64,000 nucleotides of DNA from Limnobacter alexandrii (GTDB taxonomy: Bacteria > Pseudomonadota > Gammaproteobacteria > Burkholderiales > Burkholderiaceae_B): the NCBI RefSeq assembly GCF_005871185.1, contig NZ_SWKN01000012.1, forward strand, positions 1-64,000, given 5' to 3'. The position numbers were made by a program, and so were the translations under genes. Below, piece by piece: positions 1-64,000 of this stretch (positions are counted from its first letter, which is position 1; each line of letters begins with the position of its first letter). Under the pieces are notes generated by a model. It made no database searches, was not told where the DNA came from, and saw only the letters and a program-made list of their open reading frames with translations.

Positions 1-238
1 CGCCGTCGGCCACTTGCAGCAGTGAAATACCGTCGTTGGCGTTGCGGCCTGCTACATCGTAGCCCTTGATCTGGGCTTGCATGCGCTCGGCAATGGCCAG
101 GCCTGCGGCGTCGTCTTTGGCGCTGTTGACACGAAGGCCTGAGGACAGGCGGGCAATCGCGTTGTTCAAACCGATGCCAGAGCCTGAAAGGTTCTTCTGG
201 GCGGTCAGTGAGGCTACGTTGGTGTTGATTCCTAGCAT
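1..238 (-). CDS. fliC: Flagellin, N-terminal part (cut by window start)
   Basis: This is the first 79 codons of a flagellin gene; the rest lies beyond the window edge. The protein starts [14 protein letters not shown] and carries the conserved flagellin N-terminal helix (D0/D1) with the [19 protein letters not shown] motif. This region packs into the filament core and interacts with TLR5-like receptors in other species. The visible residues equal those of the flagellin at 1731-2594, and the DNA differs by only two substitutions over 303 bp including the leader. It is the third flagellin gene of a tandem minus-strand set. A sigma-28-type promoter lies about 70 bp upstream. The start is the ATG used by all three copies. 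Confidence 0.95.
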
Positions 239-307
239 GATATTTCTCCAAGCAAATTTAGTTGATTCAAGCTGGCTGCGTCATCGTGTGCGCTGCCTTA
301 TGATTCA

Positions 308-334
308 TTAACGCTTGGAAAAACAAGAACTTTA
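308..334 (-). promoter_or_regulatory. Sigma-28-type promoter for the partial flagellin
   Basis: On the minus strand TAAAGTTC is followed by 11 bases and AGCGTTAA. This fits the FliA consensus TAAAGTTT-N11-GCCGATAA at 7 of 8 and 5 of 8 positions. It sits about 70 bp upstream of the flagellin start, outside the block shared with the flagellin at 1731-2594. Confidence 0.65.
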
Positions 335-429
335 GAAAAAAATGCAAAAAAATCCGCTTTTGCAAGAGAATTTTATTCAACCCTAAAGTTTTGAATTGTG
401 TGGCCGTAATTCGCGCCTTCTCGAAACTT

Positions 430-477
430 CCCCTGATTATCCAGTGCGTATTGCACGATGCACTTTCAAATCAGGGG
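430..477 (-). other. Interrupted hairpin downstream of flagellin gene
   Basis: CCCCTGATT (430-438) pairs with AATCAGGGG (469-477). After a 4-base internal loop on each side, AGTGC (443-447) pairs with GCACT (460-464). The element begins 21 bp past the stop codon of the flagellin at 499-1365. No T run follows on the minus strand, so it is a processing or stabilising structure, or a weak terminator, rather than a clear Rho-independent terminator. Confidence 0.5.
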
Positions 478-498
478 TCGCTCGGAGTAAATCCTTAC

Positions 499-1365
499 TT
501 AACGCAGCAGGCTCAACACGTTGTTGGGCAGCTGGTTGGCCTGGGCCAACATGGCAGTACCGGCCTGTTGCAGAATCTGTGAACGGGTCAGGTTCGCAGT
601 TTCCTTGGCAAAGTCAGCATCCATGATTCGGCCACGGGCAGAGCTCAGGTTGCTGCTGGTGGTTTCCAGTGAGGAAACAACTTGTTCCAGACGGCTCAAG
701 CCAGCACCCACTGTGGCGCGCAAGTTGGTGATGTCGTCAATCGCGGTGTCGATGGTCGTGATTGCAGTTTCTGCGTTGGCGGCAGTGTCTACGCCACCGA
801 AGGCGGTCACGATCAATGCTTGAGTTGCGCCACCCAGGGTGGTTTGCAGGTCGTTACCGGCAGCCAAACCATCGTCTGTCAGGTTGACGGCCAATGTGTC
901 GGATGCAGCGTTGCCCGAACCAATTTGCAGTTCCACGGATTTCTGCGCAGCAGAGAATACGTTGTTGTCGTTGAAGGTGGTACCTGTTGCAACACGGCCC
1001 ACTTCATTGGCCAGTTCCGTGAATTCACGGTTCAGGTTCAAGCGGTCGGTGTCGTTCAAGGTGCCGTTTTTGGCCTGAACGCCCAATTCACGCATACGCT
1101 GCAAGTTGTCGGTAATTTTGCCCAGTGCGCCGTCGGCCACTTGCAACAGTGAAATACCGTCGTTGGCGTTGCGAGCTGCGACATCGAAGCCGCGGATTTG
1201 TGCGGTCATGCGTTCTGCAATGGCCAGGCCGGCAGCGTCGTCTTTGGAGCTGTTAACACGCAAGCCAGAAGACAGGCGAGCGATTGAAGTTTCAAGGGAG
1301 CTGGCAGATCTGCTCAGATTGTTTTGTGCACCCAATGAAGGTGCGTTGGTATTAATTCCTAGCAT
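499..1365 (-). CDS. fliC: Flagellin
   Basis: Structural subunit of the flagellar filament, exported through the flagellar type III apparatus and polymerised at the tip. The 288-residue protein has the conserved N-terminal (MLGINTNAPSLGAQNNLSRS) and C-terminal (AKETANLTRSQILQQAGTAM) coiled-coil regions that form the D0/D1 core. The middle is short, so the variable outer D2/D3 domains are nearly absent. It differs clearly from the other two flagellins of this cluster in both the N-terminal and central parts and ends in LLR rather than LLQ. It has its own sigma-28-type promoter with a leader of about 80 bp. It is probably a minor or alternative filament subunit, but the sequence alone cannot say which copy dominates. 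Confidence 0.95.
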   Translation of the reverse strand: MLGINTNAPSLGAQNNLSRSASSLETSIARLSSGLRVNSSKDDAAGLAIAERMTAQIRGFDVAARNANDGISLLQVADGALGKITDNLQRMRELGVQAKNGTLNDTDRLNLNREFTELANEVGRVATGTTFNDNNVFSAAQKSVELQIGSGNAASDTLAVNLTDDGLAAGNDLQTTLGGATQALIVTAFGGVDTAANAETAITTIDTAIDDITNLRATVGAGLSRLEQVVSSLETTSSNLSSARGRIMDADFAKETANLTRSQILQQAGTAMLAQANQLPNNVLSLLR

Positions 1366-1451
1366 GGTAATTACTCCGAAAAGATTTAGACAAATTAATC
1401 AGAAGTGATTTTCTTCTGTATCGTCTCGGTAAATCGTTCACCGATGACTAT

Positions 1452-1478
1452 ATATCGACTGATGATTTTTAATATTTA
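1452..1478 (-). promoter_or_regulatory. Sigma-28-type promoter for the middle flagellin
   Basis: On the minus strand TAAATATT is followed by 11 bases and GTCGATAT. Each half matches the FliA consensus at 6 of 8 positions with exact spacing. It lies 87 bp upstream of the flagellin start at 1365. It is weaker by sequence than the promoter at 2664-2690. Confidence 0.55.
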
Positions 1479-1525
1479 GGATATTTTTAAATATTTTTTT
1501 AAATTGTTCCTATTTAAGAAAAACA

Positions 1526-1574
1526 AAAACAGATTATCTTTTTCCTGATTTTCAAGAAAAAGATAATCTGTTTT
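1526..1574 (-). terminator. AT-rich perfect hairpin between flagellin genes
   Basis: A perfect 19 bp inverted repeat (arms 1526-1544 and 1556-1574, loop 11 nt) is followed on the minus strand by a T-rich run. It lies downstream of the GC-rich terminator at 1593-1626 and may act as a second, back-up terminator for the flagellin at 1731-2594. It could also be a binding site. Confidence 0.5.
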
Positions 1575-1592
1575 AAAAACAAAAAGACGCAA

Positions 1593-1626
1593 GAAAAAAG
1601 GAGGGGTGGGTGGAACCCACCCCCTC
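1593..1626 (-). terminator. Rho-independent terminator of flagellin 1731-2594
   Basis: Read on the minus strand, a GC-rich stem (GAGGGGGTGGGT paired with ACCCACCCCTC, one bulge, 3 nt loop) is followed by CCTTTTTTCTT. It starts about 105 nt past the flagellin stop codon and fits a classic intrinsic terminator. Confidence 0.8.
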
Positions 1627-1730
1627 TAAAACAACCGGCTATCAGGAATCAGATCAGCAGGCTGCTGCTTGGTCTACACAAGTACTACAACACGGCTACT
1701 ACATTGAAATTGTTTCCTTTCTCATTCGGA

Positions 1731-2594
1731 TTACTGCAACAGGCTCAGAACGTTGTTGGGCAACTGGTTGGCCTGGGCCAGCATGGCGGTGCCAGCCTGC
1801 TGCAAAATCTGTGAGCGGGTCAGTGCTGCCGTTTCCTTGGCGAAGTCTGCGTCCATGATTCGCCCACGGGCGGCCTGCAGGTTGGTGCTGGAGATGTCGG
1901 CAAAGGCAGCGACCTGTTCCAGTCGGCTTTGGCCCGCCCCCACCACCGCACGAATACCGGTGATGGCGTCAATCGACGCGTCCAGCGTGGTGATTGCGGT
2001 CGTGGCGTTGGCCACATCCAGAATGTCACCCAGGTTGGTTTGAATGTCGGCTGCACCGTTGGTCATGATGGTGGTCAGGTCATTGCCCGTGCTCAAGCCA
2101 TCGTCGGTCAGGTTTAATTCCAGGGTGTCGGAAACCGCGTTGCCGGTGCCCACCTGGAAGCTTAATGTTTGGTTGGCGGCATCAAACAGGTTGTTGCCGT
2201 TGAAGGTGCTGCCGCTCACAATCCGGTCCACTTCGTTGGCCAGTTCCGTGTACTCACGGTTCAGGTTTACACGGTCGGTGGGGTTCAGTGTGCCGTTTTT
2301 GGCCTGAACAGCCAACTCACGCATACGTTGCAGGTTGTCGCTGATCTTGCCCATGGCGCCGTCGGCCACTTGCAGCAGTGAAATACCGTCGTTGGCGTTG
2401 CGGCCTGCTACATCGTAGCCCTTGATCTGGGCTTGCATGCGCTCGGCAATGGCCAGGCCTGCGGCGTCGTCTTTGGCGCTGTTCACACGAAGGCCTGAGG
2501 ACAGGCGGGCAATCGCGTTGTTCAAACCGATGCCAGAGCCTGAAAGGTTCTTCTGGGCGGTCAGTGAGGCTACGTTGGTGTTGATTCCTAGCAT
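1731..2594 (-). CDS. fliC: Flagellin
   Basis: Filament subunit of 287 residues with canonical N-terminal ([20 protein letters not shown]) and C-terminal (NVLSLLQ end) D0/D1 helices and a short centre. It has the best sigma-28 promoter of the three flagellin genes and a strong intrinsic terminator, so it is a good candidate for the main filament protein. Its first 79 codons and leader are almost identical to those of the partial copy at 1-238. This indicates recent duplication or gene conversion. All three flagellin genes are monocistronic and point the same way. They lie next to the divergently placed flhDC operon. Confidence 0.96.
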   Translation of the reverse strand: MLGINTNVASLTAQKNLSGSGIGLNNAIARLSSGLRVNSAKDDAAGLAIAERMQAQIKGYDVAGRNANDGISLLQVADGAMGKISDNLQRMRELAVQAKNGTLNPTDRVNLNREYTELANEVDRIVSGSTFNGNNLFDAANQTLSFQVGTGNAVSDTLELNLTDDGLSTGNDLTTIMTNGAADIQTNLGDILDVANATTAITTLDASIDAITGIRAVVGAGQSRLEQVAAFADISSTNLQAARGRIMDADFAKETAALTRSQILQQAGTAMLAQANQLPNNVLSLLQ

Positions 2595-2659
2595 GATATT
2601 TCTCCAAGCAAATTTAGTTGATTCAAGCTGGCTGCGTCATCGTGTGCGCCGCCTTATGA
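2357..2659 (-). repeat. 303 bp direct repeat shared by two flagellin genes
   Basis: Positions 2357-2659 match positions 1-303 with only two substitutions (128/2484 and 294/2650). The first is a silent GTC/GTG change. The match covers the first 79 codons plus about 65 bp of leader and stops just before the sigma-28 -10 element. The repeat may extend beyond the window edge. Confidence 0.9.
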
Positions 2660-2663
2660 CCTG

Positions 2664-2690
2664 TTATCGATGCAAGGAAATGAAACTTTA
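2664..2690 (-). promoter_or_regulatory. Sigma-28 promoter for flagellin 1731-2594
   Basis: On the minus strand an exact TAAAGTTT is followed by 11 bases and ATCGATAA. This is 8 of 8 and 6 of 8 of the FliA consensus. The expected start of transcription is about 60 nt upstream of the ATG at 2594. Confidence 0.8.
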
Positions 2691-2842
2691 GGGCTTCATC
2701 TGCAAATAAAAAATATTGTTTTTGCACCCTCAAGTTCAAGGATTCGGTGTCGTAGTAAGTCGATTTTTACTGAGAAAGAATCTGCCTCTAACCCTCAAGT
2801 TTCTTGCAAAGGTGTCCGTTATCCCTCATATGCACTTAACAA

Positions 2843-2904
2843 TTGGGATCCCAACACTAGGGGCAGCACGAAGTGGGGGTCAATCGAATGGGGGGATCCC
2901 CCCA
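2843..2904. promoter_or_regulatory. Pair of GATC-centred palindromes upstream of flhDC
   Basis: TTGGGATCCCAA (2843-2854) and TGGGGGGATCCCCCCA (2889-2904) are two perfect palindromes sharing GGGATCCC. Their centres are 48 bp apart. They lie about 220-280 bp before flhD in the roughly 440 bp gap between the flagellin promoter and flhD, which has no credible gene. They could be operator sites for a dimeric regulator of flhDC. That role is inference. Confidence 0.4.
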
Positions 2905-3127
2905 AACTGTGATTCTTCCATCAAGCCTATTGAGCGACAGTGTGTCCATGTAAGGCAGTTCCCTACATGTTGAATTCCAGCTCGGTGACTCAATGAATGG
3001 AAGTTGGATGATTCAGGTAACCGGGCTTCAAGCCGAAGATACGTATGAGGGAATTGTCGCTGCGATCAAGAAAGCAGCGCAAATTGAGGATGCAGTACAA
3101 CAGAGATTGAATTGGAGGATGTTCAAA

Positions 3128-3445
3128 ATGAAAAGTACCCGCCTGCTAGATGAAATTCGCGAAACCAACCTGTCTTATTTGTTGCTGGCTCAGCAACTGA
3201 TTCGCGAAGACCGCGCCGAAGCAACCTTCCGTTTGGGCATTTCCGAGGAAGTGGCTGAGTTGATCGATCAGCTGACCACAGCCCAGGTGCTGCGCATTGC
3301 CTCAAGCAATATGTTGATGTGCCGATTCCGTTTTGACGATGAAGTGGTGTGGAATTTGTTGACCAGCCACACCAAAGATCGCAGCGTCTCTGGCATGCAT
3401 GCTGCAATCATCATGTCCGGCAAGGCAGTGAACGCAGCGGCGTAA
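3128..3445 (+). CDS. flhD: Flagellar master regulator subunit FlhD
   Basis: FlhD forms the FlhD4C2 activator with FlhC, which switches on class II flagellar genes. The 105-residue product (MKSTRLLDEIRETNLSYLLL) is close to the usual FlhD length and has the helical dimer fold features and the HTH-like region near residues 60-85. I chose the ATG at 3128 because GGAGG lies 9 bases upstream. A reading frame continues upstream to 2993, and an ATG at 3119 abuts the ribosome site, so both are less likely. flhC follows after 81 bp. No clear sigma-28 promoter precedes it, as expected for the top gene of the cascade. Confidence 0.9.
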   Translation: MKSTRLLDEIRETNLSYLLLAQQLIREDRAEATFRLGISEEVAELIDQLTTAQVLRIASSNMLMCRFRFDDEVVWNLLTSHTKDRSVSGMHAAIIMSGKAVNAAA

Positions 3446-3526
3446 TCACAAACACGGTAATTATTCGGATGTAACAACAACAACTCAGGCATCCAACATT
3501 GACATCAGACAGGGGTCAAAAAAATC

Positions 3527-4090
3527 ATGGCTAAAGTTAAATCAATCATCGACGAAGCAGCACAAATCCAGTTGGCCACAGAGCTGATTCGCCTCGATGC
3601 GCGTTTGCAGGTTCTCGAATCTGAAACCCAGTTGTCTCGCGAACGTTTGCTAAAGCTTTACAAAGAACTTAAACACAAATCGCCTCCGAAAGGCATGCTG
3701 CCGTTTTCAACCGACTGGTTCATGACCTGGCAGCCCAACATTCATTCTTCCCTGTTCATCAATATTTACCAAACGCTGATCAAGAGCACGGACATTGAAG
3801 ACATTGAGGCCATCATCAAAGCGTACAGAATGTACCTTGAGCAAATTACCCAGCTGGGTTTGCCCGAAGTGCTGTCGCTGACACGCGCTTGGCGCCTGGT
3901 CAAGTTTTTTGATGCCGGCATGTTGACGACCACCGAATGCAAAGACTGTGAAGGCCGTTTTGTGGTGCACACCTATGAATTGGTGAATGACTATGTGTGT
4001 GGCCTGTGCCACATGCCTTCTCGTGCAGGCAAAACCCGCCAGTCGGCAGCCGACCGTTTCTTCAACGAAGAAGCCAGCATCGAAGCCTGA
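3527..4090 (+). CDS. flhC: Flagellar master regulator subunit FlhC
   Basis: FlhC is the main DNA-contacting subunit of the FlhD4C2 activator. The 187-residue protein matches FlhC in length. Its C-terminal half holds two Cys pairs, TTECKDCEGRF and YVCGLCHM, that bind a structural zinc in the family. The conserved segment LPFSTDWFMTWQPNIHSSLF lies near residues 59-78. It forms an operon with flhD and ends at a clear terminator. The presence of FlhDC rather than FleQ/FlrA places this organism among bacteria with the enterobacterial/betaproteobacterial flagellar hierarchy. Confidence 0.96.
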   Translation: MAKVKSIIDEAAQIQLATELIRLDARLQVLESETQLSRERLLKLYKELKHKSPPKGMLPFSTDWFMTWQPNIHSSLFINIYQTLIKSTDIEDIEAIIKAYRMYLEQITQLGLPEVLSLTRAWRLVKFFDAGMLTTTECKDCEGRFVVHTYELVNDYVCGLCHMPSRAGKTRQSAADRFFNEEASIEA

Positions 4091-4096
4091 GTTTGC

Positions 4097-4121
4097 AAAG
4101 CCCAAGGGAGAAGGGCTTTTT
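4097..4121 (+). terminator. Rho-independent terminator of flhDC
   Basis: AAAGCCC (4097-4103) pairs with GGGCTTT (4113-4119), followed by TTTTTCG. It begins 7 bp after the flhC stop codon. Confidence 0.85.
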
Positions 4122-4210
4122 CGTTTACCCCCGCTGCACCAAAAGGTCCGGTTGCATCCTCCCACCCTCTGTCTCTTCCGGGTCTGCAGTGGGGGTTTCT
4201 CATTTCTCAA

Positions 4211-4239
4211 ATGACCAGCCAATGTTGCTGGTCATTTTC
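4211..4239 (+). terminator. Second terminator-like hairpin before motA
   Basis: ATGACCAGC (4211-4219) pairs perfectly with GCTGGTCAT (4227-4235) around a 7 nt loop, followed by TTTTCATT. It lies between the flhDC terminator and the motA promoter and insulates the two operons. Confidence 0.75.
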
Positions 4240-4329
4240 ATTGAACCCCCCTCCAAAATGGCTATCACCAAGGATTGTGAAATCTTGGGCATGCCTTGAA
4301 ATCGCCTGTAAAAGCCACTTTATTCGGAC

Positions 4330-4356
4330 AAAAGATTTTACAAATTCTGCCGACAA
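4330..4356 (+). promoter_or_regulatory. Sigma-28 promoter of the motAB-che operon
   Basis: AAAAGATT, 11 bases, then GCCGACAA fits the FliA consensus at 6 of 8 and 7 of 8 positions. It lies about 45 bp before motA. This makes motAB and the following che genes late (class III) flagellar genes. Confidence 0.75.
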
Positions 4357-4399
4357 TACCTATACAGAAAAACCATTCATCGACAGAGAACCAAAGCCA

Positions 4400-5263
4400 A
4401 TGTTAGTAGCAATCGGATTCGTGATCGTGACCTTCTCCGTGCTGGGCGGCTTCGCCTTCATGGGGGGACACTTGGTAACCCTGTGGCAACCCGTTGAAGT
4501 CTTGATCATTGGCGGCGGCGCCTTGGGTGCTTTTGTGGTCAGCAATACGCCCAGCATTTTGAAAGCAACTGGAAAGGCCTTGGGTGGTGCGTTTAAACCC
4601 AGCGCAATCACAAAAGCCTTTTACATGTCCCTGATGGCCTTGATGTATGAAATTTTGACCAAAGTGCGCAAGGAAGGCTTGATGTCGATTGAAGGCGATG
4701 TGGAAGAGCCTGAGCAAAGCCCCCTGTTTCAGAAGTATCCCGAGGTGCTGGCCGATCACCACATTGTTGAATTCCTGACCGACTACCTTCGCCTGATGGT
4801 GAGCGGTAACCTGAACCCCATGGAAATTGAAAACCTGATGGATGGCGAACTGGAAACCCACCATCAGGAAGCGCACACCCCACAGTCTGCTGTTCAGCAA
4901 ATGGCGGATGGTTTGCCCGCATTCGGTATCGTGGCTGCGGTGATGGGTGTGGTGCACGTGATGGGCTCGGTGGGGCAGGTGAGTAACGCCGAATTGGGTG
5001 TGATGATTGCTGCTGCCCTGGTGGGTACCTTTCTGGGCATCTTGTTGGCCTACGGTTTTGTGGGCCCTTTGGCCAGCATTATCAACCACAAAATTGCCGA
5101 GTCATCCAAACCTTTTGAATGCGTCAAGACCACCTTGCTGGCCAGCCTCAACGGCTATTCGCCTGCACTGGCTGTGGAATTTGGCCGCAAGGTTTTGTAT
5201 TCCACCGAGCGTCCAACTTTCATTGAACTGGAAGAGCACGTGAAGAGTACCAAGGGCAAATAA
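4400..5263 (+). CDS. motA: Flagellar motor stator protein MotA
   Basis: MotA forms the proton-conducting stator with MotB and pushes on the rotor protein FliG. The 287-residue protein has four membrane segments, two near residues 3-50 and two near residues 170-225, separated by the large cytoplasmic loop. I start at the ATG at 4400 (MLVAIGFVIVTFS), which matches known MotA starts. The frame stays open to 4211, but that extension would cover the terminator and the sigma-28 promoter. motB follows after 15 bp. The genes through cheA and perhaps the chemoreceptor appear to form one operon. Confidence 0.96.
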   Translation: MLVAIGFVIVTFSVLGGFAFMGGHLVTLWQPVEVLIIGGGALGAFVVSNTPSILKATGKALGGAFKPSAITKAFYMSLMALMYEILTKVRKEGLMSIEGDVEEPEQSPLFQKYPEVLADHHIVEFLTDYLRLMVSGNLNPMEIENLMDGELETHHQEAHTPQSAVQQMADGLPAFGIVAAVMGVVHVMGSVGQVSNAELGVMIAAALVGTFLGILLAYGFVGPLASIINHKIAESSKPFECVKTTLLASLNGYSPALAVEFGRKVLYSTERPTFIELEEHVKSTKGK

Positions 5264-5278
5264 GGGCAAACAAGCACC

Positions 5279-6247
5279 ATGGCGAAGTCTGACGAAGAAC
5301 GTCCAATCATCGTAGTCAAGAAGATCAAGAAGGGTGGCCATGGTCACCACGGCGGCGCATGGAAAATTGCCTACGCCGACTTCGTGACTGCCATGATGGC
5401 TTTCTTTCTCTTGATGTGGTTGCTGGGTTCGACCTCGGAAGGCGACCTCAAAGGCATCTCGGATTACTTCAATTCACCCTTGAAGGTGGCACTTGTTGGG
5501 GGTCCCGGATCGGGCACCGCAACGAGTGTAATAGATGCGGGCGGTACGGATTTGTCGCGCTCTGTTGGGCAAATTAAAAGCGGAAGTACCGACAAAGCGA
5601 CGAACAGCAGTGCAGCCGATGCCACTGCCGAGGCACTCGAGCGCGCAGAGTCCAGGCGCTTGCTTGAATTAAAGGGGGAAATAGAGGGCCTAATCGACGC
5701 ATCAGATTTGATGAAACAGTTTAAAAATCAAATCATGCTCGACATTACGCCTGAGGGTTTACGAATTCAAATTGTGGATGAGCGAAATCGCCCCATGTTT
5801 GATTCGGGCAGTGCGGTGTTGAAAGATTACATGAAAGACATTTTGCGGAGTCTGACCAAGTTGCTCAACCAGGTGCCCAACAAGCTGACCTTGTCAGGCC
5901 ACACCGATGCAACACCCTATGCAGCGGGCAACAAAGGTTACAGCAACTGGGAACTCTCGGCAGACCGGGCCAACGCCAGTCGCCGTGAAATGACGCTGGC
6001 AGGCATGCCAGACAGCAAAATGTTGCGTGTGGTGGGTTTGGCTTCCTCGGTGTCGCTGGATGAGAAAGACCCCTACGCCGCAGTGAACCGAAGAATTGCG
6101 ATTGTTGTGATGAACAAACGCGCAGAAGAAGCAGTGCGAGCGCTGGCCAATCTGGATGAAGGACAAGATCCCAGTTTGATTGAGCTGCCACCCGTACCCA
6201 AAGTTGAAGGCTTGCCGTTCCCAAAAAACGGGCCAGGCACGAATTGA
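5279..6247 (+). CDS. motB: Flagellar motor stator protein MotB
   Basis: MotB anchors the stator to peptidoglycan and supplies the proton-binding aspartate. The 322-residue protein has a basic, His/Gly-rich N-terminus, one membrane helix (AYADFVTAMMAFFLLMWLLG) with the expected Asp at residue 34, and a C-terminal OmpA-like domain. The OmpA-like domain shows the motif LSGHTDATPY and the NWELSADRAN segment. The short His-rich stretch GGHGHHGG just before the helix is typical of MotB. It is the second gene of the motAB-cheV-cheY-cheZ-cheA cluster. Confidence 0.97.
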   Translation: MAKSDEERPIIVVKKIKKGGHGHHGGAWKIAYADFVTAMMAFFLLMWLLGSTSEGDLKGISDYFNSPLKVALVGGPGSGTATSVIDAGGTDLSRSVGQIKSGSTDKATNSSAADATAEALERAESRRLLELKGEIEGLIDASDLMKQFKNQIMLDITPEGLRIQIVDERNRPMFDSGSAVLKDYMKDILRSLTKLLNQVPNKLTLSGHTDATPYAAGNKGYSNWELSADRANASRREMTLAGMPDSKMLRVVGLASSVSLDEKDPYAAVNRRIAIVVMNKRAEEAVRALANLDEGQDPSLIELPPVPKVEGLPFPKNGPGTN

Positions 6248-6275
6248 AAGAAACAGACTATTTGTCAGGAGCAAC

Positions 6276-7208
6276 ATGATGCAAAACGATTATCGCTTGA
6301 TGAACATGATTGACGAGAAGGCAAGACTGGCGGGCTCCAACAAAATGGAGCTGTTGCTGTTCTCCTTGGGTTCCACCGAAGTGTTCGGTATCAACGTGTT
6401 CAAGGTTCGCGAAGTGTGCGAGACCTTGCCCATCACGCGAACGCCCAATATGCCGGCTGGCGTGGAAGGCATTATTTCATTGCGCGGCAGTATCTTGCCG
6501 GTAATTGACCTGGCTCAATGTTTGCGCATGGACAATGGTTCCACCCGAACCAAACTGATCATCACCGAGTTTTCTTCACACACGCAGGCTTTCCTGGTGC
6601 AGGACGTGGACCGCATCGTACGCGTGGATTGGGAGCAGGTGAAATCGCCTCAAAGCATTGGTCAATCGCAAAGCGCCATGATCACTGCACTGACTGAACT
6701 GCCCGATGGCAAGCTGGTGTCGATTCTGGACGTTGAGCAAATTCTGGGTGAAGTGATTGGTGAAGGCGATGTACCCAATATGGACAGCATGCGCCCGGAC
6801 CATCCTTACCCCGTGTTCTTTGCCGATGACTCGAACATGGCCCGCAAGAAAATTACTGAAGTGCTCGAAAAACTTCACCTGCCTTATCAAAGCGCGATCA
6901 ATGGTCGCGAGGCGTGGGAAAAACTGCGCAATATCGCCAGCCGTGCCGAGCAGGAAAACAAAGACATTCGGGATGTGGTTTCCCTCATTCTGGTGGATGC
7001 CGAAATGCCTGAAATGGACGGCTATGTATTGACACGTCACATCAAGGAAGATGTTCGCTTCAAGGGTATTCCTGTGGTGATGCATTCCTCACTGTCGTCA
7101 GTGGCAAACAAGAAGTTGGGTCAGCAAGTGGGTGTGGATGCCTATGTGGGCAAATTCCACCCCGAAGAGCTGGCGCAGATGGTTACCTCAATGCTTCACC
7201 CAGCGTAA
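6276..7208 (+). CDS. cheV: Chemotaxis coupling protein CheV (CheW-receiver fusion)
   Basis: CheV links chemoreceptors to CheA through a CheW-like domain and can tune coupling through phosphorylation of its receiver domain. The 310-residue protein has a CheW-like domain at about residues 20-160 (FGINVFKVREVCE, GIISLRGSILPVID). The C-terminal receiver (about 180-308) has the phospho-Asp in ILVDAEMPEMDGY. I start at the ATG at 6276 after GGAG. No separate cheW is present in the window, so CheV may be the main coupler for this CheA. The gene lies between motB and cheY. Confidence 0.93.
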   Translation: MMQNDYRLMNMIDEKARLAGSNKMELLLFSLGSTEVFGINVFKVREVCETLPITRTPNMPAGVEGIISLRGSILPVIDLAQCLRMDNGSTRTKLIITEFSSHTQAFLVQDVDRIVRVDWEQVKSPQSIGQSQSAMITALTELPDGKLVSILDVEQILGEVIGEGDVPNMDSMRPDHPYPVFFADDSNMARKKITEVLEKLHLPYQSAINGREAWEKLRNIASRAEQENKDIRDVVSLILVDAEMPEMDGYVLTRHIKEDVRFKGIPVVMHSSLSSVANKKLGQQVGVDAYVGKFHPEELAQMVTSMLHPA

Positions 7209-7217
7209 GGAGCAAGC

Positions 7218-7607
7218 ATGAATCCCGAAGATTTAAGAATCCTGATTGTTGACGACTTCTCGACCATGCGTCGAATTGTTCGCAACCTGTTGAAGGAAAT
7301 TGGCTACAACAACGCGGATGAGGCGGAAGACGGCGCAGTGGCTTTGGCCAAACTGAAAGCTGGCAATTTCAACTTCGTTGTCAGTGATTTGAACATGCCC
7401 AATATGAACGGCTTCGAATTGCTACAAAACATTCGTGCGGATGCCGAACTCAAGCATTTGCCAGTGTTGCTGGTGACTGCCGAGGCCAAGAAGGAAGACA
7501 TTGTAACCGCCGCCCAAATGGGTGCAAATGGTTACATCGTCAAGCCTTTTACCAAGGCAACCCTGGAAGAGAAGCTGGGCAAGATCGTCGCGAAGATGTC
7601 TGTCTAA
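7218..7607 (+). CDS. cheY: Chemotaxis response regulator CheY
   Basis: CheY carries the phosphoryl group from CheA to the motor switch FliM and causes a change in rotation. The 129-residue single receiver domain has the acidic pair at residues 12-13, the phospho-Asp at residue 57 ([10 protein letters not shown]), the conserved Thr/Ser in LLVTAEA and the Lys in YIVKPF. The start has a good ribosome site (AAGGAG). It lies directly before cheZ, the phosphatase that resets it. Confidence 0.97.
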
Positions 7608-7640
7608 TTACGAAGAATCAGAAATGGAGAGGTCGCAACG

Positions 7641-8414
7641 ATGAGCCCAGATAATCTGAAAAGCGGTGACAACGACGATTTGGAAGCGTTGTTTGATGAA
7701 ATCGCAGAACAACGTGTTTGGGATGATGCGCCCGCAGCTGCGCCCCAGGCCGCCACAGACGCTGACACTGAAGCCCAGCAAGCGGTGAGCTCTGTCGCCA
7801 CCGAAGAAGAGCCGCACGATGTATTCCGCCGTGTGGGTTCTCTGACCCGCAAGTTGCACGATGCACTGCGCGAACTGGGCTACGACAAAAGCGTTGAGCA
7901 TGCGGTGAACGCATTGCCCGATGCACGTGCCCGTTTGAATTACATTGCTGACCTGACAGGCAAGGCCGCCGAAAAAGTGCTGGCTGCGGTGGAGGCTTCG
8001 CAAAAGCTGAATGACGATGTGTCTGCCCGCGCAGCCGAGCTCGACAAACAATGGGATCGTCTCTACAACAACGAGATGAGCCTGGAAGAGTTTAAATCGC
8101 ATGCCCGTGAGAATCGCGAATTTGTCAAAGAGATCAGCCAGTGCAGTGGTCAACTGGGTGGTCACCTCACCGACATCATGATGGCGCAAGACTTCCATGA
8201 CCTGACAGGCCAGGTGGTCAATCGCATCGGCAATATGGCGCAGGGTCTTGAAGAACAACTGGTTCAGTTGTTGCTCGACACCACGCCACCTGACCAGCGC
8301 AAGCAGGTTGAAGAAACATTCCTCAATGGTCCGGCCATCAATGCAGCAGGCCGTACCGATGTGTGCAGCAATCAAAGCCAGGTCGATGACCTGCTGGAAA
8401 GCCTCGGCTTCTAA
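7641..8414 (+). CDS. cheZ: CheY phosphatase CheZ
   Basis: CheZ removes phosphate from CheY-P and ends the tumble signal. The 257-residue protein has an acidic, Ala-rich N-terminus, the long helical hairpin, and the catalytic segment AQDFHDLTGQVV. Asp187 and Gln191 in that segment correspond to the active Asp143 and Gln147 of Escherichia coli CheZ. The C-terminus ends QVDDLLESLGF, which is the CheY-binding tail. It is longer than the E. coli protein (214 residues) mainly because of the N-terminal linker. Confidence 0.96.
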   Translation: MSPDNLKSGDNDDLEALFDEIAEQRVWDDAPAAAPQAATDADTEAQQAVSSVATEEEPHDVFRRVGSLTRKLHDALRELGYDKSVEHAVNALPDARARLNYIADLTGKAAEKVLAAVEASQKLNDDVSARAAELDKQWDRLYNNEMSLEEFKSHARENREFVKEISQCSGQLGGHLTDIMMAQDFHDLTGQVVNRIGNMAQGLEEQLVQLLLDTTPPDQRKQVEETFLNGPAINAAGRTDVCSNQSQVDDLLESLGF

Positions 8415-8450
8415 CAACACCAACAGCCGGGCTGACGTGGGAGAAAATAA

Positions 8451-10289
8451 ATGAGCGCATTCAGTGATGTCGAACTGCTACAAGACTTCTTGACCGAGGC
8501 AGGCGACTTGTTGGAAGACGTGGACAGCAAACTGGTCGAGCTTGAACAAAGCCCGGAAGACGCCGATTTGTTGGCCACCGTATTCCGCGGTTTCCACACC
8601 ATCAAGGGCGGCGCAGGCTTTCTGGAAGCCACGCACCTGGTTGAGTTGTGCCACAAAACAGAAAACCTGTTTGATCTGCTGCGTTCCAAAAAACTGGTGC
8701 TGGATGCTGAAATGATGGACTCCATCATGGCCGCCACCGGTGAAGTGCATCGCATGTTCGGTGAAATGCGCAATGGTCATCAGCCAGGTGCAGCACCTCA
8801 AGAATTGCTGGATGCCCTGGATGCCGCAATCGAAGGACGCACAGTGGCAGCGGCCGTTGCGCCTGTTGTGGAAGTAGCTCCAGCAGCACCCACGCCAGCC
8901 CCGACCAACACACTCAATGACCTTGCGCAAATTTCAGAAGATGATCTGGATTGGGCGGGTTTGTACGAAGCCGTGGTGGGTGTACCGCCACGCGAACTTG
9001 AGCAGGCCGCGCTAAGCACAGGCATGGCCACGGAGGCAATTGCCAAACAGGCTGCGGCTGCGGTTCGCCCCAAGGCACCACCTCCCAAAGCCAAGGCCGC
9101 TCAGCCTGCTGCAGCAACAGCCAAAGAAAATACAATTCGTGTGGACACCGCGCGTTTTGATCAAATCCTGAATCTCAGTGGTGAAATTGGTTTGACCAAA
9201 AACCGTTTGAACTGCCTGTTTCAGGCTTTTGCATCCGGTGCCAGCAATGAAGAGTTGATCAAGTCGCTTGACACCGTGGTTGGGCAGCTCGACATGTTGG
9301 TCTCCGACCTGCAATCGGCCGTCATGAAGGCGCGCATGCAGCCCGTGGGTCGCGTGTTCCAGAAATACAGTCGCCTGGCTCGTGATGTGTCACGTCAGTT
9401 GGGCAAAGATGTTGAATTGGTGATTGAAGGTGCAGAAACCGAGGTGGACAAGTCCATTCTCGAAGAGTTGAACGACCCCTTGATTCACCTGGTACGCAAT
9501 GCAGTTGACCATGGCATTGAAACCATCACTGACCGCACAGCCTGTGGCAAGAATCCCAAGGGTATTGTGAATTTGTCTGCACGCCAGACCGGCGATCACA
9601 TTGTGATCGAGATTCAGGATGACGGCCGTGGCATGCGCCCGGAAATTATTCGCGAGAAAGCAGTTGAAAAAGGTTTGATTTCTGCTGAAGAAGCAGGGCA
9701 GTTGAGCGTGCAGGAAAGCCTGCAACTGATTTTCCTGCCGGGTTTCTCAACCAAAGACCAAATTTCAGACATTTCAGGCCGTGGTGTTGGCATGGATGTG
9801 GTGAAAACCAATATCCAACGCCTCAATGGTCGAATTGAAATTCAATCCGAACCCGGTCAAGGTTCTACCATCACCATTTTGCTGCCATTGACCTTGGCAA
9901 TTTTGCCAGTGTTGATGTTGAAGCTTGAAGAACAAATTTATTCCCTGCCTTTGTCCTGTGTTCGGGAAATCATTCCGATCGAAGAAGACAAGGTGCAATA
10001 CGTGGGTGGAAAGCCCACCATGGTGGTTCGCGGTGAGGTCATTCCTTTGCTCGATCTGGCCACCTTGATTGGTCGTGAAAGTGCGCCGAATCCGAAAGTG
10101 GGTGTACTCACCATCAGCGGCAACAAGGCTTGTATTCTGGCGGTTGATTCACTGGTGGGTCAGGACGAAGTCATGATCAAACCACTGGATGGTGTCAAGC
10201 CCAAAGGCGTAGCCGGGGCCACATTGTCCGGTGAGGGCTTGCTGGTTCTGGTGCTCGAACTTCGAGAGTTGATCGAGGGCAAGTTGTAA
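8451..10289 (+). CDS. cheA: Chemotaxis histidine kinase CheA
   Basis: CheA phosphorylates CheY and CheB in response to receptors. The 612-residue protein has an N-terminal Hpt domain with the phospho-His at residue 49 (FRGFHTIKGGAGF) and an Ala/Pro-rich linker at about 130-160. A second linker near 205-225 is followed by the dimerisation domain (from ENTIRVDTARFD). The ATPase domain shows HLVRNAVDHGIE and DDGRGM, and the C-terminal part is a CheW-like P5 domain. A typical CheY-binding P2 domain is not obvious; the segment around 160-205 may be a reduced one. It ends the tightly spaced motA-cheA run. Confidence 0.96.
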   Translation: MSAFSDVELLQDFLTEAGDLLEDVDSKLVELEQSPEDADLLATVFRGFHTIKGGAGFLEATHLVELCHKTENLFDLLRSKKLVLDAEMMDSIMAATGEVHRMFGEMRNGHQPGAAPQELLDALDAAIEGRTVAAAVAPVVEVAPAAPTPAPTNTLNDLAQISEDDLDWAGLYEAVVGVPPRELEQAALSTGMATEAIAKQAAAAVRPKAPPPKAKAAQPAAATAKENTIRVDTARFDQILNLSGEIGLTKNRLNCLFQAFASGASNEELIKSLDTVVGQLDMLVSDLQSAVMKARMQPVGRVFQKYSRLARDVSRQLGKDVELVIEGAETEVDKSILEELNDPLIHLVRNAVDHGIETITDRTACGKNPKGIVNLSARQTGDHIVIEIQDDGRGMRPEIIREKAVEKGLISAEEAGQLSVQESLQLIFLPGFSTKDQISDISGRGVGMDVVKTNIQRLNGRIEIQSEPGQGSTITILLPLTLAILPVLMLKLEEQIYSLPLSCVREIIPIEEDKVQYVGGKPTMVVRGEVIPLLDLATLIGRESAPNPKVGVLTISGNKACILAVDSLVGQDEVMIKPLDGVKPKGVAGATLSGEGLLVLVLELRELIEGKL

Positions 10290-10430
10290 CTTGAACTGGC
10301 GTGTTTTTCCATGTTTCCTAACCCAAATGGTTGACTCGTCTTGCTTCGATAATTGAAACATCGGCACAAGATGCCAATGACATTCACACACACACCCGAT
10401 ACACCAAGTTGGGGGCAAGGAGTTGACCTT

Positions 10431-12176
10431 ATGAATTCACTGTATCGCTCGATTGAGAAAACCTTTTTCTACACGCTCAGTCGAAAACTGTTCGGTAACG
10501 TCGCCGGTATTGCAAGCATCGTTTTAATCGCTTATCTGGTCCTCTACAGTTGGGCCATGAACAAACTGGCCCCCGAGCAAATCAGTGACTTCCGCCTCAT
10601 CATTACGATTTCCCTGGGTTTTACCTTGTTGGCCTGTGCAGGTGCTTTTGTGTACCTGCGTCACCTGATTGTGCGTCCCGTGCATTTGCTCAGTGAACGC
10701 ATGGACCAGCTTGCCAACGGCGAAGGCGACTTGTCGGTTGATTTGCCCACTGTCACAGAGGACGAGTTGCGCGGCCTGGCCGAGAACTACAATGCCTTTA
10801 TGGTGCGTTTGCGCGATCTCATTCACGAAATTCGTCGAATGACGGCACAAGTGTCCATGGAATCGGTGCGCGTGTCTGGCAGTTTGAAAGACGCCAGCCG
10901 CACTGCCGACAAACAGGGCAACATCACTTCTGAAATTTTTCAAGCGGCCGACATGGCATCCAGTGCGATGGAGAATGTTGCCAACAGCGCGAATTATTTG
11001 TCGCGGGCCACCGGTGAGCACCTGGAAACAGTCAACTCCTCGTACCGCGAGCTGCTGGCCGTGGCCGATGAAATGAACTCGGCCTCTGGCAGTTTGAACA
11101 GCTTTGGACACACTGTGGAAAAACTCGCAGAAACCGGCAAAGGCATTGAGAGCATTGTCAAACTGATCAATGACATTTCGGATCAAACCAATTTGCTGGC
11201 CTTGAATGCTGCCATTGAAGCCGCACGAGCCGGTGAACAGGGTCGTGGTTTTGCGGTGGTCGCCGATGAAGTTCGTGGTTTGGCTGAGCGTGTGAAATCT
11301 GCCACCGGTGAAATTCGCGGCAATATTTCATCCATGCTTAGCCTGGTCGGAGAAACACAGCAAGAAACCCGTGAAATCAACCAGAGCATTTTGAAAGGCC
11401 AGGAAACAGTCAGCACATCGTCTGCGAAGTTTTCAGGCATGGTTCACAGTTTTGAAGAAATGAGCACGCAGATCAACGATGTGACCCAGCAAGTGCAATC
11501 GGTCAAGCAGATTAATCTGGAAGTTTCAGGCAAGGCCTCCGAGATTCGTGAAACAGCCCAGTCGGTGATCAACCAAACCAGCGAATCTGAAAAATCCAGC
11601 TCGGAACTGGCTGCAGCCACCGATCGAATCAAAGAACTGGTCGCCCGTTTCAAGATCGGCAAAGGCGCTTACGAACAAATTATCGAGCAGGCCATTCTGG
11701 CCCGTGAGCAGTGTAAAAATATTCTGGTTCAAGCCCTGGACAATGGGCATGATATTTTCGATGAAGCCTACAAGCCAGTGCCCAACTCCAATCCGCAAAA
11801 ATACAGCACTTGCTACGACAAGGCAGTGGAGCGCCAGTTGCAGGGCGCTTACGACCAGCTGGTGGCCAATGTGCCCGGCTCGGTTTTCTCCTTGTGCGTG
11901 GATAGAAAAGGTTATGCACCTACCCACAACAGCAAGTATTCACGCCCCCTGACAGGTGACCTTAAAAAAGATTTGGTGGAAAGCCGGGACAAACGCATGT
12001 TCAGCGACCCAGTGGGTTTGCGTGCTGCACAAAACCTGTCGCCCTGGTTGTTGCAAACCTATCGGCGTGACACTGGTGAAGTCTTGAATGATTTGTCCTT
12101 GCCCATTGAAATCAACGGACGCCATTGGGGCGGACTGCGCCTGGGCTTCAGCCCCGAGCTGTTGATCAAAGATTAA
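10431..12176 (+). CDS. Chemoreceptor (MCP) with C-terminal Cache-like domain
   Basis: A membrane chemoreceptor of 581 residues. Two membrane helices (about 23-43 and 57-77) are separated by only about 14 residues, so there is almost no periplasmic sensor. A HAMP domain follows, then the signalling domain with the hairpin tip around [20 protein letters not shown]. About 170 residues come after the signalling region, including [19 protein letters not shown] and a GRHWGG motif. That pattern is known as a cytoplasmic Cache/PAS-like sensor at the C-terminus of some proteobacterial receptors. It therefore probably senses an internal signal. The start at 10431 has AGGAG 8 bases upstream. Only 141 bp separate it from cheA. 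Confidence 0.9.
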
Positions 12177-12213
12177 AACCCGGTATTAAAAAACGGATAG
12201 GGGTCCGTTTCTC

Positions 12214-12239
12214 ACCGCGCTCAGGCGCGGTTTTTTTTT
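12214..12239 (+). terminator. Terminator of the motA-che-mcp operon
   Basis: ACCGCGC (12214-12220) pairs with GCGCGGT (12225-12231) around TCAG, followed by a run of eight further T. The right half encodes the last codons and the stop of the convergent Hpt gene. Confidence 0.92.
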
Positions 12240-12673
12240 GCCCAATCGCTGAGCGGTGTTTCGCAGGTGTTCAATATCTCAATCAACCTCGCAGTGCTGT
12301 TCTCGAAGTGCGAAATGCTTTTGACACCCGACTGCCGACAGGTCACTTCAAGTTCTTCTGCCAAGGCTCTACATGCCTCAAAACCGATTGCAGCACTTGC
12401 ACCTTTCACATTGTGGGCCGCATCACCCAGCGCGTTGAGATCTTGTCTGTCACAGGCCGCTTGGAGGTTTCCTGTGTAGTTCGGACATTCCTTGATGAAT
12501 ACCTTGATCAGCATGGCCAACAAGTCAGTGTCATTGTCGATGCGCTCCAGCGCCTCGGTGGGGTCGTAATGCATGTGTTTGGTGGTGAATCCGGAAGAAT
12601 CCCATGTTACCTGCTCAAATCGGGGTTTTGATTTGAGTACATCCTTTTCATAATAAGAACATTCCAACACCAC
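12221..12673 (-). CDS. Small Hpt-domain phosphotransfer protein
   Basis: A product of up to 150 residues on the strand opposite its flagellar neighbours. It contains a histidine phosphotransfer domain with the motif DAAHNVKGASAAIG, in which the His would accept a phosphoryl group. No other domain is visible, so it is a free Hpt module for a multistep phosphorelay. Partners could be the receiver proteins and hybrid kinase elsewhere in the island (inference). The start is uncertain: a GTG at 12673 gives the full frame without a clear ribosome site, while an ATG at 12574 (MHYDPTEALERI) would leave 117 residues covering the whole domain. Its 3' end overlaps the chemoreceptor terminator. Confidence 0.7.
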   Translation of the reverse strand: MVLECSYYEKDVLKSKPRFEQVTWDSSGFTTKHMHYDPTEALERIDNDTDLLAMLIKVFIKECPNYTGNLQAACDRQDLNALGDAAHNVKGASAAIGFEACRALAEELEVTCRQSGVKSISHFENSTARLIEILNTCETPLSDWAKKNRA

Positions 12674-12683
12674 AGGTGCTGCT

Positions 12684-13814
12684 TTGGCAGAAGAAACCGA
12701 TCAGGAAAAAGACTTACCCGCGTCGGAACAGAAGATCCGTAAAGCGCGGGAAGAGGGCAACTTACCCCGATCCAGAGAACTGGGCGGGGGAGTTGTGCTG
12801 CTCGCTGGTGTCGGTTTGCTGTACACCATGGGCGGTGAGCTGGTCAGTCAAAGTGAAAAGTTGATGCGCCAGGGCTTGATGCTGGATCGAGCCCAAGCCT
12901 TTGACACCAAGCACATGGGTTTGAAATGGGTGTCCATGTTGCAGGAAAGCCTGTTCATTCTCGTGCCCCTTTTTCTCGTGGTGGTGGTGGCTGCGATTGC
13001 ATCCAATGTTGCGGTGGGCGGCTTTAACTGGTCGACCAAACCGCTTGAACCCAAGATTTCAAAGCTGAACCCGATCAAGGGGCTCAAGAATATATTCTCG
13101 GTGAATGGCTTGGCTGAGTTGGTCAAAGCCATTTTGAAAACAGTGGTGTTGGGCGGCGTGGGTTACCTGTTGTTGATGCAAGACCTTGGTGAATTTACCC
13201 AACTGTCCGCCATGCCGCTTGAACATGGCATGGCCGAGACTGCGCGAATCACCATCAAGGACGCACTCATTCTTGCAATTGCATTCCTGTTGATTGTTTC
13301 AATCGATGTGCCTTACCAGTTGTGGCGTTACTACAAAGGGTTGCGCATGAACATGGAAGAACTCAAGCGCGAATCGAAGGAATCGGAAGGTGACCCCCAC
13401 CTGAAAGGCAAGATCAAGAGCATGCAGCGAGAAGCAGCACGCCGACGCATGATGGCTTCCGTACCGAATGCCGATGTGATCGTGACCAACCCGACGCACT
13501 ACTCAGTGGCCTTGAAGTACGACAAAGACGGCAAAGGTGCACCGCGTGTGGTGGCCAAGGGCATCGGCCCGCTGGCCTTGAAAATTCGGGAAGTGGCCAA
13601 AGAAAACAAAGTACCTACGGTTGAAGCACCGCCACTGGCCCGTGCTTTGTATTCCAATGTGGAACTTGAGCAGGAAATTCCGGGCGCTTTGTACACGGCG
13701 GTGGCCAAGTTGCTGGCGTATGTTTATGCGCTTGCGGAAGGCAAAGGCCACATGGTGGAAGTGCCGGGCGAAGCGGATATTCCGAAGGGCATGGATCCTG
13801 GGCCGGCGGCTTGA
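12684..13814 (+). CDS. flhB: Flagellar export protein FlhB
   Basis: FlhB is an inner-membrane part of the flagellar type III export gate; self-cleavage switches export from hook to filament proteins. The 376-residue protein has four membrane segments in the first 215 residues and a cytoplasmic domain with the cleavage motif Asn269-Pro-Thr-His. The start is a TTG at 12684, giving MAEETDQEKDLPAS and AREEGNLPRSREL, which match known FlhB N-termini. No ATG fits. flhA is separated from it by about 700 bp containing a long intergenic repeat, an unusual gap between two genes that are often adjacent. Confidence 0.95.
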   Translation: MAEETDQEKDLPASEQKIRKAREEGNLPRSRELGGGVVLLAGVGLLYTMGGELVSQSEKLMRQGLMLDRAQAFDTKHMGLKWVSMLQESLFILVPLFLVVVVAAIASNVAVGGFNWSTKPLEPKISKLNPIKGLKNIFSVNGLAELVKAILKTVVLGGVGYLLLMQDLGEFTQLSAMPLEHGMAETARITIKDALILAIAFLLIVSIDVPYQLWRYYKGLRMNMEELKRESKESEGDPHLKGKIKSMQREAARRRMMASVPNADVIVTNPTHYSVALKYDKDGKGAPRVVAKGIGPLALKIREVAKENKVPTVEAPPLARALYSNVELEQEIPGALYTAVAKLLAYVYALAEGKGHMVEVPGEADIPKGMDPGPAA

Positions 13815-13845
13815 TCATCACCGCTGCGTGGGTTGCTTGCGCTGA

Positions 13846-14440
13846 ATGTCACTGGTGACTCTTGATCTGAACTTGAAGGGTCACCGCTGCGGTTTCCTGC
13901 TGGTTTCTTGCCAACTCGGCATGGGTTACTTGTGCCGCACTGAAAACCGCTTGATCCCTTTTTGACTTTATTCTTGCTCACCTCGCTCGGCAAAAGGGCG
14001 GGCCGAGTCTCGGTGTCGGCTTAACGCCGAACGCTGCGACTAAACTCAAACGGGGCGGTTTTCTTGAAGTGCGTCCCAAGCAATCCCACTGCCGAGTTGG
14101 CTTAAACCTCTCGTGCGCAGACATTTGCAAGTTCAGCTCTGCGTCACCGCAGGGTTCAACGCCCAATCGGCGGCGGTGTTTCGATCGCCTCGCCTTCAAG
14201 AAAACCTGCCCTTGCGTGCCGAGCAGGGCCGGTGTCGCCCGGCATGGGCGACAGAGAACGAGCCCGACCCGCTTTTTAGGAGGGTCGTTCTCAGGCATCG
14301 TGAGGCTCAGCAAGGGAGTTACAGGTTTTCAGGCGAGAGATCGGAACCCAAGCCGATCGGGCAGTTAACCGGCAGGCGAGAGATTGAAACCCAAGCCGAT
14401 TGGGCAGTTAACCGGCAGGCGAGAGATCGGAACCCAATCC
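13846..14440 (+). repeat. Modular intergenic repeat, copy 1 (modules swapped and inverted)
   Basis: Fills most of the 700 bp between flhB and flhA and holds no credible gene. A head (GGTGACTCTTGATCTGAAC to GGTCACCGCTGC) precedes hairpin module 1 (13942-14063). That module is bounded by perfect arms GAAAACCGC and GCGGTTTTC. A core follows, whose 14126-14199 part closely matches the other copies. Hairpin module 2 (14200-14330) is bounded by GAAAACCTG and CAGGTTTTC. Module 1 is the reverse complement of the second module of copies 2 and 3. Module 2 resembles, less closely, the reverse complement of their first module. A tandem-repeat tail ends the element. Confidence 0.85.
14331..14437 (+). repeat. 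43 bp tandem repeat tail of copy 1
   Basis: Two full units and one partial unit of 43 bp. Each contains CCCAAGCCGATYGGGCAGTT followed by AACCGGCAGGCGAGAGAT. The unit holds the palindrome CCGATCGG. The same tail is found at the end of the other two copies. Confidence 0.85.
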
Positions 14441-14485
14441 ACAATAAGGCGGTAAATCACCTTCAATTCCTCCGTTGAGAAAAGC

Positions 14486-14512
14486 TAAAGTTTTCCATAA
14501 TTGAACCGTTAA
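14486..14512 (+). promoter_or_regulatory. Sigma-28-like promoter next to the flhA start
   Basis: An exact TAAAGTTT, 11 bases, and ACCGTTAA fit the FliA consensus (8 of 8 and 6 of 8). The -10 element ends 7 bp before the flhA ATG. Transcription would therefore start at or next to the start codon and give an almost leaderless message. Confidence 0.6.
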
Positions 14513-14519
14513 CAACTTG

Positions 14520-16640
14520 ATGGGCGGAATTGTGGCCTCCACCGCATTCTCACTGGACTTCATAAAAGCAGGTCTGAGCGGCGACAAGGTAAAAACCTTG
14601 GGCGCGCCAATCTTCATCATCATGATCTTGGTCATGATGATTTTGCCTGTACCGCCTTTCGCGCTCGATTTGTTCTTCACATTCAACATCGCGCTCAGCC
14701 TCATGGTGTTGGTTGCAGCGCTGTACACCACCCGTCCCCTTGATTTCGCTGCCTTCCCCACCATTCTGTTGGTGACCACATTGCTACGCCTCAGCTTGAA
14801 CGTGGCCTCAACACGTGTGGTGCTCATGAATGGTCATGAAGGTCCTGATGCTGCCGGTAAGGTGATTGAAGCGTTCGGGCATTTTCTGGTCGGCGGCAAC
14901 CTTGCAGTCGGTATCGTGGTGTTCGTAATTTTGATGTTGATCAACTTCGTGGTGATCACCAAAGGTGCAGGCCGTATTGCGGAAGTGTCCGCCCGTTTCA
15001 CATTGGATGCCATGCCCGGCAAACAAATGGCGATTGATGCCGACTTGAATGCCGGTTTGATCGCTGAAGACGAAGCCCGCAAGCGCCGTGCTGAAGTCAG
15101 TCAGGAAGCCGAGTTTTTCGGTTCCATGGATGGTGCCAGCAAATTTGTGCGTGGCGACGCCATGGCCGGCATCATGATTTTGATCATCAACATCATTGGC
15201 GGTTTCGCCGTGGGTGTAATGCAACACGACATGACCTTCGCCGATGCGGGCAGCAATTATGTATTGCTCGCCATTGGCGACGGCCTGGTGGCGCAGGTTC
15301 CTGCCCTGGTCATTTCAATTGCAGCCGGTTTGGTCGTGGCCCGAGTGGGTCAAGGTCAGGACATTGGCACCCAATTGGCCAGTCAATTGCTCAAGTCCCC
15401 ACAGGCTGTGGGCATCACCGCTGGCATCATGGCCCTGCTGGGTATTATTCCCGGCATGCCCAGTTTTGCATTCTTGCTCTTGGCCGCCGGGTTTGCTTAC
15501 CTGTCTTATCACCTTGCCAAAAAGTCCACGGTTCAGAAGGTGACAGCCACCACCGACGACCAGGCAAAAATCAAAGCAGCGACCACTGAAGCACAAGAAG
15601 CCACCTGGGACGACCTGGTTCCAATCGACACCATTGCGCTGGAAGTGGGTTACCGCTTGATCGCGCTGGTCGACAACAAACAAGATGGCGATTTGCTCAA
15701 ACGCATCAAGGCCATTCGCAAAAAGTTTGCGCAGGAAATCGGCTTCTTGCCACCCGCAGTACATCTGCGTGACAACCTGGAACTGCGCCCATCGGTTTAC
15801 CGTATTTTGCTCAAAGGCGTGTGCATGGGCGAGGGCGAAGTGTTCCCGAACCAACACCTGGCGATCAACCCCGGCCGTGTCACCATGCAGTTGCCTGGTC
15901 CACAAACCACCGACCCCGCATTTGGTTTGCCTGCCGTATGGATTTCCGACGACCAAAAAGAAAAGGCCAACGCTGCTGGCTACACCGTGGTGGATGCCTC
16001 CACCGTGGTGGCCACGCACTTGTCGCATATTTTGCAAACCTCGGCTGCCCAGTTGTTGGGCCGCACTGAAACCCAGCAGTTGCTGGACCATTGTGCGAAA
16101 ACATCACCCAAGGTGGTGGAAGACCTCACCCCGAAATTACTGGATGTTGCAGTGATTCAAAAAGTGCTGCAAAACCTGCTGGACGAAAGCGTACACATTC
16201 GCGATTTGCGCACCATTTTTGAAACCTTGCTTGAAAACGGTGTTCGCACCAAGAATCCGCTTGAACTCACTGCTGCTGTGCGTGTTGCCTTGGGCCGCGC
16301 CATCGTGCAGGCCCTGGCTGGTACCAGCGAAGACCTCAATGTGCTGGTCATGGAGCCCAAGCTGGAACAGATGATTTCCCATGCACACACCGCAGCCGGT
16401 CAAGACCAGGTGGGCATCGATCCCAACCTGGCTGAAAACCTGGCTCGTCAAACCGCCGATGCAGCCGGTCGTCAAGAGCAACTGGGCCAAAGCCCTGTGT
16501 TGTTGGTGCCCGATGCCCTGCGTTTGTCCATGGCCCGTTTACTCAAGCGCGCAGCCCCGAATCTTCGGGTCTTGTCGCACAGTGAAATTCCTGAAAACCG
16601 TACTATCCGCGTTGCGCAAGTCGTAGGAGCGAAAGCATGA
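14520..16640 (+). CDS. flhA: Flagellar export gate protein FlhA
   Basis: FlhA forms the nonameric ring of the flagellar type III export gate and couples proton flow to export. The protein has about 706 residues. The N-terminal membrane part has eight helices with the strongly conserved blocks FAAFPTILLVTTLLRLSLN, GHFLVGGNLAVG and the FHIPEP-family loop (AGRIAEVSARFTLDAMPGK). The C-terminal cytoplasmic docking domain starts near residue 350. The ATG at 14520 is used here; a TTG lies just before it. It overlaps flhF by 4 bases. The leading gene of flhA-flhF-flhG-like-fliA, it follows a repeat element and a sigma-28-like promoter. Confidence 0.96.
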   Translation: MGGIVASTAFSLDFIKAGLSGDKVKTLGAPIFIIMILVMMILPVPPFALDLFFTFNIALSLMVLVAALYTTRPLDFAAFPTILLVTTLLRLSLNVASTRVVLMNGHEGPDAAGKVIEAFGHFLVGGNLAVGIVVFVILMLINFVVITKGAGRIAEVSARFTLDAMPGKQMAIDADLNAGLIAEDEARKRRAEVSQEAEFFGSMDGASKFVRGDAMAGIMILIINIIGGFAVGVMQHDMTFADAGSNYVLLAIGDGLVAQVPALVISIAAGLVVARVGQGQDIGTQLASQLLKSPQAVGITAGIMALLGIIPGMPSFAFLLLAAGFAYLSYHLAKKSTVQKVTATTDDQAKIKAATTEAQEATWDDLVPIDTIALEVGYRLIALVDNKQDGDLLKRIKAIRKKFAQEIGFLPPAVHLRDNLELRPSVYRILLKGVCMGEGEVFPNQHLAINPGRVTMQLPGPQTTDPAFGLPAVWISDDQKEKANAAGYTVVDASTVVATHLSHILQTSAAQLLGRTETQQLLDHCAKTSPKVVEDLTPKLLDVAVIQKVLQNLLDESVHIRDLRTIFETLLENGVRTKNPLELTAAVRVALGRAIVQALAGTSEDLNVLVMEPKLEQMISHAHTAAGQDQVGIDPNLAENLARQTADAAGRQEQLGQSPVLLVPDALRLSMARLLKRAAPNLRVLSHSEIPENRTIRVAQVVGAKA

Positions 16641-17974
16641 AGCTGAAAAAATTCACAGCCCCCACCACAAGAGAGGCCTTGCAAAAGCTGCGTGCTGAAC
16701 TGGGTGAAGACGCCATCATCTTGTCGACCAAGCAAACCGCTGCGGGCACTGAAGTGCTGGCTGCCTCCTCGCAAGACCTGGACACCGTGACCGAAAAGCC
16801 TGCCGCCTCGTCTGCGCCACTGTCCTGGACCAAGGCAGAGCGCACGCAGTTTGCTGCACAAGAGGCCACGCGCAAGCCTACACCGGCTGAAAAAATTGCA
16901 CAGCAGGTGGCTGCACAACGTGATGTGTTGATCAACCGCGCACCTGAGGTGACTCATCAAATTCCGAACGCGATGCCAGCGCCCGACATGATTTCCGATG
17001 TGGCCAAGCGCCGTTCGCAAGCCGCAAGCGACGCCATGGCCAGCGAGCAAACCGCAGTGCTGGAAGAAATCAAGCAAATGCGCCAGTTGCTGAAAGACCA
17101 AATGGCCATGATCACCTGGCGTGATGCACTGGAGAAAAACCCCCAGCGCGGCGAACTGTGGAACCAGTTAACCCAATCCGGGTTCTCCCCTTTGTTTGCA
17201 CGCACCGTGGTTGAAAAGCTGCCGGCTGAACTTTCGGACAGCCAAGTGCAGGACTGGGTGATGAATGTCATCAAGAAAAACCTGAATGTGGTTCCGGCCG
17301 ACAAAGACATCGTTGAAACCGGCGGCACATTCGCGCTGGTGGGCCCCACCGGCGTTGGAAAAACCACCACCACAGCCAAACTGGCTGCACGTTGTGTGGT
17401 GAAGTACGGCGCGGACTCCTTGGGCTTGATCACCACCGACAGCTATCGAATTGGCGCGCAAGACCAACTGCGCATTTACGGCAAAATTTTGGGCGTGCAG
17501 GTGTACACCGCACAAACCCACGCCGACCTGGCCCAGTTGCGCAACACCATGCAGCGCAAGCGCCTTATTCTGATTGACACCGTGGGCATGGGCCAGCGCG
17601 ATTCTCGCGTGGCCGAGCAAACCAAAATTCTGACCGACAGCCATGTCAAACGCGTGTTGCTGCTCAATGCCACCAGCCAGCCTGAAACGCTGGATGATGT
17701 TGTGCGTCATTACAAAAGCACAGGCCTGAACGGCGCAATTTTGTCCAAGCTGGATGAAGCCATCAAGATTGGCGGCGTGCTGGATGTGGTTATGCGTCAC
17801 AAACTGGCCTTGCACTACATTGCCACTGGCCAGCGCGTGCCTGAAGACCTGTTCCCTGCCGACCCACGCGTGTTGGTGCACCGTGCCATGCGCGCACGCA
17901 GCAGCCAGGCGTTTCAAGCCTCGAGCGAGGAATTGAAATGGAAAATGGCCCAAGTCTCTGCGACTGGAATTTGA
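16637..17974 (+). CDS. flhF: Flagellar placement GTPase FlhF
   Basis: FlhF is an SRP-type GTPase that recruits the first flagellar parts to the cell pole and sets flagellar site. The 445-residue protein has an N-terminal basic/variable region (1-150), an N domain and the G domain with Walker [14 protein letters not shown] from residue 236. It also shows LIDTVGMGQRD and SKLDEA motifs. Overlap with flhA (ATGA) shows coupled translation. Its presence suggests polar rather than peritrichous flagella, which is inference from the family. Confidence 0.95.
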   Translation: MKLKKFTAPTTREALQKLRAELGEDAIILSTKQTAAGTEVLAASSQDLDTVTEKPAASSAPLSWTKAERTQFAAQEATRKPTPAEKIAQQVAAQRDVLINRAPEVTHQIPNAMPAPDMISDVAKRRSQAASDAMASEQTAVLEEIKQMRQLLKDQMAMITWRDALEKNPQRGELWNQLTQSGFSPLFARTVVEKLPAELSDSQVQDWVMNVIKKNLNVVPADKDIVETGGTFALVGPTGVGKTTTTAKLAARCVVKYGADSLGLITTDSYRIGAQDQLRIYGKILGVQVYTAQTHADLAQLRNTMQRKRLILIDTVGMGQRDSRVAEQTKILTDSHVKRVLLLNATSQPETLDDVVRHYKSTGLNGAILSKLDEAIKIGGVLDVVMRHKLALHYIATGQRVPEDLFPADPRVLVHRAMRARSSQAFQASSEELKWKMAQVSATGI

Positions 17975-18756
17975 CGTTTCATGGTCAACTAGAACCTATG
18001 GATCAAGCCAAAACACTTCGACACTTGTTGGGCCGCAAAGCCGCCACCATTCACCCGATTCTGGGTGACATGGGCAGCGATTATGCAGCCTGCCTGGCCC
18101 GTTTTGTATTGGAACAGCAAGCGCGCGCTGACCGCGCGGCTGTGTTGTTTGACGGGTCCGCCGGCGGCTTGCCCCAATTGCTGCCACCGCATGCCCGCAT
18201 CGACCTGGTCGAGTTTTTCAACGGCAAGCTGAACCTGGAAGACCAGGTCCTTGAGCTGGCCGAATCCCAATACTTGGTGGTGGCCCGAATTGGCCTGGAA
18301 GCCCTGGCCAAAAAGCCAGCCCAAGCGGCGGCTTTGCTGGGCAAGCTTCACCGCATGCCCGTAAGCTGCGACCGCTTTTATGCCACCTTGCCCTATGAGG
18401 CAGTTGAGCTGGCCAAGGCTTTTTCTCCGCAAGACGACTGGTATTGGGTAGTACAACCCACCGCAAGATCGGTGACACGTGCTTTTCAGGCCATTCGTTC
18501 TTCAAAAGGGGTAGACGAAAATATTCACCATCGTGTTATTGTTGCAGGTGTAAGAAGCACAGATGAAGCCGATCACGTGTTCGCAAATTTACTGGAAAGC
18601 ACCTCGAGCCTTCTGGTCAACCCCCTGCAATACGCGGGGCATTTGCCAGCCTTGCCCTCGGGCAAAGCCTTGAACCAGGTCGGTCGGGAGATGATTGCGG
18701 CAGGTCGGCGAATCGCAAAAGCCATATGCTCTTTCGACGAACACGCACTGGCGTAA
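17938..18756 (+). CDS. FlhG/FleN-position protein lacking a Walker A motif
   Basis: A 272-residue protein in the place where flhG (fleN) normally sits, between flhF and fliA. The start region MDQAKTLRHLLGRK resembles the FliF/activation helix DQAxxLR of FlhG. The MinD-type P-loop (GGxGKT) that should follow within about 25 residues is absent, with ILGDMGSDYAACLA in its place. A later DRAAVLFDGSAGGL and a RVIVAGVRSTDEAD segment hint at the remains of the MinD-like fold. It is probably a non-ATPase relative or a highly diverged accessory protein. I use the ATG at 17938 with GAGG 7 bases upstream, overlapping flhF by 37 bp; an ATG at 17998 is the alternative. Confidence 0.7.
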   Translation: MENGPSLCDWNLTFHGQLEPMDQAKTLRHLLGRKAATIHPILGDMGSDYAACLARFVLEQQARADRAAVLFDGSAGGLPQLLPPHARIDLVEFFNGKLNLEDQVLELAESQYLVVARIGLEALAKKPAQAAALLGKLHRMPVSCDRFYATLPYEAVELAKAFSPQDDWYWVVQPTARSVTRAFQAIRSSKGVDENIHHRVIVAGVRSTDEADHVFANLLESTSSLLVNPLQYAGHLPALPSGKALNQVGREMIAAGRRIAKAICSFDEHALA

Positions 18757-18781
18757 TAACAAGACAGGAAGCACAGACTCC

Positions 18782-19498
18782 ATGTACACAGCCCAGGGCA
18801 CTTTAGACAAATCAAAGCAGGTGGACCAGTACATCCCATTGGTTCGCAGGTTGGCCCATCACTTGATCGCCAAGCTACCGGCGTCCGTGCAAATCGACGA
18901 CCTCATACAAGCCGGCCTGATCGGCCTGATGGACGCGATTACCCGCTTCGAAGAGGGGCAGGGCGCCCAATTCGAAACCTATGCAAGTCAGCGAATTCGT
19001 GGCTCCATGCTCGATGAACTGCGTTCTGCAGACTGGATGCCACGCGGCGTGCGCCAGGCTCAACGAAAAATTGAAACTGCAACCCTCAAGGCCGAGCAGA
19101 AGTTGGGGCGTTCAGCCACCGAGAAAGAGATTGCCGATGTCATGGGCGTAAGCCTGGATGAATATCAGGACATGTTGTTCGATTCGCGTGGCGCATCGCT
19201 GGTGTTTTACGACGATTACGCAGACGACGGCGATGGTGAGGGCTATCTGGATCGCCAAATTGGTGGCGACGAAGAGGCCAATCCGCTTGAAATGCTGGGT
19301 GACCAACGTTTCCGGGAAAACCTGATTCAGGCCATTGAAGACCTGCCTGAACGTGAAAAAATGCTCATGGGACTGTATTATGAGCAAGAGTTAAACTTCC
19401 GTGAAATCGCCGCTGTCCTTGGCGTGACCGAGTCCCGGGTGTGCCAGTTGCACACACAGGCAGTCAGTCGCCTCAAAGCCAAGCTTCGCGAACACTAA
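18782..19498 (+). CDS. fliA: Flagellar sigma factor FliA (sigma-28)
   Basis: FliA directs RNA polymerase to late flagellar promoters such as those found here before the flagellins, motA and flgM. The 238-residue protein has sigma regions 2 (IDDLIQAGLIGLMDAITRFE, FETYASQRIRGSMLDELR), 3 (SATEKEIADVMGVSLDEY) and 4 (NFREIAAVLGVTESRVCQLH). Length is as in E. coli. The ATG at 18782 gives MYTAQGTLDK, the usual N-terminus. It is held inactive by the anti-sigma factor FlgM (22364-22654). Confidence 0.97.
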   Translation: MYTAQGTLDKSKQVDQYIPLVRRLAHHLIAKLPASVQIDDLIQAGLIGLMDAITRFEEGQGAQFETYASQRIRGSMLDELRSADWMPRGVRQAQRKIETATLKAEQKLGRSATEKEIADVMGVSLDEYQDMLFDSRGASLVFYDDYADDGDGEGYLDRQIGGDEEANPLEMLGDQRFRENLIQAIEDLPEREKMLMGLYYEQELNFREIAAVLGVTESRVCQLHTQAVSRLKAKLREH

Positions 19499-19504
19499 GC
19501 ACAC

Positions 19505-21403
19505 ATGGCTGATCCCAAAGCCCAGGGAAAACCGAAAACCTTTGAGCAATCTCGCACCAGGGTCAATCGCTCCCTGGTTCTGGTCATTCTCACCGGCATT
19601 GGTCCTTTGGCACTTGCTGCCTTTTACATGGCAGCCACCACATCCGACCCTGCCAACTGGAATTTGACCATTTTGCTCACGTTGGCTTTTGGCGTGCTGG
19701 GCGCCTGGTTCATGGGCAACAAGCTCATGTCGGGCCTGCTTGAAATCATCCGCTCATCCATTCAGTCTGAAAGCCAGTTGCGCCGCTTGATGGAGCTGTC
19801 TGGCGATTGGTACTGGCAGCAGGATTCTGCCCACACCATTGTGCGAATCATTTACCGGGGCAAAGACCAAAACAGCAATTCCCGCAGTGGTTTCAAATTG
19901 CCCTTCGATGGCCTGGCCCGCTGGGATGTGGAAGGCTTGAAGTGTATCGACCCGCGTTACAACTGGGATAGTTTCAAAGAACTGCTCGACAGCCACCAGC
20001 CCTTTGATCGGGTCTGTTTTGAATACTGGCCCCAGAACCATGAGCGCATCATTTTTGAATCGACAGGGCGCCCCCTGTACAACGCCAACGGTGATTTCGT
20101 GGGCTACATGGGCGTGTCCTCTGACCGCACGCAGAAACGGCTGAATGAACAACTGCTGTCTTTGCAACGTTCCTTGCTGCAAGGCGTTTTGCTGTCTGCG
20201 CCCATTCCGGAATTGGCGGCCTCTTACGCCCGTGGCCTTAAAAACTGCCTGACCGTGCATGCTGAAGTGGTGCTGGGTTTCAGGGACAAGTCTGAACACA
20301 ACCACTGGCGGGTTCGGGGCACCAATCCGAATTTGCGCATGCCATTTGAAAAAGGGCAGGCATTTTGGGACAACGCAGAACAACTGTGCGAGCCCCTGGA
20401 AGGTCACGATCAACACGGCCTGGTGTGGCTCGCCAAAATGAAAACCGAGCATTATTTCGAGGACAATTGGGCCACTGAATTGGGCATAAGCGCGGTGTGG
20501 TTCGCCCTTCGAAAAGCCAGGGAGCCGAATCAGCCCGAGTACTGGATCATGGTGGCCCAGCAAGGTGTCGACAACACCGGGCATGACGATGTGTTGCGTG
20601 TGCTCACCGCCATTCGCCTGCTGGGGCTGTGTGTCGAGCGCCGGGTTTTCGAAGACGATTTACAGGGTTTGAATGGCACGCTCGAACAACGAATCAACGA
20701 CCGGACTGCCGAGCTTACCCGCAGCAACTCTGAACTGGAAGCATTCACCTACACCGTGTCTCACGACCTGCGTGCCCCACTTCGCGCCATTGATGGTTTT
20801 TCCAGCATCTTGAAAGAAGATTTCGCGGAAAGCCTGCCCGAGGATGCGCGTGGCCTGCTCGACCGAATCAGCAACAATGCTCGCCAGATGGGCGGATTGA
20901 TTGATGGCCTGCTCGACTTTTCCCGCTTGTTGCGAACCGATGTTGCGCGAGTGCGTGTTGATCAACAACAACTGCTGGATCAAATTCTGGATCAGCTTGA
21001 TGCCCGAAGAAAAAATGTCGTGGAATTGTGCGAGTTGCCACCAGTCTATGCCGACCCGGTGTTGCTCAAACAGGTGTGGATGAATTTGATCGACAATGCC
21101 TTGAAGTTCAGCAGCAAGGCCGAACAGCCGAGAGTCGCCATTGAATGCGAAAAAGTAGGGCGTTTTTACCGCTTCAGCGTGACCGACAATGGTGCCGGCT
21201 TCGACATGAAATATGCCGACAAACTGTTCAATGTGTTTGAACGTTTGCATCACAAAAAAGATTTCGATGGCACCGGCGTGGGCCTGGCCATTGTCAAACG
21301 AATCATCGAGCGTCACGGCGGCGAAATCAGCGCCACGGGTGGGCTGGGGCAGGGGGCCTGTTTCACCTTCACCTTGCCTGAGCACGCCGACCTGACTGAC
21401 TAA
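19505..21403 (+). CDS. Membrane sensor histidine kinase
   Basis: A 632-residue kinase starting 6 bp after fliA and followed 13 bp later by a receiver protein. Two membrane helices lie at about 23-45 and 53-72 with a short loop. A PAS-like region spans about 90-215 (ELSGDWYWQQD, VGYMGVSSDRT). A GAF-like region covers about 215-385 and a coiled coil about 385-410. HisKA has His420 (SHDLRAPLRAIDGF), followed by HATPase motifs NLIDNALKF, DNGAGF and GTGVGLAIV. This layout resembles phytochrome-type or CheY-like-partner kinases. The location suggests control of flagella, but no ligand or target is visible. Confidence 0.9.
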   Translation: MADPKAQGKPKTFEQSRTRVNRSLVLVILTGIGPLALAAFYMAATTSDPANWNLTILLTLAFGVLGAWFMGNKLMSGLLEIIRSSIQSESQLRRLMELSGDWYWQQDSAHTIVRIIYRGKDQNSNSRSGFKLPFDGLARWDVEGLKCIDPRYNWDSFKELLDSHQPFDRVCFEYWPQNHERIIFESTGRPLYNANGDFVGYMGVSSDRTQKRLNEQLLSLQRSLLQGVLLSAPIPELAASYARGLKNCLTVHAEVVLGFRDKSEHNHWRVRGTNPNLRMPFEKGQAFWDNAEQLCEPLEGHDQHGLVWLAKMKTEHYFEDNWATELGISAVWFALRKAREPNQPEYWIMVAQQGVDNTGHDDVLRVLTAIRLLGLCVERRVFEDDLQGLNGTLEQRINDRTAELTRSNSELEAFTYTVSHDLRAPLRAIDGFSSILKEDFAESLPEDARGLLDRISNNARQMGGLIDGLLDFSRLLRTDVARVRVDQQQLLDQILDQLDARRKNVVELCELPPVYADPVLLKQVWMNLIDNALKFSSKAEQPRVAIECEKVGRFYRFSVTDNGAGFDMKYADKLFNVFERLHHKKDFDGTGVGLAIVKRIIERHGGEISATGGLGQGACFTFTLPEHADLTD

Positions 21404-21416
21404 AAGGATATTTGCC

Positions 21417-21857
21417 ATGGCAGATGTAGTACTGGTTGACGACAACTCCAACGACGCAGACCTCGCTTTGCGCGTGGTGCGTAAAACCTCCTCAAGTTCA
21501 ACCACGGTGTTGCTGGAGGACGGAGAACGGGCCATCGAATATTTCAAGCAATTGATGGAGGATCACCCCAAAGACAGCGCCGCCTTGAATTTACCCAAGT
21601 TGGTATTGCTGGATCTGAAACTGCCCAAGCTGGATGGTCTGGAAGTGTTGAAGTTTTTGCGTTCGCATGATGTGTTTAAAACCATGCCGATTGTTGTGCT
21701 GTCTTCATCGCGAGAAATCAGCGATGTGAAGCGGTCTTATGAGTTGGGGGTCAACAGTTTTGCAGTCAAGCCAGTGCAATTCGATCAGTACCTGACCCGA
21801 ATTTCTGCACTGGTGTCTTATTGGCTAACGATCAACGAATTACCGCGCGGGGCATAG
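21417..21857 (+). CDS. Single-domain response regulator (Rcp1-like)
   Basis: A 146-residue receiver with acidic residues at 8-9, the phospho-Asp at residue 66 (LLDLKLPKLDG), LSSS and the Lys in FAVKPV. No output domain is present, as in the Rcp1/phytochrome-partner class of receivers. It follows the kinase at 19505-21403 by 13 bp and is surely its partner. It may pass phosphate on to an Hpt protein or act by protein binding. Its 3' end overlaps the convergent flgN gene by 26 bp. Confidence 0.9.
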   Translation: MADVVLVDDNSNDADLALRVVRKTSSSSTTVLLEDGERAIEYFKQLMEDHPKDSAALNLPKLVLLDLKLPKLDGLEVLKFLRSHDVFKTMPIVVLSSSREISDVKRSYELGVNSFAVKPVQFDQYLTRISALVSYWLTINELPRGA

Positions 21858-22347
21858 TACCACCGGTCAGGGCTGACTGGCTCATACCGCCCTTGGGTCC
21901 GTATGTGTCACTGGCGGTGGGCTTTTGTTCAGCCACTGCAGCCGCAGTCAAAATTGAAATTCTTTCCTGCAAACCAGCCAGTTGTTCTGTCACCAGTTCG
22001 CCGTTCGTTTTGTTCAAACGTTGTGCGTGGCTCAGGGTAGTGCGCAGGGTTGAGTAGGTACCCAACAGGCGGGGCTCATGTGCGGCCAACACGTCGGCCC
22101 ACAAGGCAATGCCATCCATATTGGGTTGAAAGCCTTCAGCCTTGGCCAGTTGCACGTTGTTGAGGTAACGTTTCTCCAGCTCCAGCATCATGGCTTCTTT
22201 GCGAAGTGCCAGGCTGTTCAGCTCGGTGGTTTGAAGTTTCACGAGGCACGCCTGCTCTTCAAGCAAGATGTCAACCAGCGCCATGGCCATGTCACATTCA
22301 TAGGCCAGGTTGCGGTACAAATTTTTTGCTGCGTCTGCGTGCGACAT
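21832..22347 (-). CDS. flgN: Flagellar export chaperone FlgN
   Basis: FlgN is the cytoplasmic chaperone that protects and delivers the hook-filament junction proteins FlgK and FlgL. The 171-residue protein is largely helical, as in the family, with the LLEEQACLVKLQTTELNSLA segment near residues 27-46. Family identity rests on length, helical pattern and position directly after flgM. The ATG at 22347 follows GAGGA. Its tail runs into the 3' end of the receiver gene on the other strand. Confidence 0.85.
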   Translation of the reverse strand: MSHADAAKNLYRNLAYECDMAMALVDILLEEQACLVKLQTTELNSLALRKEAMMLELEKRYLNNVQLAKAEGFQPNMDGIALWADVLAAHEPRLLGTYSTLRTTLSHAQRLNKTNGELVTEQLAGLQERISILTAAAVAEQKPTASDTYGPKGGMSQSALTGGTMPRAVIR

Positions 22348-22363
22348 AATCTTCAATCCTCGG

Positions 22364-22654
22364 TTACTTTTGACCAAGCAACTCGCGAGCACTTTCAATT
22401 ACCTTGGCTGCAACTGCTTCGGCATTGACCTTGAACTCGCCTTTGCTAATGGCCTCTTTGATCTCGGCCACTTTCTCGGCATTGAACGGCGCACCTGCTG
22501 CGCTCAGTTCACTGGATTGCCCGGAAAGCTTGGCTACTGCGCCTTCCGAACTGGTTTTTTCTGTGGAGCCAACCGTTGCCGACTTGCTGCCACCTTGTGG
22601 CTTGGTCAACTTGTCGATCGGGTTGCTTCCCGGGTTTATTCTGTTAATACTCAT
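22364..22654 (-). CDS. flgM: Anti-sigma-28 factor FlgM
   Basis: FlgM binds FliA and blocks late flagellar genes until it is exported through the finished hook. The 96-residue protein is polar and disordered in the first half. Its C-terminal sigma-binding helices lie in FNAEKVAEIKEAISKGEFKV and ESARELLGQK. It has a strong sigma-28 promoter of its own, so FliA drives its own inhibitor, as in enterobacteria. flgN follows 16 bp downstream. Confidence 0.95.
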   Translation of the reverse strand: MSINRINPGSNPIDKLTKPQGGSKSATVGSTEKTSSEGAVAKLSGQSSELSAAGAPFNAEKVAEIKEAISKGEFKVNAEAVAAKVIESARELLGQK

Positions 22655-22701
22655 GATGTCCTCCGCATTGGGCAGAGCCTAAGTGGGTTTCGTATGTTTT
22701 C

Positions 22702-22728
22702 TTAACGGCTCGATTCCACCTAACTTTA
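22702..22728 (-). promoter_or_regulatory. Sigma-28 promoter of flgM-flgN
   Basis: On the minus strand TAAAGTTA, 11 bases, then GCCGTTAA fits the FliA consensus at 7 of 8 in both halves. It lies about 50 bp before the flgM ATG. It is the best-matched sigma-28 site in the window by total score. Confidence 0.82.
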
Positions 22729-22768
22729 ACGAATTCTCGAAAGAATTCCTACTTTTTGGGGGGTACAC

Positions 22769-23473
22769 CTACAAACTAACCTCAACCAGCAAGGCATCGC
22801 GTGCCACCCCGTGAAGAATTTTGCCCTGGGCTGTTTTGATTTTCACCACCTCGCCAAGCTCAGCTTCACCCATTGCCACTGCCGTGCCTCCAATTGCAAA
22901 GCCCGGTCCCTTCATCATCACTTTGACCGTGTCGCCGTTTTTTACCAAAGCCTGACCGCGCAAATAATCGTGTTTCAACAGCGTGCCTGGCCACAGTTGT
23001 CGTGCAGCGGTCTTGTTGTTTAAATGTGCAAGGTCACTGACCCAGCCATGACTAAGCTGGCTCAAGTCCATGGTTCGGAACTCAACATCATTCAATCCCA
23101 CGGCTTGCCCGGATTGAACCGTGGCTTTCACCACCAGAACGGGTGCCCATACTTTCACATCAACACCCACAAAAAAGGGTGCGGTGTCCGAGCCTACACA
23201 TTGCACACGCACATAGGTGCGCCCCCACATTTTGTTGCCCGCAGTATTGGCAAACAGTGCGGCAGGGCATTGCAGGCTGCCAATTCGTTCATCTGCTTTG
23301 ACAAACTTCACATCCACACTGGCGCCGGGTGGCAGCAGCGCAGGGTCCACCAGTTCGGTCAGTTGGGTTTCAGTCACCCAGCGAGAACTGTCGGCCTGCG
23401 CAGCATTGGCTTGAATAAGCACCAGGCCTATCAATGCGTGAAATGCGATGTTAAAAAAAGTGTGAAATTTCAT
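22769..23473 (-). CDS. flgA: Flagellar P-ring assembly chaperone FlgA
   Basis: FlgA is a periplasmic protein that assists assembly of the P ring formed by FlgI. The 234-residue product has a signal peptide at about 1-27 (ending near NAAQADSS). An SAF-like domain follows in the C-terminal half with GQAVGLNDVEFRTMDLSQL, LVKNGDTVKVMMKGPGF and LGEVVKI. It faces away from flgB across a 190 bp gap and sits upstream of flgM on the same strand. Confidence 0.93.
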   Translation of the reverse strand: MKFHTFFNIAFHALIGLVLIQANAAQADSSRWVTETQLTELVDPALLPPGASVDVKFVKADERIGSLQCPAALFANTAGNKMWGRTYVRVQCVGSDTAPFFVGVDVKVWAPVLVVKATVQSGQAVGLNDVEFRTMDLSQLSHGWVSDLAHLNNKTAARQLWPGTLLKHDYLRGQALVKNGDTVKVMMKGPGFAIGGTAVAMGEAELGEVVKIKTAQGKILHGVARDALLVEVSL

Positions 23474-23664
23474 TCAAGTTCTGGGCGTTGCTGCCGTAAA
23501 AGTCACTGTAAGAAATAATTTCTGCCTCGATGACAACATCCTAGGCGGGAGCTTGCTGCACCCTAAGCAGAAAAAGAGCACCCTTTCCCCCCTTTATCTT
23601 CACTTTGATTTGACAGCATCAATTCAATAATCCATTCATCCGTCCGTGTATGAAGGATTCAACG

Positions 23665-24117
23665 ATGTTGGACAAACTTACTGATGCAATGCAGTTCTCT
23701 GCCGAGGCCCTGAAACTCAGAGCGCGTCGGCAAGAGGTATTGACCTCCAACATTTCCAACGTAGACACCCCCAATTACAAAGCAGTCGATTTCGACTTTC
23801 AAAGTGCACTGAAAGCAGCCACAGGCGAGAAGGGCTCCATGGGAACACCTTCAAATCCTGGCATGGGCAACGGCGCAGGTGCATTGGCGGTGACCCACCA
23901 GGGCCACATTACCGGCAAAGGCAATGCGGGCATGACCACTTCCGAGATGTTGCAGTTTCGCCGTGGCAACAATGCCGCCATTGACGGCAACTCGGTCGAC
24001 ATTGACCGCGAGCGTGCCGCGTTTGCAGAAAACACCGTGAAGTACGAAGCCGCCCTGCGCACCATCAATGGAAGAATTTCTTCCTTGAAGCAGGCCATGG
24101 GCTCGGGCAACCAATAA
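23665..24117 (+). CDS. flgB: Flagellar proximal rod protein FlgB
   Basis: FlgB is the innermost rod protein. The 150-residue product starts MLDKLTDAMQFSAEALKLRA and has the rod/hook family motif NISNVDTPNYKAVDFDF. The ATG at 23665 has AAGGA 8 bases upstream; an earlier in-frame ATG at 23650 is less likely. It heads the ten-gene run flgBCDEFGHIJKL, which is likely driven by FlhDC as class II genes. No sigma-28 site was found before it. Confidence 0.95.
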   Translation: MLDKLTDAMQFSAEALKLRARRQEVLTSNISNVDTPNYKAVDFDFQSALKAATGEKGSMGTPSNPGMGNGAGALAVTHQGHITGKGNAGMTTSEMLQFRRGNNAAIDGNSVDIDRERAAFAENTVKYEAALRTINGRISSLKQAMGSGNQ

Positions 24118-24133
24118 GGCATAGGGGAAACAC

Positions 24134-24556
24134 ATGTCGCTATTCAACTCTTTCAAACTTGCCGGTGGTGCCATGCAGGCACAAACCACGCGCTTGAACA
24201 CAGTGGCCAGCAACCTCGCCAATGTCGACACCGCAGCAGGCGATCCCAATTCGGTTTACCAGGCCCGCAAGGTGGTGTTCGAGGCGGTGCTTCAAAAGGC
24301 CGCACCCGGCAAGGCCTCGCTGGCCGAAAACGTGCAGGTCAAAGACATTGTTGAAGACAAAACAGAAGCCAAGAAGATGTTTGATCCCAAGCACCCGATG
24401 GCAGATCAGGATGGCTACGTGTACATGCCAAATGTGAATGCAGTGGAAGAAATGGTGGACATGCTGGCTGCTTCCCGCAGCTACCAGACCAATGCTGAAG
24501 TCATGAACACCGCCAAACAGTTGATGTTGAAAACCTTGAACATGGGCAACCAGTAA
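24134..24556 (+). CDS. flgC: Flagellar proximal rod protein FlgC
   Basis: Rod protein that stacks on FlgB. The 140-residue product has the N-terminal family helix LNTVASNLANVDTAAG and a C-terminal helix with NAVEEMVDMLAASRSYQTNA. Both ends are typical of flagellar axial proteins. Its length is close to that of E. coli FlgC (134). It lies 16 bp after flgB. Confidence 0.96.
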   Translation: MSLFNSFKLAGGAMQAQTTRLNTVASNLANVDTAAGDPNSVYQARKVVFEAVLQKAAPGKASLAENVQVKDIVEDKTEAKKMFDPKHPMADQDGYVYMPNVNAVEEMVDMLAASRSYQTNAEVMNTAKQLMLKTLNMGNQ

Positions 24557-24569
24557 GGAGCAATGAAAA

Positions 24570-25241
24570 ATGACGATTGATGTAACTTCCGCACTGGGTA
24601 ACAACAGCGGCGCCACAGCAGCCAAAAAGAGAGTCGATGAGAACAGCCCTGAAGCGATTCAGGAACGTTTCATGTCCTTGTTGGTGGCCCAGTTGAAAAA
24701 CCAGGACCCACTGGCCCCGATGGACAACGCGCAGGTCACCAGCCAAATGGCGCAATTGAACACGGTCACCGGCATCAACAAACTGAACACCACCATGGAA
24801 GGTGTGTCCGCTTCGCTGAATGCAAACCAAACCATCCAGGCCACCAGCATGCTGGGCCGCGCGGTGCTCACCGAGGGCAGCGACCTGACCTTGGTCGATG
24901 GCAAAGCCGTGGGCTCCATGGAGTTGAATCAAAGCGTCGACATTCTGCGTGTGAATGTGCTGGATGCAGGTGCCAATGTGGTTCGCACCGTTGACCTGGG
25001 CCCACAGTCCAAAGGCACGCACCAGTTTGAGTGGGACGGCAAAAGCAACGATGGAAGCACCCTGCCAGTCGGGAATTACAAGTTCGAGATTGAAGCAAAA
25101 GCAGCAGGCAAGGACGCCAGCGTGACACCTCTGACCCTGTCTGTGGTTCAGGGCGTGCGCAATGCCGGCGCGGAAGGCACCAAACTTTTAACCAGCAATG
25201 GCGGCGAAGTCAGCTTCGCAGACATCAAGCAGGTTTTCTAA
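24570..25241 (+). CDS. flgD: Hook cap protein FlgD
   Basis: FlgD forms the scaffold cap needed for hook polymerisation and is then discarded. The 223-residue protein shows the conserved N-terminal block FMSLLVAQLKNQDPLAPMDN and a C-terminal Ig-like part with FEWDGKSNDGSTLPVGNYKF. Both are hallmarks of FlgD. It lies 13 bp after flgC and 26 bp before the hook gene it serves. Confidence 0.96.
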   Translation: MTIDVTSALGNNSGATAAKKRVDENSPEAIQERFMSLLVAQLKNQDPLAPMDNAQVTSQMAQLNTVTGINKLNTTMEGVSASLNANQTIQATSMLGRAVLTEGSDLTLVDGKAVGSMELNQSVDILRVNVLDAGANVVRTVDLGPQSKGTHQFEWDGKSNDGSTLPVGNYKFEIEAKAAGKDASVTPLTLSVVQGVRNAGAEGTKLLTSNGGEVSFADIKQVF

Positions 25242-25267
25242 ATTAAAGATTTTTCAAGGAGTCAAAC

Positions 25268-26581
25268 ATGGCTTTTTCAGCAGGCGGTAGTTTCCAGCAG
25301 GGTTTGAGTGGTCTGAACGCGGCACAGCGTGGTTTGGAAGTGATTGCAAACAACGTGTCCAACGCCAGCGTGGTCGGCTTTAAAGGATCCGAGGCAGAGT
25401 TCTCTGATGTGTTTGCCCGTGCCTTCAACGGCGCGCGTTCCACCAATGGCATTGGCCTCGGTACCAGCCTGGCTGCGGTTACACAAAACTTCAAGCAGGG
25501 CAACATCAATGTGACCGGCAATCCTTTGGACCTGGCCATCAGTGGCACCGGTTTTTTCAAGGTGCAGGCAGGCAACGGTGACAACATTTACACCCGCAAC
25601 GGTCAGTTCACCTTGAACAACGAAGGCGTGATTGTGAACTCTCGCGGTGACAGGTTGCAGGGCTTCCCGGTGGATGCCGCCACAGGTCGCCCATCCGATG
25701 TGGCGCAAAACATTCTGGTTCCACGTGGCAGCATTCCTCCGGCTGCTACACGTTCAGGTCGTCTGGAATTGAACCTGGATGCACGTGCTACAGCCATTGA
25801 TCCTGCACTGACATTCGATCCAGCCAACTTGAACACCTTCAACAACTCAACATCGATGACGGTGTATGACGAGTTGGGCGGCGCGCACATTATGGCGGTT
25901 TACATGCGTAAGGAAGCGTCGAACGATTGGTCCGTATTTGCCACCGTCGACGGCACGCAAGTGGACATTGGTGCGTCACCCGTGGCAGTAACTGCTGCGC
26001 CAGCGCAATCCACTTCAGCCAACCTGCAATATGGCGTCGATGGTTTGCTGACTACACCCAACACCGGCAACCTGACTGTGGACATGTCGCGTTTCGTGAC
26101 CGCGAGCGGCGTGCCGTTTTCTTCCACTGGCACTGCACCCAACCAGTTCACTTTCAATATGAGCAACACCACGCAGTACGGCAGCTCATTTGTGGTGCAA
26201 AACCTGGGTCAAGACGGTTTTGAGTCTTCTCCATTTGCGGGCTTTGATGTGGGCGCCAACGGCATGCTGACCATCAGCTATGCAAACGGCCAGTTGGTAA
26301 ACCATGCGCAAATTGGCCTGTATCGCTTCCCGAATCCCGAAGGCCTGCAGCCAGTGGGTTCAAACGGCTGGTTGGCTACCAACTCGTCTGGCCCCGAACT
26401 GGTGTCGCTGAGTGAAGACACTGCCTTCGGCATTATTCAGTCGGGCGCTTTGGAAGAGTCGAACATTGATTTGACAGCTGAATTGGTTGCGATGATTTCC
26501 GCACAGCGGGTTTATCAGGCCAACTCACAGACCATCAAAACACAAGACTCGATTTTCCAGACCATTACCAACCTTCGTTAA
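25268..26581 (+). CDS. flgE: Flagellar hook protein FlgE
   Basis: FlgE forms the curved hook that joins rod and filament. The 437-residue protein has the N-terminal GLSGLNAAQRGLEVIANNVS segment and the C-terminal ESNIDLTAELVAMISAQRVY helix. An extended middle part forms the outer hook domains. It is longer than E. coli FlgE (402 residues), mainly in that central part. AAGGAG lies 8 bp before the start. Confidence 0.96.
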   Translation: MAFSAGGSFQQGLSGLNAAQRGLEVIANNVSNASVVGFKGSEAEFSDVFARAFNGARSTNGIGLGTSLAAVTQNFKQGNINVTGNPLDLAISGTGFFKVQAGNGDNIYTRNGQFTLNNEGVIVNSRGDRLQGFPVDAATGRPSDVAQNILVPRGSIPPAATRSGRLELNLDARATAIDPALTFDPANLNTFNNSTSMTVYDELGGAHIMAVYMRKEASNDWSVFATVDGTQVDIGASPVAVTAAPAQSTSANLQYGVDGLLTTPNTGNLTVDMSRFVTASGVPFSSTGTAPNQFTFNMSNTTQYGSSFVVQNLGQDGFESSPFAGFDVGANGMLTISYANGQLVNHAQIGLYRFPNPEGLQPVGSNGWLATNSSGPELVSLSEDTAFGIIQSGALEESNIDLTAELVAMISAQRVYQANSQTIKTQDSIFQTITNLR

Positions 26582-26606
26582 TGTGAACTGAAGCGGGATT
26601 GCACAC

Positions 26607-27344
26607 ATGGACAAACTGATTTTCCTGGCCGCCCAAGCCGCCAAAGGCACAATGTCTCGCCAAGAGAACATTGCCAACAACCTGGCCAACGTGAACACGC
26701 CCGGGTTTCGGCAACAACTCATGGCGTTTCAAAGTGCGCCGGTCACCGGCGAGGGCAGTGGTTCCCGAAGCTTTGCGGTGGAAACCAGCATTGGCTTCGA
26801 TACCACGCCAGGACAAATCCAGTCCACGGGTCGGGAAATGGACGTGGCCATTCAAGGCGAGGGCTGGTTTGCAGTCAACGACGCCAAAGGCAACGAGGCC
26901 TACACCCGCAACGGTTCCTTTCAACTGGATGGCCAAGGCAACCTGGTGACCCAGGAAGGTTATTCAGTCATCGGCAGCAATGGCCCGATCAATGTGCCGC
27001 CAGATCATCGCTTGTCGTTTGAAGGCGATGGTTCGGTGTCTGCGATTCCGCTGGGTGGCGACACCAATGTGGTTCAACTGGGCCGCCTGAAACTGGTGAA
27101 TATCCCCGAAGGTGAAATCAACCGGGGCGACGACGGCTTGTTCCGCGCCGCCAACGGTGACCCCGCGGAAGCCGATTTGAATGTGCGTGTTGCAGGCGGC
27201 TTCATTGAAAGCAGCAACGTGAATGCAGTGGACATGATGGTGCAAATGATCACCGCAGCCCGCCAGTATGAAACCCAAATGAAAATGATCAGCACGGCCA
27301 AAGAAAACGGCCAGGCCGCCAACAGCCTGTTTGGCATGAACTAA
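26607..27344 (+). CDS. flgF: Flagellar proximal rod protein FlgF
   Basis: Rod protein of 245 residues with the axial-family N-terminus ([20 protein letters not shown]) and C-terminus ([20 protein letters not shown]). The middle has the FlgF/FlgG fold signature [18 protein letters not shown]. It lies between the hook gene and flgG, the usual order. Confidence 0.95.
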
Positions 27345-27357
27345 GGAGAAACCCACC

Positions 27358-28140
27358 ATGATGCGTTCTTTGTGGATTGCAAAAACAGGTCTGGATGCCC
27401 AGCAAACCCAGCTTGATGTTATTTCCAACAACCTGGCCAACACAGCCACCAACGGCTTTAAACGCTCGCGCGCTGTGTTCGAAGATTTGTTGTATCAAAC
27501 ACTGCGCCAGCCCGGTGCACAAACCACCGAGCAAACTCAAGTGCCTTCTGGCCTGCAAATTGGTACTGGTGTAAAGCCGGTTTCAACGGTGCGTAATTTT
27601 GCGCAGGGTAACTTGCAGCAAACCGGCAACACGCTTGATGTCGCCATCAATGGCCAAGGTTTCTTTCAAGTGCAAATGCCCGATGGCACCACCAGCTACA
27701 CCCGCGACGGCAGCATTCAGATTGACGCCAACGGCACCCTGGTCACATCCAACGGCTATCCTGTTCTTGGGCCAGTCACCATTCCCCAAGGCGTGCAGGA
27801 AATTTCCATTTCTCAGGATGGTGTGGTGTCTGCCGTGGTGCAGGGCCAGGTACAACCTCAGGAACTGGGTCAAATTCAGTTGGCCAGTTTTGTGAACCCG
27901 GCCGGTTTGTTCAGCATGGGCCAAAACCTGTATTCAGAAACAGCGGCTTCTGGCGCGCCCACACAAGCTGTGGCGGGTACCAACGGCGTGGGTTTCATCT
28001 CCCAGGGTTTCGTGGAAACATCGAACGTGAATGTGGTGGAAGAACTGGTGGGTTTGATTCAGGCCCAGCGCGCTTACGAAATCAATTCCAAGGCAATCTC
28101 CACATCTGACCAGATGTTACAGCGCTTATCTCAGCTTTGA
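27358..28140 (+). CDS. flgG: Flagellar distal rod protein FlgG
   Basis: FlgG builds the distal rod that runs through the P and L rings. The 260-residue product equals the length of E. coli FlgG. It starts [20 protein letters not shown] and has the FlgG-specific region ALRQPGA-like ([19 protein letters not shown]), which controls rod length in other species. It also shows the C-terminal [26 protein letters not shown] lies close to its start. Confidence 0.97.
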
Positions 28141-28188
28141 TTTTTAAAACCTCAGTCACACTGAACGTGTTCTGATGGAGTGTATGGC

Positions 28189-28878
28189 ATGAAAAGTTTG
28201 GTTCTAATCGGTTTAACGGCAGTGTTCTCGATAACTTTAGGGGCTTGTTCAACTTTCGCACCGAAAGTTGACATGCCCGAGAAAACAACCGTGCCGCAAC
28301 CGGTGCAGCAGCCGGACCAACTGGCCATGGCTGCCCCCACGGGTAGTCTGTACAGCCCGGCCACCTATCGCCCCCTGTTTGAAGACCAGCGCGCCCGGTT
28401 TTTGGGTGACACACTGACCATTCAAATTATTGAACAGATCAACGCCGCGCAAACCAACTCCATGAGCGCTTCCCGCAGCGACTCTGCCAGCATTGATATT
28501 CCCTTGATTCAAGGCTTCTTTGGTAGCCGTGACTTGCGTGCAATCAACGGCAGTGCCAGCAGCGACAAAGACTTTTCTGGCGAAGGCTCCAGCCGCGCCG
28601 CCAATACACTGACTGGTTCCATCACAGTGACCGTGGCCAGCGTGCTGCCCAACGGCAACTTGCAAGTGGTAGGCGAAAAACAGATTGGTACCAATCGTGA
28701 AGTGGAATACCTGAAATTCAGCGGCGTTGTGAATCCCATTACCATTTTGCCCGGCAATGTGGTGCCCAGCACCAAGGTCGCCGACGCACGTATTGAATAC
28801 CGCGGGAAAGGTGCCTTGGACTCTGCCACAGCCATGGGCTGGTTGAGCCGCTTTTTCCTGACCGTGTTGCCTTTCTGA
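28189..28878 (+). CDS. flgH: Flagellar L-ring lipoprotein FlgH
   Basis: FlgH is an outer-membrane lipoprotein that forms the L ring. The 229-residue precursor has a lipobox LGAC with the acylated Cys at residue 20 when started at the ATG at 28189. GGAG is 8 bp upstream. The conserved blocks YRPLFEDQRARFLGDTLTIQ and LPNGNLQVVGEKQI are present. A GTG at 28180 would add three residues and is less likely. Confidence 0.96.
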   Translation: MKSLVLIGLTAVFSITLGACSTFAPKVDMPEKTTVPQPVQQPDQLAMAAPTGSLYSPATYRPLFEDQRARFLGDTLTIQIIEQINAAQTNSMSASRSDSASIDIPLIQGFFGSRDLRAINGSASSDKDFSGEGSSRAANTLTGSITVTVASVLPNGNLQVVGEKQIGTNREVEYLKFSGVVNPITILPGNVVPSTKVADARIEYRGKGALDSATAMGWLSRFFLTVLPF

Positions 28879-28891
28879 ACTGGACCTCACC

Positions 28892-30037
28892 ATGAAACGC
28901 ATTTCCTTGCCGGAATTGAAAGACCGAATTATCAAAGGCGTTGTGCTCGCCTTGACCGCCGCTGCGGTCATGGCGTTTGGCACACAAGCTGACGCACAAA
29001 CCCGAATTCGCGACCTGGTCACCGTGTCTGGCGTGCGCTCCAACCCAGTGTATGGCTACGGCATTGTGATCGGCCTGGATGGCACCGGCGACCAAACCAC
29101 ACAAACACCATTTACCAGCCAAAGCATTGTCTCCATGCTGCAGCAGTCGGGCATCACCTTGCCACCGGGTGCCAATTTGCAATTGAAGAACGTCGCTTCG
29201 GTCATGGTCACCGCCAATCTGCCTGCCTTTGCGCAACCCGGCCAGGCCATCGATGTCACTGTGTCCTCCATCGGCAATGCCAAAAGCCTGCGTGGCGGCA
29301 TGTTGTTGATGACCCCCTTGAAAGGTGCAGACGGTCAGGTATACGCACTGGCCCAAGGCCAATTGATTGTGGGTGGTGCAGGTGCTTCTGCAGGTGGTTC
29401 CAAAACAGTGATCAACCACTTGTCAGCAGGCCGTATTCCGGCGGGTGCCTTGGTTGAACGTGAAGTGGCCTCGCCCTTCCTGCTGGGAGAAACCCTGCAG
29501 CTGGAATTGACGACAACCGATTTTTCCAACGCCATTCGCGTGGCCGAGGCAATTAACAACAACATGGGCCCGAACGTGGCCCAAGCGCTCGACGGCCGCA
29601 CCATCAAGGTTCGTGCACCCTCCAACCCCAACGACCGCGTGGCGTTTTTGTCGCGTGTTCAGGAACTGAGCATCAACAAAGCCATGGGCAGTGCCAAGGT
29701 CATTGTGAATGCACGCACGGGTTCGGTGGTCATGAATCAGGCCGTGATGCTGGAAAGCTGCGCCGTGGCACATGGCAACCTCACCGTCAAAATTACTTCT
29801 ACCCCGGTTATTTCACAACCTGCGCCATTTGGTCAGGGCGAAACCGTGGTGACTGAGGTGGCCGATATTCAAATTTCCGAAGCCGGTGGCGAGTTGATTG
29901 AGATCAAGGGGGCCGCCCAGTTGTCCGATGTGGTCAAAGCCTTGAATGCCTTGGGCGCTACGCCCAGCGATCTGATCTCGATTTTGCAGGCCATGCAAAC
30001 CGCTGGCAGCCTGAAAGCTGAACTTGAGGTGATCTAA
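28892..30037 (+). CDS. flgI: Flagellar P-ring protein FlgI
   Basis: FlgI forms the periplasmic P ring around the rod. The 381-residue precursor has a signal peptide at about 1-36 (TAAAVMAFGTQADAQ) and the conserved RIRDLVTVSGVRSNPVYGYG and GLDGTGDQTTQTPFT blocks. C-terminal parts include ALNALGATPSDLISILQAMQ. Its export and assembly need FlgA, encoded divergently at 22769-23473. Its stop codon touches the flgJ start codon. Confidence 0.97.
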   Translation: MKRISLPELKDRIIKGVVLALTAAAVMAFGTQADAQTRIRDLVTVSGVRSNPVYGYGIVIGLDGTGDQTTQTPFTSQSIVSMLQQSGITLPPGANLQLKNVASVMVTANLPAFAQPGQAIDVTVSSIGNAKSLRGGMLLMTPLKGADGQVYALAQGQLIVGGAGASAGGSKTVINHLSAGRIPAGALVEREVASPFLLGETLQLELTTTDFSNAIRVAEAINNNMGPNVAQALDGRTIKVRAPSNPNDRVAFLSRVQELSINKAMGSAKVIVNARTGSVVMNQAVMLESCAVAHGNLTVKITSTPVISQPAPFGQGETVVTEVADIQISEAGGELIEIKGAAQLSDVVKALNALGATPSDLISILQAMQTAGSLKAELEVI

Positions 30038-30451
30038 ATGACGCCATTGTCGAACAAGCCGCTTGATACCCAGCAAATGCTGTCCATGGACTCCCGCAGC
30101 CTGGAAGGCTTGAAGCGCGGTGCGCGCTCCGAACGGGGCAGCGAGGAGTTCAATGCAGCAGTTGACAAGGTGGCCGTGCAGTTCGAATCCATTTTTCTGC
30201 AGATGGCCTTGAAAAGCATGCGCGATGCCACACCCGAGGGCGGTTTGTTCACCGATTCCAGCACCAAAACCTATCAGGGCATGTACGACCAGGAACTGGT
30301 TCAGAAACTGTCGGGCAAGGGTTTGGGCCTTGCTGGCGAAATTGCACGGCAGTTAAAAGCCGGTGCAGGCGTGGGTGGCGAGCAAACCATTTTCCCGCCA
30401 GGGCAGATCAAGAAAGACTTCCCCTCAACTTTCCCGAAAACTGACCGTTAA
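30038..30451 (+). CDS. flgJ: Single-domain rod-cap protein FlgJ (no muramidase domain)
   Basis: FlgJ acts as a rod scaffold or cap. This 137-residue version contains only the N-terminal rod-binding domain (VAVQFESIFLQMALKSMRDA, SKTYQGMYDQELVQKLSGKG with the STKTYQ beginning). In enterobacteria and many betaproteobacteria FlgJ is about 300 residues with a C-terminal glucosaminidase/muramidase that opens the peptidoglycan. That domain is absent and no lytic enzyme is encoded next to it, so a separate hydrolase must act. The frame ends cleanly and shows no sign of a frameshift. Confidence 0.92.
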   Translation: MTPLSNKPLDTQQMLSMDSRSLEGLKRGARSERGSEEFNAAVDKVAVQFESIFLQMALKSMRDATPEGGLFTDSSTKTYQGMYDQELVQKLSGKGLGLAGEIARQLKAGAGVGGEQTIFPPGQIKKDFPSTFPKTDR

Positions 30452-30481
30452 GTCGTTCAAGACACCAAAGGATCCTGAATC

Positions 30482-32215
30482 ATGTCTAACTCGGTTTACG
30501 GAATTGCGCTCAGCGGCCTGAATGCGGCCCGGGCAGGGCTATCCACCACCTCGCACAACATTGCGAACAGCAACACCGTTGGTTTTAATCGCCAGCAGGT
30601 GATTCAACAGTCGCGTCCCTCCACGGGCAGCGACATTGGCTATATTGGCCAGGGCGTTGACATTGCTTCCGTGCAGCGGGTGTATTCCGATTTCATCAAT
30701 GCACAGGAACAGAAAGCCACATCCGATGCGGCTTTTTACAATGCCAAGGCGCAGCAAATTGCCCGTGTCGACGCCATGATCGCCGACGATGCGTCGGGCT
30801 TGTCCAGTGCCCTGAGTATTTTCTTTGGTGCCGCGCAAACCCTGTCGACCAATCCGGCCGATCTGGCCGCGCGTCAGAACTACTTGTCCTCGGCTGGAAC
30901 CCTGACTTCGCGATTCAACGGTTTGAATACGGTGATGGACGAATTGCGCAGTGCCACCAACCTGAAAGTTCGTGACACGGTGGAGCAGCTGAACAACGCC
31001 ACCTCGCAAATTGCGGCGTTGAACAATCAAATCGTGACCGCCTTGAACCAAACCTCCAATGGTGGCCCACCCAATGATTTGATGGACCGCCGGGACAAAT
31101 TGATTCTTGAGTTGTCCCAGCAGGTACAAACCACCCGTGTCGACATGAAAGACGGATCGACCAATCTGTTTTTGGCCAATGGGCAGTCTTTGGTTGTAGG
31201 TACAACTCAATTCAAGGTTCAAACACAGGTTGATCCTCAGGATCCACAAAATTTGCTGGTTGGAATGACAAGCAAAGTCAACGGACAGGATCGTTTGCTG
31301 GCCTTTGATTCTGGCAGCCTTGGCAATGGTGCACTGGCAGGTTTCCTGAGCTTTCGTGAAAATGAACTGACCGAGTACCAAAACACCATTGGCCTGCTTG
31401 CCGCCCGAATTGGCCAGGCAGTGAACGATATTCAAACCACCGGTGTAGACCTGGACAACAACCCAGGCAGCGCCCTGTTCAGTTTCGGCAACAGCGGTAA
31501 TTTTGTAACTGACATTTCCCGCGTTGTGCCCAATATCAACAACAGCACAGCCAACCCGACGCAAATCACCATGCGTGGTCTTGATTTGTCCAAGCTTGGG
31601 CCCGCCGAATACGAAGTTCAAATTGTGGGCAGCCAGCCCCGTTATCGCGAGATGGGCTCAAATGGTCCGTTTGTTCCTGCCGCATTGGTGACTGACCCAG
31701 GCGGTGATTACTATGAAATTCGCGACCCCGCAGGTGCACCATTGCTCAGCTTCCAGTTGAGCAATGCCACGCCGCAGGAAGGCGATCGTTTTGTGCTGAT
31801 GCCTGTGCGTGAAGCCGCCTTGAACATGCGCACTGCGCTCAATCGGCCTTCTGAGGTGGCAGCGTCTTCCGCCGTCAACCCCAGCATCGGTAACAACGAA
31901 AATATTTTGAAGGTCGCTGCGTTGCAGACTGCACGCACCCTGTCTCAGTCCAATAACTCAGCGGGAGTTTCCATTTCGGACGGGTTCAACCAATTGGTCA
32001 GCCGCGTGGGCAACAAAACCCGTGAATTCAATCTGGCTGCAGAGTCACGCGAGACCGTGTTGAACCAGGTGGCCGATTCACGCGATGCCTTGCAGGGCGT
32101 CAACATGGATGAAGAAGCGGCCAACCTGATCAAGTTTCAACAGGCTTACCAGGCTTCCGGGCGAGTTATTTCACTGTCCAAAGAATTGTTTGATCAAATC
32201 CTCAGCATGTTCTGA
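30482..32215 (+). CDS. flgK: Hook-filament junction protein FlgK
   Basis: FlgK is the first junction protein between hook and filament. The 577-residue protein has the N-terminal GIALSGLNAARAGLSTTSHN helix and the C-terminal GVNMDEEAANLIKFQQAYQA motif typical of FlgK. It is exported with help of the chaperone FlgN. Length is slightly above E. coli FlgK (547). No sigma-28 site was seen in the 30 bp gap after flgJ. Confidence 0.96.
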   Translation: MSNSVYGIALSGLNAARAGLSTTSHNIANSNTVGFNRQQVIQQSRPSTGSDIGYIGQGVDIASVQRVYSDFINAQEQKATSDAAFYNAKAQQIARVDAMIADDASGLSSALSIFFGAAQTLSTNPADLAARQNYLSSAGTLTSRFNGLNTVMDELRSATNLKVRDTVEQLNNATSQIAALNNQIVTALNQTSNGGPPNDLMDRRDKLILELSQQVQTTRVDMKDGSTNLFLANGQSLVVGTTQFKVQTQVDPQDPQNLLVGMTSKVNGQDRLLAFDSGSLGNGALAGFLSFRENELTEYQNTIGLLAARIGQAVNDIQTTGVDLDNNPGSALFSFGNSGNFVTDISRVVPNINNSTANPTQITMRGLDLSKLGPAEYEVQIVGSQPRYREMGSNGPFVPAALVTDPGGDYYEIRDPAGAPLLSFQLSNATPQEGDRFVLMPVREAALNMRTALNRPSEVAASSAVNPSIGNNENILKVAALQTARTLSQSNNSAGVSISDGFNQLVSRVGNKTREFNLAAESRETVLNQVADSRDALQGVNMDEEAANLIKFQQAYQASGRVISLSKELFDQILSMF

Positions 32216-32235
32216 TCGGGTTTCAAGGAAAAATT

Positions 32236-33213
32236 ATGGCAATCGGCAGAATCAGCACCAACCAGTACTTCAAGCTCAGCACCGACCGCATGAGCAAGCA
32301 ACAAACTGAACTGGTCAAATTACAGGGGCAGCTGGCAACAGGGCAGCGGGTGCTGAAACCCTCGGATGACCCTTTGGCCATGTCAGTGGCTTTGGGTGCC
32401 AAAGCGGGTGTGAAAACCATCGACAGCTATCAAAGCAACATCACCTACGTGAACAACCAGTTGGGTCAAATGGATGTGGCCTTGCAATCGGCTTCGGACA
32501 TCATGGTGTCCATCAAGGAAGCATTTTTGCAGGCAGGAAATGCAACATTAAGCCCTGCTGATCGGGAAATTATTGCGCAAGACATTGAAGGCCGCATGGA
32601 AGAGTTGCGCGGTATTGCCAACCGCACAGACGCCAACGGTTACTACATGTTCTCAGGTACGTTTCAAGACCGGGAGCCATTCCAGACTCCCGGTGGTGCA
32701 GTATCCGGCACGTTTTTGGAAACCACCACGGCAGCTGCTGGTGAAGCAGTGATTGGTCGAGAAATTCAAGTGGCCAGCGGCCGTTTTGTAAACCTGAGCA
32801 TTACAGGCCAGGACGCCTTTGTAGACCCGAATACGAATGAAGATGCCTTTGCGATTCTTCGTGATGCGGTGGCTTTGTTGCGCAATCCTTCTTACCCCAA
32901 TGGTCAGGAGGGTGCCACGCCCCAAGATACTTACTTGAAAGCGTTTAACGACAAGGGTGCACAGCTCGACAACATTTTTGACCAGGTGCAAATTTCCCGC
33001 ACCAAAGTGGGTGTTCGCCTGCGTGAGGTTGAAACCCTGCAACAGATTAACCAGGCTGCCCAGTTGGAGCTTGAACGCGTTGCCGGTGAGGCGGTGGGGC
33101 TTGATTATGCCAAGGCCATCAGCGAGCTGTCTCAGGGCCAATTGCAGCTTCAGGCTGCGCAGCAAAGCTTTGCGAGTACCTCGCAGCTGACCTTGTTCAA
33201 CTTTATTGGTTGA
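32236..33213 (+). CDS. flgL: Hook-filament junction protein FlgL
   Basis: FlgL joins FlgK to the filament. The 325-residue protein shows flagellin-like ends: MAIGRISTNQYFKLSTDRMS with TGQRVLKPSDDPLAMSVALG, and a C-terminal AKAISELSQGQLQLQAAQQS. The middle has the YMFSGTFQDREPFQTPGG motif of FlgL. It is the last gene of the flg operon. The second copy of the modular repeat begins at its stop codon. Confidence 0.95.
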   Translation: MAIGRISTNQYFKLSTDRMSKQQTELVKLQGQLATGQRVLKPSDDPLAMSVALGAKAGVKTIDSYQSNITYVNNQLGQMDVALQSASDIMVSIKEAFLQAGNATLSPADREIIAQDIEGRMEELRGIANRTDANGYYMFSGTFQDREPFQTPGGAVSGTFLETTTAAAGEAVIGREIQVASGRFVNLSITGQDAFVDPNTNEDAFAILRDAVALLRNPSYPNGQEGATPQDTYLKAFNDKGAQLDNIFDQVQISRTKVGVRLREVETLQQINQAAQLELERVAGEAVGLDYAKAISELSQGQLQLQAAQQSFASTSQLTLFNFIG

Positions 33214-33777
33214 ACTTGAAGGGTAACCGCTGCTGTTTCCTGCTGGTTTCTTGCCCACTCGGCATGGGTGACTCGTGCCGCATGTAACCGGTGACTCTTG
33301 ATCTGAACTTGAAGGGTCACCGCTGCCCGAAAACTTGGCATTTCGGCCTGTCTGCTTGAGTCTGCACTAAGCCAAGCCCTCCAAAAGTAACGGTCGGGTC
33401 TTGGCTTTCGCGCATGGGCGCGATCGTTAGTCTCTGCGCGCCAAGCCGGCAAGTTTTCTGACTGGTCATCGTGCGACCACTTGCAAGTTCAGCTCTGCAT
33501 CACCGCTGGGTTCAACGCCCAATTGGCGGCGGTGTTTCGATCGCCTCGCCTTCAAGAAAACCTGCCCGTTTGAATTCACCCGCTACGGTCGGCCAAAGGC
33601 CGGCACCGAGACTCGGCCCGCCCTTTTGCCGAGCGAGGTGAGTCAGGGTGAATCTCAAAAAGGGAAAACCAGGTTTTCAGGCGAGAGATTGAAACCCAAG
33701 CCGATCGGGCAGTTAACGAGCGGTCGAGTGAGCAGCAACCCAAGCCGATCGGGCAGTTAACGAGCGGTCGAGCAAGC
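33214..33777 (+). repeat. Modular intergenic repeat, copy 2
   Basis: This element fills the whole gap between flgL and the convergent response-regulator gene and holds no credible gene. A head of two related units carries TGAACTTGAAGGGTMACCGC. Module A follows (33329-33458, arms GAAAACTTGGC and GGCAAGTTTTC, 10 of 11 paired). Next are a core (33459-33555), module B (33556-33678, perfect arms GAAAACCTG and CAGGTTTTC) and a tandem tail. Module A holds inner hairpins AAGCCAAG/CTTGGCTT (33369-33407) and TCGCGC-ATGG-GCGCGA (33408-33423). Module B holds CGGCC-AAA-GGCCG and CCGAG-A-CTCGG. Confidence 0.88.
33679..33777 (+). repeat. 44 bp tandem repeat tail of copy 2
   Basis: Two units with a 44 bp period, each holding CCCAAGCCGATCGGGCAGTT and then AACGAGCGGTCGAG. 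The last unit runs up to the stop codon of the regulator at 33778-34407. Confidence 0.85.
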
Positions 33778-34407
33778 TTAAATCAGCCCGTTCTCCAAGG
33801 CATAGCGCGTCAGTTCACCATTGGTTTTCATGCGCATTTTCTCAAGAATCCGTGCCCGATAAACGCTCACAGTCTTGGGGCTAAGTGACAATTCATCCGC
33901 AATTTCACTTAACTTTTTGCCCGCAGCAATCATCCTGATGGTTTGAAATTCACGGTCACTCAGCGTGGCATGCAGGGGCTTCTCAGAGTCCTCAGTCAAG
34001 TGGCTGGCCAGTGATTCTGCAAGCTCGGGGGTAATGTACTTGCGGCCCGCAGCAATTACCTGGATCGCATCCACCAGTTTTTCAGGGGCGGTGTTCTTGG
34101 TCAAATACCCAGAGGCTCCAGCCTTCAGGCAACGCACAGCGTACTGGTCTTCCGGGTGCATCGACAGCATCAGGATTTTCAGGGCAGGGTATTTGTCTTT
34201 CAAAATTTTAACAATGTCCACACCGTTTTTTCCTGGCATGGAAATATCCAGAATGGCCAAGTCAACCTCATGCGCGTTCATGGCCTTCATGATTTCTGAA
34301 TACTCGCCCGCTTGGGCCGCCACCTGAACAAATCCTGTGTCATCCAGCAACTGCTTCAGGCTTCCCCGAAGCAATGCATGGTCATCTGCCAGCAGCACCT
34401 TAATCAT
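33778..34407 (-). CDS. NarL/FixJ-type response regulator
   Basis: A 209-residue DNA-binding response regulator. The receiver domain has its phospho-Asp at residue 54 (LAILDISMPGKNG). The C-terminal LuxR-type helix-turn-helix lies at about 145-205 (TLSDREFQTIRMIAAGKKLS, KTVSVYRARILEKM). The ATG at 34407 follows GAGG and overlaps the end of the kinase gene upstream by 8 bp, so the two are co-translated partners. The location between flgL and cheR suggests a link to motility, but the target genes cannot be read from the sequence. Confidence 0.92.
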   Translation of the reverse strand: MIKVLLADDHALLRGSLKQLLDDTGFVQVAAQAGEYSEIMKAMNAHEVDLAILDISMPGKNGVDIVKILKDKYPALKILMLSMHPEDQYAVRCLKAGASGYLTKNTAPEKLVDAIQVIAAGRKYITPELAESLASHLTEDSEKPLHATLSDREFQTIRMIAAGKKLSEIADELSLSPKTVSVYRARILEKMRMKTNGELTRYALENGLI

Positions 34408-35938
34408 TTCCCGCCTCACCTGTCTGAATGCTTCTTGGTATGGACACCATGACCGTTGTCCCGGACCCAAGGGATCCGCTGACATCGACCCAGCCCTCGA
34501 AGGCTGCAACCCGTTCTTGCATGCCTCGTAGGCCGAACGATGTTTCTTTTAATTTATCAGTATTCTCGATTCCGCGACCATTGTCACGAATCTCCAATGT
34601 TAATTCACTTTCTGTAACAAACAACTCCGCGTCAACCCGCGTTGCTTGCGCGTGTTTCACAATGTTGGTCAGGGCTTCCTGCAGTATTCGGAACAACGCG
34701 GTGCTTTGTTCGCTGTCCAGGTCCAGTTCGTCCACATTGCACTGGAATGTGCCTTCAATCTGAGTGCGTTTCTGAAAATCGTTCATCTGCCATTCAAGGG
34801 CAGGAATCAAGCCATAATCCAGAATACCTGGTCGCAGGTCTTTGGCAATCCGCTGGCTGCTCGCAAGCAAGTGCTCTATCAATTCAAGCATGTCATCGAG
34901 CTTTTCCTGAACTGCTGACTCAGACGGCACGTTCTTGTTCAGCCAGGCCACATCGGCTTTCAGCTTGGTCAGCGAGCCGCCCATGTCATCATGAATTTCA
35001 CGGGCAATTGCACCGCGTTCCTGCTCACGGCGTTTCTCAAACTCGGTGGTCACCAGGCGCAACTCGGTTTGTGCGCTCAGCAGGCGTTCTTCAGCCTGTT
35101 TTCGATCCGAAATGTCCAGCAATACGCCGTCCCACACAAACATGTTTCCACGTAGTTTGGCCACTGCATTCATGTACACCCAGCGGGATTCCTTTTTGCC
35201 GTAATTTTTGATCCGGCCCTCCCAGCTCACAGCCACGCCGGGTTTCGGAGGGTCCATCAATTGCTCGAAAAGAACCGCTGCATCAGCAGGTTCAAACTGC
35301 TCGAAAAAGTAATGTGGATTTTCCAGAAACAGGCGGGTGGGCACACCGAAAAGCCTGACTACCCCTTCGCTAACAAAAGGCACTGTGGGGCGCGGCATCG
35401 ACGGGCCCGACTGCATCTGAAAAATAATGCCCGGAATATTCTCTGCAATTGCAGCAAATCGCCGCTCAGATTCCCGCTGAGCCTGTTCCGCTGCCGCAAG
35501 GCTGCGGCGTTCATTGGCTGCCCTCAGCGAACGCTCTATGGCGGGCACCAGGCGCGCCATTTTGTCCTTCATGAGGTAATCGTCGGCACCGGCCCGCATG
35601 GCATCGACGGCCACATGTTCGCCAATGCTGCCAGACACAATAATGAAGGGAATATCCAGCCCCGAATCGCGCACCACGCGCAAGGCTTCCTCAGACCCGA
35701 AGCCTGGCAAATTGTGGTCAGAAATAACCACTTGCCACTCCTCGTGTTCAAGGCACTTTCGCAGGTCCTCCAGGCGGTCCACCCGCGTGGCCGTGTACTT
35801 CAGTCCGCCCTGTTTCAGGCGGTAGCACATCAACTCAAAGTCCGAATCATTGTCTTCCACCACCAGAACTTTCAATCCACCATCTGAAAAGTTACTGATG
35901 TCCAACAATGAAGGGGGCAGTCCTTTTGTATTACTCAT
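34400..35938 (-). CDS. Hybrid histidine kinase with N-terminal receiver and PAS domain
   Basis: A 512-residue soluble kinase with an unusual order. An N-terminal receiver (about 20-145, Asp74 in VVISDHNLPGFG) is followed by a PAS domain (about 165-285, FAAIAENIPGIIFQM). A coiled coil and a HisKA_3 domain come next (GAIAREIHDDMGGSL, with the phospho-His). The C-terminal HATPase shows EALTNIVKHA and GRGIENTD. No membrane helices are visible. The HisKA_3 class normally pairs with NarL-type regulators, and the next gene is one. The N-terminal receiver implies that another kinase or Hpt feeds into it. Confidence 0.92.
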   Translation of the reverse strand: MSNTKGLPPSLLDISNFSDGGLKVLVVEDNDSDFELMCYRLKQGGLKYTATRVDRLEDLRKCLEHEEWQVVISDHNLPGFGSEEALRVVRDSGLDIPFIIVSGSIGEHVAVDAMRAGADDYLMKDKMARLVPAIERSLRAANERRSLAAAEQAQRESERRFAAIAENIPGIIFQMQSGPSMPRPTVPFVSEGVVRLFGVPTRLFLENPHYFFEQFEPADAAVLFEQLMDPPKPGVAVSWEGRIKNYGKKESRWVYMNAVAKLRGNMFVWDGVLLDISDRKQAEERLLSAQTELRLVTTEFEKRREQERGAIAREIHDDMGGSLTKLKADVAWLNKNVPSESAVQEKLDDMLELIEHLLASSQRIAKDLRPGILDYGLIPALEWQMNDFQKRTQIEGTFQCNVDELDLDSEQSTALFRILQEALTNIVKHAQATRVDAELFVTESELTLEIRDNGRGIENTDKLKETSFGLRGMQERVAAFEGWVDVSGSLGSGTTVMVSIPRSIQTGEAGND

Positions 35939-36118
35939 TGTCTGTTCGCTTGTTGTTGGTTTTTATTGTTGTGTGCAGGATCAAAGCGAGAGATAACGCC
36001 CTTTCAAGGTTTTAATCCTTGCATTATTTTGTTCATCTTATCGGAACATATCAGGGTATAGAACTCATTCGCGTTGGGGCACCTCCCAAATTGTGTTAAC
36101 CCCGCGACAAAGGCCCTG

Positions 36119-37111
36119 ATGAATCGTCCTCCCGTAAAGTTTGAATTTTCCAAATCAACCCACGCCAGCGACATGGTGGCCGGCGCCAGGCAGGCAGCCG
36201 TTGCTGTTAACCGCAGTTTGCAAAGCGACGACAGCGCAGACCGTGAGTTTGAATTCAATGACAAGGATTTTGCGCGGGTACGCGCACTCATCCTGAAAAT
36301 AGCGGGAATTTCACTGGCACCCAGCAAGCAAAGCATGGTGTACAGCCGCTTGGCCCGTCGCCTGCGTGCCTGCAATCACGGCCGGTTCTCCACCTACCTC
36401 GACGCGCTTGAATCCAATTCAAGCAACCCGGAGTGGGAGCACTTCACCAATTCACTGACCACCAACCTGACCTCGTTTTACCGCGAGGCGCATCACTTCG
36501 AGATTCTGAAAAAGCAACTGCAATCGCTTTCGCGCAATGCCCGAATCGAGTTGTGGTGCAGTGCCGCCTCCACCGGCGAAGAGCCCTACACCATGGCGAT
36601 TACCGCCATGGAAGCCTTCAACAGCATGAACCCGCCTGTGCGTATTCTGGCCACAGACATTGACACCAAAGTGATTGAGCATGCCAAAAAGGGTGTGTAC
36701 CGCCTGGATCAGGTCGACAAAATTCCCGATGACATCCTGCGAAAGTATTTCCTGAAGGGCAAGGGCGAAAGCGAAGGGCTTATTCGCGTACGCCCCGAGG
36801 TGCAAGCATTGTTGACATTCCGAAAGCTGAACCTGATGGACAATGTATGGTCCCTGCGACCCGGCTTTGATGCCATTTTCTGCCGAAATGTCATGATTTA
36901 TTTTGAGAAAGACGTGCAGTTGCAAATCCTCAAGCGATTCGCTCCCCTGATGAATCAGAACGGCCTGTTGTACGCGGGGCACTCCGAGAATTTCGCCATG
37001 GCACGCGACTACTTCACCTTGCGCGGTAAAACCGTGTACACCGTCAATGCCGACAAAGCCGCGAAAACCGGCACCGGCGGAGAAGGGTTGGCGCGTCAGG
37101 TCACCGCATGA
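36119..37111 (+). CDS. cheR: Chemoreceptor methyltransferase CheR
   Basis: CheR methylates glutamates of chemoreceptors using S-adenosylmethionine, which drives adaptation. The 330-residue protein has the N-terminal helical domain and the SAM-binding segment IELWCSAASTGEEPYTMAI. It also shows ILATDIDTKVIEHAK and FDAIFCRNVMIYFEK. An N-terminal tail of about 40 residues precedes the domain. The ATG at 36119 is preferred; the frame upstream needs a TTG. It overlaps cheD by 4 bp. Confidence 0.95.
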   Translation: MNRPPVKFEFSKSTHASDMVAGARQAAVAVNRSLQSDDSADREFEFNDKDFARVRALILKIAGISLAPSKQSMVYSRLARRLRACNHGRFSTYLDALESNSSNPEWEHFTNSLTTNLTSFYREAHHFEILKKQLQSLSRNARIELWCSAASTGEEPYTMAITAMEAFNSMNPPVRILATDIDTKVIEHAKKGVYRLDQVDKIPDDILRKYFLKGKGESEGLIRVRPEVQALLTFRKLNLMDNVWSLRPGFDAIFCRNVMIYFEKDVQLQILKRFAPLMNQNGLLYAGHSENFAMARDYFTLRGKTVYTVNADKAAKTGTGGEGLARQVTA

Positions 37112-37707
37112 GCACAGGGCTACTGATTTCACCGTCTGCAAGCACGGCACCAGTTCTGGTGAAAAAAGTCATCATGCCTGGTGATTATTTTGTGTCTTGG
37201 GCACCTGCTGAAATTGCGACTCTTCTGGGTTCCTGTGTATCCGCGTGTGTGTGGGACAGCCACCGAAAAATTGGGGGCCTGAATCATTTCATGTTGCCCG
37301 ACTCACCCTCCGAGGCACGCACACTCGCCGACAAAACCAAATCGTTGCGCTATGGCTTGTACGCCATGGAATGTCTCGTTAACGATTTGCTGACCATGGG
37401 CGCCAAGCGAGAGCACCTCAGCGCCAAAGTATTTGGTGGTGCCAATATCACAGGTGCACTCAACACCCAACACGTGGGCCGCCGCAACGCGGAATTCGTG
37501 ATCGAGTTTCTGAAGAAAGACAAAATCAGAGTAGTTGCATCCGATTTGGGTGGGCCTCACAGCCGTCGAATTCGCTTCAATACCCAAACCAGTGCGGTGC
37601 GTGTGGAACGCGTGGCCAGCGCCAACTCAGCGGCGTTACAGCAGGAAAAACGCTACAGCGAAAAGATCAACAAAGACCCCGTCAATGGCGACATTGTGTT
37701 TTTCTAA
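37108..37707 (+). CDS. cheD: Chemoreceptor glutamine deamidase CheD
   Basis: CheD deamidates glutamines of chemoreceptors to glutamates, which then serve as methylation sites. The 199-residue protein carries the catalytic Cys and His in [13 protein letters not shown] and [19 protein letters not shown] also belongs to the family pattern. The gene sits between cheR and cheB, with 4 bp overlap and 11 bp spacing, so adaptation enzymes form one operon. Confidence 0.95.
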
Positions 37708-37718
37708 GGGCTCGTGAA

Positions 37719-38858
37719 ATGAACAAAATCAAAGTATTGGTGGTAGACGACTCCGCCTTGATCCGGAACCTGATGAGCAAAATCATCAATTCACAGCGCG
37801 ACATGGAAACCGTGGCCACAGCGCCCGATCCATTCATTGCCAGGGATCAAATCAAGAAATTCAATCCTGATGTGATTACACTCGACATTGAAATGCCAAA
37901 AATGGACGGCATTGAATTTCTGGAAAAAATCATGCGTTTGCGGCCCACGCCCGTGTTGATGGTGTCTACGCTGACAGAACGCGGCACCGACGTAACCTTT
38001 CGCGCCCTGGAGCTAGGAGCAGTTGATTTCGTGACCAAACCCAAACTGGACATTAGCCAAGGCATGATCGACTATGCCAATGAAATTACCGACAAAATCC
38101 GCGCCGCTTATGCAGCACGTTTCCGCTTGAACCGCTTGCCACCGAAACCCGCAGTGCAAGCACCCGCAGCACAAACTGATCCCGTCACCGGCATGGTTGT
38201 GCCAGCCGAGGTGGCCAAGCCGGTGCCCACCAACAATGCATTGGGCAATCGATTTGCAGCCACAGAGAAGCTGGTGTTGATTGGTTCTTCCACAGGTGGC
38301 ACCGAAGCCATTCGAGTCATTCTTGAACAGTTGCCCAAAGACAGCCCTGCGATATTGATTACCCAACACATGCCGGCTGGTTTCACCAAAAGTTTTGCAG
38401 ATCGCTTAAACCAGGTGTGCAATATCACCGTGAAAGAAGCAGTGCACGGTGAACGCGTATTGCCCGGCCATGCCTACATTGCACCGGGTGACAAACACCT
38501 GTTGTTGGGTCGCAGTGGTGCCAACTACATTTGCCAACTGTCCGATTCCGAGCCAGTCAATCGTCATCGTCCCTCTGTGGAAGTGTTGTTCAAATCGGGG
38601 CAGGAAGTGTCGCCACGCAACATTGTGGGCATCATGCTCACAGGCATGGGCAAAGACGGTGCACAAGCCATGGCCGACATGAAAAAAGCGGGCTCTTACA
38701 ACATTTGCCAGGACGAAGCCAGTTCTGTGGTGTTCGGCATGCCGCGTGAAGCAATTGCTTTGGGAGCGGCCGATGAAGTGGTGCCATTGAACCTGATTGC
38801 CAAGCGCCTTCTCGATTACCTCTCGAAAATTGGCGGGCGTTCAGCAGTTCGAATTTGA
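37719..38858 (+). CDS. cheB: Chemoreceptor methylesterase CheB
   Basis: CheB removes methyl groups from chemoreceptors and is activated by CheA. The 379-residue protein has an N-terminal receiver with phospho-Asp56 ([16 protein letters not shown]) and a proline/alanine linker. The C-terminal esterase has its catalytic triad in [12 protein letters not shown] (Ser), ITQHMPAGF (His) and [13 protein letters not shown] (Asp). It ends one base before the stop of the convergent EAL gene. Confidence 0.96.
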
Positions 38859-38859
38859 T

Positions 38860-40578
38860 TCAGCAACGCTCGGCTTTTTCCAGCCAAGCTTTCAGGCTGT
38901 CCATGTCCATGGGCCGAGAAAACCAGTAGCCTTGCAGCCTGTCGCAGCCCATCTTTATCAGGCTCTCCCGTTGTTCTGCCGTTTCAATACCCTCCGCATG
39001 CACAATCAGGCCCAGCGCATGTGCAAGGTCAATTACTGCTTTCACAATCATGTGGCTGTTCTTGTCCTCCAGCAAATCCATCACAAAACTTTTGTCAATT
39101 TTCAACACATCCACGGGCAGTTGGCGCAGGTAGTTCAGCGAGGCATACCCTGTGCCAAAATCATCCATGGCAATGTGCGAACCCTGTGCCTTTAGTTTGT
39201 TCAGCGCATCCACCGTGCGGGCCATGTCATCAATCGCAGCTGATTCGGTAACCTCAAATTCAATCCACTTGGGGTCTAGTCCTGCATTGCGAATGGTTTG
39301 TTGCGCTTTGGCCGGAAATTCAGGGTTCAACAATTGACCCGCCGAGCAATTGACCGCGCACCACAGCTTGTGGCCTTGCTGGTGTAACTCCAGCACTTTT
39401 TTGCTGCTCGATTCAATCACCCAGTCACCCAAGGCATCAATCAAGCCCGAATCCTCGGCAACGCCAATAAACTCGCTTGGCATGATCCGGCCCAGTTCCG
39501 GGTGGGTCCACCTCACCAAGGCCTCAAGGCCGCAAATACGACCGGTTTTAAGGTCTTCAATGGGCTGAAAGTCCAGCACCAACTCGTTGCTCTCAATGCC
39601 TTTGGCCAAACCCAGTTCAATGGTTTTGCGTCGCTTGGCGAGGTCATGAATTTCCGCATCAAGAACATTCAGCAGTTCAAGTCCACGAGACTCAATCACA
39701 TGTGCCACTGATTGCGCATGGGTTACCAATTCCGCTGCATGTTGCCCATGCAGGCCGGGGCGTGCCAGCCCCAAACGCATATTGGGGCGAACTGCAATGT
39801 TGTCGACCATGAACACGCGGTTCAGGTTGGCTTCAAACTCGCAAAGTGTATCCGCAATCAGGGTGTTGTCCGTACCCCAGTCCAGTTTGTTCGTTAACAC
39901 CACCAGCACATTGTCTGACCATCTGCACAAAATATCCTGCTTGAAGGTGTCCCGAATTCGCTCCACGATCTTTTCCAGCATATTGCGTCGAATGCGCGGG
40001 TCTACTTCCGGGCGGCGCGCCTGGTTTCTAGACACATTCACACTCAGCAGGCACAAGTCGTTGTCATCGCCAGAATTCGTGCTCAGTCCCGACAAGGTTT
40101 TCACCAAACCCTGGCGGTTCAGGAAACCAGTGGCTGCATCGAAATACACTGCGCGTCTGTGGGCTTGCTCCAGCAGCAGCTTTTCCCGGCGAAGCCGGTG
40201 GGTGTGAATTTCCCTGCGAACCGCAGGAATCAGTCGTTCGGGTTTGGATTTCTCCACATAATCGCGCACGCCCTCGTGCATGGCTTGCACGCCCAAAGCA
40301 TCGCTGGCCAAACCCGAGAGCAAGATCATTGGTGTGTCAGGCCGCAAGCGCTGAACCATTTCAATGGCCTTCTCGTGCGTCAGTTGCGGCATCGAATAGT
40401 CGCAGATCACCAGGTCGGGTTCAATGTCGTCCAGCGTGCTCCTCAGCGTTTCCTCACTGTGCGCGTGGCGAACAACTGCCGTCTGCCAGGTTTTGGTCAG
40501 TTGCCGTTTGATCAATAGAAAGTCATCGTCGCTGTCGTCGACAACAATGATTCTGGGCGCTTCCTGTTCTGTTGTCAT
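38860..40578 (-). CDS. Receiver-GGDEF(degenerate)-EAL protein
   Basis: A 572-residue regulator of cyclic di-GMP. It starts with a receiver domain (phospho-Asp60, LVICDYSMP). A GGDEF-like domain follows at about 145-310 in which the signature is replaced by RWSDNV, so it should not make c-di-GMP. The EAL domain from about 330 has the intact motifs GLEALVRW, DDFGTGYASLNYL and HAEGIE, so phosphodiesterase activity is likely. The ATG at 40578 gives MTTEQEAPRIIVVDDS. A tentative sigma-28 site lies just upstream. It may lower c-di-GMP to favour swimming (inference). Confidence 0.9.
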   Translation of the reverse strand: MTTEQEAPRIIVVDDSDDDFLLIKRQLTKTWQTAVVRHAHSEETLRSTLDDIEPDLVICDYSMPQLTHEKAIEMVQRLRPDTPMILLSGLASDALGVQAMHEGVRDYVEKSKPERLIPAVRREIHTHRLRREKLLLEQAHRRAVYFDAATGFLNRQGLVKTLSGLSTNSGDDNDLCLLSVNVSRNQARRPEVDPRIRRNMLEKIVERIRDTFKQDILCRWSDNVLVVLTNKLDWGTDNTLIADTLCEFEANLNRVFMVDNIAVRPNMRLGLARPGLHGQHAAELVTHAQSVAHVIESRGLELLNVLDAEIHDLAKRRKTIELGLAKGIESNELVLDFQPIEDLKTGRICGLEALVRWTHPELGRIMPSEFIGVAEDSGLIDALGDWVIESSSKKVLELHQQGHKLWCAVNCSAGQLLNPEFPAKAQQTIRNAGLDPKWIEFEVTESAAIDDMARTVDALNKLKAQGSHIAMDDFGTGYASLNYLRQLPVDVLKIDKSFVMDLLEDKNSHMIVKAVIDLAHALGLIVHAEGIETAEQRESLIKMGCDRLQGYWFSRPMDMDSLKAWLEKAERC

Positions 40579-40597
40579 TGAAGGTTTTATGATGGTG

Positions 40598-40623
40598 TTA
40601 TTGGCAAAGAAACAGCCACTTTC
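40598..40623 (-). promoter_or_regulatory. Possible sigma-28 site before the EAL gene
   Basis: On the minus strand GAAAGTGG, 10 bases, then GCCAATAA. The -10 fits 7 of 8 and the -35 fits 5 of 8, but the spacer is one base short. Confidence 0.35.
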
Positions 40624-40680
40624 CTGTATCCTGCACACTTCTGCAGAGGCTGTCTAGTCGGGCAATTCACGAGAAAAGAC

Positions 40681-41238
40681 ATGAGCAAGGCTTTCACGAA
40701 AGAAAACGATTCAGAATTTGAGGACGACGGTCCAGAGGCTGGCCCCGCACTTCCACAAGGTTTGAAAAACTACATCACGCCCAAAGGCTATCGCCGGTTG
40801 CGCGATGAACTCACCCACCTTGTAAAAATTGAACGACCCGAGGTTGTTTCGGTGGTCTCTTGGGCGGCGTCCAATGGCGATCGCTCTGAAAACGGCGATT
40901 ACCTGTACGGGAAAAAACGCTTGCGGGAAATTGATCGTCGAATTCGTTTTCTCACCAAGCGCACTGAAATTGCCGAGGTGGTGGACCCAGCCACGCAGCA
41001 AGAACTTGAGAGCATTTTCTTCGGCGCCACCGTCACCTACATCAATTCAAAAGGCGAGGAGCTGACTGTAAAAATTGTGGGCGTGGACGAGGTGGACACT
41101 GCCAAAGGGCACATCAGCTGGATTTCGCCGGTGGCCCGTGCTTTGCTGAAAGCGAAAGAGGGCGATGTGGTGCACCTGATGACGCCGGGTGGTCGGGATG
41201 AGCTTGAGATTGTTGACGTGCGGTATGTGATCGACTGA
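40681..41238 (+). CDS. greB: Transcription elongation factor GreB
   Basis: GreB rescues backtracked RNA polymerase by stimulating transcript cleavage. The 185-residue protein has the N-terminal coiled coil (ITPKGYRRLRDELTHLVKIE) with the acidic tip region SNGDRSENGDYLYGKKRLRE. The C-terminal FKBP-like domain shows GVDEVDTAKGHISWISPVAR. It has about 25 extra N-terminal residues relative to E. coli GreB, rich in acidic residues. The third modular repeat begins right after its stop codon. Confidence 0.95.
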   Translation: MSKAFTKENDSEFEDDGPEAGPALPQGLKNYITPKGYRRLRDELTHLVKIERPEVVSVVSWAASNGDRSENGDYLYGKKRLREIDRRIRFLTKRTEIAEVVDPATQQELESIFFGATVTYINSKGEELTVKIVGVDEVDTAKGHISWISPVARALLKAKEGDVVHLMTPGGRDELEIVDVRYVID

Positions 41239-41240
41239 GT

Positions 41241-41816
41241 GTGATCTGAACTAGCAGGGTCACCGCTGTAGTTTCTGCCAACTCGGCACGGGTTACTTGT
41301 GTCGCATGTTACTGGTGACTCTTGATCTGAACTTGAAGGGTCACCGCTGCCCGAAAACTTGGCATATCGGCTTGTCAGCTTGAGTCTGCACTAAGCCAAG
41401 CCCTCCAAAAGTAACGGTCGGGTCTTGGCTTTCGCGCCATGGCGCGATCGTTAGTCTCAGCGCACCAAGCCGGCAAGTTTTCTGACTGGTCATCGTGCGA
41501 CCACTTGCAAGTTCAGCTCTAAGTCACCGCTCGGTTCAGCGTCCAATCGGCGGCGGTGTTTCGATCGCTTCGCCTTCAAGAAAACCTGCCCGTTTGAATT
41601 CACCCGCCACGGTCGGCCAAAGGCCGGCACCGAGACTCGGCCCGCCTTTTTGCCGAGCGAGGTGAGTCAGGGTGAATCTCAAAAAGGGAAATACAGGTTT
41701 TCAGGCGAGAGATTGGAACCCAAGCCGATCGGGCAGTTAACCGGCAGGCGAGAGATCGGAATCCAAGCCGATCGGGCGGTTAACAAGCGGCCGAGCGAGC
41801 AACAGCCCAAGCCGAT
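41241..41816 (+). repeat. Modular intergenic repeat, copy 3
   Basis: Fills the gap between greB and the convergent spoT gene and holds no credible gene. Layout as in copy 2: a head with two TGATCTGAACT units, module A (41353-41482, 130 bp), core (41483-41579), module B (41580-41702, 123 bp) and tandem tail. Module lengths equal those of copy 2 exactly. The inner loop of module A changed from TCGCGC-ATGG-GCGCGA to TCGCGC-CATG-GCGCGA, keeping the stem. Confidence 0.88.
41703..41816 (+). repeat. 43-44 bp tandem repeat tail of copy 3
   Basis: Three units beginning at about 41719, 41762 and 41806, each with CCAAGCCGATCGGGC or a variant; the first two continue into GTTAAC, while the third is truncated. 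Linkers are CGGCAGGCGAGAGATCGGAA and a GAGCGAGC type, so it mixes the two linker types seen in copies 1 and 2. Confidence 0.82.
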
Positions 41817-41837
41817 TAGGCTATTCAAACCAGAAGG

Positions 41838-44078
41838 TCAGTGTGTCGCAGTATCCGCCACCGGCAAGCGCACTTTGGCAAAAGCCCGGCCTTTCACGCG
41901 GGTTACTCGTTCCACGTACTCAAGCCTGCGCAACGCCATCAAAATGCGCGCAAGGTGCACACGGTCAGTTACCTGAATGGTGAAATGCAGCAGCTTGCGG
42001 TAGGCCGTTTCATCGCTCATCGTCAGGTTGGTGATGTTGGCACCCGCATCGGACAAGGTGGCTGCAATGGTGGCCAGCGCCCCTTTTTCGTTCACGGCCT
42101 GCAAATCCACATTCACATCAAATGGGCGTGTAATTTCTGGGGACCACTGAACATCGGTCCAGCGTTCTGGTTCTTTGCGAATCTGTTTGCGTGCGGTTTC
42201 GCATTCATCGGTGTGAATAATCAACCCCGAGCCCTTGCGCACATAGCCAATGATGTTGTCCCCGGGAATCGGCAAACAACAGGGCGCACGCTGAACCGAC
42301 ATGCCTTCACCGCCGTGAATCATGATGGGCGCACGCGCCTCGCCTGAATGTCCAGCGGGGGCATCCACCCGCGCATCTGCACGGCCCATGGCAATCAGTA
42401 CCCGACGGGCCACAACTGGCGCCACTCGACGTCCTGCACCAATATCTGCCAACAATTCGTCTCGGGTGCTCACTTGCGAGTCTTTCAACAAACGGTCCCA
42501 CACCTCATTGGGCAACTGATCCAGCTTGATCTGGTCGGCTTCAAGCGCTTGCTCCAGCAACCGGCTACCCAAGCGCACGGTTTCTTCCAGATTCATCGAC
42601 TTCAAATAGTGCCGAATTTCGGAGCGGGCTTTACCCGAACGTACAAAGCCCAGCCAAACCGGGTTGGGGCGGCTGTGCGGAGCCGTAATTATTTCAACCA
42701 CGTCGCCACTTTTCAAAATGGTTCGCAGCGGCTCAATCACCTGATTAACCCGTGCGGCCACGCAATGGTTGCCCACGTCGGTGTGCACGGCATACGCGAA
42801 GTCGACCACTGTGGCGCCGCGCGGCAGGCTCATGATTTTGCCGTTGGGCGTGAACACGTAGACCGCATCCGGGAACAGGTCCACCTTGATGTGTTCGAGA
42901 AACTCGGCTGAATCGCCAGTCTGGTTTTGAATGTCCAGCAAGCTTTGCAGCAGGCGGTGCGTTTGGGTTTGAATGTTGTTCAGCGCCTCGCCTTCGCCTT
43001 TGTACAGCCAGTGCGAGGCCACACCTTTCTCGGCCACCTGGTGCATTTCTTCGGTACGAATTTGAAACTCCACCGGGGTTCCATAGGGCCCCAGCAAAGT
43101 GGTGTGCAGGCTTTGGTAGCCATTCAGCTTTGGAATGGCGATGTAATCCTTGAATTTTCCCGGTACTGGCTTGAACAGCTGGTGCAACATGCCCATGGCC
43201 ATGTAACAGCCAGGCATGTCTTTCACGACCACCCTGAAACCATACACATCCAGCACCTGTGAAAAGCTCAGGCGCTTTTCAATCATTTTGCGGTAAATGC
43301 CGTACAGGGCTTTTTCCCGGCCGTACACCTGACATTCAATGTTGGCATCGCCCAGGCATTTCTCAACCGCCTCCAGAATTTTGCCCACCACTTCACGGCG
43401 GTTGCCGCGCGCAGCCAACACCGCTTTTTTCAGCACTTCGTAGCGCATGGGGTAAGCATGCTGGAAGCTGAGTTCTTGCAGTTCGCGGAAAATTTCATTC
43501 AAGCCCAGTCGGTGGGCAATGGGGGCGTAAATTTCGAGGGTTTCTAGTGCAATGCGGCGTTTCTTGGCGGGGCTCATAATGTCGAGCGTTCGCATATTGT
43601 GCAAACGGTCGGCCAATTTCACCAAAATAACGCGCAGGTCGCGGGCCATGGCCAGCAACATTTTGCGGAAGTTCTCGGCCTGGGCCTCTTCGCGTGAAGA
43701 AAACTCCATTTTGTCGAGCTTGGAAAGCCCGTCGACCAAATCGGCCACCGAGCCGCCAAAGCGCTCGATCAAGTCTTCCTTGGTGGTGCCGGAGTCCTCC
43801 ATCACATCGTGAAGCAGGGCGGCTTGAATGGCTTGGCTGTCCAGGCGCCAACTGGCACACAGTTCAGCCACCGCAATGGGGTGGGTTACGTAGGGCTCAC
43901 CTGTGGCTCGGAATTGTCCCAGGTGCGCAACGTCAGAAAACTTGTAAGCCTCGCGAACACGCCGGATCTCGGCCTCGGGCAAATAAGTCGAGGCTAGTCC
44001 AATAAGCTGTGCGATAGAGACCACATCGGGTCGGTTTGGCTCAGGTTGAAGTTCTCTGGCTTGCATTGCCCCCCGCAT
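41838..44078 (-). CDS. spoT: Bifunctional (p)ppGpp synthetase/hydrolase SpoT
   Basis: Makes and degrades the stringent-response alarmone (p)ppGpp. The 746-residue protein has an N-terminal HD hydrolase domain (ALLHDVMEDSGTTKEDL), a synthetase domain (VYGREKALYGIYRKM, YQSLHTTLLGP), a TGS domain (GKIMSLPRGATVVDFAYAVH) and a C-terminal ACT domain. An intact HD motif indicates a working hydrolase. The ATG at 44078 is used; one at 44066 is possible. In many relatives spoT follows rpoZ. Here minCDE lies between them on the same strand. Confidence 0.95.
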   Translation of the reverse strand: MRGAMQARELQPEPNRPDVVSIAQLIGLASTYLPEAEIRRVREAYKFSDVAHLGQFRATGEPYVTHPIAVAELCASWRLDSQAIQAALLHDVMEDSGTTKEDLIERFGGSVADLVDGLSKLDKMEFSSREEAQAENFRKMLLAMARDLRVILVKLADRLHNMRTLDIMSPAKKRRIALETLEIYAPIAHRLGLNEIFRELQELSFQHAYPMRYEVLKKAVLAARGNRREVVGKILEAVEKCLGDANIECQVYGREKALYGIYRKMIEKRLSFSQVLDVYGFRVVVKDMPGCYMAMGMLHQLFKPVPGKFKDYIAIPKLNGYQSLHTTLLGPYGTPVEFQIRTEEMHQVAEKGVASHWLYKGEGEALNNIQTQTHRLLQSLLDIQNQTGDSAEFLEHIKVDLFPDAVYVFTPNGKIMSLPRGATVVDFAYAVHTDVGNHCVAARVNQVIEPLRTILKSGDVVEIITAPHSRPNPVWLGFVRSGKARSEIRHYLKSMNLEETVRLGSRLLEQALEADQIKLDQLPNEVWDRLLKDSQVSTRDELLADIGAGRRVAPVVARRVLIAMGRADARVDAPAGHSGEARAPIMIHGGEGMSVQRAPCCLPIPGDNIIGYVRKGSGLIIHTDECETARKQIRKEPERWTDVQWSPEITRPFDVNVDLQAVNEKGALATIAATLSDAGANITNLTMSDETAYRKLLHFTIQVTDRVHLARILMALRRLEYVERVTRVKGRAFAKVRLPVADTATH

Positions 44079-44125
44079 TTTGTACCACTCTTACAACTAA
44101 AACTACGATCTTCTATTGTGCAGTC

Positions 44126-44380
44126 TTACTTCTGGTCCGGCAAGACGATATTAACTTCCAACATCTCCATATTGCCTTGTTTTTGAAGGTTAAACTTCAC
44201 GTCTTCCTGATCAATCTTGACGTATTTCGCGATCACCTGCATCAATTCGTCCCGCATTTGGGGCAAAAAGTCGGGGCCGTCCTGGTCTACACGCTCGCGT
44301 GCAACGATCAAAGACAGTCGTTCTTTTGCAACATTGGCCGATTTTTTCTTTTCGCCAAACAGCATGCTGAGTAATGACAT
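44126..44380 (-). CDS. minE: Cell division topological factor MinE
   Basis: MinE stimulates the MinD ATPase and restricts the MinCD inhibitor to the poles. The 84-residue protein has the N-terminal amphipathic start [15 protein letters not shown], the anti-MinCD segment [13 protein letters not shown] and a C-terminal topology domain. The ATG at 44380 is preferred over an upstream GTG in the minD end because it restores the normal MinE start. It lies 4 bp after minD. Confidence 0.95.
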
Positions 44381-44384
44381 GACC

Positions 44385-45197
44385 TTAACCTCCAAACAAG
44401 CGCTTCAGCAGACCAGGCTTTTCATAGTCTACAAACCGCAAAGGTTTTGTTTCACCCAAAAAGCGTGAAATACAGTCCTGGTAGGCCAAAGCTGCGTCGT
44501 TTTCTTCGGCGTGAATCACCGGCATACCTTGGTTGGAAGCCTGCAATACCGTTTCGCTTTCAGGAATAACACCCAATAGCGGCACACGCAACAGGTCGGC
44601 TACATCGGTGTAGCTCAGCATTTCGCCGTCGGCGGCACGCTTTGCTGAGTAACGGGTGATCAGCAGATGTTCCTTGACTGGCTCACCGCCTTCTTTGGCG
44701 CGTTTACTCTTGGCTTGCAGAATGCCGATGATTCGATCGGAATCGCGAACCGAGGACACTTCCGGGTTGGTCACCACAATGGCTTCATCGGCGAATGTCA
44801 GGGCCATCACTGCGCCACGCTCAATACCGGCTGGGCTGTCGCAAACAATGTACTCAAAGCCCATTTCGATCAGGTCTTTGATCACTTTTTCCACACCTTC
44901 TTCGGTCAAGGCGTCTTTGTCCCGGGTTTGAGAGGCTGGCAAAATCGACAGCATGGGGCAGTGTTTGTCTTTAATCAGGGTTTGCTGCAGGCTGGCTTCG
45001 CCATTGATCACGTTGACCAGGTCGTAGACCACCCGGCGTTCGCAACCCATGATCAGGTCCAGGTTGCGCAAACCCACGTCAAAGTCGATCACTACTGTTT
45101 TAAAACCACGCAGGGCCAAGCCTGCGGAAAAACTTGCGCTGGTGGTTGTTTTACCAACGCCACCCTTGCCGGATGTAACAACAATGACTCGACTCAC
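44385..45197 (-). CDS. minD: Septum site-determining ATPase MinD
   Basis: MinD is the membrane-bound ATPase that carries MinC and oscillates with MinE. The 270-residue protein has the deviant Walker [11 protein letters not shown] with Lys11 and Lys16. It also has the switch region [11 protein letters not shown] and a C-terminal amphipathic helix (GLLKRLFGG) for membrane binding. Translation most likely starts at GTG (45195-45197), with GGAG 7 bp upstream, giving [10 protein letters not shown]. It lies between minC and minE in the usual order. Confidence 0.96.
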
Positions 45198-45207
45198 AAA
45201 TGGTCTC

Positions 45208-46005
45208 CTAGCGGATGTTGATGGCCTTGAGCCGCAATGTGGCGGGCTCGGTGCCATGGTCAAGATGAATTAAGGTGGGTTTGGACCGGTTCTCTTCAGG
45301 AAAACCGCCCTCGAATGTTAAATAGTAACCAGCCACAGCCACCAGTTCGGCTTCGAAACAAGTGGACAGGATTCTGGCTTGGGTATCGCCAGCAGCACCC
45401 GCCAGGGCGCGGCCGCGCAATACACCGTAAACGTGCACATTGCCATCTGCGATGACCTCGGCGCCCGCAGACACCTGGCCCATAACAATCAGATCGGCCC
45501 CTTGGGCATAAATTTTCTGGCCACTGCGCACAGATTGATCAATCACCATGGTGCGGCGCGCATTGTCGAAGCTGGGCACGGCAGGATGGTCATCCTGTTT
45601 TGAATCGGCGGGCTCAGTGCTGGCGGCGTGTGTCACTGTGCTTGTTGCCTCCAGTGTTTCTGGTTCAGATTGCTCAGTTTGGCCGGTCTCAAAACGAATG
45701 CCCAATTCTTCTGCCTGGGCTTCAAGGGCCTCGCTTTGTCCGCGCGCCTCAACCAGCAATACACCTGCGGCTTTCAGCATTTCAGCAAAAGCTTTCAATT
45801 CAATGCCGTTCTCACTCAGATCAGTATCATTCCAGCCGGAAAAGTCGAGAACCGCAGGCTCAGCAGAATACACACCGGGTGTTGGTCCCAAACGCTTCTT
45901 GAGCGCATCCAGGCCTTCTTGTAGTGGAGCGGGGCGCAAGGCGAAAGTCACCGCTTTGATTTTGGCGAATTTGATGTCCAGCAGTGCGGAGGAAGGCTTG
46001 TTCAA
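45208..46005 (-). CDS. minC: Septum site-determining inhibitor MinC
   Basis: MinC blocks FtsZ polymerisation away from mid-cell. The 265-residue protein has an N-terminal FtsZ-binding domain (about 1-105) and an acidic, Ser/Thr-rich linker (about 110-150). The C-terminal beta-helix binds MinD ([36 protein letters not shown]). It is longer than E. coli MinC (231) because of the linker. It heads minCDE. Confidence 0.95.
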
Positions 46006-46052
46006 GATAATCGGGATCCGGGAATTCTGTATTTTCGGTCAATTTTACGAAC

Positions 46053-46084
46053 AAAGCCCGAGCCGTGTGCCGGTCTCGGGCTTT
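46053..46084 (-). terminator. Terminator after gmk-rpoZ
   Basis: AAAGCCCGAG (46053-46062) pairs perfectly with CTCGGGCTTT (46075-46084) over a 12 nt loop. It lies about 20 bp after the rpoZ stop. The following T content is modest on both strands, so it may work in both directions. Confidence 0.75.
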
Positions 46085-46105
46085 TCAAGTTCGGTGTTGC
46101 CCAGG

Positions 46106-46312
46106 TTAAACGGGCACGCGTTTCAGCATTTCGATACCGATTTCCCCTGCGGCAATTTCACGCAAGGCTGTTACGGTGGGCTTGTCCTTGTCAGACTTTA
46201 CCTTCGGTGTGTGGCCTTGGGCCAGCATGCGGGCGCGGTAAGTGGCGCACAGGGCCATGTCGAAACGGTTAGGGATCTTTTTCAAGCAATCTTCAACGGT
46301 GATGCGGGCCAT
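46106..46312 (-). CDS. rpoZ: RNA polymerase omega subunit
   Basis: The omega subunit helps fold and assemble RNA polymerase and forms part of a ppGpp site. The 68-residue protein has [20 protein letters not shown] and [11 protein letters not shown], the conserved omega motifs. It follows gmk by 9 bp on the same strand, a common arrangement in proteobacteria. Confidence 0.97.
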
Positions 46313-46321
46313 CTGGTGTCC

Positions 46322-46969
46322 TTACAGTCCAATACTTTTGAGTTGCGCCCCGTGGCGCGCCATTTGCTGATTGAAACGGCAACGGGATGCGAAGACGATC
46401 GATTTCAGCTCCAAAAGAGCCTGTGTGAAATCATCGTTAAGGATAACATAATCAAAGCGCCTCGCCTGCTCGATCTCGAGTTGTGCGGCACCCATTCGCT
46501 TCAAAATCACCTCTTCCGTGTCTGTGCCCCGTCCGCGAAGCCGTTTTTCCAGTTCTTCCATGCTGGGTGGAAGAATAAAGATGGACACCACGTTGTCTAC
46601 CTTTCGCACCACCTGTTCTGCGCCTTGCCAATCGATTTCCAAAAGTACGTCGCGATCAATGGCCATTTGGCCTTCAACCCAGGCACGCGATGTCCCGTAG
46701 TAATTGCCATGCACGTGCGCCCATTCCAGGAAACCATCTTGTTCCCGCATGGCATCAAACTCATGCTCGGAAATGAAGTGGTAGTCCTTGCCATCTACTT
46801 CGCCGGGGCGGGCCTTTCGTGTGGTGTTGGAAATGGACAGCCCGATGCCCTGCACTTCGGCCAGAAGCGCTTTCACTAGCGATGATTTACCTGCGCCGGA
46901 GGGGGCACTGACAATGAACAGGCTGCCTGAATACTGTTGAGATTGTTGGGGTGGAGGGGGTTTGCTCAT
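46322..46969 (-). CDS. gmk: Guanylate kinase
   Basis: Converts GMP and ATP to GDP and ADP, an essential step of guanine nucleotide supply. The 215-residue enzyme has the P-loop SAPSGAGKSSLVKALL near residue 20. It also has the GMP-binding part (STTRKARPGEVDGKDYHF-like, ISNTTRKARPGE) and WAHVHGNYYGTSR. The first 13 residues are Pro/Gln-rich. It is co-transcribed with rpoZ. Confidence 0.97.
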   Translation of the reverse strand: MSKPPPPQQSQQYSGSLFIVSAPSGAGKSSLVKALLAEVQGIGLSISNTTRKARPGEVDGKDYHFISEHEFDAMREQDGFLEWAHVHGNYYGTSRAWVEGQMAIDRDVLLEIDWQGAEQVVRKVDNVVSIFILPPSMEELEKRLRGRGTDTEEVILKRMGAAQLEIEQARRFDYVILNDDFTQALLELKSIVFASRCRFNQQMARHGAQLKSIGL

Positions 46970-47061
46970 TCACGGCCTAACCAATTTCGTGTTGAATGCC
47001 TGATTCTAAGTCAAATGTTGGCGCTACGAACTTTCTTGCGCCCCGGATGCAGAGCGGAATG

Positions 47062-47078
47062 ACTAATGAACAATTAGT
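47062..47078. promoter_or_regulatory. Small inverted repeat before the orphan gene
   Basis: ACTAAT and ATTAGT are separated by GAACA in the 155 bp between gmk and the divergent orphan gene. It could be an operator for either gene. Nothing else supports this. Confidence 0.25.
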
Positions 47079-47124
47079 TTGCTTGTGTTACTGAGGGATC
47101 CTTATCACTCTCCAGGAGTACAGC

Positions 47125-48042
47125 ATGCCCAACCCAGTGCCTGCAGTAGAAACAGGTTCTCGCCCTGCACCAGAACCTCAGCGGACCCAGTTTACGGCAG
47201 AGGGTCGAACCTTCCAAAAAGCGGCGTTTTACATTCATAAAACCTCATGGGGCGAAGTTAGCTGGAGCGGTGAGCAGGCGGTTGATGGCGTCATCTACAA
47301 GTTTCCCCGAAATTTGAACTCGACAATTTACAAGAGTCTGACTTTTTCGGGTTCAGGCAGATTCGCTCGAGCTCAAAATCTGGCCTCTTTGCAACGAAGT
47401 GTGGTTGGCTCTGAATCAGGCGATAATATTGGGCAGGCTGCATGCCGATTAATCAATGAAATCAATTCGGAGAATGCATCAGAGTATTCTCTGAAAGTGG
47501 GGGCCAAGCTGATTGGCATGCAACTCCAGTTGGCAGGAATTCCTCTTTGGCAAAGGGCATCGGGAAACAATTACAAAGTTAAGGAACGGATTGAGGAAAA
47601 CGGTTGCTTTGAATCCATTGGCAACAACCCATTTTTGGCCACTTTGCTTGGCGGAATAAGTGGCCGACCGGTAAAGCTTGAGAAAAGCGTGAAATTTCTC
47701 GAGGCGTGCCAGAGATACGCCCAGCAAAGTCTTGCAGAACAGATCAGAACATTTGGTGAAACCCACACATTCACTTCAGCAGAAGATCTTGTTCATCGGG
47801 CAAAATTGACCTTGGTTGCCGCACCGACTGAGTATCTGAGACAGCGGCCTGGGCTGGCGATCAAAATTTGCGAGAAAATTAGTAGTCTTGAACTGTTAAG
47901 CCATTACTGTTTCCACAACGGCGCTTCGCCACCGAGACAGCGCGAGATGTACAGTCATATGGCCCAAGACTCTCAATTCTTTCAGACTCATTGTAATTCC
48001 CTTCGAAACATGCTGATCAGCTTTGGCAATCCGATTCCTTGA
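47125..48042 (+). CDS. Unrecognised protein between gmk and yicC
   Basis: I do not recognise this 305-residue protein. It has no visible signal peptide, membrane helix or known catalytic motif. The first 25 residues are rich in Pro, Glu and Thr and look disordered, and the rest looks like a mixed soluble fold. Codon choice appears less GC-rich than that of its neighbours. The ribosome site CAGGAG and a full-length frame support real translation. It lies on the opposite strand to yicC and gmk, which are usually adjacent in related bacteria, so it looks like a later insertion. A secreted effector or a phage/genomic-island remnant are possibilities only. Confidence 0.75.
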   Translation: MPNPVPAVETGSRPAPEPQRTQFTAEGRTFQKAAFYIHKTSWGEVSWSGEQAVDGVIYKFPRNLNSTIYKSLTFSGSGRFARAQNLASLQRSVVGSESGDNIGQAACRLINEINSENASEYSLKVGAKLIGMQLQLAGIPLWQRASGNNYKVKERIEENGCFESIGNNPFLATLLGGISGRPVKLEKSVKFLEACQRYAQQSLAEQIRTFGETHTFTSAEDLVHRAKLTLVAAPTEYLRQRPGLAIKICEKISSLELLSHYCFHNGASPPRQREMYSHMAQDSQFFQTHCNSLRNMLISFGNPIP

Positions 48043-48057
48043 AGACCAATTGCAGAC

Positions 48058-48987
48058 TCACTCGATATTCTGAATTTGCTCCCTGAACTGTTCAACCAGC
48101 ACCTTCAGGTCAATCGACGCCTGCGTTTGTGCAATCGCGTGGGCTTTGCTGCCCAGGGTGTTGGCCTCGCGGTTCAGTTCTTGGGTTACGAAATCGAGCC
48201 GTTTGCCAATGACCCCACCTTTTTTCAGAATGCGACGCACTTCAGTAAAGTGAGTTTGCAGTCGCTCTACTTCTTCTTTCACGTCAATACGGACGCTGTG
48301 CAAGGCCACTTCGTGTTTGATGCGTTCTTCAAGGTCTTCCACGGTTAAGTGGCCAGCTTTGTCATTGATGATTTTGTCGAAGGCCTCTGTCATGCGTTCC
48401 CGAATTTTGCCCTCGTAGTGGGCCAAAAACTGGGGCAGCATGGGGAGCAGGCTGTTCACAATGGTTTCCATGCCGTCTACTTTTTCCAGCAGTACAGTGG
48501 CAAGGCCAGCGCCTTCGCGCTCGCGGCTTTGTTTCATTGCATCAATGGCTTGGTCGCACAGGGCTGAAATGGTCTCTTGCAGCTCCTCGCCACTCAGGCT
48601 GTTGTCTTCAACCACACCGGGCCAGTTCAACACCTCGGTAATGCGAAAGCCGTTCGCCTTGGGCAAGGCACTTTGAATGCTGGCTTCAAGTGCGGCCAGT
48701 TGCTTAACCTGTTCAAGGTCAACCTTTGGAATTCGCTTTTCGCCCTCTGCGCGTCCCCAGGAAATTCGACACTCCACTTTGCCCCGGCTTAGCGCATTCA
48801 TCAGCTTTTCGCGAATCAGTGGTTCAAGCATGCGCAGGTCGTCGGCCATGCGAAAGTTCAGGTCCAGAAAGCGGGAATTCACACTGCGCAATTCCATGCT
48901 CAAGGTGCCAGCACGGGTGGTGCTTTGCGCGTTGGCAAAGCCTGTCATGCTGTGTACTGCGGCGGTGTTTTTGCTGTCCTTGCTCAT
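48058..48987 (-). CDS. yicC: YicC family protein (probable endoribonuclease)
   Basis: A 309-residue member of the YicC/YloC family, recently linked to RNA decay in E. coli. It starts with the family signature SMTGFANAQ and ELRSVNSRFLDLNFRM, and the C-terminal DUF1732 region holds GKRLDFVTQELNREANTLGS. The family usually lies next to gmk; here the orphan gene at 47125-48042 separates the two. The gene is divergent from dinB. Confidence 0.93.
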   Translation of the reverse strand: MSKDSKNTAAVHSMTGFANAQSTTRAGTLSMELRSVNSRFLDLNFRMADDLRMLEPLIREKLMNALSRGKVECRISWGRAEGEKRIPKVDLEQVKQLAALEASIQSALPKANGFRITEVLNWPGVVEDNSLSGEELQETISALCDQAIDAMKQSREREGAGLATVLLEKVDGMETIVNSLLPMLPQFLAHYEGKIRERMTEAFDKIINDKAGHLTVEDLEERIKHEVALHSVRIDVKEEVERLQTHFTEVRRILKKGGVIGKRLDFVTQELNREANTLGSKAHAIAQTQASIDLKVLVEQFREQIQNIE

Positions 48988-49064
48988 TTGCGGCCTGTGC
49001 GTGTGTGTCAGTGGTGCATGGATTGTAAACTCTGGACTGGTGCTTGTTTTCTGTGGGGGTGTTT

Positions 49065-50267
49065 TTGTCGGGTCGAATCATTGCCCATCTGGACATGGAT
49101 GCCTTCTACGCCAACGCCGAATTGGTGCGCAACCCAGACTTGCGGGGTTTGCCTGTGGCTGTGGGTGGTCGCCGGGGCATGCAGCCACTGCCAGGTCAGC
49201 AATTCCCAACCTTGGCGCAGTACGAGGGGCGGGGGGTGTTAACCACTGCTAATTACGAAGCGCGCGCATTGGGTTTGCATTCGGCCATGCCCACCATGAA
49301 GGCCGCCAAGCTGGCGCCTCACGCCATTTTATTGCCAGCCGATTTCGATTGGTACAAAACACTCTCGCGTCAGTTCAAGGCCGCTGTGCGTGAATTGGCT
49401 CCGAACGTAGAGGACCGGGGAATTGATGAGATTTACATTGATTTAACCGAGGAAACTTCGGGTGATTTTGGCGTAGCCATTGATCTGGCGCGGCAATTGA
49501 AGGTGGCCGTGACCGAGGCCACTGGCGGTATGACCTGTTCGGTGGGGCTGTCTGAAAACAAACTGACATCCAAAATATGCTCTGACCTTCAAAAACCGGA
49601 TGGGCTCAGCGTGGTCCGCCCCGATCAGTTTCAGGAAATGATCTGGCCTTTGCCCGTTGGCAAAATCAACGGTGTGGGTCCAAAGGCTCAGGAAAAACTG
49701 AAGGCGATGGGCGTGAACAGCATTGCCGAGCTGGCGGCCCAACCCCTTGACTTGCTTCGAGAACGTTTTGGTGAAAGCTATGGCTTGTGGATGCATGAAA
49801 GCGCCAATGGCATTGATCGCAGGCCAGTGACGCTGTATTCCGAGCCGAAAAGCATTAGCCGTGAAACCACGTTTGAGATCGACATGCATGTGCGCCGGCA
49901 CAGGGACAATCTGACCCAAGTGCTCATTCACCTTGCTGATAAATTGACTCAAGACCTGGCCCGCAAGCAGCGCCTTGCAAAAACCATCGGTGTGAAAGTG
50001 CGCTTTGCAGATTTCAAATCGTTAACCCGCGATGTAACCACGGGCTTGACGACTAGTTCAGCGGACGAAATTCTGCAAGCCGCGCGCGCCTGCCTGAAAA
50101 AAATTCCTTTTGAGGAAAAAGGACCCCGTTCAACAATTCGCTTGTTGGGTATCAAAGCCAGCCATTTGATTACGCCGGGCGATGCCGCGCTTGAGAGGGC
50201 CGCTCAGGAAAGCAAGCGAGCCAAAGGGCAGGCCCAATTGTTTCTCGACCTTGAAGATGCGCCATAA
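49065..50267 (+). CDS. dinB: Y-family DNA polymerase IV (DinB)
   Basis: Error-prone polymerase that copies past DNA damage. Metal-binding acidic residues occur in AHLDMDAFYA and RGIDEIYIDLT. The helix-hairpin-helix and little-finger parts follow (INGVGPKAQEKLKAMG). About 15 extra residues (GMQPLPGQQFPTLAQYEG) interrupt the usually short link between the VGGR and GVLTTANYEAR segments. The start is uncertain; a TTG at 49065 has GGGGG 7 bp upstream, and a GTG at 49059 is possible. The length of about 400 residues exceeds that of E. coli DinB (351). Confidence 0.88.
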   Translation: MSGRIIAHLDMDAFYANAELVRNPDLRGLPVAVGGRRGMQPLPGQQFPTLAQYEGRGVLTTANYEARALGLHSAMPTMKAAKLAPHAILLPADFDWYKTLSRQFKAAVRELAPNVEDRGIDEIYIDLTEETSGDFGVAIDLARQLKVAVTEATGGMTCSVGLSENKLTSKICSDLQKPDGLSVVRPDQFQEMIWPLPVGKINGVGPKAQEKLKAMGVNSIAELAAQPLDLLRERFGESYGLWMHESANGIDRRPVTLYSEPKSISRETTFEIDMHVRRHRDNLTQVLIHLADKLTQDLARKQRLAKTIGVKVRFADFKSLTRDVTTGLTTSSADEILQAARACLKKIPFEEKGPRSTIRLLGIKASHLITPGDAALERAAQESKRAKGQAQLFLDLEDAP

Positions 50268-50305
50268 TGCGGGCACGACAAATGGATACGCACTGGAGAA
50301 CCTGA

Positions 50306-51037
50306 ATGAGCACAACAACAGCCCGCCCGGATGGCCGAAGCCCCCACGCCCTGCGAAAAATCAGCCTTGAGCGCAATTACACCAAGCATGCTGAGGGTTC
50401 GGTCATGGTGCGTTTTGGCGATACGCATGTGTTGTGTACTTGCAGTGTCGAAGACAAAGTGCCTGGATTCCTGAAAGGACAGAACCAGGGCTGGTTGACA
50501 GCCGAGTACGGCATGTTGCCCCGTTCCACCCATTCCCGCATGGACCGTGAAGCCGCACGTGGCAAACAAAGCGGCCGCACGCAAGAAATTCAGCGTTTGA
50601 TTGGCCGTGCCCTGCGTGCTGCGGTTGATTTGAGCAAACTGGGCGAGCGCACCCTGAAAATTGATTGCGACGTGATTCAGGCCGATGGCGGTACGCGCAC
50701 AGCCTCGATTACCGGGGCCATGGTTGCAGTGGCCGATGCAATCGGCAAATTGCAGGCCAGTGGCGCACTTATGGAAAACCCAGTCAAGCAATTTGTGGCG
50801 GCGGTGTCGGTGGGCGTGGTGAACGGACAAGTGGTGCTTGACCTGAATTACGACGAGGACTCCACCTGCGAAACAGACCTGAATGTGGTGATGACCGAGA
50901 AGGGCGGTTTTGTGGAAGTGCAGGGCACAGCCGAAGGTGAGGCCTTCAGCCGGGAAGAACTGGATGGCATGCTCGATTCGGCAGCGGCCGGTATTGCTGA
51001 ATTGGTTCGTTTGCAGAAAGCAGCACTTGCCGCTTGA
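50306..51037 (+). CDS. rph: Ribonuclease PH
   Basis: A phosphorolytic 3'-5' exoribonuclease that trims tRNA precursors. The 243-residue protein has the conserved [34 protein letters not shown] and [14 protein letters not shown] blocks, which include phosphate- and RNA-binding residues. GGAG precedes the start. It lies in a plus-strand series dinB-rph-rdgB-hemW with short gaps. Confidence 0.97.
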
Positions 51038-51058
51038 CCCGCAGGAAGGAAAAACGTC

Positions 51059-51688
51059 ATGGCATTGAACAATGAATGGGTGCTGGCCAGCGGCAACAAA
51101 GGCAAGCTGCGTGAATTTCAGGACCTGTTTGCCCCTTGGGGCGTGAACTGGGTTGCCCAAGGTGAACTCGGTGTGCCTGATGCCGATGAACCTTTTCATA
51201 CCTTCGTTGAAAACGCCCTGACTAAGGCCCGCCACGCCAGCCGCCTAACCGGGCGCCCAGCGCTGGCTGACGACTCTGGTTTGTGTGTGCCTGCCATTGC
51301 TGGCGCACCCGGTGTGTTGTCGGCTCGCTATGCCACTTTGTTTGGGCAGGAAAAAAGCGACGCCAACAACAATGCTTGCCTGGTCGAACAGCTGAAAGGT
51401 GTTGAAGACCGGCGCGCTTATTTTGTGTGTGCCATGGTCTGGGTGGCCCATACCGACGATCCCACACCCACCATTGCCCAAAAAATGTGGTGGGGCGAAG
51501 TGATTGACGTGCCGCAGGGTGAGCATGGATTTGGTTACGACCCGCATTTCTGGCTACCTGAACACCAATGCACTGCCGCGCAAATGCCCAAGGAGTTGAA
51601 AAACCAGTTCAGCCATCGTGCGCAGGCCACACAGGCCTTGCTTGCTGAGTTGCAACTGCGCCTGGGTTTAAAGAAGGTAGAAGCCTAA
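51059..51688 (+). CDS. rdgB: Inosine/xanthosine triphosphate pyrophosphatase
   Basis: Hydrolyses non-canonical purine triphosphates (dITP, XTP) to keep them out of DNA. The 209-residue enzyme shows the family motifs LASGNKGKLREFQDL, FVENALTKARHASRLTG, ADDSGLCVPA and HGFGYDPHFWLPE. A ribosome site (CAGGAAGG) is close to the ATG. It ends directly against the possible hemW start. Confidence 0.96.
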   Translation: MALNNEWVLASGNKGKLREFQDLFAPWGVNWVAQGELGVPDADEPFHTFVENALTKARHASRLTGRPALADDSGLCVPAIAGAPGVLSARYATLFGQEKSDANNNACLVEQLKGVEDRRAYFVCAMVWVAHTDDPTPTIAQKMWWGEVIDVPQGEHGFGYDPHFWLPEHQCTAAQMPKELKNQFSHRAQATQALLAELQLRLGLKKVEA

Positions 51689-53008
51689 GTGGAACAGGGC
51701 AAGGGCGACGACAAGCCAAGTTTCATGGCAACCTCGGCCAGTAATCTTGTAGGCCGTGTCTTCATGCCCAGCGAACTTCGTTTCGCCGCCATGCCACCAC
51801 TGGCGCTTTATATTCACCTGCCCTGGTGTGTGCGCAAATGTCCTTATTGCGATTTCAACAGCCACCTGGCCCCGGAAAGCAATCTGCGCGAAGTGGGCAT
51901 ACCCATTCACGCTGGCATGCAGCGTGCCGCGGGTGAACAAGGGTTTGCAGAATCCGTGCCAATCGACTTGCAACGCCGCTACCTCAATGCGCTGGTGGCG
52001 GATCTTGATCAGCAGTTGCCCAAAATTTGGGGTCGAAAGCTTTATTCCATTTTTATCGGGGGGGGCACCCCTTCCTTGTTTGCACCCGAGTTGATTGATG
52101 AGTTGCTGGGCGCAGTGCGTGCACGTTTGGGCATGCCGCAAAGCGGCGAAATTACGATGGAAGCCAACCCCGGCACCTTCGAGCAAGCCCGGTTCGAAGG
52201 GTTCCGCAAGGCTGGTGTGAACCGATTGTCTATTGGCGTACAGAGTTTCTCGGATTCTCACTTGCAAGCCCTGGGCCGGGTGCACAACAGCGGGCAGGCG
52301 GTGGCTGCCGTACGCAGTGCTGTGGCCTTGTTCGATGAAGTGAACATTGATTTGATGTACGCCTTGCCGCATCAAAACGTGGAGCAGGCCTTGGCCGATG
52401 TGGCCCAGGCAGTGGCGCTGAATAGTACCCACCTTAGCCTGTACCAGCTCACCATGGAACCCAACACCCTGTTTGCTGCCAAACCGCCGCCTTTGCCCGA
52501 TGATGACACCTTGATCGACATTGAAGAGGCGGTTCACCGCGCAGCAAAGGCAGCAGGCTTTGAGCAGTACGAAATTTCAGCCTTTGCCAAACCTGGGCAT
52601 CGTTGCCAGCACAACCTGAACTATTGGGGGTTTGGCGATTACTTGGGTATTGGTGCCGGGGCACATGCAAAAATCAGCTACCCCAACCGAATTGAACGTG
52701 AAATCCGCCACCGCAACCCGATGGCTTATATGGAAGAAATGGAGGGCGCAGCGCAGCCCCTTGAAGTACGAACCTTGGCTGTGAAAGAACTGCCATTTGA
52801 ATTCATGCTGAACGCCTTGCGTTTGACCGATGGCGTGCCGGAAAGCTGGTTTGTAGAGCGCTGTGGCAGGCCGCTGAGCGACTTGCAAAAAGCCTTGAAA
52901 CTGGCATTGAACAAAAGTTTGATTGAAACCCAGCCCGGTATGTTCAAACCCACTGCACTGGGGTTTCGTTTCCTGAATGATCTTCAGGAAATCTTTCTGG
53001 CAGGCTAG
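51689..53008 (+). CDS. hemW: Radical SAM heme chaperone HemW
   Basis: HemW belongs to the HemN-like radical SAM family and acts in heme handling rather than as a true coproporphyrinogen oxidase. The iron-sulfur ligands are Cys47, Cys51 and Cys54 in WCVRKCPYCD. Further family parts are GGGTPSLFAPELID, NRLSIGVQSF and the C-terminal HemN region. A segment of about 20 residues (IPIHAGMQRAAGEQGFAESV) extends the loop after the cluster. The GTG at 51689 directly follows the rdgB stop. Starts at 51764 or 51791 would give the usual distance to the cluster and may be correct. Confidence 0.93.
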   Translation: MEQGKGDDKPSFMATSASNLVGRVFMPSELRFAAMPPLALYIHLPWCVRKCPYCDFNSHLAPESNLREVGIPIHAGMQRAAGEQGFAESVPIDLQRRYLNALVADLDQQLPKIWGRKLYSIFIGGGTPSLFAPELIDELLGAVRARLGMPQSGEITMEANPGTFEQARFEGFRKAGVNRLSIGVQSFSDSHLQALGRVHNSGQAVAAVRSAVALFDEVNIDLMYALPHQNVEQALADVAQAVALNSTHLSLYQLTMEPNTLFAAKPPPLPDDDTLIDIEEAVHRAAKAAGFEQYEISAFAKPGHRCQHNLNYWGFGDYLGIGAGAHAKISYPNRIEREIRHRNPMAYMEEMEGAAQPLEVRTLAVKELPFEFMLNALRLTDGVPESWFVERCGRPLSDLQKALKLALNKSLIETQPGMFKPTALGFRFLNDLQEIFLAG

Positions 53009-53023
53009 TGGGTTCAGGCCTGT

Positions 53024-53548
53024 TCAATTCAAGTGCCGCGTTTCAGGTCGCTCAATAATGCTGGGTACAGTCTTGAAATGCAGGCCCCAATCGGCCTGCC
53101 CACATGTTTTGATCAACAAATCGGCAAAGCCATGCTGCAACTGCTCGGCCATGCGCATTTCAAACCCCTTGCCATTGCCAGCCACCAGCTTCAACACCAG
53201 GTCGGTATTGTGCGCTTCGCCGCTGGGCCGCAATTCAATTTGCGTGATCAGTAGTGGGTCCGCACCCAGCGGGGTGGTGGTGTTTTTGTCCTGAAACGGA
53301 CTTTTGAAATCGGCTGAATACAGCGACACCTCCCGGCTCATCTCCAGCAGTGCTTTGCGGCCTGCATCGTTCAGTGGCCTGTCGCTGGCCAACAGCTTTT
53401 GCATCATTTCATCCAGGCTGGGTATCAGCATGCGCACCATGCGGCGCGTCAGCCAAACCCGTACTTCCTGACTTTCAGATGAATTGATCCGCATCAGGAT
53501 GCGATCGTGCTCGGGTGCGTAAGCAATTTGGAGTTGTTTGATTTGCAT
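53024..53548 (-). CDS. Conserved-looking protein of unknown function
   Basis: A 174-residue protein that I cannot assign. It begins MQIKQLQIAYAPEHDRILMR, has an ESQEVRVWLTRRMVRMLIP segment near residue 25 and no membrane or signal part. Small, single-domain proteins of this look, encoded alone, are seen in Burkholderiales genomes, but that is an impression. It is convergent with hemW (15 bp gap) and divergent from clpB. It looks like a real gene from its full frame and good composition. Confidence 0.75.
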   Translation of the reverse strand: MQIKQLQIAYAPEHDRILMRINSSESQEVRVWLTRRMVRMLIPSLDEMMQKLLASDRPLNDAGRKALLEMSREVSLYSADFKSPFQDKNTTTPLGADPLLITQIELRPSGEAHNTDLVLKLVAGNGKGFEMRMAEQLQHGFADLLIKTCGQADWGLHFKTVPSIIERPETRHLN

Positions 53549-53594
53549 GGCAGCGTACTTGAAAAATAGTGCAAGTCATTTGTGTTGGCGTTAT

Positions 53595-53621
53595 CTTGAA
53601 ATCACCACGCTCGCCCACACA
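53595..53621 (+). promoter_or_regulatory. Possible heat-shock (sigma-32) promoter of clpB
   Basis: CTTGAAA (53595-53601) is followed after about 12-13 bases by CCCACACAT. This resembles the sigma-32 pattern CTTGAAA-N13-17-CCCCATNT. It lies about 50 bp before the clpB start. Confidence 0.5.
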
Positions 53622-53671
53622 TACGGTTCATGGGTATTGTGACTCAAAATTGTTAAGAAGGGTTTGCACAC

Positions 53672-56260
53672 ATGCGTTTAGATCGACTCACCACCAAGTT
53701 TCAGGAAGCTTTGGCTGATGCGCAAAGCCTGGCTGTGGGAAAAGACAACCCCACTGTTGAACCTGCACACGTCTTGTTGGCCATGCTCAAGCAGGGCGAG
53801 GGGTCTGTGCGCGGGGTAATCAGCAAAGCAGGCGGCAATCCGCAGGTGTTGCTGAAAGGTGTCGAGGCCGAGGTGAACAACCTGCCGCAGGTGGCCAACA
53901 ATGCCGGTCAAATCCAGATTGGCAGCAAGCTGCAAGCCGCATTGAACCTGACTGACAAAGAAGCCCAGAAGCGCGGCGACCAGTTTATTGCCAGTGAGCT
54001 TTTCTTGTTGGCTTGTCTGCAAGACAGCACTGGCTTGGCGAAGGTAATGAAAGAAGCAGGTTTGAATGCCCAGTCGCTGAACGCAGCCATTGAACAAGTG
54101 CGCGGCGGTGCCGCAGTAGACAGCGCCGATGGCGAAAGCCAGCGCGAGGCCTTGAAAAAATACACCATTGATTTAACCGAGCGTGCGCGCATGGGCAAGC
54201 TGGATCCAGTCATTGGTCGAGATGACGAAATTCGCCGTGCCATTCAAATTTTACAGCGCAGAACGAAAAACAACCCGGTGCTGATTGGCGAGCCTGGTGT
54301 GGGTAAAACCGCCATTGTGGAAGGCTTGGCCCAGCGCATTGTGAATGGCGAAGTGCCCGATACCCTGAAAAACAAGCGTGTGTTGGTGCTGGACATGGCC
54401 CTGTTGCTGGCCGGCGCGAAATACCGGGGCGAATTTGAGGAACGCCTGAAAGCCGTGCTGAAAGATGTGGCCGCCGATGAAGGTCAAACCATCGTGTTCA
54501 TCGATGAAATTCACACCATGGTGGGTGCGGGCAAAGCCGAAGGCGCCATTGATGCCGGCAATATGCTCAAGCCTGCGCTGGCCCGTGGCGAGTTGCATTG
54601 CATTGGTGCCACCACGCTGGACGAATACCGCAAGTACATTGAAAAAGATGCCGCGCTGGAGCGTCGTTTCCAGAAAGTGTTGGTGGGTGAACCCAGTGTT
54701 GAAAGCACCATTGCCATTCTGCGTGGCTTGCAGGAACGTTATGAATTGCACCACGGCGTGGACATTACCGACCCAGCCATAGTGGCCGCGGCAGAGCTTT
54801 CTCACCGCTACATCACCGATCGTTTCCTGCCCGACAAAGCAATCGATTTAATCGACGAAGCGGCTGCACGAATCAAGATGGAAATTGATTCCAAGCCCGA
54901 GGAAATGGACAAGCTGGATCGCCGAATCATTCAGCTGAAAATTGAACGCGAGGCTGTCAAGCGAGAGCAAGACGATGCATCGAAAAAACGCCTGGCCTTG
55001 ATCGAAGAGGAAATTGTTCGCCTGGAACGCGAGTACGCCGATCTGGATGAAATCTGGAAAAGTGAAAAGGCAGCAGTGCAGGGCAGTGCCGCCATCAAAG
55101 AGGAACTTGACCACATCCGCGCCGAAATCGAGCAGCTGAAACGCAAGGGCGATTGGCAAAAAGTATCTGAGTTGCAATACGGCAAAGTGCCTGCACTCGA
55201 GAAAAAGCTCAACGATGTGAAAGAAAACGAAGGTGGTGAAAAGAAACCCAACCGTTTGCTTCGCACGCAGGTGGGCACCGAAGAAATTGCTGAAGTGGTG
55301 AGCCGAGCCACGGGCATTCCGGTCAGCAAAATGCTGCAAGGTGAACGCGACAAATTGCTGCAAATGGAAGCAGCTTTGCACATGCGTGTGGTGGGGCAAG
55401 ACGAGGCTGTTACCTTGGTATCGGATGCCATTCGCCGTTCGCGTGCGGGGCTTTCCGATCCCAACAAGCCCTTGGGTTCATTCCTGTTCTTGGGTCCTAC
55501 GGGTGTGGGTAAAACCGAGTTGTGCAAAGCATTGGCTGGTTTTTTGTTTGACTCGGAAGATCACCTGATTCGTATCGACATGAGTGAGTTCATGGAGAAA
55601 CACAGCGTCAGCCGGCTCGTGGGGGCGCCTCCGGGGTACGTGGGCTACGACGAAGGTGGTTACTTAACCGAGGCTGTACGCCGCAAGCCCTACAGCGTGA
55701 TTTTGCTGGACGAGGTGGAAAAGGCACACCCCGATGTATTCAACGTGCTGTTGCAGGTGCTTGACGATGGTCGTTTGACTGACGGGCAGGGCCGCACAGT
55801 TGACTTTAAAAATACAGTCATTGTGATGACCTCCAACCTGGGTTCGCATGAAATTCAACGCTTGGCTGGTCAGGACAGTGAAGTGATTAAAGCCGCGGTC
55901 ATGGAAGAAGTGAAGCTGCACTTCCGCCCGGAATTCATTAACCGGGTGGATGAGTTGGTGGTGTTCCATGCCCTGGACAATGCGCACATTGCCAACATTG
56001 CCCGCATTCAGTTGCAGCGTTTGCAACAACGCTTGGCCAGCCGCGACATGCGCCTTGAAGTAAGCGATGCCGCATTGGCTGAAGTGGTGAAGGCTGGCTT
56101 TGACCCACTGTATGGTGCAAGGCCTTTGAAGCGGGCCATTCAGCAGATCATCGAAAACCCGGTGTCGAAGATGATTCTGGAAGGCAGGTTTGGGCCGAAT
56201 GATGTGGTGCCCGTGGACTTCAAGGATGGCGCGTTTACATTTGAGCGGGTGGTGCACTGA
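53672..56260 (+). CDS. clpB: Disaggregase ClpB
   Basis: ClpB is a hexameric AAA+ chaperone that pulls apart protein aggregates together with DnaK. The 862-residue protein has the N-terminal Clp repeats (1-150). The first AAA domain has Walker A GEPGVGKT at 206-213 and Walker [11 protein letters not shown] long coiled-coil middle domain follows (about 405-530). The second AAA domain has GPTGVGKT at 608-615, [20 protein letters not shown] and [11 protein letters not shown]. The middle domain separates it from ClpA and ClpC. Length matches E. coli ClpB (857). Confidence 0.97.
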
Positions 56261-56291
56261 TCATCGCTGTTCGAAGTCACTGATATTCTCC

Positions 56292-56497
56292 CATGAGAAA
56301 ACTCGCCCAAGTCACTTCTCTCGACAGCCCCGCCCAACGTGTATGTTGCGGCGATGGCCGTTCTCATCCCATTCGGAATGGATGCCGCAAACGCTAAAGC
56401 GTCTTGCGGAGCCGCTTCGCGTCTAATCCATTCCAAATCGGGAACGGCGGGCGGGTCTTGATCGTCGCGAGAAGTGACTTGGGCGAGTTTTCTCATG
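56292..56497. repeat. 206 bp nested palindrome with perfect 29 bp arms
   Basis: The outer arms 56292-56320 and 56469-56497 are perfect inverted repeats of 29 bp. Inside, in order and nested, CCCGCCC (56329) pairs with GGGCGGG (56449). GCCGTTC (56357) pairs with GAACGGC (56442), and GGAATGGAT (56375) with ATCCATTCC (56426). The centre is CCGCAA-ACGCT-AA-AGCGT-C-TTGCGG (56385-56409). It lies between the convergent clpB and hydrolase genes in a 405 bp gap without genes. Function unknown; it could be a miniature mobile element or a bidirectional terminator. Confidence 0.85.
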
Positions 56498-56665
56498 CGC
56501 GAGGGTGGTGATTTGCGGATTTGCGGACTTCGCTGAACGCCGGCAGTTTCGATCCGCTGTGCAGGTTTGCGATCATTCAGCCGTTTTATTTAAAGCCCGT
56601 CAAGGCGGGACGATGCGACCTGTGCAGTGAATAATCTACAAGCCATGCGCAGAACGGGTTACGCA

Positions 56666-57544
56666 TCAATGCGCCGCCGCGTACATCGCCTCGCCAGCCT
56701 CCACCGGGTTGCCGGTTTTGTTAAACACCTCTAGCCACACGCCGTAGTTGTGCACGGTGGGGTCTTGCCAAGGGTGAAAGCCGGGCTTGAAGTAATTCAA
56801 TAGCTTGGGCAACAGGCTGCTGTACAAGCCTTTGGGGCCTAGCAACCACACCAAGCCCTTCGAATACATTTTGAAGCGGGTCCAGCCTTTGAATCCATCG
56901 GTTCCCAAAATGATCCAGGTGAACACCAAGGTGTGCAGCGTGAAATTGAACATGGCGTGAGCCATGGCAAGGCTGCGTTTGAAGTAGCCTACCTTGGCCA
57001 CTTTTTGCATCACATCAAATGCCACTGCTTTGTGTTCCATTTCTTCAACAGCATGCCAGGCCAGCATGGCGCGAACGCGGTGGTCAGCACCGGCCATCAC
57101 TTCCTTGCGAGCAAAGAACATCTCGGCCATCATGGCCGTGAAATGCTCCAGTGCAGCGGTCATCGCCAAGTTGTATTCAGGCGAAAGCACCTGCAAACGA
57201 CGATTCATGATTTTCGTAATCACATGCAGCATTTTGTCCACCGGCACGCCCTGTTCCTTCAGGCGTTTGTTGTAGTCGGTGTGCACTTTGCCGTGTTGAC
57301 CTTCCTGAAAAGAAAAATCTTTCACCGCCTTCAGCAACTCAGGATCGGTAATTTTGTCTTTGAAATTCCGTACGCTCGAGATGAAATAGCGTTCCCCATC
57401 CGGAAAACTCATTTGTACGCCGTCAATTACGCGGGTTTTGAATGCGTCGCCGTCCATCCAGTAGCGTGGAATGTCTTTGTCCGTGATTCCAAAATCAAGA
57501 TCCTTACGAACCACGATGTCTTCTTTGAACGATGTTGTTGTCAT
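56666..57544 (-). CDS. Predicted metal-dependent hydrolase
   Basis: A 292-residue protein that resembles the PF10118 family of predicted metal-dependent hydrolases. The sequence has spaced acidic and His residues: FQEGQHGKVH, LEHFTAMMAEMF and WHAVEEMEHKAVAFDV. These look like a ferritin-like di-iron site. Two hydrophobic stretches near 195-215 and 230-250 could touch the membrane. It faces the AraC-family regulator at 57658-58674 across 113 bp, so that regulator probably controls it. Substrate unknown. Confidence 0.85.
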   Translation of the reverse strand: MTTTSFKEDIVVRKDLDFGITDKDIPRYWMDGDAFKTRVIDGVQMSFPDGERYFISSVRNFKDKITDPELLKAVKDFSFQEGQHGKVHTDYNKRLKEQGVPVDKMLHVITKIMNRRLQVLSPEYNLAMTAALEHFTAMMAEMFFARKEVMAGADHRVRAMLAWHAVEEMEHKAVAFDVMQKVAKVGYFKRSLAMAHAMFNFTLHTLVFTWIILGTDGFKGWTRFKMYSKGLVWLLGPKGLYSSLLPKLLNYFKPGFHPWQDPTVHNYGVWLEVFNKTGNPVEAGEAMYAAAH

Positions 57545-57657
57545 GACTGCCTCCTGCTGCTTGGTATGAATAAAGATTACCTAATCACCACAGCACACGA
57601 TATGATTTGAAATGACAAAAAAGGAAGAATTGGCGACAAATTTGGTTTGATCGCTCT

Positions 57658-58674
57658 ATGGGAGGCATGGTGGAAACCATCAATTTTCAAATGCTTGCAA
57701 GCTTGGCCAATGCGGCGCGGCGCTGCGACATCGATTTGAACAGTGTGATGCAAGAACTAAAACTGGAAATCGACATGAGTGGGGATCCCCGTCGGCGAAT
57801 GTCTTTGTCTTGCTTCAATTCCCTGTTCGCGGCGGTTGATGCACGCAAACCCAGTCAGCATTTTCCCTTGGTGTTTGGTGATTCTTTCAACTTTGATGGT
57901 TTGCCCGAGTTGGCAACTTTTGTAACCAGCGCTTCAACGCCCCAAGAAGCGATGCGTGTGCTGGACTGGTCGCCCAAATTGCTGCATCCGAACTTGCATT
58001 TTGAAACTTTGAGTCTGGGTGATGAGGCCGCGCTGGAGGTCAAGGTACCCGACCCGGCAGGGGTTCACGAAGACCTGCCCGGCTTTGTGGAGGCTGCCAT
58101 GTCGGCTGTCTTGAAGTTTATTCATCTTCTCAGCCCAGGTTCACACTTGATCAAGCGGATTGAATTTCGCCATGCGCCACTGACTCAAGAATCTGCCTAT
58201 CAAGAGGTACTTAAAACCACAGTCCAGTTTCGGCAGCCTCACAACCGGCTGGTGGTGCATTCCTCTGCACTCGATTTGCCTTTGCCGGGTGGCATACCTT
58301 CGGCGCACCACAAGGCTCAGGCTGTAATCTTGAACCGCTTGTTACCGGATGTTGAGGAGCAAACCCTTGAAAAACAAATCAAGCGCCTTTTGAAATCGCG
58401 CTTGAGTATGCTGAGTGAACCAATACAGGTGATCGGCGAGGTGCTGCACATTCACCCGCGAACCTTGCAGCGCAGGCTTAAAAGCGAGGGCAAGTCTTAT
58501 GCTGAAATTCTCGGGGCTGTTCGTCATGAACTGGCCTGCGAAATGTTGAAAGGCTCGGTACTTGATATTGAGGCGATTGCTGCAAACCTTGGTTATTCAG
58601 ACCGTCGAAGTTTTACCAGTGCATTCTTGAAATGGCAGGGTATGTCTCCAAGGGAGTTCAGAAATCAGCAGTGA
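57658..58674 (+). CDS. AraC-family transcription regulator
   Basis: A 338-residue regulator with an N-terminal ligand-binding region of the PF12625 type (about 20-210) and a C-terminal AraC DNA-binding domain. The two helix-turn-helix parts are IQVIGEVLHIHPRTLQRRLK and DIEAIAANLGYSDRRSFTSA, and it ends SPREFRNQQ. Members of this type often control fatty-acid or lipid genes and lie divergent to their targets. Here the target would be the hydrolase at 56666-57544. The ATG at 57658 is used; one at 57667 is possible but too close to its ribosome site. Confidence 0.92.
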   Translation: MGGMVETINFQMLASLANAARRCDIDLNSVMQELKLEIDMSGDPRRRMSLSCFNSLFAAVDARKPSQHFPLVFGDSFNFDGLPELATFVTSASTPQEAMRVLDWSPKLLHPNLHFETLSLGDEAALEVKVPDPAGVHEDLPGFVEAAMSAVLKFIHLLSPGSHLIKRIEFRHAPLTQESAYQEVLKTTVQFRQPHNRLVVHSSALDLPLPGGIPSAHHKAQAVILNRLLPDVEEQTLEKQIKRLLKSRLSMLSEPIQVIGEVLHIHPRTLQRRLKSEGKSYAEILGAVRHELACEMLKGSVLDIEAIAANLGYSDRRSFTSAFLKWQGMSPREFRNQQ

Positions 58675-58756
58675 AACCTCGCGCTTATGTTTGGTGCTCA
58701 AATTTCATGTTTAAATTTCCACTACCAAGTTTTCTACTTAATTTTCGGAGCGTTTT

Positions 58757-59248
58757 ATGACCCCCACCACCGACCTTTGCGATGCCAACGAAGACAAAAT
58801 TGCTGCAGGTACTTTGCGTGTTGTTGAGCCCATGTTCCAAAGCTGGGGATTGAAAAGCAGTTTCATGGGGCAAGCCCACACCTTGAAAGTATTCGAAGAC
58901 AATTCACTGGTTCGCAGTGCCCTGGAAAAAGACGGGCAGGGCAAAGTTTTGGTGGTCGATGGCGGCGGAAGCATGCGCTGCGCCCTCGTGGGCGGCAACC
59001 TGGGCATGCTGGCCGAGAAAAACAATTGGGCGGGCATTGTGGTGTACGGCTGCGTGCGCGACACACTTGAACTCGATGACTGCGACGTGGGTATTCGCGC
59101 CTTGGCCGCGCACCCGATGAAAAGCCAAAAGCGGGGAACTGGCCATGAAAACATAGACATTGCTTTGAGCTTCACCACAGTTAGGCCTGGCAACTGGGTG
59201 TATGTGGATGAGGATGGTGTGTTGGTTTCGGATGATCCTTTGAACTGA
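58757..59248 (+). CDS. RraA family protein
   Basis: A 163-residue RraA/MenG-type protein. The family blocks [20 protein letters not shown] and [20 protein letters not shown] are present, including the Arg and Asp (CVRD) that form the aldolase site in plant-type and bacterial 4-hydroxy-4-methyl-2-oxoglutarate aldolases. It may act as regulator of RNase E or as an aldolase; the sequence does not decide. GGAG lies before the ATG. A long non-coding stretch separates it from aceA. Confidence 0.9.
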
Positions 59249-59541
59249 AAAAGATTGTGCAATCGCATGATTTAGAGTGCATCCTCTTTTTCATTTAGAG
59301 AAAAAGTATTTCATATCGTGATTAATTGAGTGTAAGTTACTGATTTTAAATGATACGAAAAAAAGTCTTGTATAAGATATAACTCTTGTTGCTCTGCGAA
59401 ATGATCTGTAAGATACGGTTCATCACCTGATCGACACCACTTGCCCAAGTGATACCCGCGAAGCTGCACCCGCAGGGCACCGCAAGTAGGCCATCAAGCG
59501 AACCGTTTTCTTTTTTCTCTATCGCCTCTAAGGAAATCACC
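59249..59541 (+). promoter_or_regulatory. Upstream region of aceA (293 bp, AT-rich)
   Basis: This gap has no gene. It is clearly richer in A and T than its surroundings between about 59260 and 59420. CTTTTTC and GAAAAAG (59287-59310) can pair as a weak hairpin downstream of the RraA gene. CTTGTATAAG (59367-59376) is a 10 bp near-palindrome and may be a regulator site. The region probably holds the aceA promoter and control sites, but I could not fix a -35/-10 pair. Confidence 0.4.
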
Positions 59542-60858
59542 ATGAAATCTTTTGACCAACAGGTTCAAGAACTCAACAAAGACTGGGAAACCAACCCCCG
59601 CTGGAAGCTGGTAAAGCGCGGCTACAAAGCTGAAGACGTTGTACGTCTGCGTGGTTCTCTGCAGCCAGAGTACACACTGGCCAAGCGCGGTGCGGAAAAG
59701 CTGTGGGAAAAAGTAAACGGCACAGCCAAGAAAGGCTATGTAAACGCTTTCGGCGCAATCACCGCTGGTCAGGCCATGCAACAAGCCAAAGCCGGTTTGG
59801 AAGCTGTGTATCTGTCAGGCTGGCAAGTTGCTGCTGACGGCAACAGTTCCGAAACAATGTACCCAGACCAGTCTCTGTACGCATACGACTCAGTGCCAAA
59901 AATGGTTCGTCGTATCAACAACACATTCCAGCGCGCTGACGAAATTCAGTGGAAGAACATTTGCGACGGCAAGATGAAGTCCGAAGACGCAATTGACTAC
60001 TTCCTGCCCATCGTTGCTGACGGTGAAGCTGGTTTCGGTGGTGTATTGAACGCCTACGAACTGATGAAGAACATGATTGCAGCTGGTGCAGCTGGCGTTC
60101 ACTTCGAAGACCAATTGGCTGCCGTTAAGAAGTGTGGCCACATGGGTGGCAAGGTTCTGGTTCCAACTGCTGAAGCCATTCAAAAGCTGATTTCTGCACG
60201 TTTGGCCGCCGACGTGATGGGTGTTCCTTCAATCGTTCTGGCCCGTACCGATGCTGAAGCAGCCAACCTGCTGACTTCTGATTTCGACGAAAACGACAAG
60301 CCATTCCTGACTGGCGAGCGCACTCCTGAAGGCTTCTACCGCGTGAAGAACGGTCTGGAACAAGCCATTAGCCGTGGTATCGCTTACGCACCTTACGCTG
60401 ACCTGGTGTGGTGTGAAACAGGTACACCTGACATCGGCTTCGCCCGCGAATTTGCACAAGCCGTTCTGGAAAAGAACCCAGGCAAGCTGTTGAGCTACAA
60501 CTGCTCACCTTCTTTCAACTGGAAGAAAAACCTGAACGACAGCCAGATCGCTTCCTTCCAGGAAGACCTGTCAGCATTGGGCTACAAGTACCAGTTCATT
60601 ACACTGGCCGGTATCCACGTCAACTGGTACAACACATTCAAGTTCGCCAATGCTTACGCACAGGGCGAAGGCATGAAGCATTATGTCAATATGGTTCAAG
60701 AACCTGAGTTCGCAGCACGTGAACAAGGTTATACTTTCGTATCTCACCAGCAGGAAGTTGGCGCAGGTTACTTCGACGATGTAACGACTGTGATCCAGGG
60801 TGGCGCTTCTTCAGTAACAGCCTTGAAGGGCTCTACAGAAGAAGAGCAGTTCCACTGA
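59542..60858 (+). CDS. aceA: Isocitrate lyase
   Basis: Splits isocitrate to glyoxylate and succinate, the first step of the glyoxylate shunt used to grow on acetate and fatty acids. The 438-residue enzyme has the catalytic segment KKCGHMGGK with Cys198. Metal and substrate parts include GWQVAADGN and [12 protein letters not shown]. The ATG at 59542 follows AAGGA; the frame upstream to 59449 is open but starts inside the leader. Codon choice is more uniform than that of its neighbours, as in highly expressed genes. No malate synthase gene is nearby. Confidence 0.97.
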
Positions 60859-60901
60859 TTCTCTGGTTTGAACTGAATTTGTCGGCAATCTTGGCAGTCT
60901 C

Positions 60902-61010
60902 CCACCCCAAGAGGGGTGGATAGGTTGACCGACGGAGGGGGAGAGGAGACAAGCTCAAAAAACCAATTCAAGAGTATTTTTCCCCTTGCTGAGCCTTTAC
61001 AAAAGGCTCA
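60902..61010 (+). other. Two hairpins in the aceA 3' region
   Basis: CCACCCC-AAGA-GGGGTGG (60902-60919) and TGAGCCTTT-ACA-AAAGGCTCA (60990-61010) are perfect stem-loops. They lie between the aceA stop and its terminator at 61024-61056. They could stabilise the message or form part of a small RNA. Confidence 0.55.
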
Positions 61011-61023
61011 ACAGCGAGTGCTG

Positions 61024-61056
61024 AAGCCCGGTAAGAAACTTGCCGGGCTTTTTATT
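61024..61056 (+). terminator. Terminator of aceA
   Basis: AAGCCCGGTAAG (61024-61035) pairs with CTTGCCGGGCTT (61039-61050) through one G-T pair, with a loop of AAA, followed by TTTATTT. It lies 13 bp before the stop codon of the convergent antiporter gene. Confidence 0.9.
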
Positions 61057-61068
61057 TGGCGCTGTACT

Positions 61069-62757
61069 TCAGGCAATTGGCCGAGTTTTGATCAGATCAT
61101 GCACAATGGCATCGCTCAGTGTGTCTTCCCAACGGTACACATGCACATCAGGCAATGCACCCAGCATTTGTTTTTCCTCTTTTGAATACGCCTGCACAAA
61201 CACCTGAATTGCCGGGTTCAACATTTTGGCGTTCTCGATCATTTGGCTTAGTCCTGGCGTATCGCCGGTGGCGATGATCAGGCTATTGGCATTGGTGGTG
61301 TGCGCCTGTACCAAGGTTACGGGGTCGGCATATTCACCAGACACTGCAGCTTGTCCGTTTTTTCTCAGCTTGGCGACCACCTCTCGGCTGGTGTCGACAA
61401 TCACCAAGGGAACATTTTTTTTCTTGAGCGCCTTGGCAATCTTTTTGCTCAATTCGGTGTGCCCCACCAGCACCACATGCTTGCCAAGGTACTTGCCGTC
61501 GGTTTGCTGCGGCAGTTCTTCCATGGTGTGGCTGCGCGCATTCAAATTGCGAACCCATTGAAACCGCTTCACCATGCCGTCGTTCAATTTGGGGATCAAA
61601 GAAAATACCACCGGGTTTAATGCAATCGACAAAATTGCCCCAGAGACCACCAGGCTTTGAACCTGCAAATCGACCAAGCCAAGATAAAGCCCAAGCCCGA
61701 TCAAAATGAAAGAGAATTCGCCAATTTGTGCCAGGCTGGCCGCAATCACCAATGCGCTTTTCAAGGGGTACTTGAACAGCAGCACCAGCGCACCTGCCGC
61801 CAGTGATTTACCCAACACGATAATGGCCACCACAGCCAACACGCGCAGTGGGTATTCAAACAAAACATCGACCTGAAACAGCATGCCCACTGACACGAAA
61901 AACAGCACGGCGAAGGCATCGCGCAATGGCAGTGATTCCTCAGCGGCGCGGTGGCTCAGTTCAGATTCCCGCATCACCATGCCGGCAAAAAAAGCACCGA
62001 GCGCGAAGGATACGTCGAACAGGCCGGCGGCTACGAAGGCCAGGCTGATGGCCAGTGCAATGACCGACAGCGTAAACAATTCACGAGAACCTGTTTTGGC
62101 AATGTGCCACAGCATCCACGGAATAACCCGTTTGCCTACCACCAGCATCAAGCCCACAAACAATGTCACTTTCACCAAGGTAAAGCCAATGTCGAATACC
62201 AGGTTGGTTTCAGGATCCAGGGTGCCGCCTTTGAGCAAACCTGCCAGCGGCGGCAACAAAACCAGAATCAGCACCATGGCCAGGTCTTCAACCACCAGCC
62301 AACCCACCGCAATTTGGCCGTTCGCGCTGGTCAACATGCCGCGAGCTTCCAATGCTTTCAGCAACACCACCGTGCTGGCCACTGACAAGGCAAGGCCAAA
62401 AACCAAACCCTGGCCCATGGGCCAGTCCCAGTAATGGGCCACACCCATGCCCAATAGCGTAGCAGCTGTCATTTGAACAATGGCGCCGGGTACGGCAATA
62501 TTCTTGACGGCCAACAGGTCTTTCAGGGAGAAGTGCATGCCCACACCAAACATCAGCAGCATCACGCCCACCTCAGCCAACTGGTTGGTCAGTGCAGGGT
62601 CTGCCACGAAGCCTGGGGTTGCCGGACCGATCAGAAACCCTGCAACCAGATAGCCAAGCAAGGCAGGGGCCCTAAGCTTCTCCGCAATAAATCCGAAGAT
62701 GAGCGCAAGGCCAAAGCCAAAAGCCAGGGTTGAGATCAGGGAAACGTCGTGGGGCAT
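61069..62757 (-). CDS. Kef-type potassium/proton antiporter (YbaL-like)
   Basis: A 562-residue inner-membrane transporter. About 12 membrane helices cover residues 5-385 (CPA2 family; GVGMHFSLKDLLAVKN, GWLVVEDLAMVLILVLLPPL). The C-terminal TrkA-N/RCK domain begins near residue 410 with a Rossmann-like HVVLVGHTELSKKIAKAL. This order matches YbaL/KefB/KefC, which move potassium out in exchange for protons. The ATG at 62757 (MPHDVSLISTLAFG) is preferred; the frame extends to 62808. Substrate and gating are inferred from the family. Confidence 0.9.
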   Translation of the reverse strand: MPHDVSLISTLAFGFGLALIFGFIAEKLRAPALLGYLVAGFLIGPATPGFVADPALTNQLAEVGVMLLMFGVGMHFSLKDLLAVKNIAVPGAIVQMTAATLLGMGVAHYWDWPMGQGLVFGLALSVASTVVLLKALEARGMLTSANGQIAVGWLVVEDLAMVLILVLLPPLAGLLKGGTLDPETNLVFDIGFTLVKVTLFVGLMLVVGKRVIPWMLWHIAKTGSRELFTLSVIALAISLAFVAAGLFDVSFALGAFFAGMVMRESELSHRAAEESLPLRDAFAVLFFVSVGMLFQVDVLFEYPLRVLAVVAIIVLGKSLAAGALVLLFKYPLKSALVIAASLAQIGEFSFILIGLGLYLGLVDLQVQSLVVSGAILSIALNPVVFSLIPKLNDGMVKRFQWVRNLNARSHTMEELPQQTDGKYLGKHVVLVGHTELSKKIAKALKKKNVPLVIVDTSREVVAKLRKNGQAAVSGEYADPVTLVQAHTTNANSLIIATGDTPGLSQMIENAKMLNPAIQVFVQAYSKEEKQMLGALPDVHVYRWEDTLSDAIVHDLIKTRPIA

Positions 62758-62861
62758 GATCGGGGCATTCCTAATGTTTTTTCCAATGATAGCAAGTGCG
62801 TATCCCATGCACCCGCTTCACAGACAAGGACCTGCCCCTGAAGTTGCGATTAAATCGCGAC

Positions 62862-64000
62862 TTATTCTGTTTTGAATACTTTCACAGCATTCATCATGGA
62901 TTGGGAGACACCAGACAAGTGATTGGCCACCTGAGTATTTTGTTGCGCAGCCGCCGTGTTTTCCTCCGTCATCTGTGCAACGCGTTCTACGTTGCGGCTG
63001 ATTTCGATGCTGACATTGGATTGTTCTTTCATGGACACTGCGATGGCGGCAATGGCCTCCGAAACCCGGTCCGAGTCCGACTTGATCTTCTGGATGGTGG
63101 AGTTCACCACGTCGGCTTGATCAATCCCTTCCTGCACCAGTTGTACTGAGGTGTCCATCGATTTCACAGCACCTTGTGTGATGTTCTGAATTTCAAACAC
63201 CATGGTGGAAATACGATCGGTAGATCCCTTGGTTTGCTCAGCCAGTTTGCGAACCTCATCGGCCACCACTGCAAACCCGCGGCCCTGCTCACCCGCTCGC
63301 GCCGCTTCAATGGCAGCATTCAATGCCAGCAGGTTGGTGCGGTCGGCAATTTCGGTAATTGTGGATACAATTTCAGAAATATCGGCTGATTGTTTCTCAA
63401 GCGTTTGAACCGCCTGCGCACTGGTTTGCACAGCCTGTGCAATTCGCTGAATGCCTTCCACTACCTCACCCAAAGTCACCATGCCATTGTCGGCCGATTC
63501 ACGTGCCGCATTGGCGGTGGCTGTTGCGTCGTTTGAATTCTCGGAAATCTGGGAAATACTGACCGTCAACTCTTCAACCGCAGCAGCCATCGAGGAGGTG
63601 GCATCCGCTTGCTCCACGCCAGCATTGGCCATGGTTGATGAAGACTCTTGCACCTGTGTCGCGCTGCTGCTTAGTTCAAGTGCAGATTGGCGAATGCCGT
63701 CAATCAGTTTTTTCAAATTGCCCTGCGCGGTCGCCAACGCAGCAAGTAGTTGGTCAACTTCATCTTTATTTTGGTGATGAATGGGGCTGTTCAGTTCGCC
63801 ATTGGCCAAGGCATTGATGTGTTTGCCTGCGTTACCCAATTTGTTTTGAAGCAGCTTGACCAGACTGATGGTGGCGAGCACGCCCACCACAAAACTTGCA
63901 ATCAGGGCAGCTGCTACAGACCACAAAGCTGTTTGATAAGTGCTCTCGGCTGCTTGTGTACGTACCTTTAGCAAATTCAATTCGTCCTGTTCAATTTGTT
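62862..64000 (-). CDS. Methyl-accepting chemotaxis protein (5' end beyond window)
   Basis: The C-terminal 379 residues of a chemoreceptor are visible and the frame stays open to the window edge, so the start lies outside. Seen are the end of a periplasmic helical region, a membrane helix ([20 protein letters not shown]) and a HAMP domain ([12 protein letters not shown]). The signalling domain has the hairpin tip [20 protein letters not shown]. The part before the membrane (QAAESTY) fits a four-helix-bundle sensor. It ends VKVFKTE and lacks the CheR-binding pentapeptide seen in some receptors. Confidence 0.93.

What the first reader, a model, noticed from the sequence alone, without database searches (positions are those of the whole stretch)
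33214..33777. Undescribed-looking 580 bp modular intergenic element in three copies
Three gaps (13846-14440, 33214-33777, 41241-41816) hold the same non-coding element: head, hairpin module A, core, hairpin module B, tandem tail. Modules are bounded by inverted repeats of the GAAAAC/GTTTTC type and contain inner hairpins. A and B have exactly 130 and 123 bp in copies 2 and 3. No transposase or reading frame is shared. It does not look like REP, ERIC or a known terminator. It could be a structured RNA, a non-autonomous mobile element, or a site for a DNA-bending protein.
Basis: seen in the sequence. Interest (0 to 1): 0.78.

Follow-up and report, generated by a model that had tools for sequence, protein, structure and literature searches.

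The report
Paired hairpin repeats between gene ends
The bacterium Limnobacter carries about thirty copies of a modular DNA repeat, most built of two long hairpins of opposite polarity and placed where neighbouring genes end, which probably works as a shared mRNA end signal and whose orientation, strangely, tends to follow the direction of DNA replication.

Summary
The three copies are real and belong to a repeat family with 32 recognisable copies (some single hairpins) in this Limnobacter genome. DNA search finds it in 11 of 15 other genomes of the genus and 0 of 44 outside; a covariance model hits 1 of 43 genera.

A full copy holds two long hairpins: slot 1 (type A or A1) and slot 2 (type B or B1), inside nested arms. 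Copies lie at gene 3' ends: 20 of 32 between convergent genes, none between divergent ones. Substitution patterns indicate that slot 2 folds on the + strand and slot 1 on the - strand (p=1e-6). Orthologous gaps often keep the element but swap hairpin types (slot 1: 47 of 105 pairs; slot 2: 96 of 219). Element orientation follows replication in 23 of 24 copies of one complete genome and 30 of 41 of a more distant one.

Best reading: a bidirectional mRNA 3'-end element (terminator or 3' protector), spread as a modular repeat and homogenised by recombination. No Y1 transposase (0 of 8 genomes), no Rfam match. Function is untested; the replication rule is unexplained and most surprising.

The parts
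13826..14440 (+). Copy 1 (A1/B1 type) between an FlhB-family and an FHIPEP (FlhA-family) gene, tandem
13826..13940 (+). Copy 1 head: alpha arm unit (GTGACTC..GGGTCACC hairpin) then beta left arm (GCCAACTCGGCATGGGTTACTTG)
   Evidence: arms named by eye
13941..14073 (-). Copy 1 slot 1 hairpin, type A1 (relative of B on the other strand, about 79% identical); apical loop has a T run on the - strand
14074..14199 (+). Copy 1 core: beta right arm, alpha right arm, gamma left arm
   Evidence: arms named by eye
14200..14330 (+). Copy 1 slot 2 hairpin, type B1; apical loop with a T run on the + strand
14330..14440 (+). Copy 1 tail: tandem copies of the gamma right arm (about 43 bp unit)
33214..33777 (+). 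Copy 2 (A/B type), stop to stop between a Flagellin_N-domain gene and a LuxR-type response regulator gene (convergent)
33214..33325 (+). Copy 2 head
33326..33461 (-). Copy 2 slot 1 hairpin, type A
33462..33555 (+). Copy 2 core: alpha right arm and gamma left arm
   Evidence: arms named by eye
33556..33682 (+). Copy 2 slot 2 hairpin, type B
33683..33777 (+). Copy 2 tail: two gamma right-arm units
41242..41821 (+). Copy 3 (A/B type) between a GreA/GreB-family and a RelA/SpoT-family gene (convergent)
41242..41349 (+). Copy 3 head
41350..41485 (-). Copy 3 slot 1 hairpin, type A
41486..41579 (+). Copy 3 core
41580..41706 (+). Copy 3 slot 2 hairpin, type B
41707..41821 (+). Copy 3 tail: tandem gamma right-arm units

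Best explanation
A Limnobacter-wide family of modular intergenic repeats that works as a two-way mRNA 3'-end element. It lies after stop codons, mostly between convergent genes. A full copy carries two long hairpins of opposite polarity: slot 2 would be read as RNA by the gene reading in the + direction, slot 1 by the gene reading in the - direction. Each hairpin is closed by GAAAAC..GTTTTC, a stem framed by a short A tract and T tract, the layout of a two-way intrinsic terminator with a very large structured loop; it would end transcripts or protect their 3' ends from exonucleases. Hairpins are exchangeable cassettes (A/A1, B/B1), kept alike by recombination between copies, while many sites are shared between species. 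Shown from sequence: placement, pairing and its strand polarity, swapping, replication-linked orientation. Inferred: transcription of the gaps, termination or 3' protection, and the recombination that swaps cassettes.
For: 32 copies in this genome: 20 convergent, 7 and 5 tandem, 0 divergent, against 18.7% convergent and 29.4% divergent intergenic length in a background sample (P 6e-8 and 1e-5). 10 of 15 two-hairpin copies in convergent gaps have both ends within 30 bp of a called stop codon (copy 2 counted after correcting a missed gene), and in 9 of 12 tandem gaps the copy lies nearer the stop codon than the start codon. WC-to-GT against WC-to-AC changes: B 48/22, B1 28/6, A 6/13, A1 16/29; slot 2 against slot 1 p=1e-6. 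Covariation: 14 of 30 pairs, 0 of 500 shuffles. Apical T run on the + strand in B (89 of 90 rows with TTTT; B1 17 of 49, the rest mostly TTT) and on the - strand in A and A1 (37 of 38, 47 of 47). In two complete genomes 38 of 38 two-hairpin copies have the - strand hairpin left and the + strand hairpin right, whatever the element's orientation (strand inferred from family). Single hairpins in tandem gene contexts have that strand equal to the gene reading in for 3 of 3 (G008) and 4 of 5 (G010). Sites shared by species with swapped hairpins.
Against: For each transcript the hairpin of its own polarity is the distal one, odd for a simple terminator. Copy 1 lies between flhB and flhA, often one operon (recalled). 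Unpaired positions of B1 also show strand asymmetry, so part of its G-T excess may be mutational. Single hairpins of unclear or divergent context in G010 agree in 2 of 3 and 0 of 1. One covariation measure (further pair types) did not exceed shuffles (389 of 500). The replication-linked orientation is not explained by a pure mRNA-end role. Some relatives have empty or small gaps at the same sites. No RNA data.
Confidence: 0.5

Rival explanations
1. A non-autonomous mobile element that inserts at replication forks (single-stranded DNA on the lagging-strand template, or clamp-guided insertion); gene 3' ends are merely where insertions are tolerated.
For: Orientation equals fork direction in 23 of 24 copies (G008) and 30 of 41 (G010), 10 of 11 core-bearing copies on contig C3 of G012 (by eye) and 13 of 15 on contig C1 of the window's genome (by eye). 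In G008 it holds for 10 of 11 copies in tandem contexts of either gene direction. IS200/IS605 and Tn7 show such orientation (passages of PMC5371812). Repeats thought to be parasitic also prefer convergent gaps (PMC3049150 section 6).
Against: No Y1 transposase in 8 of 8 genomes searched; no readable target duplication (by eye); many sites are shared by several species, so insertion is rare; opposite folding polarity of the two slots is not expected of one transposing strand. Other transposase families were not searched. At some gaps distant species hold the element in the opposite orientation (33 pairs).
Confidence: 0.27
2. Structured trans-acting or protein-sequestering RNA (for example binding Hfq or ProQ through the U-rich loop).
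For: A T run in the apical loop recurs in all four hairpin types; strand-specific pairing.
Against: No match in Rfam; no promoter sought within the element beyond a consensus scan that listed none inside copies 2 and 3; placement follows gene ends.
Confidence: 0.1
3. Neutral quasi-palindromes: hairpins are kept paired by template switching during replication and by gene conversion, without function.
For: Concerted evolution: A, B and B1 hairpins at orthologous sites are no more alike than those within a genome. Template switching at quasi-palindromes is described in yeast (start of the abstract of PMC3820800 in the listing).
Against: Such correction should not give opposite G-T/A-C polarity in two slots that are 94-126 bp apart in the window copies, nor full avoidance of divergent gaps.
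Confidence: 0.08
4. Binding site for a chromosome-organising protein or gyrase (BIME-like), placed where convergent transcription piles up supercoils.
For: Convergent placement; a REP paper links such gaps with supercoiling (passage of PMC1525189).
Against: Not tested: no protein motif was sought. Conservation lies in pairing, with alternative interiors.
Confidence: 0.05

Closest known systems
Pneumococcal BOX, RUP and SPRITE repeats (PMC3049150; abstract and section 6 read)
   Same: Interspersed intergenic repeats with extensive secondary structure, BOX modular; over-represented between convergent genes; about half of the sites shared by all strains; SPRITE resemble terminators and lie close to gene 3' ends.
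   Different: Sequences were not compared. They lie on the leading strand in 60.8-63.3% of cases, mirroring coding bias; here 23 of 24 in G008 (30 of 41 in G010), while 114 of 203 sampled G008 genes are leading. Two hairpins of opposite polarity are not described in the parts read.
Neisserial intergenic mosaic elements (NIME: dRS3 plus RS units; passages of PMC3898611)
   Same: Mosaic intergenic arrays of short inverted repeats with units of different sequence.
   Different: dRS3 is ATTCCC(N8)GGGAAT with nearly 700 copies; here borders are GAAAAC/GTTTTC within long hairpins, about 30 copies, two slots with two common alternatives each.
REP/BIME with TnpA-REP (RAYT) transposase (passages of PMC8266576 and PMC1525189)
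   Same: Intergenic palindromes, often between convergent genes; BIMEs pair two inverse hairpins; roles in gene expression proposed.
   Different: REPs are short hairpins with a GTAG tetranucleotide and a Y1 transposase; here hairpins are 127-136 bp in longer nested arms, and no Y1 transposase was found in 8 genomes.
Bidirectional intrinsic terminators of convergent genes (recalled; listings only)
   Same: A tract, stem, T tract on both strands; 3'-end placement.
   Different: Stem closed over about 110 nt of structured loop, only four T, usually two per gap, dispersed as a repeat family.

Membership tests
REP/BIME | Genome encodes a Y1 (PF01797) RAYT transposase | tested here: not met
   0 of 8 Limnobacter genomes (seven with the element, one without); the control rings in 5 of 14 known genomes
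REP/BIME | Short hairpin (tens of nt) preceded by GTAG | tested here: not met
   Hairpins are 127-136 bp; GTAG occurs 0, 1 and 1 times in copies 1, 2 and 3, both strands counted
REP/BIME | Intergenic, at gene 3' ends | tested here: met
   20 of 32 convergent, 12 tandem, 0 divergent
MITE / non-autonomous transposon | Terminal inverted repeats with target-site duplication at an empty/filled pair | tested here: inconclusive
   Empty gaps exist but differ too much to read a duplication (by eye); outer ends vary between copies
MITE / non-autonomous transposon | Partner transposase with matching ends | not tested
   Only Y1 and reverse transcriptase (3 of 8 genomes) were sought
Known structured RNA (Rfam 15) | Match at gathering score | tested here: not met
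   0 in the whole window; for copies 1 and 2 only matches with E of 1.2 or more, far under gathering scores
Intrinsic terminator | Compact GC stem-loop (loop 3-8) followed by at least 5 T in 8 | tested here: not met
Hairpins end in TTTTC
Intrinsic terminator | Ends transcripts in vivo | not testable with these tools
   No RNA data
NIME | dRS3 repeat ATTCCC(N8)GGGAAT bordering units | tested here: not met
   Module borders in the alignments are GAAAAC/GTTTTC; dRS3 pattern from PMC3898611; no genome-wide dRS3 scan was made
BOX (pneumococcal) | boxA-boxB-boxC sequences | not tested
   Sequences were not compared
Integron attC site | Recombination site flanking gene cassettes | not tested
   The three window copies stand singly in gaps between flagellar, regulatory, greA/B- and relA/spoT-family genes

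The most novel reading that the evidence does not exclude
Limnobacter chromosomes use two classes of transcript-end hairpins sorted by replication strand: B/B1 hairpins end leading-strand (co-directional) transcripts and A/A1 hairpins end lagging-strand (head-on) transcripts, combined as exchangeable cassettes in one bidirectional element. In G008, 21 of 22 B-class and 17 of 18 A-class hairpins obey this; in the more distant G010 only 28 of 39 and 16 of 24 do (the two hairpins of one copy are not independent).
Probability: 0.18. Interest if true: 0.85.

Novelty: new variant of a known kind. Interest (0 to 1): 0.6.

Why it matters
If right, one dispersed repeat punctuates both transcripts of convergent genes, its hairpins are traded like cassettes, and the hairpin class used is tied to replication direction. 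One could then ask directly whether head-on and co-directional genes need different transcript ends, or whether a repeat can spread by a replication-coupled route without the transposase known for such spread. Even if it is only a parasite, the orientation bias of G008 (23 of 24) is far stronger than that reported for BOX, RUP and SPRITE (60.8-63.3%), though it is weaker in G010 (30 of 41).

Tried and rejected
Rejected: plasmid or phage origin (no match in plasmids and phages with copy 2; no exact match of one 38-base pattern in viral contigs). RAYT/REP system. Spread that needs a resident reverse transcriptase: RVT_1 in 3 of 8 genomes and not found in G008, G010, G006 and G001, which carry copies. 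Rfam families. Chance pairing.

Led nowhere: consensus terminator scan (copies 2 and 3 not flagged; 25 found in that part of the window against 26.8 expected). Reading target duplications from empty sites by eye. The weak BLAST piece at G000:C1:1289039 (L030) gave no module at E 1e-3 and is not among the 32.

Caveats on my counts. The gene caller is a simple codon-usage script; it missed the gene 33778-34509, so its distance of 622 for copy 2 should be 0. The background sample holds one G008 copy (at 1787737). Loci came from queries of this family, including an exact-end pattern that favours B/B1 copies with intact ends. The strand of each hairpin is inferred from its family, not read from its loop, and in convergent gaps agreement with a gene is automatic. 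Orientation counts for contig C1 of G000 (single hairpins left out) and contig C3 of G012 were read by eye. Of 232 orthologous pairs, 105 could be typed in slot 1 and 219 in slot 2; some diverged A1 hairpins of sp. 130 were typed as reversed B and dropped from slot 1. Orthologous copies are not independent, so P values for orientation are too small. The match list was cut. My note gives 12 of 15 and 0 of 45; the listing gives 11 of 15 and 0 of 44.

Full report
1. Observation. Copies at 13826-14440, 33214-33777 and 41242-41821 were confirmed by direct reading, repeat search and module BLAST. Copies 2 and 3 are 92% identical; copy 1 shares head units, core end and tail but has other hairpins in both slots. 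Copy 2 folds far better than 100 shuffles.

2. Host and distribution. In the window's genome 58 BLAST pieces group into 32 copies with recognisable modules, the three of the window included. DNA search: 11 of 15 other genus genomes (one, G004, with a single weak piece; two of the four without are 65-85% complete) and 0 of 44 others. A covariance model of the B-family hairpin hits 6 of 151 genomes of the family, all in 1 of 43 genera (6 of 7 listed genus members, the own genome included; G014 none); only 22 candidates per genome were scored, with strict filters. Some B1 hairpins of G008 score 41-48 bits with this model, so B and B1 look like distant relatives (positions compared).

3. Anatomy. 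Slot 1 holds type A (136 bp) or A1 (133 bp), slot 2 B (127) or B1 (131). A1 is about 79% identical to the other strand of B. Hairpins are closed by GAAAAC/GTTTTC and sit in longer arms with their own inverted partners: alpha (around A), beta (around A1), gamma (around B/B1); copy 1 reads alpha beta [A1] beta' alpha' gamma [B1] gamma' gamma' gamma' (by eye). The apical loop has a T run on the + strand in slot 2 (TTTT in 89 of 90 B rows and 17 of 49 B1 rows, the other B1 rows mostly TTT) and an A run there, so T run on the - strand, in slot 1 (AAAA in 37 of 38 A and 47 of 47 A1 rows). Single hairpins occur (for example L025, L026, L029, L036). Typed combinations among 31 unique copies of this genome: A/B 8, A1/B 8, A/B1 4, A1/B1 3, and 8 with one slot typed.

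4. Folding strand. In pairs shared by the consensus folds of both strands, parsimony counts of Watson-Crick to G-T against Watson-Crick to A-C changes were B 48/22, B1 28/6, A 6/13, A1 16/29 (90, 49, 38, 47 rows). Slot 2 against slot 1: odds ratio 5.2, p=1e-6; slot 2 alone p=3e-6, slot 1 alone p=0.017. Each Watson-Crick pair offers one transition of each kind, so composition cannot cause this; a mutational strand bias could, but it would have to be opposite in the two slots. Divided by base counts, changes in unpaired columns show no consistent asymmetry in B, A and A1, but do in B1. Covariation in 24 B-family hairpins: 97.1% of cells paired, 14 of 30 pairs with changes on both sides, 0 of 500 shuffles; 'further pair types' did not exceed shuffles (389 of 500).

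5. Gene context. 20 of 32 copies lie between convergent genes, 12 between tandem genes, none between divergent genes. Background (the window without its three element gaps plus 20 samples of 12 kb of G008, one of which holds a copy): 18.7% of intergenic length convergent, 29.4% divergent. In G008 13 of 24 clusters are convergent and 11 tandem; in G010 27 convergent, 10 tandem, 1 divergent, 4 unclear of 42. Window copies lie between FlhB- and FlhA-family genes, between a Flagellin_N gene and a LuxR-type response regulator, and between GreA/GreB- and RelA/SpoT-family genes.

6. Same sites, swapped hairpins. At the three window sites G005, G006, G008 and G012, and G013 at site 2, hold a complete element beside an upstream gene 85-96% identical; 13 of 13 differ from the window copy in at least one slot. 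G013 contigs end inside the element at sites 1 and 3. G001 has a remnant or nothing at all three sites; G007 nothing at site 3, a full element at site 2 and a degenerate one at site 1; G003 a mini-hairpin at site 3; G009 and G010 diverged hairpins; G014 hairpins with a B1-like stretch (81%) at sites 1 and 2. Over 168 unique copies from 13 genomes there were 232 orthologous pairs in the same orientation; slot 1 type the same in 58 and swapped in 47, slot 2 the same in 123 and swapped in 96. A further 33 pairs had the element in opposite orientation. By the labels there one pair has two hairpins on both sides, 8 compare single B hairpins, and most others set a close-clade copy against a distant species; but one search shows that the G010 copy at site 1 (1158177) has two hairpins, so true opposite orientation at a shared gap occurs. 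Same-type hairpins at orthologous sites are 92-95% identical against 88-96% within a genome, while flanks average 86%. The nearest relative lies in the same genome alone for 13 of 23 A, 8 of 18 A1, 20 of 47 B and 7 of 34 B1, and at the orthologous site alone for 2, 7, 6 and 4; A1 is the exception, with orthologues (92%) closer than copies within a genome (88%). This is largely concerted evolution.

7. Replication. dnaA lies at 1.1 kb in G008 and 1.2 kb in G010. GC skew is positive in 9 of 10 samples up to 1.61 Mb of G008 and negative in 8 of 10 beyond 1.70 Mb; the terminus of G010, taken as 1.8 Mb, is weakly placed. The element points with the fork in 23 of 24 copies of G008 (p=3e-6) and 30 of 41 of G010 (p=0.004). 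On contig C3 of G012, where skew flips near 0.87 Mb, 10 of 11 core-bearing copies agree (by eye). On contig C1 of the window's genome, dnaA at 555 kb, 13 of 15 agree (by eye). The window's three sites correspond to 1.026-1.054 Mb of G008 on the + strand, where + is fork direction. Of 203 sampled G008 genes 114 are leading, so gene bias does not explain it. In G008 10 of 11 copies in tandem contexts, of both gene directions, agree. In two-hairpin copies the strand order is - then + in 17 of 17 and 21 of 21 whatever the orientation (strand inferred from family), so polarity follows converging transcripts and the hairpin class follows replication.

8. Explanation. This fits a two-way 3'-end element: one hairpin for each converging transcript, cassettes traded by recombination. 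The mini-hairpin of G003 at site 3, GAAAACCGCC..GGGCGGTTTTC, is close to a plain two-way terminator. Termination or protection is not decided. The orientation rule may come from replication-coupled spread or from different needs of leading and lagging genes; I cannot separate these.

9. Known kinds. It works like SPRITE- or REP-type 3'-end repeats and looks like a mosaic of the NIME/BOX kind, but fails the membership features tested for REP, NIME, Rfam families and canonical terminators. Paper searches with Limnobacter plus repeat and intergenic (4 papers) and plus genome and palindromic (2 papers) listed nothing whose title or abstract start concerns such elements; searches on palindromic repeats and replication direction (21, 0 and 22 papers; listings only apart from PMC1525189 and PMC3049150) showed no match in kind. 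The library lacks most subscription papers.

Noticed in passing
window 14486-14512: TAAAGTTT-N11-ACCGTTAA upstream of the flhA-family gene resembles a sigma-28 flagellar promoter (consensus recalled); it would let flhA be transcribed despite an element between flhB and flhA.
   Followed up: no
window 1-2656: Two flagellin genes (499-1365 and 1731-2594, both - strand) in tandem, with 300-bp repeated blocks up to 99% identical.
   Followed up: partly
L168 (980-1520) and L202 (1060-1510), genome G014: A genus member without a BLAST or model hit to the element has its own hairpins at two of the same gaps, sharing a B1-like apex (81% over 48 and 59 bp).
   Followed up: partly
L050 (1232-1380), L186 (2115-2250): Slot 1 hairpins with A1 ends but another interior (A-like in L050), as if interiors were swapped inside conserved ends.
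   Followed up: partly
G012 contig C3 near 0.87 Mb: Skew flips only about 0.86 Mb from dnaA, suggesting unequal replichores, an inversion or an assembly join.
   Followed up: no
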